Virus record (IMG/VR): IMGVR_UViG_3300021960_000438 | Coordinates: 1-26,441 of that record | Strand: one strand, 5' to 3' | DNA length: 26,441 nt | Source of the DNA: a virus | In this document: positions 1 to 26,441 of the stretch, piece after piece | How the letters are laid out: each line of letters begins with the position of its first letter | Position numbering within the stretch: the stretch's first letter is position 1 | The notes under the pieces: generated by a model | Database searches by the model: none | Seen by the model: only the letters and a program-made list of their open reading frames with translations | What the model was told of the DNA's origin: nothing | Position numbers and translations under genes: made by a program

Positions 1-888
1 GCACTTATTAAAGAAAATTTTCAAATAGAAGATACATATTACATTCCTAAAATATGGGATGGTAAAAAATTATTAGATAGTCATGTTGATACTGTTGTTG
101 CTAAAACAGAAATTATTAAAGATCATTATTTAGATCAATGGGGTGCGGTAGCTTTTGGATCAATGAAAGACGATACTCTTACAGTAGATATACAAAGCGA
201 ATTTAATATTAATATAAAAGAAAATGGTGAGTGGAGAAATACCTCTGATGGTGAAGGTTTAATATTTGGTATTATACTTGCTGATGGAGAATTTGCTCCT
301 GTTAAAAATGCTAATGGTGATTTTTTAGAATTTGATTTTAATGATGACAGTTACATCTTGCCGGGAACTGACATAAAAATGAATATGAATTTAAATGATT
401 TTATTCAAACAGAAGATGATCAAGCTGCATTACCAACAGACGAAAGAATAATGTTAGCTTCAGCTGATAAAAATTTTAAAACTTCTATGAAAAAATCTGA
501 AAGTTCTGAAAACTATATGGTAGTTAATCAAGAAGGTTATATGGGTGCATATCAATTTGGTAATGCTAGACTTACTGATTTTAAAAACGCAACAGGAAAA
601 AATTTTACAAAACAAGAATTTTTAGAAAGTCAAGAATTACAAGATGAAGTTTTTGATTGGCACACTAATGATATAGTTAGCTATGTAAATAACAAGGGTT
701 TAGATAAATATATAGGTACAGAAATTAATGGAGTTTTAGTTACTTTAAATGGTCTTGTTGCTGTAGCTCATTTAGGTGGAAAAAGTGGAATGTCTAAATT
801 TTTAAAAACAGATGGCAAATATAATCAAGCAGATTCAAATGGTACAACTTTAACAAATTATTTAAATAAATTTAAACTAACAGAATAA
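1..888 (+). CDS. Virion-associated protein with C-terminal lysozyme-like domain (5' partial)
   Basis: The frame is open from base 1, so the gene starts outside the window; 295 residues are visible. The last ~130 visible residues look like a lysozyme or lytic-transglycosylase-like fold. A Glu-rich turn (E167/E170, ESSENY) is followed by GYMGAYQFG at about 179-187, an LQDEVFDWH helix and a late AVAHLGG motif near 255. In this phage family the pattern E...N..G..GayQFG marks peptidoglycan-cleaving domains carried on virions, and one of the Glu residues would be catalytic. The domain would open the cell wall during DNA entry. The upstream part is acidic and unrecognised. The stop overlaps the next start (TAATG), and two probable internal virion proteins follow, which supports a structural role. 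The enzymatic assignment rests on motif memory only. Confidence 0.7.
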   Translation, partial: ALIKENFQIEDTYYIPKIWDGKKLLDSHVDTVVAKTEIIKDHYLDQWGAVAFGSMKDDTLTVDIQSEFNINIKENGEWRNTSDGEGLIFGIILADGEFAPVKNANGDFLEFDFNDDSYILPGTDIKMNMNLNDFIQTEDDQAALPTDERIMLASADKNFKTSMKKSESSENYMVVNQEGYMGAYQFGNARLTDFKNATGKNFTKQEFLESQELQDEVFDWHTNDIVSYVNNKGLDKYIGTEINGVLVTLNGLVAVAHLGGKSGMSKFLKTDGKYNQADSNGTTLTNYLNKFKLTE

Positions 889-2162
889 TGGCTCAATTAG
901 GATTCGGATTAAAAATAGACGAGACAGCACAAGAAAATGGTTACGATAGATATTCTAAAACTTTAAGACAAACTTTAGGTGCTATTGCTGCAGATAACTG
1001 GGAATACAATCCTTTAGAAGCAACAAAAACTCATAGGTCTATTAATGCTGCTACTACCGAATCTATTAGAGGTGGTGATATTCGTGTTGATAGACAAAAA
1101 TTAAATAAAGAATATGAAAATTTAGGATTATATTTTAAAGAAGATGAGTTTCAATCAGTTGTTGATATTATGGTTGAAAAAAAAGAAGCTGAAAGAGAAA
1201 GACAAAGTATTATTCAAAGAGGACCAGAAGGTTCTTGGAATCCTTTTTCTTCTGGATTTTATGTAGGTGCTGCAAAATTTGGTACAGGTTTAGCTGTTAG
1301 TATGCTTGACCCTATTAATATTGGAGCTTCTTTTATACCTGTATTTGGACAGGCAAGATTTGCTGCCATGGCTGCAAAATATAGTTTACGAACTGCCAGA
1401 CTTTCAAGAGGTGTAGTAGAAGGTGCTGTTGGTGCAGCATTAGTTGAGCCAATAGTTTATAGTGCTGCTAAAAGAGTACAAGCAGATTATGGTGCAGCAG
1501 ATAGTATACTTAACATTGCTTTTGGATCAATACTTGGTGGTGGACTTCATGTAGGTGTAGGTAAATTAAGAGATATTAAAACAGTTGCTAAATATAAAAA
1601 CTTTAGAGAAAAAGTAAATAAAGTTAGAAAAGAAACTGGAATAAAATCAGATGAAGTAGAGCCAGAACTAACTAACGAACAAATTTTATTTAGAGAATAT
1701 TATGGAGATACTTCAGACTTTATGTTAAAATTAGAAAAAACAGATCCAAGAACTAGAAAATTATTATTAGAAAAATCTTTAGGAGATTTATTATTAGATG
1801 AACCTGTAGATGTAGGTCCAGTTGTAAATGCTGATCCAGTATTAAGAACTACAGAAAACAGTATACCAACAGTAGAAAGAAATAATCAACCAAGATTAAA
1901 ATCAGATGAGGTAGAATTAAATACTGCAGAACAAAATGTTGCTAGAAGGAATGAAGCAGAAACTGATGTTGAAATTGAAACATTAAACTCTCAACTAGAA
2001 ACTATTAAAAATAATCAAAAAGATGCTAATTTTAAGTTTCAAAGAGGAGAACAAGATTCAGAGTTAAAAACTGCAACAGAAGAATTAGACGAACTTAATA
2101 CAAAAAAAAAAGAATTAGATGAAGCAGTAGCGGATTTTATTAATTGTAGAAATGGTAGGTAG
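888..2162 (+). CDS. Probable internal virion (ejection) protein
   Basis: A 424-residue protein whose ATG overlaps the preceding stop. A Gly/Ala-rich hydrophobic stretch covers about residues 125-225, including IPVFGQARFAAMAAKY and a GSILGGG segment. The last ~110 residues are charged and predicted coiled-coil (many E, K, N, Q). I do not recognise a catalytic motif. In podoviruses, long proteins with this make-up between the tail genes and the fibre are usually inner-core proteins released into the cell envelope during DNA ejection. The role comes from position and composition. It probably acts with the 870-residue protein that starts three bases downstream of its stop codon. Confidence 0.55.
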   Translation: MAQLGFGLKIDETAQENGYDRYSKTLRQTLGAIAADNWEYNPLEATKTHRSINAATTESIRGGDIRVDRQKLNKEYENLGLYFKEDEFQSVVDIMVEKKEAERERQSIIQRGPEGSWNPFSSGFYVGAAKFGTGLAVSMLDPINIGASFIPVFGQARFAAMAAKYSLRTARLSRGVVEGAVGAALVEPIVYSAAKRVQADYGAADSILNIAFGSILGGGLHVGVGKLRDIKTVAKYKNFREKVNKVRKETGIKSDEVEPELTNEQILFREYYGDTSDFMLKLEKTDPRTRKLLLEKSLGDLLLDEPVDVGPVVNADPVLRTTENSIPTVERNNQPRLKSDEVELNTAEQNVARRNEAETDVEIETLNSQLETIKNNQKDANFKFQRGEQDSELKTATEELDELNTKKKELDEAVADFINCRNGR

Positions 2163-2164
2163 TT

Positions 2165-4777
2165 ATGGCAGATAAATGTTTAATAAGAATAGAAAGTTTA
2201 TTAAAAAAATCTTCTATTGCTGGAACTAAAAAAGAAGAGATAGTAAACTTAATTAAACAATCTATAGCAGAAAAAAAATTAAGTAACATTGATGAAGTCA
2301 ATGTAGATGCTGTTGCTAAAGATGTATCAGAACAAATTAAATTACAAAAAAAAATTAACAAAAGAAATGCTATAGAAAATGAAATTAAAGTTAGAAGATT
2401 AACAGAATTAGTATTAACTGAATTTCAAGATAATCCATTAGAAGGTTTAACTGCAATAATGGTAGGTTCTAACAATAGAGTTGTAGCTGCAAGATCATCT
2501 GCTGCTGTACAACAAAACGCAACTGTTAATCAATTAATATCTGGATTCAATGCTAAATTAAGAGCTGCTGGTGTGGATGATTTATTTGATAAAGGTTTAG
2601 ACGGAATATCAGAAGCTGAAGTACAAAGAAGAGTTACAAGAACTATGTACGAGTTAAGTGCAGAACGAACAGAGATAGAAAAAAGATCCGGAATAAAACC
2701 TCCAGTAACAGAAACTAATCCAGATATTATAAAATTAGCAGAAGTTATGGAAAGTTATTCTGAAATGATTAGACAAAAATTAAATGATAGAGGAGCTAAT
2801 ATTCAAAAGCTATGGGGATATATTGTAAAACAATCACACGATCCATCAAGTATTAGAAATGCTGCAGCTATTTTAGGTATAAAAAATATTGAAACTGATC
2901 CATCTTTAAAATTAAAAAAAGATATAAATTACAATAAAAATTTTTTAGCATGGAAAAATTTTGTAATGGAAAAATTAGATACTGATAGAACTTTTGCAAA
3001 TACAGATAATATTGATGAATTTATGATAGATGTTTATAATTCTTTAGTAGGTAATAAATATTTAATTGCAGATGGTGTATCTAATTCTTATGGTACAAGA
3101 ACATCACAAGATGTAGCAAAAGGTTCTAAATTTAAAAGAGTATTACATTTTAAAACAGCAGATGATTGGTTTGATTATAATGATAAATTTGGTGTCGGTA
3201 ATTTAAAAGAATCTTTTTTTTCTGGTTTACAAACTGCAGGAAGAAACCTTGGAATAATAGATGCTTTAGGCACAAAACCTAAAGAAAATATGGACAAAAT
3301 TAGATTTGCAGTACATGATAGATTAAAAAAATCTGGTAAAGATGTTGGAGATATTAAAAATTTTCGTAAATTAGATAAATATATGAAAATTATAGATGGC
3401 TCTATTTATACTGTAGAAAATTTTGGTGTTGCTAGATATTCAGCAATATTAAGAACTTTAGCATCTATGGCAAGACTAGGCGGTGCAACAATTTCTGCAT
3501 TGGCTGATGTTGGTATTTATGGTTCAGAGGTAAGGTATCAAGGTAGATTATTTATAGGTGGAATGTTTGAAGCATTGTCTAGTTTAGGTAGAATTAAAAA
3601 CACAAAACAAAAAAAAGAAATAGCAGAAATGTTAGGTTTTATAAATGATAATACTATTTATGATATGTCTGCAAGACATCAAGTTGGTGATAACTTAAAC
3701 AAAGGTTGGACTAAAGCTCAAAGAACATTTTTTAAATTAAATTTACTTTCTTGGTGGACCAACAGTTTAAAAGAAGGAGCAATGTTAGGATTAGCAAATT
3801 ATTTTGCTAGACAAAAAAATTTAGAATTTAAAAATTTAAACAAACAACTTCAAGAATTATTTACAATGTATGATATTAATCCTACTAAATGGGATGTCAT
3901 AAGAAAAACTGCAATGGAAAAAGCAGATGATGGTAAAGAATTTATTAATATTGGTTTGTTAGATCAAATTTCTGATGCTGATGTAAAAAAAATTACAGGA
4001 TTAGAAAAAATGACAGAAAGACAAATAAGAATAGAAAAAGAAAAATTTAAAGCAGCAGTATCTGGAATATTATTAGATAGATCAATTTATGCAGTTATAG
4101 AACCAGATGCTAGAGTAAAAGGTTTTATGACACAAGGTAAATTAGCAGGAACTGGATTTGGTGAAGCTATTAGATTTTTTGGTCAATTTAAAGCATTTCC
4201 TATTTCTATTGTACAAAAAGTTTTAGGTAGAGAAATGGATTATTTTAAAGGTAGAAAACAAGGAGATATAGGCAGAGGTATAAGAGGTATGTCAGCATTA
4301 ATGGTAACTTCTGCAATGCTAGGATATATGTCTATGACATTAAAAGATTTACTTAAAGGTAGATCTCCAAGAGATATAACTAAACCTAAAACAATAATGG
4401 CTGCTTTATTGCAAGGTGGTGGATTAGGTATATATGGTGATGTATTATTTAATGAAGTTAGAGATAAATTTGCTTTATTAGGTGGACTTGTTGGACCAAT
4501 AGGTGTAACGACAGCAGATGTTCTAATGGCTATTAAACATGGAACTAGATTAGAATTTAGTAAAGCATCTAAATCAGCCTATGATGCTGTAACAGCAATG
4601 ATACCTTTTTATAATTTATTCTATATAAAGAGTGCATTTGACTATATGATAGGGTATCAGATAATGGAGACTATAAAACCGGGTATATTAGAAAGGATTG
4701 AAAATAGAATGGAAAAAGATTATAATCAACATTTTTTATTTACAAAACCATCAACTTTGTTTAAAGGTTTTAATTAG
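2165..4777 (+). CDS. Large internal virion / DNA-ejection protein candidate
   Basis: An 870-residue protein, the longest in the window, placed between another probable inner-core protein and the tail fibre. The first ~75 residues are a Lys/Glu-rich helix. The middle is charged and mostly helical, with a GANIQKLWGY stretch around residue 210. The last 200 residues carry hydrophobic segments, such as one around GMSALMVTSAMLGYMSM and a Gly-rich GGGLGIYGDV, that could interact with membrane. This length, position and late hydrophobicity fit T7 gp16-like or other podovirus ejection proteins, although I see no lysozyme motif here; that activity appears to sit on the protein encoded at 1-888. Next gene starts 3 bases after the stop. 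A frame-shadow on the minus strand was disregarded. Confidence 0.55.
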   Translation: MADKCLIRIESLLKKSSIAGTKKEEIVNLIKQSIAEKKLSNIDEVNVDAVAKDVSEQIKLQKKINKRNAIENEIKVRRLTELVLTEFQDNPLEGLTAIMVGSNNRVVAARSSAAVQQNATVNQLISGFNAKLRAAGVDDLFDKGLDGISEAEVQRRVTRTMYELSAERTEIEKRSGIKPPVTETNPDIIKLAEVMESYSEMIRQKLNDRGANIQKLWGYIVKQSHDPSSIRNAAAILGIKNIETDPSLKLKKDINYNKNFLAWKNFVMEKLDTDRTFANTDNIDEFMIDVYNSLVGNKYLIADGVSNSYGTRTSQDVAKGSKFKRVLHFKTADDWFDYNDKFGVGNLKESFFSGLQTAGRNLGIIDALGTKPKENMDKIRFAVHDRLKKSGKDVGDIKNFRKLDKYMKIIDGSIYTVENFGVARYSAILRTLASMARLGGATISALADVGIYGSEVRYQGRLFIGGMFEALSSLGRIKNTKQKKEIAEMLGFINDNTIYDMSARHQVGDNLNKGWTKAQRTFFKLNLLSWWTNSLKEGAMLGLANYFARQKNLEFKNLNKQLQELFTMYDINPTKWDVIRKTAMEKADDGKEFINIGLLDQISDADVKKITGLEKMTERQIRIEKEKFKAAVSGILLDRSIYAVIEPDARVKGFMTQGKLAGTGFGEAIRFFGQFKAFPISIVQKVLGREMDYFKGRKQGDIGRGIRGMSALMVTSAMLGYMSMTLKDLLKGRSPRDITKPKTIMAALLQGGGLGIYGDVLFNEVRDKFALLGGLVGPIGVTTADVLMAIKHGTRLEFSKASKSAYDAVTAMIPFYNLFYIKSAFDYMIGYQIMETIKPGILERIENRMEKDYNQHFLFTKPSTLFKGFN

Positions 4778-4779
4778 TT

Positions 4780-6651
4780 ATGACAGTATCAAGCACAACA
4801 GTAAAAAATTCGTATTCGGGTAATGACAGTACAACTGAATTTGCCTACACATTTAAAATATTTGCAGACACAGATTTACAAGTAATTATCAGATCCTCTA
4901 CAGGAACTGAAACAACCAAAACTCTAACCACGCACTATACAGTATCTGGTGCTGGAGATGCGTCAGGTGGTAATGTTACATTTACATCTGGGAATACTCC
5001 TGCAACTGGTGAAACAGTTGTTATTAGAAGAGGTGTTCCGCAAACTCAAGCGATAGATTATATCGCTAATGATCCATTCCCTGCGGAATCTCACGAAGAG
5101 GGTTTGGATCGTGCAACTATGACTATTCAACAGATGCAAGAGGAACTAGACAGATCATTTAAAGTATCTGCAACCAACTCAATTACAACACCAGAATTTA
5201 CAGATGATGCAACAAGTAGAGCATCTAAAGCATTAGGCTTTGACAGTACAGGAAATGTATTAACAACAGTTGCAGACTTTCTACCGGCAGGTGGAGATAG
5301 TGCAATGTTTCAATATTCAACAACAACTGCAGATGCAGATCCCGGAGCAGGAAAATTTAGATTAAACCACGCAACAATATCTAGTGCAACTGAAATGTAC
5401 ATAGATGATTTAGAATACAATGGTACAGATGTAGCAGCATGGGTGCAAAGCTGGGATGATGTTTCTGGTAATGATACTAACAGAGGTAGAATAAGAATTT
5501 CAAAAGCAAACACATTAGATACTTGGATGGTATTTAAAGTTAGTGGTGCAATTACAGATGCTACTGGTTATTCTAAAATAACTTTAGTTTATATTGATAG
5601 TGCTGGTAGTTTTACTAATGATGATAAAGTATTTATTGCATTTACAGCTTCTGGTGAAGATGGTGCAATACCCGGATATTTATACAATTTTGATACAGGA
5701 ACGTCTGATACAGACCCCGGTGCTGGAGAGATAGCATTTAATAATGGTACATACGCATCTGCTACAGTAATATTTATAGATGATGCTGATCAAAATGGAG
5801 TAACTGTATCTACAGATATTTTAACTTGGGATGATTCAACATCTACTATTAGAGGTAACTTAATGATCTACGACATTAACGATAGATCAACTTATGCAAG
5901 ATTCAATATAACTGGTGCTTCTACAGATGCTTCTGGTTATGTAAAATTAGCAGTTACTCATGTAGCAAGTAACAACACATTTAGTGCTGCTGACGAACTT
6001 TCAGTACATTTTTCAAGGTCTGGTAATAAAGGCGACACAGGTTCAACAGGGTCTACAGGATCAACTGGTTCTACAGGTGCTACTGGAGCTGCGGGAACTA
6101 ACTCACAACTTGCAATGACTTGGAGTTCATCAACTTCTGATGCTGATCCGGGTGCAGGTAAAATAGCTTTTAACAATGGTACACTATCAAGTGTTTCAAT
6201 TTTATATGTAGATGACGCAGATGATGCTAGTGCAGATATTACTTCCTATGTTCAATCTTGGGATGATGTAACAAACACTACTGCTAGAGGTATTGTAACT
6301 GTAACTAAAGAAGGTACACCATCTACTTATGCTTTATTCAAAGTATCTGGTGCTGTTACAGACGCATCTGGATATACAAAAGTTCCAGTAACTCACGTAG
6401 TATCAAGTGGTACATTTTCTAATACAGATGGTGTTGGGGTACACTTTAGTTATTCTGGAGCAGATGGTTCAGATGGAGAGATGACTAGCTTTACATTAGC
6501 TGGTACAAGTGGCTCTAGTCAAACAATAACAAATGGTAACACAGTAACAATAGCAGCAGGAGCTGGGATTACGACTACTGGTGGTGCAACAGATACAGTA
6601 ACGATAGCTGTAACTGATGATCCAACAGCACTTGCAATCGCACTCGGCTAG
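4780..6651 (+). CDS. Tail fibre with T7-type N-terminus, three tandem domains and a collagen-like insert
   Basis: A 623-residue fibre. Residues 1 to ~140 fit the T7 gp17 N-terminal tail-attachment domain: an opening SGNDSTTEFAYTFKI-like strand pattern, IRRGVPQTQ, then ESHEEGLDRATMTIQQMQEEL. There follow three copies of a ~100-residue beta-rich domain, each opening at a DPGAG motif (D187, D312, D456) and containing an SWDD or TWDD turn and a TDASGY-type turn. Each ends in F..SG followed by a G-x-y stretch. After copy 2 this stretch has expanded to about seven GST/GAT triplets (residues ~418-439). The tail end (AGTSGSSQTITNGNTVTI) is typical of short fibre tips. It should trimerise and bridge tail to receptor or to the smaller fibre proteins downstream. 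The C-terminus is short, so separate tip proteins are plausible. Confidence 0.85.
   Translation: MTVSSTTVKNSYSGNDSTTEFAYTFKIFADTDLQVIIRSSTGTETTKTLTTHYTVSGAGDASGGNVTFTSGNTPATGETVVIRRGVPQTQAIDYIANDPFPAESHEEGLDRATMTIQQMQEELDRSFKVSATNSITTPEFTDDATSRASKALGFDSTGNVLTTVADFLPAGGDSAMFQYSTTTADADPGAGKFRLNHATISSATEMYIDDLEYNGTDVAAWVQSWDDVSGNDTNRGRIRISKANTLDTWMVFKVSGAITDATGYSKITLVYIDSAGSFTNDDKVFIAFTASGEDGAIPGYLYNFDTGTSDTDPGAGEIAFNNGTYASATVIFIDDADQNGVTVSTDILTWDDSTSTIRGNLMIYDINDRSTYARFNITGASTDASGYVKLAVTHVASNNTFSAADELSVHFSRSGNKGDTGSTGSTGSTGSTGATGAAGTNSQLAMTWSSSTSDADPGAGKIAFNNGTLSSVSILYVDDADDASADITSYVQSWDDVTNTTARGIVTVTKEGTPSTYALFKVSGAVTDASGYTKVPVTHVVSSGTFSNTDGVGVHFSYSGADGSDGEMTSFTLAGTSGSSQTITNGNTVTIAAGAGITTTGGATDTVTIAVTDDPTALAIALG
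6031..6096 (+). repeat. Collagen-like G-x-y codon repeat inside the tail fibre
   Basis: Twenty-two codons read G-D-T followed by repeated G-S-T, G-A-T and G-A-A triplets. The DNA alternates synonymous codons (tcaaca/tctaca), so it is not a perfect nucleotide repeat, but 9-base units such as ggttctaca recur. It sits between the second and third tandem fibre domains. Such linkers are common in phage fibres and can form triple helices; their length can change by recombination or slippage. Confidence 0.85.
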
Positions 6652-6678
6652 TATATAAGGAGAAAATAGGAGATATAA

Positions 6679-7044
6679 ATGGCAAATACTTTCAAGGCAA
6701 TCAACTTCGCAGCAGAACCAGCTTCGGCAGGTACACCTTATGTTATGTATACAGCAGCAGGGAGTACAACTACTGTAGTTCTTGGCTTGATACTTGCTAA
6801 CATACATACAACTGCAATTACAGCAGAAGTAGAATTAGTTTCTACAACATCAAATAGAGGTGGTGCTAACAATGTAGCAAATGGTACATCAATGTTAGTT
6901 AAAGATGTAAGCATCCCTAGTGGATCTTCACTTGAGATTTTATCTGGCTCTAAAGTTATTTTAGAAACTGGAGACAAAATACAAATTGATTGTTCTGTAG
7001 CTGATAAAATTTCTGGTACACTATCAGTAATGGAAATTACATAG
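6679..7044 (+). CDS. Small beta-rich virion protein, unknown
   Basis: A 121-residue protein starting after two purine-rich ribosome-binding stretches (aggag twice between 6659 and 6672). The composition is Thr/Ser/Ala/Val-rich with few charges, starting MANTFKAINF and alternating in a way that suggests beta strands. Segments such as LEILSGSKVILETGDKI look like a jelly-roll or beta-sandwich decoration or fibre-associated protein. It lies between the main fibre and the paralogous tip-protein array, so I infer a tail or virion surface role. I do not recognise a named family. Confidence 0.6.
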   Translation: MANTFKAINFAAEPASAGTPYVMYTAAGSTTTVVLGLILANIHTTAITAEVELVSTTSNRGGANNVANGTSMLVKDVSIPSGSSLEILSGSKVILETGDKIQIDCSVADKISGTLSVMEIT

Positions 7045-7053
7045 GAGTTTTAA

Positions 7054-7737
7054 TTGAGTTATATTGGACAAAAACCAGCAGACAAAGCACTTGTTGCAAG
7101 TGATCTTGATCCAGCAGTTATTACTGGTCAAACAGCTTTAGCAGTAGCTCCAGCTGATACAGATGAATTTTTAATTAGTGATGCTGGTGTTTTAAAAAGA
7201 TTAGATGCTAGTTTAATTGGTGGTGGTGCTCATACTTTAATTAGTACAACAACTGTAGATAATGATGCAACAGCTGCAATTACTGGAATGGATAGTACAT
7301 ATTCAAGATATTTAGTTACTGTTAATAATTTAGTATCAGCAACTGATGGTGTAAGTGTTTATATGCAAGTAATAATTGGGGGTTCTGTACAAACTGGTAC
7401 TAATCATGCTTATGGTAATAATACTAGAAATTCTGGTGCTGGTGCAGCTGGAAATGAAAGTTCTGGTGCTAATGCTTTTAAAATTTCTAAATCCGACATA
7501 GGTAATGCTACTGGAGAAAATTTTAGTGGAGAAATAATAGTATATAATCCATCTGAAACAGCATTATTTAAAAATATTAGCTGGAAATCAGTATATACTG
7601 TAAATGATGGCACACTTGATTCAAATGTTGGTGGTGGTTTTTGGAAAAGTGGTCAAGCAGCAATAACTGGAGTTTCTATAAAAATGGCTAGTGGAAATAT
7701 TACTTCAGCTGTCATCAAACTTTATGGAATAACATAG
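7054..7737 (+). CDS. Fibre/receptor-binding-type protein, paralogue 1 (TTG start)
   Basis: A 227-residue protein whose best start is TTG at 7054, because taggag lies 6-11 bases upstream and the product begins (M)SYIGQKPAD, matching the AYIGREP opening of the gene at 7952. The N-terminal ~55 residues look like a docking segment ending in a Gly-rich linker (LIGGGAH). The rest is one member of the domain shared by five proteins here: TLISTTTV, a DSTYSRY turn, a central SGEIIVYNPS strand and a final SAVIKLYGI. The domain is probably a surface-exposed beta sandwich. An adhesin or tip role is inferred from neighbours and from the known abundance of LYGI-ending proteins near phage fibres. The small protein at 7747 follows directly. 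Confidence 0.65.
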   Translation: MSYIGQKPADKALVASDLDPAVITGQTALAVAPADTDEFLISDAGVLKRLDASLIGGGAHTLISTTTVDNDATAAITGMDSTYSRYLVTVNNLVSATDGVSVYMQVIIGGSVQTGTNHAYGNNTRNSGAGAAGNESSGANAFKISKSDIGNATGENFSGEIIVYNPSETALFKNISWKSVYTVNDGTLDSNVGGGFWKSGQAAITGVSIKMASGNITSAVIKLYGIT

Positions 7738-7746
7738 GATAAAAAT

Positions 7747-7950
7747 ATGCCAAGATATAATAATATAAATGGAACAAGAGTACAATTCACAGCAGCAGAA
7801 GAAACTGCAAGAGATAATGAAGAAGCACAATTTGCTATTGAAAAACAAGCAGAGATAGATGCGGCAACAACAAAAGCTAATAACAAAACATCAGCACAAA
7901 ACAAATTAAAAGCATTAGGTTTAACTGATGCTGAAATAGAGGCATTATAA
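7747..7950 (+). CDS. Small tail-fibre chaperone-like protein A
   Basis: A 67-residue, mostly helical acidic protein. It opens MPRYNNINGTRVQFTAAEE and then has a charged helix and a KALGLTDAEIEAL end. It is clearly related to the 70-residue protein at 11123, which opens MARHHNINGNIVPFTAEEE and ends LGLTVDEVKDAF. Both follow fibre-type genes, as tail-fibre assembly chaperones often do. The function is inferred from position and from the T-x-E-E helical pattern seen in short tail assembly proteins; it could instead be a structural trimming or linker protein. Confidence 0.6.
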   Translation: MPRYNNINGTRVQFTAAEETARDNEEAQFAIEKQAEIDAATTKANNKTSAQNKLKALGLTDAEIEAL

Positions 7951-7951
7951 T

Positions 7952-8923
7952 ATGGCATATATAGGTAGAGAACCAACAGTCGGAAACTTTCAAGTTTGTG
8001 ATGCTATATCAGTAGTCAATGGTCAAGCTGCATACACTATGCAAGTATCATCTGTTAATGTATCTCCAGAAACTGCTAACCACATGCTAGTATCTTTAAA
8101 TGGTGTACTACAAGCACCAACAAGTTCTTATACTGTATCTGGTTCAACAATTACTTTTGCATCAAACCTAGTTACTGGTGATGTTATAAACTTTATTCAT
8201 ATACTAGGATCAGTTTTAGATTTAGGTGTACCAAGTGATCGTACAGTTTCATTAGCAAAATTAGCTTCTGGTACAGATGGAAATATTATTAGTTATGATA
8301 CATCTGGAAATCCTGTAGCTGTTGCTACTGGTAGTTCTGGACAAGTTTTAACAAGTGCTGGTGCAGGAGCAGTTCCTACTTTTGCAGACTTACCTGCTGG
8401 TGGTCTTTATACTAAAACAGCAACAGCAAGTTTAACTTCTGCTGCTTCATCAATTACTTTGCAAAATGCTTTTAATAGTACATACACAAATTATATGATT
8501 ACTATAGAATCTCTTATATTTGCTGCTGCTAGTACAAATCTGCATTTTATACCTATTGATAGTAGTGGTAATGCCACATCAGTTCACAAATACGCAGCCG
8601 AAGGTTATTATGCTAATGGAGCACAATCTTGGAGAACTAACTCTGCTCATGCTTATGCAAATATTTCTAATGATGTTTCTAGTGGAACTTCACAAAATTG
8701 TAATGGTACTATTCACATATTTAGTCCTATGGACACAACTGCTGGTATTACAAGTTATAATTGGTTTTTAAAATCATCAAAAGCCTATGAAGAAGCTGGT
8801 ATAGTTTATGGTGCTGGAGTTTCATCTGCTGGTGTAGCTTACACAGGATTTAAACTTCAAATGTCTGCAAACAATATAACAAGTTGCAAAATAGCTTGTT
8901 ATGGAATTACAAACCCATCATAG
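7952..8923 (+). CDS. Fibre/receptor-binding-type protein, paralogue 2
   Basis: A 323-residue protein, the longest of the five paralogues. Residues 1 to ~95 form an added N-terminal domain: AYIGREPTVGNFQ, then LVSLNGVLQAPTSSYTVSG and DVINFIHILGS. I have seen this pattern in marine phage fibre proteins, where it is probably a virion-attachment module. A linker with DGNIISYDTSGNPVAV follows. The C-terminal ~165 residues are the shared tip domain (STYTNYMI, NGTIHIFSP, SCKIACYGI). It begins one base after the stop of the chaperone-like gene. A lone Cys pair near the C-terminus differs from its relatives. The short plus-strand frame at 8520 is a shadow. Confidence 0.7.
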   Translation: MAYIGREPTVGNFQVCDAISVVNGQAAYTMQVSSVNVSPETANHMLVSLNGVLQAPTSSYTVSGSTITFASNLVTGDVINFIHILGSVLDLGVPSDRTVSLAKLASGTDGNIISYDTSGNPVAVATGSSGQVLTSAGAGAVPTFADLPAGGLYTKTATASLTSAASSITLQNAFNSTYTNYMITIESLIFAAASTNLHFIPIDSSGNATSVHKYAAEGYYANGAQSWRTNSAHAYANISNDVSSGTSQNCNGTIHIFSPMDTTAGITSYNWFLKSSKAYEEAGIVYGAGVSSAGVAYTGFKLQMSANNITSCKIACYGITNPS

Positions 8924-8931
8924 GAAATAAT

Positions 8932-9240
8932 ATGACAAAAAAATTAATATATAATGCTTTAACAAACAGTTCTGAATTAGTTGATCTAACATCATCTGAA
9001 CAAACTGCTCATGATAATGCAATAACCGCACATGATAATAATGCACCAACAAGAGCTTTAGATAGATTAAGAGAAAAAAGAAATCAACTTCTTGTTGAAA
9101 CAGATTGGATGGCTAACTCTGATGTAACTATGAGTGATGAATGGAAAACTTATAGAACTCAATTAAGAGATTTGCCATCAGGATTAGATACAGTAGAAAA
9201 AGTAAACGCAAAAGAGTTTCCAACAAAACCATTGGAGTAA
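8932..9240 (+). CDS. Phage tail-fibre assembly chaperone-like protein (Phage_tail_APC type)
   Basis: A 102-residue protein; ATG at 8932 with agga upstream is preferred to an upstream TTG that would overlap the previous gene. The C-terminal half has the hallmark R..R..LL.ETDW, then SDVTMSDEWKTYRTQLRDLP. This is the conserved core of the phage tail assembly chaperone family typically encoded next to receptor-binding fibres. The N-terminal half (LTSSEQTAHDNAITAHDN) has the helical pattern seen in the two shorter chaperone-like proteins at 7747 and 11123. It probably helps fold or load the preceding fibre protein. The family call rests on the motif. Confidence 0.75.
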   Translation: MTKKLIYNALTNSSELVDLTSSEQTAHDNAITAHDNNAPTRALDRLREKRNQLLVETDWMANSDVTMSDEWKTYRTQLRDLPSGLDTVEKVNAKEFPTKPLE

Positions 9241-9243
9241 GAC

Positions 9244-9846
9244 ATGGCTCTTAACTTCGCAAATAATAATTCATTATCAGCAATCACAACTCAACCAAGT
9301 GGTTTAAGTGGTGGAGCATTAAACCTTATCTCTACACAAACTGCATCAAGCTCATCTACAATATCTTTTACATCTGGGATAGATTCTACTTATGATTCTT
9401 ATGTATTTAAGTTTTATGATATTCACCCAGCAACTGATAATACAGAATTTCAATTTCAAGGTTCTACAAATACTGGCAGTTCTTATGGTGTAACTATAAC
9501 ATCAACTTTTTTTAGAGCATATCATGCAGAAGATAATAGTGGTGCAGCATTAGAATATCAAACAGGAAAAGATTTAGCACAATCAACATCTTTTCAAACT
9601 TTAGCAGAATATGGAAACGACAACGATCAAAGTACAAGTGGAGAACTTTGGCTTTTTGGATTGTCATCAACTACATACGTCAAACATTTTATGTCAAATT
9701 TTAATTTTGTTAATGGTTCAAATTATTCAATGAATACTTATTGTGCTGGGTATTTTAATACAACATCAGCTATTGATGCAATTCAGTTTAAAACTAATTC
9801 TGGAAATACTGATTCTGGAAAAATTAAACTCTATGGAGTTTCATAA
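9244..9846 (+). CDS. Fibre/receptor-binding-type protein, paralogue 3
   Basis: A 200-residue protein starting MALNFANNNSLSA. The N-terminal ~30 residues are shared with the next two genes (NNNSLSA/NNNSISA) and may be the docking tag. The remainder is the common tip domain: NLISTQTASSSSTISF, DSTYDSYVF, a central SGELWLFGLSSTTYVKHFMS, a GYFNTTSAIDAIQF segment and the last strand SGKIKLYGVS. Compared with paralogues 1 and 2 it lacks a long attachment region. The stop is immediately followed by the ATG of the next paralogue, suggesting coordinated synthesis and possibly a mixed complex. Confidence 0.65.
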   Translation: MALNFANNNSLSAITTQPSGLSGGALNLISTQTASSSSTISFTSGIDSTYDSYVFKFYDIHPATDNTEFQFQGSTNTGSSYGVTITSTFFRAYHAEDNSGAALEYQTGKDLAQSTSFQTLAEYGNDNDQSTSGELWLFGLSSTTYVKHFMSNFNFVNGSNYSMNTYCAGYFNTTSAIDAIQFKTNSGNTDSGKIKLYGVS

Positions 9847-10473
9847 ATGGCATTAGTTAAATACAACAACAATAGCATAAGTGCTGTAACCTCTGCTGCT
9901 TCAATACCAAGTGGAGCTATGACACTTATTAAAACTGTAACAGCAAGTAATGCTTCTAATATTACTTTTATTCATGGAACTTCAGATGTTGTATTTGATA
10001 GTACATATCCAATTTATGTTATAAAATTAATTAATTGCAAACCAGCAAGTGGTGCAAATTTAAAATGGAATACAACAACAGATGGATCAAATTTTAATGT
10101 TGTTGTTACTAACACAACTTTTGTTGCAGAACATTCTGAAGATGACAGTTCGGTTGCAAGATTAACTTATTCAGCAGGTTATCATGATGCACAAGCTGCT
10201 GATCCTTATTTAGCCATTATTAATAAAGGTGGCTATGATACTGGAGCAGATGCTTCTGGAAGTGGAGAAATAAAAATATTTTCTCCAAGCTCAACTACAT
10301 TTGTTAAACATTATATGTCAAGAATAAATGGTATGAGTGAATATCCAGGAAGTTCAGATTGTTACACAGCAGGATATTTTAATACTACTTCTGCTTTAAC
10401 AGGATTTAGAATAGAAGCTCTTGCACAAAATATTACTGGAACAGTAAAACTCTATGGAATTAAGGATAGCTAA
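9847..10473 (+). CDS. Fibre/receptor-binding-type protein, paralogue 4
   Basis: A 208-residue protein directly abutting paralogue 3. It shares the short N-terminal tag (MALVKYNNNSISAVTSA), the TLIKTVTASNASNITF opening, DSTYPIYV, SGEIKIFSPSSTTFVKHYMS, AGYFNTTSALTGF and a final GTVKLYGI. The middle, between about residues 70 and 130, is the part that differs most from its neighbours, as expected of loops facing a receptor. The start is fixed by the zero-base spacing. Its stop overlaps the next start as TAATG. The function is inferred from family resemblance inside this window only. Confidence 0.65.
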   Translation: MALVKYNNNSISAVTSAASIPSGAMTLIKTVTASNASNITFIHGTSDVVFDSTYPIYVIKLINCKPASGANLKWNTTTDGSNFNVVVTNTTFVAEHSEDDSSVARLTYSAGYHDAQAADPYLAIINKGGYDTGADASGSGEIKIFSPSSTTFVKHYMSRINGMSEYPGSSDCYTAGYFNTTSALTGFRIEALAQNITGTVKLYGIKDS

Positions 10474-11096
10474 TGAGTATTGTTAAATTAAATAATCAAG
10501 GTGTAAAGAACGCAACTGCTTTTGGTAGCATTAGTTCTTTAGGTAGCATGACGTTTATTAAAAAGCTAACAGCTAGTGCTTCTGCTACTTTATCTTTTGT
10601 TGATGGTACAGATGGTGTGGTGCTAGATGATACTTATAAGGAATATGTATTTACTTTTAATAATATTCATAGTTCATCAGAAAATTCATTCCAAGTAAAT
10701 TTTAGAGATGGTGGTTCAGCTTATGATGCTGTTAAAACATCTGCTGGTTATAGAGCATATCATTTTGAATCAGATAGTGGTTCTGGATTAGGATATGAGG
10801 CTGCTTTAGATTTAGCACAATCAACAGCTTTTCAAGGTGTAGGTCAACCTCAATCTTCTGCAGATAATGATAGTAGTGGTTCTGGTTTTTTACATTTATT
10901 TAACCCATCATCAACTGTTTTCGTAAAGCATTATATATCTCATTATGTTCATCATTATACTAATGCAGCACCTGGAGAAATAGACAATTATATGGCAGGA
11001 TATTGTAATACAACAACAGCTATTGATGGAGTGCAATTTAAGTTTGATTCTGGCAACATAGATGCTGGAGATATTTGCCTTTATGGTATTGCATAA
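10473..11096 (+). CDS. Fibre/receptor-binding-type protein, paralogue 5
   Basis: A 207-residue last member of the row. It opens MSIVKLNNQGVKNAT, then MTFIKKLTASASATLSF, DDTYKEYVFTF, a central SGFLHLFNPSSTVFVKHYIS, GYCNTTTAIDGVQF and the closing GDICLYGIA. Its middle region (RAYHFESDSGSGLGYEAALDLAQSTAFQ) is closer to paralogue 3 (RAYHAEDNSGAALEYQTGK, DLAQSTSFQ) than to paralogue 4. This suggests either that 3 and 5 are the more recent duplicates or that segments were exchanged. A small chaperone-like gene follows after a 26-base gap with its own ribosome-binding site. Confidence 0.65.
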   Translation: MSIVKLNNQGVKNATAFGSISSLGSMTFIKKLTASASATLSFVDGTDGVVLDDTYKEYVFTFNNIHSSSENSFQVNFRDGGSAYDAVKTSAGYRAYHFESDSGSGLGYEAALDLAQSTAFQGVGQPQSSADNDSSGSGFLHLFNPSSTVFVKHYISHYVHHYTNAAPGEIDNYMAGYCNTTTAIDGVQFKFDSGNIDAGDICLYGIA

Positions 11097-11122
11097 ATTT
11101 TAACAAAGGAGTATAAATAATT

Positions 11123-11335
11123 ATGGCAAGACATCACAATATAAATGGGAACATAGTTCCTTTTACAGCAGAAGAAGAAGCAGCTAGAGATGCTGAAGAA
11201 GCACAAGCTGTAATAGACGCACAAACTGCAAAAGATGCAGAGGATGCCAAGAAAGCTAGAATATCGTCTGCTAAAACTAAACTACAAAATCTAGGTCTAA
11301 CAGTAGATGAAGTGAAAGACGCATTTAACATCTAG
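11123..11335 (+). CDS. Small tail-fibre chaperone-like protein B
   Basis: A 70-residue paralogue of the protein at 7747: MARHHNINGNIVPFTAEEE, an Ala/Asp/Glu-rich helix and an NLGLTVDEVKDAF end. An aaaggagt site lies about 11 bases upstream. It closes the fibre array, just as its relative closes the first fibre gene. The helix has many A-x-x-A positions, so a coiled coil is likely. A role as fibre assembly partner is inferred from repeated adjacency. An antisense reading frame over almost its whole length reflects the biased codons and was ignored. Confidence 0.6.
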   Translation: MARHHNINGNIVPFTAEEEAARDAEEAQAVIDAQTAKDAEDAKKARISSAKTKLQNLGLTVDEVKDAFNI

Positions 11336-11337
11336 TA

Positions 11338-11550
11338 ATGAAGTTTGTGCTGATGTTGTCTATATGTTCATTTGCTGTAGGAGAATGTAAAGACCCAGTA
11401 AAATATCAAGAAACTTTTGACACTTGGAAAGATTGTGCGATAGTAGCTTTAGATACAAGTATAAAATATTTAGAAGCTATAGATGATGACACAGTAAATC
11501 AATTTCAATTATCAACTCAATACAGTTGTAAATTAGAAGATACAATTTAA
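11338..11550 (+). CDS. Small exported protein with signal-like N-terminus
   Basis: A 70-residue protein. The N-terminus MKFVLMLSICSFAVGEC is a short hydrophobic segment like a signal peptide or single membrane anchor, followed by a mature part with two further Cys (TWKDC and QYSC) that could form a disulfide. A lipobox is not convincing. It starts three bases after the stop of the preceding gene and its stop overlaps the next start. Position at the head of the lysis/small-gene block suggests an envelope-directed role, but I recognise no named family. Confidence 0.5.
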   Translation: MKFVLMLSICSFAVGECKDPVKYQETFDTWKDCAIVALDTSIKYLEAIDDDTVNQFQLSTQYSCKLEDTI

Positions 11551-11744
11551 TGCCTAAAAATATTGCACTTCAAAAAATAGAATCACACGAAAAACTTTGT
11601 CGTATCATGCAAAAGCAAACTCATCAAAAAATTAACAACATAGAATCAGAAATTAAAGATATAAAGAAACACTTATACTATGCTATGTCAGCTCTTATAG
11701 GTGGGATGTTTACAATTATAGTTATATTATTTCAAAAACTTTAA
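11550..11744 (+). CDS. Holin-like / XhlA-like membrane protein
   Basis: A 64-residue protein with a charged, coiled-coil-prone N-terminal two thirds (QTHQKINNIESEIKDIKKH) and one C-terminal membrane helix (ALIGGMFTIIVILFQKL). This is the layout of XhlA/haemolysin-type phage proteins that cooperate with holins, and of some T7-like class II lysis proteins. It overlaps the preceding gene by TAATG. No other motif is visible. The lysis role is inferred from topology and from the further membrane proteins downstream. Confidence 0.5.
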   Translation: MPKNIALQKIESHEKLCRIMQKQTHQKINNIESEIKDIKKHLYYAMSALIGGMFTIIVILFQKL

Positions 11745-11757
11745 CTTTAAGGTCTTT

Positions 11758-12060
11758 ATGGCTAGAAGAAAGAAAGCAATTACTGGTCTATTAAGCGAAA
11801 TGAAAGCACAGATTGAACTAGCAAAAGACCCAAATATCCTTGTATTTACACCACTTGGAGGTCTTGGTCCTGTGGATATTGTTACTTTAAATATGTCTAC
11901 AGGTGAGTATACTGGTTATGATGTTAAATCAAAAAATTATAGAAAAACAGACTATACAGCCAAAGATGGCTATAGAAGAAAAAGAATTGGCTCACTAATA
12001 TTAAGAGGAAGAACCAAAGAACAAATCAAACTAAAGGTAAAAATAATATATGCAAAGTGA
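11758..12060 (+). CDS. Possible PD-(D/E)XK nuclease
   Basis: A 100-residue basic protein. Residues 33-58 read LGGLGPVDIVTLN, then TGEYTGYDVKSKN, giving G-x-x-D40, a strand, then D55-x-K57 on a second strand. This spacing matches the catalytic core of small PD-(D/E)XK nucleases such as resolvase-like enzymes, with Arg/Lys-rich flanks for DNA contact. If real, it could cut branched or host DNA late in infection. The protein is short and the resemblance is by eye. The position among lysis genes is unusual for a nuclease, although T7-like phages do carry small endonucleases. Its end overlaps the next gene by 11 bases. Confidence 0.4.
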   Translation: MARRKKAITGLLSEMKAQIELAKDPNILVFTPLGGLGPVDIVTLNMSTGEYTGYDVKSKNYRKTDYTAKDGYRRKRIGSLILRGRTKEQIKLKVKIIYAK

Positions 12061-12256
12061 TAATTCTTTAGACATTATTAATGAGTATAAAGATCAAGTT
12101 AGAATATTAAAAGGTCAGATAGCAGAGCTTGAAGATGCAGGTAAATCTAAAGATGCAGCTAACAAAAGATGTTTGCAAAAACTAGAATTTTGCACTAAAG
12201 ATTTAGATGATGCTTTATCTAAAATTAAAAAGTTAGAAGAAGAAACTAAAGATTAA
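12050..12256 (+). CDS. Small coiled-coil protein
   Basis: A 68-residue, strongly charged, helical protein (EYKDQVRILKGQIAELEDAG, later DALSKIKKLEEE) with heptad-like spacing and two Cys (RCLQKLEFC). It has no signal peptide and no membrane segment, so it is not by itself a spanin. It starts inside the end of the possible nuclease gene and is followed one base later by the two-helix holin-like gene. I infer a partner role in lysis or assembly; no family recognised. Confidence 0.5.
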   Translation: MQSDNSLDIINEYKDQVRILKGQIAELEDAGKSKDAANKRCLQKLEFCTKDLDDALSKIKKLEEETKD

Positions 12257-12257
12257 T

Positions 12258-12629
12258 ATGCTGCCATATAATTTATTATTTAAAATAGGGTCTAAAGCTG
12301 TAGGAAGTTTTATGACTAAACGAGCAGAGAAAAGTGAACGTAAGCATCAAATAGCTTTACAAGAAATGCAAACTGGTAACGAAAGAGCTAAAAGAAATGG
12401 CTCACTAATTTTAGATTTAGTATTGGGTGCATTTATATTAGCACCACTTGGCATACTAGCTTATGCTACATTCTATGGTGATATGACTATGTTAAAAAAA
12501 GTAGAGTTTTACTTTGAACAACTAAAAAACATTCCAGAAGTATATTTATATTTAATTTTTATAGTAGTTGGTGGTAACTATGGAATATCTGTTACTAATT
12601 TATTGAGTAATAAAAAGTTTAAAAAATGA
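12258..12629 (+). CDS. Holin-like membrane protein (GTA_holin_3TM-like)
   Basis: A 123-residue protein with a charged, amphipathic N-terminal half (MTKRAEKSERKHQIALQEMQ), then two clear membrane helices at about 49-72 (LDLVLGAFILAPLGILAYA) and 95-116 (LYLIFIVVGGNYGISVTNLL), and a Lys-rich tail. The amphipathic leader followed by an APLG-containing helix and a GG-YG helix resembles the GTA/3TM holin group found in alphaproteobacterial phages and gene transfer agents. It would permit endolysin access to the wall. No soluble endolysin is recognisable next to it. Confidence 0.55.
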   Translation: MLPYNLLFKIGSKAVGSFMTKRAEKSERKHQIALQEMQTGNERAKRNGSLILDLVLGAFILAPLGILAYATFYGDMTMLKKVEFYFEQLKNIPEVYLYLIFIVVGGNYGISVTNLLSNKKFKK

Positions 12630-12838
12630 CAATATCTGCTTTTGATCCTAGTCTATTAAGTAACTATGACCAACCTAAATACCTTTTACATTTTCAATGG
12701 AAAAATTCTGACACTAAAATTTACAGATATGCTTTAGTAGAAGAGATAGATATAACTAAAATAGACCACAGATTAAAATTAAAACAAGATGAAGTAGGAT
12801 TAAGCCAACAAGAAATATGGGAGAAAAAATATAAATGA
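12626..12838 (+). CDS. Conserved-looking small soluble protein, unknown
   Basis: A 70-residue protein that overlaps the holin-like gene by four bases (ATGA). It opens MTISAFDPSLLSNYDQP and contains an aromatic stretch YLLHFQWKNSDTKIYRYALV, with a charged helical C-terminus ending in EIWEKKYK. No motif recognised. Translational coupling on both sides is the main support for expression. Confidence 0.45.
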   Translation: MTISAFDPSLLSNYDQPKYLLHFQWKNSDTKIYRYALVEEIDITKIDHRLKLKQDEVGLSQQEIWEKKYK

Positions 12839-12981
12839 AGAATATATCTACATCATACTCACAGCAATATAATAAGAAAGTAAGTTTATTATCTCAACAA
12901 ACAGGAAAAAATGGCAAGAGTAAAGTTCAACATAGCAGATCAACCTCACGTAAGAATACCAAAAAAAACAAGTATAGGTAG
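12835..12981 (+). CDS. Micro-gene: basic 48-residue protein
   Basis: ATG at 12835 overlaps the stop of the previous gene (ATGA). The product, MKNISTSYSQQYNKK... to KNTKKNKYR, is very basic and Ser/Gln-rich. Its last 71 bases overlap, in another frame, the better supported gene that starts at 12911. Coupled start is the only support; it may be a short leader whose translation delivers ribosomes to 12911. Confidence 0.3.
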   Translation: MKNISTSYSQQYNKKVSLLSQQTGKNGKSKVQHSRSTSRKNTKKNKYR

Positions 12982-13060
12982 ACGACCCAAACTATCTTCT
13001 ATGAATAAGCATAAGAAGAGACAAAAAGGTAAATCAAAAAATCGTGGACAGGGTAGATAA
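12911..13060 (+). CDS. Micro-gene: basic 49-residue conserved marine-phage protein
   Basis: The frame opens MARVKFNIADQPHVRIPKK and contains TSIGRRPKLSSMNKHKKR, ending KNRGQGR. An agga site lies 6-9 bases upstream. The IPKKTSIGR...MNK.K.R...RGQGR pattern is one I remember from tiny proteins of pelagiphage-type genomes, so I consider it real although it is too short for most gene finders. Extremely basic, so probably binds nucleic acid or a phosphate-rich partner. Function unknown. Confidence 0.55.
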   Translation: MARVKFNIADQPHVRIPKKTSIGRRPKLSSMNKHKKRQKGKSKNRGQGR

Positions 13061-13093
13061 TATCTTATATTAGAACATTCATAGGAGATAAAT

Positions 13094-13195
13094 ATGATTG
13101 ATGAAATTAGAGACATGATCAAACATTATATGGAAGATCATAAAAAAGCAGTTATCGTTGTTGGTGTGCTATTAGTTATAGCTCTAATAATATAA
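13094..13195 (+). CDS. Micro-gene: 33-residue single-pass membrane peptide
   Basis: Strong taggaga site at 13083-13088, then MIDEIRDMIKHYMEDHKK followed by a continuous hydrophobic helix AVIVVGVLLVIALII to the stop. An amphipathic cytoplasmic segment plus one membrane helix fits a class III or pinholin-like peptide or a lysis regulator. No family named. Confidence 0.5.
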   Translation: MIDEIRDMIKHYMEDHKKAVIVVGVLLVIALII

Positions 13196-13215
13196 TTATT
13201 GATAAGGAATAACCT

Positions 13216-13305
13216 ATGGAGATAGAGAGGATGAACTATTATTTTACAGGTGTTCTTATAATAATGATGACTTTGTTGGCTCTCTGTGGAGGTCCAGCAA
13301 CATGA
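13216..13305 (+). CDS. Micro-gene: 29-residue hydrophobic peptide
   Basis: aagga precedes the ATG. The product MEIERMNYYFTGVLIIMMTL continues LALCGGPAT, one membrane helix with a Cys near its end that might be lipidated (LALC resembles a lipobox). Its stop overlaps the next ATG (ATGA at 13302-13305). The LALC plus short tail raises the possibility of a tiny outer-membrane spanin-like lipoprotein, but 29 residues would be very short. Confidence 0.45.
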   Translation: MEIERMNYYFTGVLIIMMTLLALCGGPAT

Positions 13306-13415
13306 TTGATAAATTTTTATATTCTTTTTTTGGAAAACTAGATAATTTAATTGGATTAGTAGACAAGTTATTTGCACCACGTTGCAAATGTAAGAAGAAG
13401 AAGAAAAATGCCTAG
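13302..13415 (+). CDS. Micro-gene: 37-residue protein with Cys/Lys-rich tail
   Basis: Starts within the stop of the previous micro-gene. MIDKFLYSFFGKLDNLIGLV then DKLFAPRCKCKKKKKNA: an amphipathic aromatic helix followed by a C-x-C and a Lys run. I recall similar tiny proteins in marine podoviruses. It overlaps the next start by eight bases. A membrane-surface or RNA-binding role would fit the composition, but is a guess. Confidence 0.5.
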   Translation: MIDKFLYSFFGKLDNLIGLVDKLFAPRCKCKKKKKNA

Positions 13416-13530
13416 ACCTGTACGTAAATGGATAGTAAGATTAAGAATGTGGTATGCTGATATAAGAGGTCATCATGGTAAGAGATGGAATTATGAATCT
13501 TCAGATCACTACATGAAAGGAAAAAAATGA
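13408..13530 (+). CDS. Micro-gene: 40-residue basic/aromatic protein
   Basis: ATG lies inside the end of the previous gene. MPRPVRKWIVRLRMWYADIR then GHHGKRWNYESSDHYMKGKK. It is rich in Arg, Trp, His and Tyr, with an amphipathic first helix. Its stop overlaps the next ATG (ATGA at 13527-13530). No known family. Tight coupling on both sides argues that it is translated. Confidence 0.5.
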   Translation: MPRPVRKWIVRLRMWYADIRGHHGKRWNYESSDHYMKGKK

Positions 13531-13892
13531 AAGTATCAGATAAAACATCAGTAAGTATGCCAATCAAAAACATGATTGGTATAGTTATTGCTGTTGCTAT
13601 GGGTGTGTTTGCTTACACAGAAGTTACTGCTAGACTTACATCCCTTGAGACATCAAGAGAATTATTCCAAGCTGATTTACTTAAAAAATCTGAACAACTT
13701 CCAACAGACCAAGAACAATATATGTTGATAGAAGATTTATATAAAACAACAGAAAAATTAGAATTAACTCAAGAACAAAACATGACGAATAAAGTTAATA
13801 TACAATTTTTAAGAGATCAATTAGATAAAGCGTTAGCTGATGTTGAACATTTAAAAGATAAGGTAAGACAAAATGGAAATGGTACACACTAA
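13527..13892 (+). CDS. Membrane-anchored coiled-coil protein
   Basis: A 121-residue protein: a short polar start (MKVSDKTSVSMPIKN), one membrane helix (MIGIVIAVAMGVFAYTEV), then a long charged helix with repeated heptads (TSLETSRELFQADLLKKSEQ through DKALADVEHLKDKV). An N-terminal anchor plus a periplasm-length coiled coil is the layout of inner-membrane spanins, and proteins opening with this SDKTSVSMP segment are frequent in marine phages. No outer-membrane spanin partner is certain. The spanin-like role is inferred from topology and neighbourhood. Confidence 0.55.
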   Translation: MKVSDKTSVSMPIKNMIGIVIAVAMGVFAYTEVTARLTSLETSRELFQADLLKKSEQLPTDQEQYMLIEDLYKTTEKLELTQEQNMTNKVNIQFLRDQLDKALADVEHLKDKVRQNGNGTH

Positions 13893-14104
13893 TGATTGAA
13901 TCTGTTGTAGCTCTTTGTATGTTTATAGCAGGAGAATTAACTGAACACAGAATACAACCAGCAATGTCAGATTGTTTAAAAGGCAAACGTGTTGCTGAAC
14001 GTGGAGCAAATGATAATATAGAATATAAATGTGGTAAAGTAGAAGCAGAAATAGAAGAAAATATTGATGGCAGTAAAGCTATTAAAAAAATAATAAAAGA
14101 ATAA
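13892..14104 (+). CDS. Small Cys-containing exported/secreted-type protein, unknown
   Basis: A 70-residue protein overlapping the previous stop (TAATG). MIESVVALCMFIAGELTEHR opens with a short hydrophobic stretch, followed by two further Cys (MSDCLKGKR, EYKCGKVEAE) that could pair. The layout SCLxxKRxAER...YxCxK with an acidic helix afterwards is one I have met in pelagiphage-like genomes. It resembles the protein at 11338 in size and Cys pattern. Possibly a periplasmic lysis partner; not assigned. Confidence 0.5.
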   Translation: MIESVVALCMFIAGELTEHRIQPAMSDCLKGKRVAERGANDNIEYKCGKVEAEIEENIDGSKAIKKIIKE

Positions 14105-14106
14105 TT

Positions 14107-14391
14107 ATGGCTATTAGAAAAACAACAAAAGGCAAAGACGCAAATTATAGACCTACAAAAAAAGGTGCTGGGATGACAGCTAAAGGTGTTGCAAGATATA
14201 GAAGAGCTAATCCCGGATCAAAATTAAAAACAGCAGTAACTGGTAAAGTTAAGCCGGGATCTAAAGCTGCTAAACGTAGAAAAAGTTATTGTGCAAGATC
14301 AGCTGGACAACTTAAAAGATCATCAGCTAAAACAAGAAACGATCCTAACTCAAGAATAAGACAAGCAAGACGTAGGTGGAAGTGCCGATAA
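14107..14391 (+). CDS. DUF6321-like basic conserved phage protein
   Basis: A 94-residue very basic protein. The central GAGMTAKGVARYRRANPGSK, then LKTAVTGKVKPGSKAAKRRKSYCARSAGQ, and the terminal DPNSRIRQARRRWKC are signature stretches of a family widespread in cyanophages and other marine phages (I know it as DUF6321). The function is unestablished. The charge and the AAKRRKS tracts suggest nucleic-acid binding, perhaps a virion-packaged or histone-like factor. Stop overlaps the following zinc-finger-like gene. Confidence 0.75.
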   Translation: MAIRKTTKGKDANYRPTKKGAGMTAKGVARYRRANPGSKLKTAVTGKVKPGSKAAKRRKSYCARSAGQLKRSSAKTRNDPNSRIRQARRRWKCR

Positions 14392-14591
14392 GAAAAACTT
14401 GGAAGAAACCAGAAAAGTCTTTTATGTGTGGGTACTGTGAAGAGTGTAATAAAGAATTAATTAGTGATGCTGGTGGCTGGATAGTCACAGCTAACAAACA
14501 ATATTTTTGCCATGATGGTAAAGATGGTAGTTGTTTTGACAACTATTGTGTGCTAAAATTAAAACAACAAAAGGAAAATAATTATGGCTAA
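14382..14591 (+). CDS. Small zinc-binding-type protein
   Basis: About 69 residues from a GTG at 14382; a GTG at 14376 and an ATG at 14424 are alternatives in the same frame. Cys pattern C-x2-C-x2-C (MCGYCEECNKEL), then a strand SDAGGWIV, then FCHDGKDGSCFDNYC. Two Cys/His knuckles about 35 residues apart suggest a treble-clef or LIM-like zinc module. The start overlaps the DUF6321-like gene and the end overlaps the next micro-gene by eight bases. A protein-protein or nucleic-acid adaptor role is likely but undefined. Confidence 0.55.
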   Translation: MPIRKTWKKPEKSFMCGYCEECNKELISDAGGWIVTANKQYFCHDGKDGSCFDNYCVLKLKQQKENNYG

Positions 14592-14709
14592 AAAAGGTTT
14601 GTACTATAATATAAACAAAAGAAAAAAAGCTGGTACTTCAAGAACAAAAAAGAAATCTACAATATCTGCAAAGGCTTATAAAAACATGAAGTCTGGATTT
14701 AAAAAATAG
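14584..14709 (+). CDS. Micro-gene: conserved basic phage protein (KKGLY family)
   Basis: 41 residues opening MAKKGLYYNINKRKKAGTS and ending SAKAYKNMKSGFKK. The MAKKGLY-N-I...(K/R)KKAG...A-K-A-(Y/F)K pattern matches a tiny basic protein found in many T7-like and marine phages, often beside DUF6321-like genes. Function unknown. It is the last plus-strand gene before the convergent minus operon and its end overlaps the DnaA-like gene by 11 bases. Confidence 0.65.
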   Translation: MAKKGLYYNINKRKKAGTSRTKKKSTISAKAYKNMKSGFKK

Positions 14710-15190
14710 TTTCTTTTAATTCTGTAAACTCTTGCCAGATGCTTTGACCAGCATCCCAAAATCTTCGCTTATCCTTTTTCATTTCTATTGAATGTAAAAC
14801 TGTAGTATGATCTTGTCCAAAATATCTACCAATATCTGTAAGGTTCATGTTATATTTTTCATACAAGATGTTGTGAATAATGTTTCTTGCTCTAACTATA
14901 TCTTGTGTTCTAACTTTACTCATTAAACTTTTTTTGTGTACCTCATAACGAACACAAACTCTATTAATAATACTGTCAATAATTCTTGAATTAGGTTTGG
15001 CAAATGAATAACCAATAATTCTTCTTGGTTTATAAAACTCTGGACTTCTTTTTTTACAATGTATCTTGGCTAACTTATAACCATTCTTAAATGCGTTCTT
15101 GTATATTTTCTTTTCTTTAAAAGTTAAATCACGATAATGTCCTGCTCTCATTGCAAGTTTAATTTCTGTAAACACTTTATTTTTAGTCAT
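14699..15190 (-). CDS. DnaA C-terminal (domain IV)-like DNA-binding protein
   Basis: A 163-residue protein with no ATPase domain. From about residue 72 it has the DnaA domain IV layout: IINRVCVRYEVHKKSLMSKVR, RARNIIHNILYEKY, LTDIGRYFGQDHTTVLHS. The last stretch is the DnaA signature helix (GxDHTTVLH, residues 125-134) that reads DnaA boxes. The N-terminal 70 residues are basic and helical (KEKKIYKNAFKNGYKLAK) and unrecognised. Start ATG is backed by aggggatct. It is the last gene of the minus operon. It may bind host or phage DnaA boxes to recruit or block the initiation machinery, or act as a regulator. The domain call is firm; the direction of action is not known. Confidence 0.85.
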   Translation of the reverse strand: MTKNKVFTEIKLAMRAGHYRDLTFKEKKIYKNAFKNGYKLAKIHCKKRSPEFYKPRRIIGYSFAKPNSRIIDSIINRVCVRYEVHKKSLMSKVRTQDIVRARNIIHNILYEKYNMNLTDIGRYFGQDHTTVLHSIEMKKDKRRFWDAGQSIWQEFTELKETIF

Positions 15191-15237
15191 AGATCCCCTA
15201 CGTTTTCCTTCAGTTTTTTTTAATAATTAACTAATGA

Positions 15238-15402
15238 CTAAATAGATGTCATTAATCGTTCTTTTGTCTGCTCTATCTTCCAAAGCAATCTATAAGAATC
15301 TTTTTGATACTTATTGACTTTCTGCTTCGCTTCTAGGTACTTTTCGTGTTTCTTCGCTTGAAGATCTCTGTACCTCTGCAGACGAGTTTTTATCTCGTTC
15401 AT
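15238..15402 (-). CDS. Small coiled-coil protein overlapping the upstream gene out of frame
   Basis: 54 residues starting at 15402 after an aaggagaagg ribosome-binding site, one of the best in the window. MNEIKTRLQRYRDLQAKKHE then KYLEAKQKVNKYQKD and a Leu/Trp-containing end. It is a charged helix with coiled-coil spacing. The first 92 bases overlap the 3' end of the gene at 15311-15565 in another frame. The strong site favours this being translated. The role is unknown; between DUF6378 and DnaA-like genes. Confidence 0.5.
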   Translation of the reverse strand: MNEIKTRLQRYRDLQAKKHEKYLEAKQKVNKYQKDSYRLLWKIEQTKERLMTSI

Positions 15403-15565
15403 CCTTCTCCTTTTTTACTGTTGTAAAATCAATCCTCAAATTATCAATTTTACATTCTACAAGTTCTCCACTATTGGACACATTTGCAGCTTTCTCAACA
15501 TCATCAAATAGTTCTGTCATTTCAAAATGACACTCACCATTAATAATTCTCTTAACTTTTGTCAT
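15311..15565 (-). CDS. Unknown 84-residue acidic protein
   Basis: Starts ATGACAAAAG with aaggat upstream and overlaps the previous stop (ATGA). The first ~52 residues (MTKVKRIINGECHFEMTELF, then a helix and a KIDNLRIDF strand) look like a folded domain. The last ~32 are low-complexity charged/Ser-rich (SSAEVQRSSSEETRKVP) and coincide with the out-of-frame coding of the next gene, so this tail is probably a by-product of the overlap. No family recognised. Confidence 0.5.
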   Translation of the reverse strand: MTKVKRIINGECHFEMTELFDDVEKAANVSNSGELVECKIDNLRIDFTTVKKEKDERDKNSSAEVQRSSSEETRKVPRSEAESQ

Positions 15566-15864
15566 ACTTTATCCTTTTTGGCAACCTCTTTTTTGTGTAT
15601 CTCTTTAGTCATCTTGTTATATATACTTAAATCAGTATAATTATCGGATTTAAAATTTCGTGTTGATCTATATAGCTTTAGTGCCATCATTAATTGACCT
15701 ACTTGATGTGGCTTAATTCTTTTTTTTAAATTGTCTGCCAAGACAATCGTAAACATTTCAGCTAACATAATAAAGTTCTCTTGATAATTACCATAATCTT
15801 TTTGGCGATCATTAATAATCTTTTTCTCTATCTCTTGGTCTATGTCTGTTATTTTCTTATCCAT
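15562..15864 (-). CDS. DUF6378-like protein
   Basis: A 100-residue helical protein. INDRQKDYGNYQENFIMLAE, then KKRIKPHQVGQLMMALKLYR and a DNYTDLSIYN segment. R-x-x-x-YG-x-x-x-x-NF ... P-x-x-V-x-x-x-MxxLKxxR ... DNYxD is the signature of the phage family I know as DUF6378, whose all-helical fold and conserved acidic residues recall MazG-type nucleotide pyrophosphohydrolases, though that activity is unproven. It lies in the early DNA-metabolism operon, consistent with a nucleotide-related role. No good ribosome-binding site is visible. Confidence 0.7.
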   Translation of the reverse strand: MDKKITDIDQEIEKKIINDRQKDYGNYQENFIMLAEMFTIVLADNLKKRIKPHQVGQLMMALKLYRSTRNFKSDNYTDLSIYNKMTKEIHKKEVAKKDKV

Positions 15865-15945
15865 ATAAGTTGAGGGTCTCGGGGAAGAAAACTACCGAAA
15901 GGGAACTAGAAAGAAAAACTCCCCCAAGACTAAAATACAAATTAA
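15865..15945 (-). promoter_or_regulatory. 81-base leader with imperfect inverted repeat
   Basis: Between the gene at 15946 and DUF6378. gtctcgggg (15876-15884) can pair with ccccaagac (15922-15930) with one mismatch, closing a ~37-base loop. The downstream gene has no clear ribosome-binding site, so RNA structure might matter. Not followed by a U-run on the minus strand, so not a typical terminator. Confidence 0.25.
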
Positions 15946-16254
15946 TTAAAACTTGTATGATTGTTTACTAGCATAAGTAGGTTTACTTTGAAACCCCTTA
16001 TTTTGTGGTGCTGAAGGTTTATCATCATTAGAACTAGGTGGTGTCATTTTAATTGTGATACCGGTAATATTACCTTGTTCATCTAACTCATTCCATCCAG
16101 CTTGATTGTGCCAAACGTCTCCTATCTTAACACCTATGGTCCATTTCTTACCCTCTGGTGCTTTTAGGTTTGGTGGTGCTACCCAATCCGGCTGGTTCTC
16201 TGCGTTCTTGTTTTGGTTTCTAACCAAATTACACCATACTATATCTTCACTCAT
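15946..16254 (-). CDS. Unknown protein between ERF and DUF6378 (possible ssDNA-binding partner)
   Basis: A 102-residue protein. MSEDIVWCNLVRNQNKNAEN then QPDWVAPPNLKAPEGKKWTI, a strand-rich stretch GVKIGDVWHNQAGWNELDEQ and TGITIKM, followed by a ~35-residue disordered Pro/Ser/Lys tail ending in KQSYKF. A small beta-rich, aromatic-containing domain with a flexible tail next to an annealing protein gene is reminiscent of single-strand-binding proteins, but the tail is not acidic as in classical SSB and I see no OB-fold signature. Kept as hypothetical with that option. gagt-aaac upstream gives a weak start site. Confidence 0.45.
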   Translation of the reverse strand: MSEDIVWCNLVRNQNKNAENQPDWVAPPNLKAPEGKKWTIGVKIGDVWHNQAGWNELDEQGNITGITIKMTPPSSNDDKPSAPQNKGFQSKPTYASKQSYKF

Positions 16255-16280
16255 GTTTACTCCTTTGTTATTGTCAGCTT

Positions 16281-16919
16281 TTACTGACCCTTGTTTAATT
16301 GCAACTCTCTAGTATCAGCAACATCTTTTATTTGTTGATAAACTTTAGTGTTGTTTTTTATTAGATATTGAATGTGATCAGAATATTTCTCTGCTAAAAT
16401 ATTAAACTCTTTCATATTTTTAGCTGACTTAATCTCATTCTTTATATCTTCTACTTCAATACTATCATCAGTATAAGTAGGTTCTTCTATAGATTGCTCT
16501 ACAGAATTTTGGTCAAACGGAACAGCATTGTAGCCATCCTCATCTTTGATACCAGTTTTAAGATTTAGTAAATTTAGGAACGCATACTTTCTTGAGTATG
16601 ACATAGCATTACCTGTTCCAAACATACTAATATCTCCAAATGATGAGCAACCATCAACAAGTATATGTTGGGTTGGATCATCAACATCATAAACTCGCAT
16701 GGTACATACGACCATTACTTTTTTATAATTGGGTACAATTTCTGTCAGATAATTACAGGTCGCATATAAATTATTATCTAAAAGAGCTTGTGTTGCTACT
16801 TCTTGAACTTTATCGTGTAGGAGAGGTCTAAAATGCATTCCATTTACTTTGTCTCCCTTTATAACATTTTTTGCACTTAAACAGGCATCATGTAGTTTTT
16901 GATATATATTTCTTTTCAT
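16281..16919 (-). CDS. erf: ERF-family single-strand annealing recombinase
   Basis: A 212-residue protein. The N-terminal ~130 residues show the ERF pattern: a YQKLHDACLSAKNVIKGDKV-like opening, a strand pair around YATCNYLTEIV and MVVCTMRVYDV, then the hallmark GTGNAMSYSRKYAFLNLL at 101-118 and a DEDGY turn. The rest is a helical, acidic tail. ERF proteins anneal complementary single strands and promote circularisation or recombination of linear phage DNA. Start at 16919 has aaggaaaca in front. It is encoded with a PD-(D/E)XK exonuclease candidate upstream, the usual exonuclease-annealase pairing. Confidence 0.85.
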   Translation of the reverse strand: MKRNIYQKLHDACLSAKNVIKGDKVNGMHFRPLLHDKVQEVATQALLDNNLYATCNYLTEIVPNYKKVMVVCTMRVYDVDDPTQHILVDGCSSFGDISMFGTGNAMSYSRKYAFLNLLNLKTGIKDEDGYNAVPFDQNSVEQSIEEPTYTDDSIEVEDIKNEIKSAKNMKEFNILAEKYSDHIQYLIKNNTKVYQQIKDVADTRELQLNKGQ

Positions 16920-16944
16920 TGTTTCCTTTTGTTTTTTTTGTTAT

Positions 16945-17031
16945 TTAAAATGGTAATAGACCCCATACTTTTTGTGCGTAAATAAAAGTATAAGTTCCGA
17001 TTACTTTTGTTTTTAATATTAACCAAGACAT
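16945..17031 (-). CDS. Micro-gene: 28-residue hydrophobic peptide between exonuclease and ERF
   Basis: aggagaact precedes ATG at 17031, one of the strongest sites in the operon. The product MSWLILKTKVIGTYTFIYAQ continues KVWGLLPF. A mildly hydrophobic aromatic peptide. It fills the 128-base gap between two recombination genes. Either a real small protein or a ribosome-capturing leader for erf. Its stop is 26 bases before the erf ATG. Confidence 0.45.
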   Translation of the reverse strand: MSWLILKTKVIGTYTFIYAQKVWGLLPF

Positions 17032-17047
17032 AGTTCTCCTTTTTTTG

Positions 17048-18058
17048 TTATTGTTGTTGTTTAATTCCCCATAAATTAGTTATGAGTTTTTCTTGTTCTG
17101 GTGCTAGATCCTTATAATAAAAAGGATGATATATATCTGGTGGCTCACACATTTGTGCAAGTTCAGATAGACTTCCTTTGCAGAACATAATCATACGTTC
17201 CCAAAGTAAAATCTTATCAACCATTTTATAGTAAAGAAATTCCAGATGGTCTTTCTTCATTAACTCATGTGTCTGATCAAAAATAATATGTTCCTTATCA
17301 TTAGTATAAACTAGGTAAGGTATCTTCTTGGTACACATATAGTAGAACGAAGTCTGTGTAAGGTTATCTGTTGTAGGTTCAGTTGGCAATGCTTGACTAC
17401 TCATTGTCCACTCTTCCTTGTTCTTAACCTTTCTAATATTGGGTGGCTTTGTTTTTAATTCTATAAATACTTTATCTGTAAGATAATCTACCTTACCTAA
17501 AATATCTTTTATCATTGTCATTTCTTTTTTTCTTACATGATACTCACAAATTAAGTTGTCATCTTTAACAATATCTTTAACAACTTTTTCTGTAACACCT
17601 ATACAATCAATCGCATACTCAACCATTTTTTCTCTGGCAAATTTATCTTTGTTGTCTACCGGTGGTTTTTCGTTTATCATGCCGAGTTCTGTTTGAAAAA
17701 TTTTATTAAACTCTCTATCCCATTTAGGTTCTTTCATGGTAGATGTTTTCCAAATCTCATGTCCAATTAATTTTTGTACTGTGTTATTAACTAGATTGCC
17801 AAAGTTAGCTTTATATCTAAATGCGAAAGTTCTTCTGACATCTTGTGGAAAAGAATAATTAATTAAGTTCTTTGCCATAGGTGATGACGTTGATGAGTAG
17901 GACCAATGGTCTAAACCTTTACCACCATTAAATATTGAAAATGCGTCTTCTATTAGTTCTTCATTTTTTTTTGTTATAGGGTAATCAAAATGTTTTCCTA
18001 CAATTCTATCTGATTTACCTAAATATCTTACTTTAGTTTTGATTTTTTCTTTTTTCAT
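17048..18058 (-). CDS. PD-(D/E)XK (RecB/lambda-exonuclease-like) nuclease
   Basis: 336 residues from ATG at 18058, preferred to a GTG at 18076 because aaggaact precedes it and the -10 box lies over the GTG. The core reads ILGKVDYLTDKVFIELKTKP with D191, E200 and K202, the catalytic D...E-x-K of this superfamily. It is followed by QTSFYYMCTKK, matching the Q-x-x-x-Y motif of RecB/Cas4/exonuclease members at Q235. An N-terminal G-x-L-V-N-N helix stands where many relatives have GxxxH. It probably resects double-stranded ends for the annealase encoded downstream. It is the first gene of the minus operon, directly behind a good sigma70-like promoter. Confidence 0.8.
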   Translation of the reverse strand: MKKEKIKTKVRYLGKSDRIVGKHFDYPITKKNEELIEDAFSIFNGGKGLDHWSYSSTSSPMAKNLINYSFPQDVRRTFAFRYKANFGNLVNNTVQKLIGHEIWKTSTMKEPKWDREFNKIFQTELGMINEKPPVDNKDKFAREKMVEYAIDCIGVTEKVVKDIVKDDNLICEYHVRKKEMTMIKDILGKVDYLTDKVFIELKTKPPNIRKVKNKEEWTMSSQALPTEPTTDNLTQTSFYYMCTKKIPYLVYTNDKEHIIFDQTHELMKKDHLEFLYYKMVDKILLWERMIMFCKGSLSELAQMCEPPDIYHPFYYKDLAPEQEKLITNLWGIKQQQ

Positions 18059-18068
18059 AAGTTCCTTT

Positions 18069-18077
18069 TTTTCCACA
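18069..18077 (+). promoter_or_regulatory. DnaA-box-like site TTTTCCACA at the leftward promoter
   Basis: TTTTCCACA matches the relaxed DnaA consensus TTWTNCACA and lies between the -10 box and the start point of the leftward promoter. A protein bound here would block that promoter, whose last gene encodes a DnaA domain IV protein. At this base composition a few such matches are expected by chance in the window (others at 14872, 17844, 22465). Confidence 0.35.
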
Positions 18078-18106
18078 TTATATACACTAATTAATTTACT
18101 TGTAAA
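18077..18106 (-). promoter_or_regulatory. Sigma70-like promoter for the leftward early operon
   Basis: On the minus strand TTTACA (complement of 18101-18106) and TATAAT (complement of 18077-18082) are separated by 18 bases. This is a perfect -10 and a one-mismatch -35. Transcription would start near 18070, leaving a short leader with the aaggaa site just before the exonuclease ATG at 18058. Confidence 0.65.
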
Positions 18107-18127
18107 GGATTAAATATGATATATATA
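18100..18127 (+). promoter_or_regulatory. Candidate rightward promoter for the Cro-like operon
   Basis: TTGTAA (18100-18105), 16 bases, TATATA (18122-18127). The -35 overlaps that of the leftward promoter on the opposite strand, so the two could not easily fire at once. The region is very AT-rich and other -10-like boxes (TATGAT at 18115) are present, so the exact call is uncertain. Confidence 0.35.
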
Positions 18128-18158
18128 CATACAAATTAGAGCAATCAAGAAAGGAAAT

Positions 18159-18389
18159 ATGACACTTGAAGAATACAGAAAAGACAAAGGTCTATCCTAT
18201 TATAATTTTGGGTTAGAGCTTGGCATACAGGGAGTACAAAATCCCGGCACATCTGTTCAAAGATGGTGCTTAACTGCAAAGGTAAAACGTTTTCCAGATC
18301 CAGAAATGGTAAAGAAAATTATAGAAGTCACTAAAAATAAAGTAAGCATAAAGGATCTATATGAAAGCTGGTGGAAAACCAAAATTTAA
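18159..18389 (+). CDS. Cro/XRE-like helix-turn-helix regulator
   Basis: A 76-residue protein with a Cro-like layout: MTLEEYRKDKGLSYYNFGLE, a turn, then a recognition-helix-like segment TSVQRWCLTA and PDPEMVKKIIEVTKNKVSIK, ending in DLYESWW. Helix-turn-helix spacing around residues 12-40 and the closing xxDLYxxW are typical of small phage repressors. aaggaaat precedes the ATG. It is the first gene of the rightward operon and divergent from the recombination operon, the classic position for a regulator acting on the shared region 18059-18158. Operator sequences are not obvious. Confidence 0.65.
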   Translation: MTLEEYRKDKGLSYYNFGLELGIQGVQNPGTSVQRWCLTAKVKRFPDPEMVKKIIEVTKNKVSIKDLYESWWKTKI

Positions 18390-18630
18390 ATACAAAAGAG
18401 TAAAAATTATTTGGCAAGATATTATAACAGATGCTAGTTGGTTTGATAGTTTAGAAGATGTTGAAAAATTAACTTTTCAATGGTGCGAAGATATAGGTTA
18501 CTTATTTTCTAAAGATACAAAGACAGTAAAAATATTTACATCATTTAATTATGATGGTGATAAACTTTCTGTTGGTACTGTAACTGTATATCCTAGATCA
18601 GTTGTTAAAAAGATTGAGGTATTGAAATGA
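18361..18630 (+). CDS. Conserved small phage protein, unknown
   Basis: An 89-residue protein starting 29 bases inside the end of the regulator gene, with aaggat at good distance from ATG. Its core YKRVKIIWQDIITDASWFDS, CEDIGYLFSKDTK and a TVTVYPRSVVKKIEVL end reads as a small beta-rich domain. I remember the pattern VxIxWxDI...DxSW...GYL...IP-x-x-V-x-x-I from many phage early regions, without known function. Probably expressed together with the regulator. Confidence 0.6.
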   Translation: MKAGGKPKFKYKRVKIIWQDIITDASWFDSLEDVEKLTFQWCEDIGYLFSKDTKTVKIFTSFNYDGDKLSVGTVTVYPRSVVKKIEVLK

Positions 18631-18788
18631 AATGTTTTTATTGCGACACCGAAGTTAGATGGAATAATGATTATGATGCCGAAGATGTTAATGAAGATTC
18701 AGAACATGAAATAATTAGTATGTATGAGTGTGATAATTGTAAGGCTTGGTATGAAGTATATACTAATAAAAAGGAGAAAAAAAAATGA
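18627..18788 (+). CDS. Micro-gene: 53-residue zinc-ribbon-type protein
   Basis: gaggt precedes the ATG, which overlaps the previous stop (ATGA). MKCFYCDTEVRWNNDYDAED ... MYECDNCKAWYEVYTN: two C-x2-C knuckles 31 residues apart, a classic zinc ribbon with an acidic middle. The ending is Lys-rich. Such single-ribbon proteins are common in phage early regions; a partner of transcription or replication proteins is plausible. Confidence 0.65.
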   Translation: MKCFYCDTEVRWNNDYDAEDVNEDSEHEIISMYECDNCKAWYEVYTNKKEKKK

Positions 18789-18958
18789 CCAATGAAAAAA
18801 TGTTTGATGAAGTAGGTTGTCCAGAGGAACTAAAAAAATGTCAATCCGAAATTGAAAGACATAAATTGTTTATACAGAAACAAGCTAGTATTATAAAATC
18901 ATTGGAACTAGAATTAGAACAAAAGAATAACGAAATAATTATAATTAAAAATAAATAA
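18785..18958 (+). CDS. Micro-gene: 57-residue coiled-coil protein
   Basis: aaggag eight bases upstream; ATG overlaps the previous stop. MTNEKMFDEVGCPEELKKCQ leads into a continuous charged helix (IKSLELELEQKNNEIIII). Cys at 12 and 19 could bind metal or pair. Probably a dimer. No family. Confidence 0.5.
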   Translation: MTNEKMFDEVGCPEELKKCQSEIERHKLFIQKQASIIKSLELELEQKNNEIIIIKNK

Positions 18959-18961
18959 TTT

Positions 18962-19339
18962 ATGGCTAGACAAACTTATGCTTTCAGTAATGGAAGTTAT
19001 AACGATTGGCATAGAAAATATGATGGCATTGCCATGATTGATATTGACAGTATTGAGTGCTGTCCACGTTGCTACGAACCTTTAGCTATAATTGAGACGT
19101 GTTATGATAAAGGACAGAAATATAAGGCTACAACCCTGTCAAAGATAGTCGCTAGTCGCTTAAATATACCCTGTTTTTTAGTATTCTATAAGAATTTGAC
19201 CCCAACTACCCTAACTTTCCGGATCAAGCGAATAACAAGCTCTCCGACAGACTTTGAGTTAATGAATGAAGATCAATGGGTTGCCATCTTGCTAGACCTA
19301 CAACAAAATCATAGGAAAGAATGTAAGAATGAACAATAG
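18962..19339 (+). CDS. Unknown protein with D-x-D...E and CxxC motifs (possible nuclease-like fold)
   Basis: A 125-residue protein. NDWHRKYDGIAMIDIDSIEC sits at residues 14-33, then CPRCYEPLAIIETCYDKG and a helix ATTLSKIVASRLNIPCFLVF with a strand. A WHR, an IDIDxxE strand, a C-x2-C and an A-I-I-E strand, then a T..K..A helix, recall a group of phage proteins I associate loosely with PD-(D/E)XK-like folds, although the usual E-x-K is E-T-C here. Function therefore open. It sits immediately before the replication-initiator-like gene, which its end overlaps by 11 bases. Confidence 0.5.
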   Translation: MARQTYAFSNGSYNDWHRKYDGIAMIDIDSIECCPRCYEPLAIIETCYDKGQKYKATTLSKIVASRLNIPCFLVFYKNLTPTTLTFRIKRITSSPTDFELMNEDQWVAILLDLQQNHRKECKNEQ

Positions 19340-20024
19340 CCGAGCCTTTTTGCACATCACCTACAAACTGTATGGACACCTTGATAAATTAAGTGGTACT
19401 AAAAAATCTAATTGTTTGAACTGCTATTTATCTTTAATGAAACACGCATGGAAAAAGAATAACTATGAGTGTGGTCTGCGTTATTCTACTGTTGTAAAAG
19501 AAACTAAATTATCACGTATAACTGTCAGACGTACCCTTGATACTCTGGAAAAATTGCACGTTATATCAACTGTACGTGGTAGATCTGGTAAAACCTATAA
19601 AATCAACCAATTATTTATTAAAACTGAATCAGATAGCTCAATTATATACAATAATAAAAATAAGAAGTATAAAATTGATCACTCTAATGTATATAAAAGA
19701 GCAGTATTAGTAGAAGACATTAATACATTAAATATAGAAAATATTATTAGAGATAATAGAGGTGATATGGATAGTTTAATACTAAACTTATCAAAGCTCC
19801 CCCTGTCAGAACTTAATTTAGATACTAATAACCCATACTATGTAAAGTTAGCTAAAGAGAAAAAAGCTGAACTAGATCGTGAAAGTAAGGCAACCTATGT
19901 ACATCCTCAAAAAATAATTAATGAATTAACCAAGATTAAAAAAAATAGTAACCCAAGATATAGGGAAAAGGTTGCGTTCAATAAACGTAATAATCTTGAT
20001 TATAAAGGAAGACCTAAAAAGTAA
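19329..20024 (+). CDS. Winged-helix probable replication initiator
   Basis: A 231-residue protein. The first ~95 residues form a winged-helix domain: LNCYLSLMKHAWKKNN, LRYSTVVKETKLSRITVRRT, LDTLEKLHVISTVRGRSGKT. This layout (ST/S-x-x-T-V-x-R-x-L-xx-Lexx-g-I) is that of phage replication proteins such as O-like and RepA-type initiators, and of DnaD-like primosome proteins. The rest is polar, basic at the end (FNKRNNLDYKGRPKK) and lacks helicase or primase motifs. Aggaaag precedes the start. It probably recognises a phage origin and recruits host replication proteins. A transcription-factor role cannot be excluded. Confidence 0.6.
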   Translation: MNNSRAFLHITYKLYGHLDKLSGTKKSNCLNCYLSLMKHAWKKNNYECGLRYSTVVKETKLSRITVRRTLDTLEKLHVISTVRGRSGKTYKINQLFIKTESDSSIIYNNKNKKYKIDHSNVYKRAVLVEDINTLNIENIIRDNRGDMDSLILNLSKLPLSELNLDTNNPYYVKLAKEKKAELDRESKATYVHPQKIINELTKIKKNSNPRYREKVAFNKRNNLDYKGRPKK

Positions 20025-20025
20025 T

Positions 20026-20454
20026 ATGGTAGGTAGACCAATGCGTAAGGTATTCTGTCAAGGCTTTACTCGTGCCGGTAGACGTGAGGGAAAACTAATA
20101 CCATGTAGAATGAAAGGTTATGAACTTGCAAATGGTACGTATTACTGTAAATATCATGGCTATCAAAATGTTAAAGGGTTTAGAAAAGCTAAATATACAG
20201 ATGAAACAAGGATCAAACAATTAAGCAAACTACAACAATTTAGGAAGTACACAGATGAACAGCTCAAAGAATACTATTACAACCAAGTCAAAGTCAGAAT
20301 TGATAACAACGAGCCAAGCAGATACAATTTGCGAAAAACTAACGAGAGGTTTAACTCTTACCGAAATACTAGAGGAAAAACAATACGAGTTCAGCTTGAT
20401 GAAATTTTATCATTTCTTAAAAAAAAATCCAGAACTGAACGAGAGAATAACTGA
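20026..20454 (+). CDS. Cys/His zinc-binding protein upstream of small terminase
   Basis: A 142-residue basic protein from ATG 20026; a longer in-frame reading from 19972 would overlap the previous gene and is rejected. Residues 10-46 read FCQGFTRAGRREGK, IPCRMKGY and YYCKYHGYQ (C11, C27, C41, H44). This resembles the C...C...CxxHGG...TG proteins that often precede terminase genes in phages, with the HGG partly lost. A conserved-looking helix follows (RIKQLSKLQQFRKYTDEQLK). The last ~67 residues overlap the small terminase gene out of frame. Possible DNA-packaging or terminase accessory protein. Confidence 0.55.
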   Translation: MVGRPMRKVFCQGFTRAGRREGKLIPCRMKGYELANGTYYCKYHGYQNVKGFRKAKYTDETRIKQLSKLQQFRKYTDEQLKEYYYNQVKVRIDNNEPSRYNLRKTNERFNSYRNTRGKTIRVQLDEILSFLKKKSRTERENN

Positions 20455-20731
20455 AGCTCGTAAAAATGGTGTTCAAACTTTAATAGATAAACTGTTGCAA
20501 GTCTTTCAATATCAAGAAATAGAAAACCCTAATCAGATACTATGGATAAGGGAAAAGACAAAGTTTATAACTTTCCTTGCTAACAAACTGACAGACTTAT
20601 ATTCAGATAATAAGGTACAAAATGTTAAAACAGATTCAAAAATATCTATATCTTGGGAAGATAATCAATCGGATATGATTGACGTTTCTGCTGATACTGT
20701 AATTGATACTTCCGATAATAAAGACCTTTAG
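20255..20731 (+). CDS. terS: Probable terminase small subunit
   Basis: A 158-residue protein with aggaag eight bases upstream of ATG. Residues 17-75 read TTSQADTICEKLTRGLTLTE, YHFLKKNPELNERITEARKN, an HTH-like pair (I-C-x-x-x-x-x-G-x-S/T-L-x-E-I then FYxFLxxNPEL) characteristic of phage small terminases that bind packaging DNA. A middle helix (WIREKTKFITFLANKL) suits oligomerisation and the C-terminus is acidic (SDMIDVSADTVIDTSDNKD). The first 200 bases are shared with the zinc protein gene in another frame. It is separated from the large subunit gene by a block of minus-strand genes. Confidence 0.7.
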   Translation: MNSSKNTITTKSKSELITTSQADTICEKLTRGLTLTEILEEKQYEFSLMKFYHFLKKNPELNERITEARKNGVQTLIDKLLQVFQYQEIENPNQILWIREKTKFITFLANKLTDLYSDNKVQNVKTDSKISISWEDNQSDMIDVSADTVIDTSDNKDL

Positions 20732-20804
20732 CATTTAAAATATTTATAAGTGTTAATCTCATAAGTTCTTTTAAATTTTGTTTTTGTTGTAGTTGTTTAT
20801 TCAT
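20646..20804 (-). CDS. Possible small gene partly antisense to terS
   Basis: A 52-codon frame starting at 20804, overlapping the end of the 54-residue gene upstream. Its first residues MNKQLQQKQNLKELM match the 10-residue mini-frame at 21117-21149 (MNKQLQQREK), so the start region is a repeated unit. Beyond about residue 26 it lies antisense to terS and its composition (Gln/Tyr/Arg) looks incidental. Weakly supported. Confidence 0.25.
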   Translation of the reverse strand: MNKQLQQKQNLKELMRLTLINILNAKGLYYRKYQLQYQQKRQSYPIDYLPKI

Positions 20805-20961
20805 CTTCCTCACAATCATCATGCCAAAAAACAATATTATTTTCTATATCGTGATCTGCTTTTTTTAACTCTTCTTTTGTGTAGGTATCTAAATATCCCC
20901 AATTTGAATGACCATAGTTATCTCTACAATAATCATCTATATATTCGCTGTGATCTCTCAT
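20797..20961 (-). CDS. Small acidic protein, unknown (block gene A)
   Basis: 54 residues from ATG 20961 with agggaa upstream: MRDHSEYIDDYCRDNYGHSN then WGYLDTYTKEELKKADHDIE and a WHDDCEEDE end. Acidic and aromatic with two Cys. One base separates the start from the preceding stop. No family, but the start context is shared with its neighbours. Confidence 0.5.
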   Translation of the reverse strand: MRDHSEYIDDYCRDNYGHSNWGYLDTYTKEELKKADHDIENNIVFWHDDCEEDE

Positions 20962-20962
20962 T

Positions 20963-21115
20963 TTATTTTTCCCTTTTGTTTAGTTTTTTATATAATTCAA
21001 ATAGTTTTTTAACATCACCACTTTTGAATTGATCTCTATGTAAATCAATATGCAAGTTTGGATATTGACTTTCTATTTCATATATTTGTTGTTTTATTTC
21101 TTCTTCTTTTGTCAT
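20963..21115 (-). CDS. Small helical protein, unknown (block gene B)
   Basis: 50 residues from ATG 21115 preceded by aaagggaaaaataaa: MTKEEEIKQQIYEIESQYPN, LHIDLHRDQFKSGDVKKLFE, ending LNKREK. Mostly helical and charged. The last codons encode the ribosome-binding site of gene A. Unknown function. Confidence 0.5.
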   Translation of the reverse strand: MTKEEEIKQQIYEIESQYPNLHIDLHRDQFKSGDVKKLFELYKKLNKREK

Positions 21116-21116
21116 T

Positions 21117-21149
21117 TTATTTTTCCCTTTGTTGTAATTGTTTATTCAT
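21117..21149 (-). CDS. 10-residue mini-frame between block genes C and B
   Basis: ATG overlaps the stop of gene C (TAATG) and the frame MNKQLQQREK ends one base before gene B. The DNA repeats the start of the frame at 20804. Probably serves to carry ribosomes and the ribosome-binding site across the gap rather than to make a useful peptide. Confidence 0.25.
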   Translation of the reverse strand: MNKQLQQREK

Positions 21150-21328
21150 TATTCTGGCATAAATTTATCATACATTTTGCTTGATAGCTTTGGTTTATTG
21201 ATTGATTGACAATAACCTACAATCATACCAACATCATAAAACAAATCTTTTTCATCAATCTGTTCATAATCTTGTTTTAAACCCCAATATAAACTTGATA
21301 CTATTTTTCTTATTTGTTTGCTGTCCAT
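21149..21328 (-). CDS. Small protein, unknown (block gene C)
   Basis: 59 residues from ATG 21328 (agaggaaaaataaa upstream), preferred to an upstream TTG. MDSKQIRKIVSSLYWGLKQD, then YEQIDEKDLFYDVGMIVGYC and a basic C-terminus. A helical domain with a hydrophobic core of Tyr/Val/Ile. I recognise no family. Confidence 0.55.
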   Translation of the reverse strand: MDSKQIRKIVSSLYWGLKQDYEQIDEKDLFYDVGMIVGYCQSINKPKLSSKMYDKFMPE

Positions 21329-21329
21329 T

Positions 21330-21509
21330 TTATTTTTCCTCTCTGTTAGCTTTGTCAATTATATCATCTGGCAAAGGTACAATATCATAATCATAATGTA
21401 TGGCTAAACTGTGGTCATTTAGATCAACCTCTTTTTTTATTTTTGCCAAATAATCATTAAAGTCTTTTATTGTTTTATTTAATTTATTATAGCTACTATC
21501 ATCATTCAT
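21330..21509 (-). CDS. Small protein, unknown (block gene D)
   Basis: 59 residues from ATG 21509 with gaggaataaat upstream: MNDDSSYNKLNKTIKDFNDY, LAKIKKEVDLNDHSLAIHYD, ending KANREEK. Its last codons (AGG GAA-type) supply the ribosome-binding site of gene C one base downstream. Helical first half, then a short strand. No family recognised. Confidence 0.5.
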   Translation of the reverse strand: MNDDSSYNKLNKTIKDFNDYLAKIKKEVDLNDHSLAIHYDYDIVPLPDDIIDKANREEK

Positions 21510-21525
21510 ATTTATTCCTCGCTTT

Positions 21526-21831
21526 CTATTTGTTTAAGTCTGTTAAGATATAAGTACCATTTTTAATTTTGGCTCGTGTATCTTTTATAGTTTCATTAAG
21601 AAATATATTTCTATATTTGCCGGTAGTGTTGCTATAGTTCCAATATTTTTGATCAAGATATATTTTAAGACCCTGATCATCATTAACACAGTTAGCAAAA
21701 TCATTTGTATATTGTTTTTTTACAATCATTGAATTGTAAGATTGAAAAAACTCATTACCATTATCATCAGTAATAACAAATTGATTGGCTATTTTATTTC
21801 CATTATTGCTTTCTATGTTTTTTACTTTCAT
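21526..21831 (-). CDS. DUF8033-like phage protein
   Basis: A 101-residue protein with aaaggaaacaa before ATG. MKVKNIESNNGNKIANQFVI, a strand, FFQSYNSMIVKKQ, then KIYLDQKYWNYSNTTGKYRN, IFLNETIKDTRAKIKNGTYI and a final DLN. The FQSYxSxI ... L-D-x-x-Y-W-(D/N)-Y-S-x-T-T-x-K-Y-R-x-x-F-L pattern is one I know from small phage proteins listed as DUF8033; the number is from memory. No catalytic residues obvious. Unknown role in the accessory block. Confidence 0.6.
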   Translation of the reverse strand: MKVKNIESNNGNKIANQFVITDDNGNEFFQSYNSMIVKKQYTNDFANCVNDDQGLKIYLDQKYWNYSNTTGKYRNIFLNETIKDTRAKIKNGTYILTDLNK

Positions 21832-21881
21832 TTGTTTCCTTTGGTTAGTTGTTTTTATTATAGTTATATTTGTGTCTTAAT

Positions 21882-22049
21882 TTAGGCATTGTCTGGTAAT
21901 GCTAAAAACAATGACATTACACCCGCAAAGCTAATTAAAAGACCCAATACTTTATGATCCCCTGCGTGTAAGAAAGTTATTGCACCTAACATTGCTAATA
22001 TAAAACCCGTTAGTATCATTAGTATTCTAAATAATATATCTGCTTTCAT
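21882..22049 (-). CDS. Small two-helix membrane protein
   Basis: 55 residues from ATG 22049 (aaaggaaaca upstream), preferred to a longer reading from 22124 that lacks a site. MKADILFRILMILTGFILAM, LGAITFLHAG, then VLGLLISFAGVMSLFLALP: two membrane helices with a short HAGDHK loop. Resembles tiny holin-like or superinfection-related membrane proteins. First gene of the minus block. Confidence 0.5.
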   Translation of the reverse strand: MKADILFRILMILTGFILAMLGAITFLHAGDHKVLGLLISFAGVMSLFLALPDNA

Positions 22050-22095
22050 TGTTTCCTTTGGTTGATTTGTTTTAAACATAATTAAAGATAATATA

Positions 22096-22124
22096 ATAAT
22101 AAGGCATGAATAAGGCATATACAA
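22096..22124 (-). promoter_or_regulatory. Candidate promoter for the minus block
   Basis: On the minus strand TTGTAT (complement of 22119-22124), 17 bases, then TATTAT (complement of 22096-22101). The -35 is weak. The spacer is filled by the direct repeat, as in an operator-controlled promoter. Confidence 0.35.
22098..22118 (+). repeat. Direct repeat AATAAGGCAT x2, 11-base spacing
   Basis: AATAAGGCAT occurs at 22098-22107 and 22109-22118, one helical turn apart, inside a candidate promoter spacer. Suits side-by-side binding of a regulator. Not found elsewhere in the window by eye. Confidence 0.6.
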
Positions 22125-22382
22125 AAAAGATTTAATTATTATTAGTGTGATAATATTGCAACAAGTGTTGTATATTTACAGTTTAGAATGATTTAATGTA
22201 ATGTGTTAGGTGTATAAAAGTTGGTATCCATTTATAAACAGCAACCGATTTTTTTCTCACGTCATAACAATCGACAACAATTTATTTAATTAAATGCTTT
22301 ATTACCGGTAACTTTTATTTATCGCTAATCTAATTAAGATATATTTTACCTAGTATTGTCTATGTTTTTGTTTTTTAGATAG

Positions 22383-22394
22383 GGGGTATACCCC
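22383..22394. repeat. Perfect 12-base palindrome GGGGTATACCCC
   Basis: A GC-bearing perfect palindrome in a very AT-rich neighbourhood, with one more G before it. Possible operator, packaging or processing site. Confidence 0.6.
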
Positions 22395-22433
22395 ATATTT
22401 TTACCGCAGGTTTCTTTCTATATATACACCGGA

Positions 22434-22452
22434 CTGTAGGACACCCTTACAG
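22434..22452. repeat. Small hairpin in GC-richer island
   Basis: CTGTAGG (22434-22440) pairs with CCTTACAG (22445-22452) around an ACAC loop with one bulged base. No U-run follows directly, so a terminator is not obvious. Confidence 0.4.
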
Positions 22453-22464
22453 CCACCCACACCT

Positions 22465-22473
22465 TTATACACA
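22465..22473 (+). promoter_or_regulatory. DnaA-box match TTATACACA
   Basis: Exact match to TTATNCACA in non-coding DNA. A one-mismatch copy in the opposite orientation lies at 22209-22217. Single matches occur by chance at this base composition. Confidence 0.3.
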
Positions 22474-22520
22474 TACATCTTTTCTGTTTTATTTTTTTTA
22501 AAATGCACTAGATGTAGTAT

Positions 22521-22709
22521 ATGGATTACTTTAGTGCAGACGATTTAGATTCAGTTGCTTACATAGAAGAAGGCTCAAACAATGTTATATTAAAGTTTTA
22601 TGGCTTTCCCAATAAACTAGCAGCCGATCTATTTATCAGCTATGCTATGCTCAATATGGGTTTTGATTACCAACCTGTATCTGGTACAAAATCCGACATG
22701 ATACACTAA
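22521..22709 (+). CDS. Small protein preceding large terminase, unknown
   Basis: A 62-residue acidic protein: MDYFSADDLDSVAYIEEGSN, NVILKFYGFPNKLAADLFIS, ending in a flexible TKSDMIH. A strand-turn-strand then a helix with aromatic residues suggests a small alpha/beta fold. No ribosome-binding site is evident, so it could be read from a near-leaderless message. Two bases separate it from the large terminase. Possibly a terminase accessory factor. Confidence 0.5.
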   Translation: MDYFSADDLDSVAYIEEGSNNVILKFYGFPNKLAADLFISYAMLNMGFDYQPVSGTKSDMIH

Positions 22710-22711
22710 AT

Positions 22712-23983
22712 ATGGATATTAAAATACCTTACACACCAAGGAAGCATCAAGCTCACTTGCACAGACAGATAGATAAACACAGATGGAATGTACTTGTATG
22801 CCATAGAAGATTCGGCAAAACAGTTTGCATGATCAATCACCTAATTAGGTCAGCACTACTGTCCAAACTAAAGAACCCTAGGTTTGCCTACATTGCACCC
22901 ACCTTTAAACAAGCAAAGTCTATTGCATGGGATTACATGAAACAGTTTACAGCAAAGATACCTCACACTAAATTTAACGAAACAGAACTACGTGTAGACC
23001 TACCTAATGGCTCTCGTATCACCTTGCTAGGCTCGGAATCTCCAGATGGGTTAAGAGGTATATACCTTGATGGATGTGTCATTGATGAGTACGCAAACGT
23101 AAACAGTAAATTGTTTCCAGAAATAATTAGACCCGCATTATCAGATCGTAAAGGCTACTGTGTGTTTATTGGCACACCAATGGGAATGAACAATAACTTT
23201 TATGAGTTGTACCAACACGCACAAGGTGCGGAAGATTGGTTTAACTACAAAGCAAAAGCATCAGATACCAAGATCGTAGACAATGATGAGTTGGTCAAGG
23301 CAAAAGAAGTAATGGGTGAGAAGAAGTATAACCAAGAGTTTGAATGTGATTGGATTGCTAACATTGAAGGTGCAGTATATGGAGATGTGATTGCAAAACT
23401 AGATGATGATAAACAGCTTACAAGAGTTCCATACGATCCTGCCTTACCAGTATCTACAGCATGGGATCTTGGGGTCTCCGACCACAGTAGTATAATATTC
23501 TATCAGCAGTTAGGTAGAAGCATTAATATAATAGATTACCACGAAGAGAAAGGTCAAGGTTTACCATACTACATTAAGATGATTGATCAGAAAGAGTATG
23601 TCTACAAAGATCACTTTGCACCACACGACATTGAAGTTACAGAGTTTGGCAATGGCAAAACTCGGAGAGAGGTCGCCACCCAATTAGGATTAAGGTTTAA
23701 AGTCGTTCCAAAAATTCCACTAGAGGATGGCATACACGCAACTACAATGATCTTACCTAGATGTTATATTGATACTGACCATTGCAAAAAGTTAATAGAT
23801 GCGTTAAGACATTACCACAGGAAGTATATTGATAAAAATAGAATGTTTAGATCAAAGCCTGTACACGATTGGAGTTCTCATGCTTGTGATGCAATGCGTT
23901 ACCTAGCAGTTGGACTACAAGAAATTAATACTAGACAAACTGCTCCACAAAGTATAGCAGATAATAGTTATAGAATTATATAG
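22712..23983 (+). CDS. terL: Terminase large subunit
   Basis: A 423-residue protein with both terminase activities. ATPase: Walker A-type CHRRFGKT at 30-37, a PTFKQAKSIAWDY strand-helix, Walker B CVIDEYAN with D125/E126, and the coupling motif GTPMG at 154-158. Nuclease (RNase H-like): D252 in STAWDLGVSDHSS, a second acidic site around D275 and the final D393 in SHACDAMRYLAVG. It forms the packaging motor on the portal, pumping DNA into the head and cutting concatemers. Length is somewhat short for the class but motifs are complete. The base composition is less extreme than that of the structural genes. It belongs to one operon with the portal. Confidence 0.95.
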   Translation: MDIKIPYTPRKHQAHLHRQIDKHRWNVLVCHRRFGKTVCMINHLIRSALLSKLKNPRFAYIAPTFKQAKSIAWDYMKQFTAKIPHTKFNETELRVDLPNGSRITLLGSESPDGLRGIYLDGCVIDEYANVNSKLFPEIIRPALSDRKGYCVFIGTPMGMNNNFYELYQHAQGAEDWFNYKAKASDTKIVDNDELVKAKEVMGEKKYNQEFECDWIANIEGAVYGDVIAKLDDDKQLTRVPYDPALPVSTAWDLGVSDHSSIIFYQQLGRSINIIDYHEEKGQGLPYYIKMIDQKEYVYKDHFAPHDIEVTEFGNGKTRREVATQLGLRFKVVPKIPLEDGIHATTMILPRCYIDTDHCKKLIDALRHYHRKYIDKNRMFRSKPVHDWSSHACDAMRYLAVGLQEINTRQTAPQSIADNSYRII

Positions 23984-23990
23984 GATTATT

Positions 23991-24245
23991 ATGGAAACAA
24001 AAAAAACACTCTCAATGAATCAAATAAGATCAAATGAAATGGACACAACATTAAAAGTGATAAAAAAAACTTATAATCTTTCTGTTGGTGAAGCAAGTAA
24101 ATATTCAAGAATTATTGATAATTATAAATATGGAAGAAATTTTAAAGAAAAAAACAAGTATAAAGGTGATGATAAAATTATTTTAAGATTTTTACCTAAA
24201 TCTCTAATACAACAGAAAAAAAAAACAAGCATATTAAATAAATAA
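23991..24245 (+). CDS. Basic small protein between terminase and portal, unknown
   Basis: 84 residues, 7 bases after terL: METKKTLSMNQIRSNEMDTT, then LKVIKKTYNLSVGEASKYSR and a Lys-rich tail (QQKKKTSILNK). A short predicted helical core with disordered basic ends. No motif recognised. In many podoviruses this gap is filled by short poorly conserved proteins. Confidence 0.45.
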   Translation: METKKTLSMNQIRSNEMDTTLKVIKKTYNLSVGEASKYSRIIDNYKYGRNFKEKNKYKGDDKIILRFLPKSLIQQKKKTSILNK

Positions 24246-24247
24246 TT

Positions 24248-24466
24248 ATGGGATTTCTAAAACCAAAAATGCCACCGCTGCCACCAGTTCAACCTGCACC
24301 ACCACCGCCATCAAGCGAGTTATCGCAAGAAGAAAAAGATGCGATTGCAGCAGAGCAAAGAGAGATTGCTAGAAAAAGAAGAGGTCGTAAGTCTACAATT
24401 TTAACTTCACCATTAGGTGTTGAGGAAGAAGCAGAAACAGAAAACAAAACTTTGTTAGGATCATAA
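24248..24466 (+). CDS. Proline-rich pre-portal protein with LLGS-type tail
   Basis: 72 residues. MGFLKPKMPPLPPVQPAPPP is a Pro-rich N-terminus, followed by a charged helix (EEKDAIAAEQREIARKRR) and a C-terminal motif GRKSTILTSPLGV ... KTLLGS. The same C-terminal motif closes the 203-residue protein at 24675. Such GR-x-(S/A)TILT ... LLG tails recur in podovirus proteins near the portal. Probably a small head or connector-associated protein. Stop overlaps next start (TAATG). Confidence 0.6.
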   Translation: MGFLKPKMPPLPPVQPAPPPPSSELSQEEKDAIAAEQREIARKRRGRKSTILTSPLGVEEEAETENKTLLGS

Positions 24467-24672
24467 TGTTTGATAAAATTAAAAAGATATTTAAAAAAAA
24501 ACCAACAGTAGAAAAAGAAAAAAGAACTTACGACAAAGCTATAGATCATGGTAATGACATTACTTTTGAAAACGAAGTTAAACAAATAAAAATAAAAAGA
24601 ATATCAGAAACAAAATCAGATAAAGTATTTTCAGATAGAAAGTCAGAAACTAAATCTGGATTTGGAGAATAA
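24466..24672 (+). CDS. Small highly charged protein, unknown
   Basis: 68 residues: MFDKIKKIFKKKPTVEKEKR, then TYDKAIDHGNDITFENEVKQ and a Lys/Ser-rich end (SETKSGFGE). An amphipathic Lys-rich N-terminal helix and a mainly disordered rest. Start overlaps the previous stop. No family recognised. Confidence 0.5.
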   Translation: MFDKIKKIFKKKPTVEKEKRTYDKAIDHGNDITFENEVKQIKIKRISETKSDKVFSDRKSETKSGFGE

Positions 24673-24674
24673 TT

Positions 24675-25286
24675 ATGGGTGCAGGTGGAGCAAGTGGATC
24701 AGATGCAGGTTTTGCAAATACACAAAAATCAAAACTAACAAAAACAAATCAAGAAATTGTAGATAGTAATTTTAGAGATCGTGGAGCAAATAAAATAAAA
24801 AAAGGAATTAAAACTCCATCTATTGCTATCAATGTTCTTGGAACAGTATTATCAAAACCATTACAAGCTGGATCAAGAGTAAATAGAGATTTTTTTACAG
24901 ATAAAGTTTTAGGATCTAAAAATTTTAAAGGTACTTCTAAATCTGATTTTATGAGTATGAGTGTAAGTCAACAAGAAAGTATCTATGGCGATTATATGTC
25001 TAGCAGACAAGCAGGAAAAACTGATGCTTATGGAAATTCTATAGGTAATAATAATAATGAATCTTCTATGATTAAAAAAAATATTGGCGGAAAAATAGTT
25101 TCTGTTGCACCAACAGCTGCAGAAGTTTCACAATCAGAAGCAGTAAATGCTACAAGTGAAGAAGATTCAATTCTTTTAAGAAAGAAAAAAACAAAAGCAA
25201 AAGGAAGATCAGCTACAATTTTAACAAGCTCTAAAGGTGTAGATGAAGGTTTAACATTAGGTAAGAAAAGTTTATTAGGATCATAA
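24675..25286 (+). CDS. Pre-portal virion protein with LLGS-type tail
   Basis: A 203-residue protein: a Gly/Ser-rich start MGAGGASGSDAGFANTQKSK, a middle with PSIAINVLGTVLSKPLQAGS, an Asn/Ser-rich linker, and the closing KGRSATILTSSKGV ... KKSLLGS, shared with the protein at 24248. Largely low-complexity and basic, as expected of a head or scaffold-associated protein rather than an enzyme. Stop overlaps the portal start by one base (TAATG). Role inferred from position and the common tail motif. Confidence 0.55.
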   Translation: MGAGGASGSDAGFANTQKSKLTKTNQEIVDSNFRDRGANKIKKGIKTPSIAINVLGTVLSKPLQAGSRVNRDFFTDKVLGSKNFKGTSKSDFMSMSVSQQESIYGDYMSSRQAGKTDAYGNSIGNNNNESSMIKKNIGGKIVSVAPTAAEVSQSEAVNATSEEDSILLRKKKTKAKGRSATILTSSKGVDEGLTLGKKSLLGS

Positions 25287-26441
25287 TGGCAAGAACAGAT
25301 TTATCAAAAGGAATATTATCCAGATACGAAAGACTAGAAGGTCAAAGACAAAATTGGGAAACGCATTGGCAGGAAGTTGCAGATTATATGCAACCAAGAA
25401 AAGCAGATGTTACTAAACAAAGAGCTAGAGGTGATAAAAGAATGGAACAAGTTTTTGATTCTTCACCTATACAAGCAGTAGAATTATTAGCAGCATCATT
25501 ACATGGTATGCTAACTAATCCATCAACACCTTGGTTTACTTTAAGATTTAAAGATACAGAAATTGATAATGAAGATGAAGCAAAACTTTGGTTAGAAGCA
25601 TCTACAGATGCAATGTATACAGCATTTAATAGATCAAACTTTCAACAAGAAATTTTTGAATTGTATCATGACCTAATTACATTTGGTACAGCAGCAATGT
25701 TTATTGAAGAAGATGATGATGATATTATAAAATTTTCAACAAGACATATTAACGAAGTTTTTATTGCAGAGAATGATAAAGGCAGAATAGATACAATCTT
25801 TAGAAGATTTAAAATAAGTGCTAGAGCTGCAATGCAAAAGTTTGGTGATGCAACATCAACAGACATTAAAGGTATATTTAAAAAAGATCCATACCAAGAA
25901 GTAGAAATACTACACGCAGTTTATCCAAGATCAGATTTTAATCCAAAGAAAAAAGATAAATCTAATATGCCATTTGAATCTGTTTATTTAGAATTTAAAA
26001 ATGCAAATGAATTATCTATTAGTGGATTTAGAGAGTTCCCTTTCGTAGTACCTAGATATTTAAAAGCATCAAATGAAATTTATGGAAGATCACCTGCAAT
26101 GACAGCATTGCCTGATGTTAAGATGTTAAATGAAATGTCAAAGACTACAATCAAAGCTGCACAGAAACAAGTTGATCCACCACTATTAGTTCCGGATGAT
26201 GGCTTCTTACTTCCTGTAAGAACTGTACCGGGTGGACTAAATTTTTACAGAAGTGGTACAAGAGATAGAATAGAACCATTAAACATTGGTGCAAACAATC
26301 CACTAGGTTTAAATATGGAAGAGCAAAGAAGAGACAGTATTAGAGCTGTGTTCTATGTTAATCAACTTATGATGCAACAAGGTCCACAGATGACAGCAAC
26401 AGAAGTTATCCAACGTAACGAAGAGAAGATGAGATTACTTG
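25286..26441 (+). CDS. Portal / head-to-tail connector protein (3' partial)
   Basis: 385 complete codons are visible; the frame is still open at the window end. It opens MARTDLSKGILSRYERLEGQ, with the N-terminal RYExLxxQRxxWExHWQEVADYxxPR pattern, then FDSSPIQAVELLAASLHGML, NPSTPWFTLRF and YHDLITFGTAAMFIEED. Later REFPFVVPRYLK, YGRSPAMTALPDVKMLNEM, QVDPPLLVPDDGF and MTATEVIQRNEEKMRLL follow. These are the hallmark stretches of the podovirus head-to-tail connector family (PF12236). Twelve copies form the ring at the packaging vertex. Usual length is ~500-550, so ~130-160 residues lie outside the window. Confidence 0.92.
   Translation, partial: MARTDLSKGILSRYERLEGQRQNWETHWQEVADYMQPRKADVTKQRARGDKRMEQVFDSSPIQAVELLAASLHGMLTNPSTPWFTLRFKDTEIDNEDEAKLWLEASTDAMYTAFNRSNFQQEIFELYHDLITFGTAAMFIEEDDDDIIKFSTRHINEVFIAENDKGRIDTIFRRFKISARAAMQKFGDATSTDIKGIFKKDPYQEVEILHAVYPRSDFNPKKKDKSNMPFESVYLEFKNANELSISGFREFPFVVPRYLKASNEIYGRSPAMTALPDVKMLNEMSKTTIKAAQKQVDPPLLVPDDGFLLPVRTVPGGLNFYRSGTRDRIEPLNIGANNPLGLNMEEQRRDSIRAVFYVNQLMMQQGPQMTATEVIQRNEEKMRLL

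Follow-up and report, generated by a model that had tools for sequence, protein, structure and literature searches.

Tailed-phage fibre tips are generally homotrimers, and a phage locus with several genes for one tip domain raises the question of whether their products serve separate fibres or combine on one. The window, by which we mean the whole stretch of DNA analysed, is a virus record of 26,441 bases from a relative of pelagiphage HTVC010P, and the host of its virus is ocean SAR11-type bacteria. A preliminary description of positions 7054-11096 had proposed a row of five paralogous fibre-tip proteins, forming a modular adhesin set that perhaps gives one virion several receptor specificities. 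We consider it likely that three of the five, the stand-alone proteins T1, T2, and T3, instead form a 1:1:1 heterotrimeric tail-fibre tip, encoded in trans and furnished with swappable receptor-binding cassettes.

From the tail fibre gene to approximately position 7227, the window and HTVC010P are 94% identical in DNA sequence, and a small gene at 6679-7044 shares 99% protein identity with its HTVC010P counterpart. Protein identity is 53% for F1 (over 117 matching residues at its start), 72% for F2 (over 149), 73% for T1, 54% for T2, and 61% for T3, and several matching genes located 3' of these are closer to HTVC010P again (91%, 76%, 80%, and 85%). Identity thus falls after approximately 7227 and recovers downstream, which marks the 7054-11096 region as the host-recognition island that varies in phages of this type. 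Metaviromic islands of this kind have been described in general terms for pelagiphages, and HTVC010P-like phages are known to carry hypervariable recognition genes with a conserved N-terminus and a variable C-terminus beside the tail fibre (PMC3909814).

Two gene models differ between the genomes. The main tail fibre (4780-6651) is a single ORF of 623 amino acids in the window; in HTVC010P, it is split into gp22 and gp23 by one extra base in a collagen-like repeat, which is either a sequencing error or a genuine frameshift. HTVC010P gp25, annotated from 11591, lacks the N-terminal half of the F1-like protein, and an F1-like frame with the full adaptor opens at a TTG at 11276 (L001:11276-11914). 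HTVC010P endolysin gp37 had no blastp match at 1e-5 among the ORFs of the window, as noted for 11500-14600.

The tip genes and their neighbours

The features of the locus are listed in Table 1. All five paralogues lie where they had been placed, and each matches the phrog_14820 profile: T1 (5e-84), T3 (9e-83), and T2 (4e-56) over the full length, F1 over residues 52-226 (1.6e-14), and F2 on its C-terminal part (1e-5), in addition to a match of F2 to the tail fibre protein phrog_18673 (9e-54). The row is interrupted, as S1 and the chaperone gene separate F1, F2, and T1, and S2 follows T3. Nor are the five equivalent. F1 and F2 are fibre proteins that join a long adaptor to a tip domain, that of F2 being a module that is common among marine phages (47 records), whereas T1-T3 carry only a tag of 26-27 residues at the N-terminus and form a unit of their own. 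The motifs by which the family had been recognised are broadly right but not literal: DSTY is NSTY in F2 and DDTY in T3, the SG of the central strand is NG in F2, and the terminal LYGI of F1, T2, and T3 is LYGV in T1 and CYGI in F2. The NNNSxSA tag is literal in T1 and T2, while T3 has NNQGVKNA.

Table 1. Features of the tip-gene locus, in positions of the window
Feature	Position	Strand	Remarks
F1, side-fibre protein	7054..7737	+	TTG start; N-terminal adaptor (SYIGQKPADKALVASDLDP...) and tip domain in cis
S1, small protein	7747..7950	+	N-terminus common to PF16778-type fibre chaperones
F2, fibre protein	7952..8923	+	AYIGREP adaptor, residues 1-~108; tip domain in cis, 153-319
Tail fibre assembly chaperone, PF16778	8932..9240	+	Start uncertain; earlier in-frame TTG at 8884
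T1, slot alpha	9244..9846	+	Tag 1-27, frame ~28-60, cassette ~64-185, C-end 187-200
T2, slot beta	9847..10473	+	Begins right after T1 stop; ends KLYGIKDS
Swapped segment of T2	9930..10461	+	~96% DNA identity to alpha-slot gene (type B, slot 1) of locus L144
T3, slot gamma	10473..11096	+	Start codon shares one base with T2 stop; ends DICLYGIA
S2, small chaperone-like protein	11123..11335	+	Closes the trio unit

The assignment of the chaperone gene rests on a match to PF16778 (Phage_tail_APC; 9e-10, 38.7 bits), above the gathering cut-off of 26.6, and on a match to the tail fibre assembly family phrog_4912 (7e-17). S1 and S2 share the start MxRxxxINGxxVxFTAxEE with PF16778 chaperones and lack the chaperone end. 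The S1 version, MPRxxxINGxxVxFTAxEE, also begins 95-amino-acid chaperones located 3' of tip genes elsewhere, and S2 is 36% identical to HTVC010P gp33, which is annotated as tail fibre assembly. It is possible that S1 and S2 are cut-down, unit-specific chaperones.

AlphaFold2 predicted a 12-strand all-beta domain for T1 (pLDDT 91, pTM 0.83), the first 20 residues being of low confidence, and the C-terminal half of F2 was predicted with the same strand order and spacing. The predicted folds are thus alike rather than unrelated, and with the profile matches they put the paralogy first proposed well outside chance. Many BFVD entries are hit by both models, including proteins that bear the names tail fibre, lambda Stf side tail fibre, and collagen repeat. 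The tip domain has no sequence relative in the PDB, and galectin-8 was the only PDB fold match below 1e-3, with a TM-score of ~0.4-0.5; the predicted fold can be called lectin-like at most. C1q-like domains have been named for these recognition genes in a text from which the word "paralog" is absent (PMC3909814). For the tip domain, a C1q-like fold was rejected, as there was no Pfam C1q match, galectin-8 led the fold search, and no C1q entry occurred among the best 50 PDB fold matches.

Copy number of the tip genes

The reading nearest to the earlier proposal is that T1, T2, and T3 form three separate homotrimeric fibres, which occupy distinct attachment sites and give a virion several receptor specificities. 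We regard this as unlikely, and copy number provides the first reason, since separate fibres would predict that loci with two tip genes are common. We searched 394 sequences, nearly all from viral contigs, with queries drawn from several slots and trio types, and such a search should have picked up two-gene loci. A run was defined as stand-alone tip genes with other genes or sufficient flanking DNA on both sides; adaptor proteins were left out of the count, as were two-gene runs, which were seen only where the end of a sequence cut or neared the run. Removal of runs that had an identical protein in common left 189 non-redundant bounded runs from marine viral contigs. Three genes were present in 172 of these and six, as two trios, in 15; one run held a trio and a single gene (L229) and one a single gene (L244), these two being the only odd runs that remained. 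No run of two or five genes occurred among the 189. The isolates HTVC010P, HTVC034P, and HTVC019P have three genes each. The comparison of copy number among related phages that had been suggested at the outset therefore yields a rule of three, with adjacent tip genes inherited together in threes or sixes in 187 of 189 runs.

Four types of trio can be told apart by their tags: A, which is NNNSxSA-like and includes the window, B, C, and D. The six-gene runs, among those listed, consist of a C trio and, after it, an A trio, and B trios stand apart, adjoining F2. Trios are present in HTVC010P-type phages, in HTVC019P (Autographiviridae), and in the siphophage-like contig L394, where upstream genes match the central tail fibre J and a distal tail protein; the trio thus moves between tail types. 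Genome contigs contributed two loci only, both of them D trios. One is L394 (L394:1-8021), in which siphophage tail genes accompany the trio and which is binned as Campylobacteraceae; this bin may include a stray phage contig.

The two odd runs speak for the feasibility of homotrimers. In L244 (748-1350), the single gene combines an A1-type tag with a slot-3-type end, and L229 (4442-5056) has a similar gene beside its trio. These fusion-like genes, with an alpha start and a gamma end, fit a deletion between genes 1 and 3 and are perhaps reverted homotrimers. A homotrimer must therefore also be possible for this domain, as is also indicated by its presence in cis on single fibre proteins.

Slot frames, cassettes, and residues 92 and 96

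Whole-domain identity separates the slots only weakly (~54% vs 50%), and for this reason an analysis by column was carried out. Slot signal was found in the tag and in columns 63-100 and 228-242, with almost none in columns 104-165 and 186-226; that is, slot identity resides in the N-terminal tag, the first strands, and the last strand, and the central cassette of ~120 residues has almost none. Accordingly, the nearest neighbour from other phages lay in the same slot for 98% of tags, 94% of first strands, and 91% of C-ends, but the two parts of the cassette reached only 44% and 38% (chance, 33%). Slot models trained on type-A frames, with the tag excluded, assigned one alpha, one beta, and one gamma gene in 178/203 trios, whereas cassette-based models did so in only 72/203 (chance, 6/27). 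The frame models also recovered the gene order of other types, gamma-beta-alpha in 10/13 type C trios and beta-alpha-gamma in 8/11 type D trios. Across types, the domains group as alpha (A1, B1, C3, and D2), beta (A2, B2, C2, and D1), and gamma (A3, B3, C1, and D3). By their frames, then, the members of a trio are not interchangeable. Approximately 12% of trios violate the one-of-each pattern outside the tag, which we count against a heterotrimer.

The cassettes behave differently from the frames. Mantel tests on 146 A trios gave an r of 0.64-0.70 between the tags of different slots, which thus covary, but of only 0.01-0.05 between cassettes and 0.02-0.08 between a cassette and its own tag. 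A segment of T2 that is nearly identical to an alpha-slot gene in L144 is a direct case of a cassette crossing both slot and trio type, as the flanking tag and last codons of the two genes are unrelated. This transfer included the first strands too, leaving the tag and the C-end as the most strictly kept parts. The idea of a modular set is borne out in that adaptor, tag plus frame, and cassette are separable, the adhesin role itself being putative; among related phages, the variable segments carry little slot signal and are exchanged between slots and phages. Such free exchange would also suit a receptor-switching reservoir, in which a virion or lineage uses just one member, the remaining copies being kept as a store of cassettes for recombination. 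We consider this very improbable in view of the strict threes, the intactness of all three frames, the translational coupling, and the retention of slot frames across types.

The tags bear on separate homotrimers as well. On a scale of 100, tag similarity within a type is 43-53 for B, 39-48 for D, 17-30 for A, and 7-24 for C. The tags of B and of D trios are thus more alike than same-slot tags of different types, which reach only ~3-18, and this makes three different docking sites unlikely.

Contact between the proteins is suggested by their covariation, which was scanned over 181 x 181 column pairs and compared with the permutation maximum. The top alpha-beta pair was alpha92-beta96; the leading beta-gamma pairs were 92-236, 92-234, and 92-96, in that order. 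Nearly all pairs that exceeded the permutation maximum lie in the frame (6/6 and 35/36). The coupling has a direction: from position 92 in one slot to position 96 in the next, z was 19.8 (alpha-beta) and 20.8 (beta-gamma), compared with 6.2, 1.0, and 3.4 in reverse and 5-7 within chains. At alpha92-beta96, the residues are E-K in 120 trios, S-E in 33, S-K in 11, and E-E in one, a pairing that reads as compensation. No alpha-gamma pair covaried above the permutation null in the 181 x 181 scan; gamma92-alpha96 is E-K in 174/203 trios and, being nearly fixed, can hardly covary, so that invariance explains the absent signal without proving a contact. This directional pattern is the one expected of a closed alpha-beta-gamma ring in which a single contact is repeated. 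In the T1 model, the covarying positions map to strand 52-62 and to the last strand, 189-199.

Shared ancestry partly inflates this covariation. As a control, we compared 33 disjoint pairs of trios that have similar tags and differ in E or S at alpha92; beta96 had changed as expected in 23 pairs, was unchanged in 10, and was reversed in none. At alpha92-beta96, the later-found L394 has S-E, in keeping with the rule, and L395 has T-E. The window itself is one of the S-K exceptions (S52 in T1 and K60 in T2), which we also count against a heterotrimer.

A probable heterotrimeric tip and its relation to known fibres

The surroundings of the trios suggest how such a tip would be made and carried. 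In A, B, and C trios, neighbouring genes mostly share 1 or 14 bases at their junctions, the T2/T3 type of junction being found in 105/122 type-A trios, and D trios are more loosely spaced; the overlaps suggest coupled translation in equal amounts. A chaperone-like gene comes next after the trio in 127/157 runs. All 13 C trios begin 5 nt after an F2 of 203-208 amino acids that ends in ...VDxTQGWLLKEK and lacks a tip domain, whereas the F2 proteins that accompany A trios are longer (median, ~298 residues), many of them having a tip in cis. In its C-terminal half, the short F2 matches the N-terminal region of long tail and tailspike proteins, and the D trios of L394 and L395 lie ~5 nt downstream of tipless shaft-like proteins. 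One shaft gene thus precedes three tip genes, rather than one as separate homotrimers would have it, and its product presumably forms a trimer. An adhesin heterotrimer placed off the tail fibre, for instance as a capsid or neck decoration, is scarcely to be expected, given the PF16778 chaperone genes within the module, its position soon after a T7-type tail fibre gene, and the tipless tail-fibre adaptors that precede C and D trios.

We therefore return to the heterotrimeric tip as the preferred reading. T1, T2, and T3, as the alpha, beta, and gamma subunits, would be made by coupled translation and would assemble 1:1:1 in a fixed cyclic order into one tip, which would cap a trimeric tail-fibre shaft from another gene. 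The short tags, matched within a trio, would dock the tip on the shaft, and the frame (the first strands, the 92-96 residue pair, and the last strand) would provide three different interfaces that set the order of neighbours. We infer that each subunit turns its central cassette towards the host and binds the receptor with it; recombination of cassettes between slots and phages within the conserved frame would then give three independently exchangeable binding surfaces per tip. Several specificities from independent fibres, as first envisaged, gain no support in the case of T1-T3, which behave as one unit in their runs of three or six and never two, their slot frames, their covarying tags, and their directional covariation. 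F1 and F2 may yet form separate fibres, as companions with the tip domain in cis and presumably as ordinary homotrimers. With less assurance, we lean towards a broader proposal, in which the alpha-beta-gamma tip in trans is obligate and a common pool of cassettes fits any slot, so that binding faces are combinatorial and some phages stack two to three trios with up to nine cassettes.

If the tip is indeed heterotrimeric, receptor recognition would lose its threefold symmetry, and a small genome could show three unlike binding faces at one site. Some of the most abundant ocean phages have hypervariable recognition islands, which such a tip would also help to account for. The slot frames and the 92-96 residue pair offer a direct rule for assembly tests and for reading host-recognition genes in metagenomes.

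In T4 gp37, T7 gp17, and lambda Stf-type fibres, a trimeric shaft ends in a C-terminal beta-rich tip, and several of these fibres need a chaperone. They are homotrimeric, and each has its tip in cis, whereas the tip proposed here would derive from three genes in trans. HTVC010P gp30-32, HTVC034P gp35-37, and HTVC019P gp45-47 are members of phrog_14820 and likewise form three-gene rows; they are annotated as hypothetical, and the rule of three and the slots are absent from the annotation and from the papers found. In the receptor-binding fibre of phage DEV, one monomer each of gp54 and gp55 sits on a homotrimeric gp56 stalk (PMC12892993). Different proteins thus meet at a stalk tip there too, but without a set of three paralogues that share one domain. 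The mainly open-access papers searched yielded no tailed phage with a three-paralogue tip, and priority is unproven.

The nearest precedent is Dishui Lake virophage 2 (DSLV2), in which three consecutive tail genes give a 1:1:1 heterotrimeric receptor-binding fibre, as supported by AF3, MD simulation, EM, and binding assays (PMC12724248). The likeness lies in the three consecutive genes, and for the trio the heterotrimer is deduced from sequence. Unlike the tailed phages that carry the trio, DSLV2 is a eukaryotic virophage, and the proteins of its tail are relatives of the T4 gp37 tip. What distinguishes the phage side is the existence of trio types with different tags, together with the exchange of cassettes.

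Follow-up and report, generated by a model that had tools for sequence, protein, structure and literature searches.

GafY of Caulobacter crescentus is a homologue of DnaA domain IV that was named HdaB for its effects on replication. It is described as a protein that binds in front of the gene transfer agent cluster and accessory loci and drives them together with GafZ (PMC9632790). At promoters with a poor -35 element, GafY is reported to contact domains 3-4 of the sigma-70 factor RpoD (PMC11150451). GafA of Rhodobacter has a DnaA-like N-terminus and is described as binding 75-125 bases upstream of the terminase gene (PMC9638019; also PMC6363796).

The window analysed here is the whole 26,441-base IMG/VR virus record IMGVR_UViG_3300021960_000438, which stops within a portal-type gene and represents part of the genome of an HTVC010P-type pelagiphage. 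HTVC010P-type phages infect SAR11 bacteria and are among the most abundant phage groups of the ocean. The gene of interest is not new to this group, because it is already annotated as DnaA-like and has been published as common to HTVC010P-type phages. A freshwater study describes DnaA in every HTVC010P-related genome (PMC6811365), and the GenBank name in most relatives is 'DNA replication initiation (DnaA)' or DnaA-like, with that of HTVC010P itself being hypothetical. What is new in this analysis is a DnaA box that keeps a constant position ahead of the late genes. Neither this box nor a role of the protein in transcription was found described in the literature searched; priority is not claimed, because the coverage of the phage group in that literature is incomplete.

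A DnaA domain IV protein without an ATPase

The open reading frame at 14699-15190 (minus strand) starts with ATG and encodes 163 amino acids, including the motif GQDHTTVLHS. Residues 71-136 match PF08299 (Bac_DnaA_C) with an E value of 1.8e-19 and 69.9 bits against a Pfam cut-off of 31.5, and the corresponding coding stretch, 14783-14980 (minus strand), is found with 65.6 bits (E 9.6e-20). Sequence matches in the PDB are DnaA chains, with 1j1v at the top (E 3.6e-7), and the same entry is ranked first by Foldseek with the predicted model (TM by target 0.82). The C-terminal DnaA box-reading domain proposed in a sequence-only reading of this DNA is thus confirmed. The same reading had seen no AAA+ motifs in the 163 residues, and a Pfam search agrees, detecting neither AAA+ nor any family besides PF08299. 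The full-length DnaA model TIGR00362 scores 58.1 bits, far below its cut-off of 343.9, and the short DnaA-C families of NCBIfam (PRK06030) give 19.0 bits against a cut-off of 148 (NF004686) and 16.9 against 181 (NF004687).

The N-terminus (residues 1-46) is basic, with a net charge of +10 and two predicted helices, and has no Pfam match, which upholds its earlier description as basic and unrecognised. A structure prediction, proposed at the same time, was run with AlphaFold2 on 19 and on 26 viral sequences (mean pLDDT 74.7 and 79.6, respectively) and places helices at residues 5-15 and 24-47, followed by a linker of low confidence and, at 68-162, domain IV, which is predicted with confidence. 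The family phrog_5819 was considered for the N-terminus and rejected (E 0.006 at best, in only 2 of 11 members). Protein alignments used distinct sequences selected from the fetched loci, a subset of them, and yield mean pairwise identities of 0.55 for the N-terminus, 0.35 for the linker and 0.59 for domain IV. By this measure, the N-terminus is conserved to about the degree of domain IV.

In E. coli DnaA, D433 and H434 have base-contact roles. The equivalents of R399, R407, D433, H434, T435 and T436 are invariant across 26 aligned relatives; in the phage protein, R399 corresponds to R94, and D433, H434, T435 and T436 to D127-T130. The position of E. coli R432 is an invariant Q in the 26 aligned pelagiphage proteins. 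R399 enters the minor groove together with S400, and T435 touches bases, in the account given in PMC9638019.

Relatives and gene neighbourhood

A tblastn search with the protein retrieves 32 phage records, 19 of which are HTVC010P-type Pelagibacter phages, each with a match that spans 84% or more of the query; the best is HTVC034P, at 63% identity. In a comparison with ten cultured relatives, the window copy is 35-62% identical to theirs, and PF08299 is matched in all ten complete relatives. The ten complete genomes share one arrangement, in which the gene closes a block of nuclease, ERF, small genes and DnaA-IV, convergent to the late genes. In the window, this block occupies the minus strand. 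Its first gene is a putative nuclease (17048-18076) that has neither a Pfam match over cut-off nor a PHROG match and is identified by position and by its HTVC034P counterpart, named 'putative nuclease'. An ERF-type single-strand annealing protein (16281-16919; PF04404, E 5.4e-8) and a DUF6378 protein (15562-15864; PF19905, E 2.3e-16) lie in the same block. Ahead of it, at 18077-18106 (minus strand), stands a predicted sigma-70-like promoter, TTTACA-18-TATAAT, which matches 11 of 12 consensus positions.

The plus strand encodes a helix-turn-helix (HTH) protein at 19329-20024 that resembles phage replication initiation proteins (phrog_270, E 2.9e-6). It is a second initiator candidate, with counterparts in the same 19 pelagiphage records as the DnaA-IV gene. 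The late operon, also on the plus strand, opens with a 62-residue open reading frame (22521-22709) directly before the terminase large subunit gene, TerL (22712-23983), an order kept in the complete relatives; terminase families are matched by window open reading frames, and the relatives' genes were located by tblastn.

Several other features of the region are of separate interest. A conserved early protein of 125 residues (18962-19339) contains a stretch with DxD as well as CxxC and has no Pfam match; the gene at the corresponding place in Greip and Lederberg, matched by position, is named 'putative oxidoreductase'. Between 20767 and 21358, a T-rich 34-nt direct repeat occurs four times, 154-213 nt apart, around the starts of small minus-strand genes, where the copies perhaps represent shared leader or ribosome-binding regions. 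Among cellular genomes, one locus from 21 pattern matches is a DnaA-IV relative, in a Candidatus Woesearchaeota MAG. This 10.4-kb locus (L100, PBPJ01000001.1) carries an HTVC010P-type block of HTH protein, nuclease-like, DUF6378-like and DnaA-IV genes and most likely comes from a pelagiphage whose contig was binned with archaeal sequences. Many plasmid matches proved to be dnaA genes on large records and were set aside, and L187 was dropped as a LuxR-type chance match.

Replication genes of the phage group

The sequence-only reading had pointed out that no polymerase or helicase is visible. Absence from the window alone proves little, because the record is 26.4 kb long and stops inside the portal gene. 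The observation holds in the relatives. DNA polymerase A (PF00476) and DnaB helicase (PF03796) are each found in none of the ten complete genomes, with positive controls detected, and HTVC034P, for which 59 of 63 coding sequences were scanned, has no polymerase, helicase or primase among 25 listed of 26 Pfam families. No absence is concluded from the PHROG scans, which cover the best 25 of 113 families in one case and of 53 in the other. One of the 39 window open reading frames, other than 18962-19339, has a weak match to an AEP primase (PF23162, E 0.0039). RNA polymerase is not annotated in any of the ten complete relatives. The published account of Skadi-1 describes a phage without DNA polymerase, RNA polymerase, helicase or primase that encodes a lambda-like helicase loader, and states that the host DNA polymerase is used (PMC10504331).

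A DnaA box in a constant position ahead of the late operon

A divergent non-coding region (22125-22520) lies ahead of the late operon and is a candidate late promoter and/or origin; it was examined in an 11-genome alignment and by column conservation. Within it lie a DnaA box, a TATATATA element and a further conserved element that runs up to the ATG. The box, TTATACACA at 22465-22473 (plus strand), is conserved in position in the relatives and is a candidate binding site. The TATATATA element and the 17-mer at the ATG are more strongly conserved than the box. The leader also holds a TATATATATACAtGGGA element, and the near-invariant 17-mer, ACTAGATGTAGTATATG, closes with the ATG that starts the first late open reading frame; no obvious ribosome-binding site is present in the region of the 17-mer.

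Leader candidates comprise the window and 235 TerL loci from IMG/VR, among the matches listed in three sets of 80 (n=236). Of these, 212 were kept for having the 17-mer anchor ending in the first late ATG and at least 113 bp upstream, and 24 were dropped. Deduplication of the 212 together with ten cultured phages leaves 157 distinct leaders. From them, 29 representatives with little 8-mer overlap were chosen; two (L131 and L313) were dropped for having the anchor in coding sequence, which gives 27 lineages. Counts are based on position, because automatic alignment split a CA-rich stretch and under-aligned the box.

The pattern TTATNCACA starts 54-68 nt upstream of the ATG of the first late open reading frame. 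Within this fixed 15-nt interval, an exact box is present in 9 of the 27 lineages and a box with at most one mismatch in 21, leaving six without a box within one mismatch. In 500 shuffles, the corresponding lineage counts average 0.09 (at most 2) and 1.37 (at most 5), figures that overstate the evidence because the sequences share descent. Of the 157 distinct leaders, 70 contain an exact box; in another 70 the best match has one mismatch, and in 17 it has more. Part of the one-mismatch class is due to chance, because this count spans the whole 113 bp. Exact copies vary only at the free position (A in 52, C in 17 and G in 1 of the 70), and none of the 157 leaders has an exact box on the opposite strand. 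TTATNCACA ranks first among 560 permutations of its letters. In an earlier sample of 63 distinct regions, reduced to 51 and then to 50, with ten cultured phages added, it ranked 12th among all such leader-region patterns, behind the TATATATA element and others. Shared descent raises all of these counts and ranks.

The leader box is a single site before a single late operon, with no box array. Across 11 genomes, exact boxes number 6 in 5,259 bp of leaders and 11 in 370,582 bp elsewhere. A genome-wide enrichment of DnaA boxes was considered and rejected, each of these 11 genomes having 0-3 copies of TTATNCACA, no more than chance would give. DnaA sites in alphaproteobacterial phages are described as not unevenly spread in a published survey (PMC9437464). 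A search for an iteron array around the leader and the HTH gene turned up only the T-rich direct repeats among the small genes. In none of the 11 genomes do the 120 bp preceding the late operon contain a sigma-70 consensus match above shuffle level, and promoters of the nuclease block beat shuffles at P<0.05 in only 2 of 11; the contrast in sigma-70 promoters between the two operons is weak.

Two further sites were noted. The DnaA-IV gene itself contains the other exact DnaA box of the window (14872-14880), over codons for conserved residues; this box is also found in HTVC010P and probably reflects coding constraint. An inverted repeat of the GATAA/TTATC type occupies 22304-22327 in the leader and has counterparts in several relatives. 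It was discarded as a general phage site, with one copy in many leaders, copies elsewhere too and about one per genome expected by chance.

Possible roles of the protein

Conservation of the box at one fixed place of the phage genome speaks for a role in cis, and the protein, judged from sequence comparisons, has phage DNA as a likelier target than host DNA. Because of the analogy with GafY and GafA, a GafY-like activator of late transcription working via the leader box is tentatively proposed and slightly favoured over an initiator; the two roles are not mutually exclusive. The host sigma-70 polymerase would transcribe the early/middle block that carries the DnaA-IV gene. The product, an ATPase-less DnaA-box binder working on the phage's own DNA, would then attach through domain IV to the single box a short way ahead of the late operon. 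Its conserved basic N-terminal helices may touch a host partner at the box, namely the host RNA polymerase holoenzyme, and the late operon (terminase, head, tail and lysis) would be turned on much as GafY turns on the Caulobacter gene transfer agent cluster. We infer that this protein, rather than host DnaA, is on the box, with transcription as the outcome. The box sits where a promoter is expected, ahead of one long late operon. The invariant DNA-contact residues, the missing sigma-70 match before the late operon and the lack of an annotated RNA polymerase in the complete relatives also favour an activator. Against an activator, the box could belong to host DnaA, the AT-rich divergent region would equally suit an origin, and the DnaA-IV gene shares its block with recombination genes and bears a GenBank name that refers to replication initiation. 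Further points against it are the six lineages with no box within one mismatch, the stronger conservation of other leader elements, the even spread of DnaA sites in the alphaproteobacterial survey (PMC9437464), the weak sigma-70 contrast, the R399 difference from GafA and the lack of a GafZ partner among the families listed for HTVC034P. A bolder version is doubtful: the single DnaA box would take the place of a -35 element, the ATPase-less domain IV would be the late-gene switch of the phage group, and GafY and GafA would have been domesticated from such an activator.

A role as replication initiator or helper, somewhat less probable than late activation but still a serious contender, would have domain IV mark an origin at the leader box while the N-terminus recruits the host helicase or loader. 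The protein might do so alone or together with the HTH protein at 19329-20024, and host polymerase III would copy the phage. The missing polymerase A and DnaB genes in all ten complete relatives, the host DNA polymerase use stated for Skadi-1 (PMC10504331), the company of ERF, nuclease and DUF6378 genes, the GenBank name 'DNA replication initiation' and the position of the box beside TATATATATA and T-rich stretches are all in keeping with replication. However, the region has one box only, with no cluster or iteron-like array, the protein has no AAA+ module for DNA melting, and the genome carries a separate initiator-like gene (phrog_270). Moreover, the homologue HdaB/GafY was first read in this way and later moved to transcription (PMC9632790). 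The suggestion in the sequence-only reading that host machinery is recruited to phage DNA stands in part. The phage box at one fixed place supports it indirectly, but replication is not the sole reading. A second initiator-like HTH gene exists, and GafY, the closest stand-alone domain IV protein with experimental work behind it, is a transcription activator.

The box may instead be used by host DnaA or form part of a packaging signal, with the phage protein binding something else. This is unlikely: the leader does adjoin TerL, and elements that do not resemble a DnaA box are conserved there too, but the conserved word fits a DnaA box whose exact copies vary at the degenerate position, and the protein is carried by all 19 pelagiphage records found. 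Slightly more improbable still is a form of the other earlier suggestion, competition with host DnaA at the chromosomal origin, in which the protein would fill the DnaA boxes of the SAR11 origin and stop host initiation, with no role on phage DNA. It keeps the DnaA-type contact residues and is missing the parts that open an origin, as such a competitor might. Yet this would leave the conserved phage box unexplained, and what GafY does to the host chromosome has since been put down to gene transfer agent production (PMC9632790). Host-origin titration ranks below both roles at the leader box.

How late genes are controlled matters in these phages, which have no annotated late activator and no polymerase of their own. 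For these reasons, and because cultured hosts with isolates exist, the function of the protein can be tested. If it is a late activator, the 'DNA replication initiation' labels on many small phage DnaA-C proteins would be misleading, and phage late control would be linked to that of gene transfer agents. Should it prove to be an initiator, it would be one that has no ATPase and passes phage DNA on to the host replisome.

Comparison with known systems

The closest described proteins are the DnaA-like proteins of HTVC010P-type phages, such as gp20 of HTVC034P and the 'DnaA-like protein' of Skadi-1, which share family and gene order with the window gene, as does the 'DnaA' of freshwater HTVC010P-related phages (PMC6811365). 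With chromosomal DnaA, the phage protein has in common the domain IV fold and the base-contact residues, but it does not have domains I-III and carries Q at the R432 equivalent. Domain IV likewise occurs without an ATPase in Microcystis phage Mae-JY35, gp7 of EBPR podovirus 2, many BFVD entries and phrog_27829, with different N-termini and weak similarity outside the domain. Among viral proteins, Foldseek finds many entries named 'DnaA C-terminal'; the 50 matches listed have lengths of 90-205 residues. Phage proteins made of DnaA domain IV are numerous.

GafY, compared by its description, is like the phage protein a domain IV protein without AAA+ in an alphaproteobacterial setting. It differs in that the N-terminus of the phage protein is unmatched and no GafZ/DUF6456 neighbour was found: this partner is not among 25 listed of 26 Pfam families of HTVC034P (59 of 63 coding sequences scanned), nor among the 7 families of the 39 window open reading frames. 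GafA is reported to have E instead of the R399 equivalent that the phage protein keeps (PMC9638019), and the DNA specificity of the two should differ because of this replacement. The targets described for GafY and for the N-terminal domain of Rhodobacter GafA nevertheless lie before a terminase-led cluster, as does the candidate box of the phage protein.
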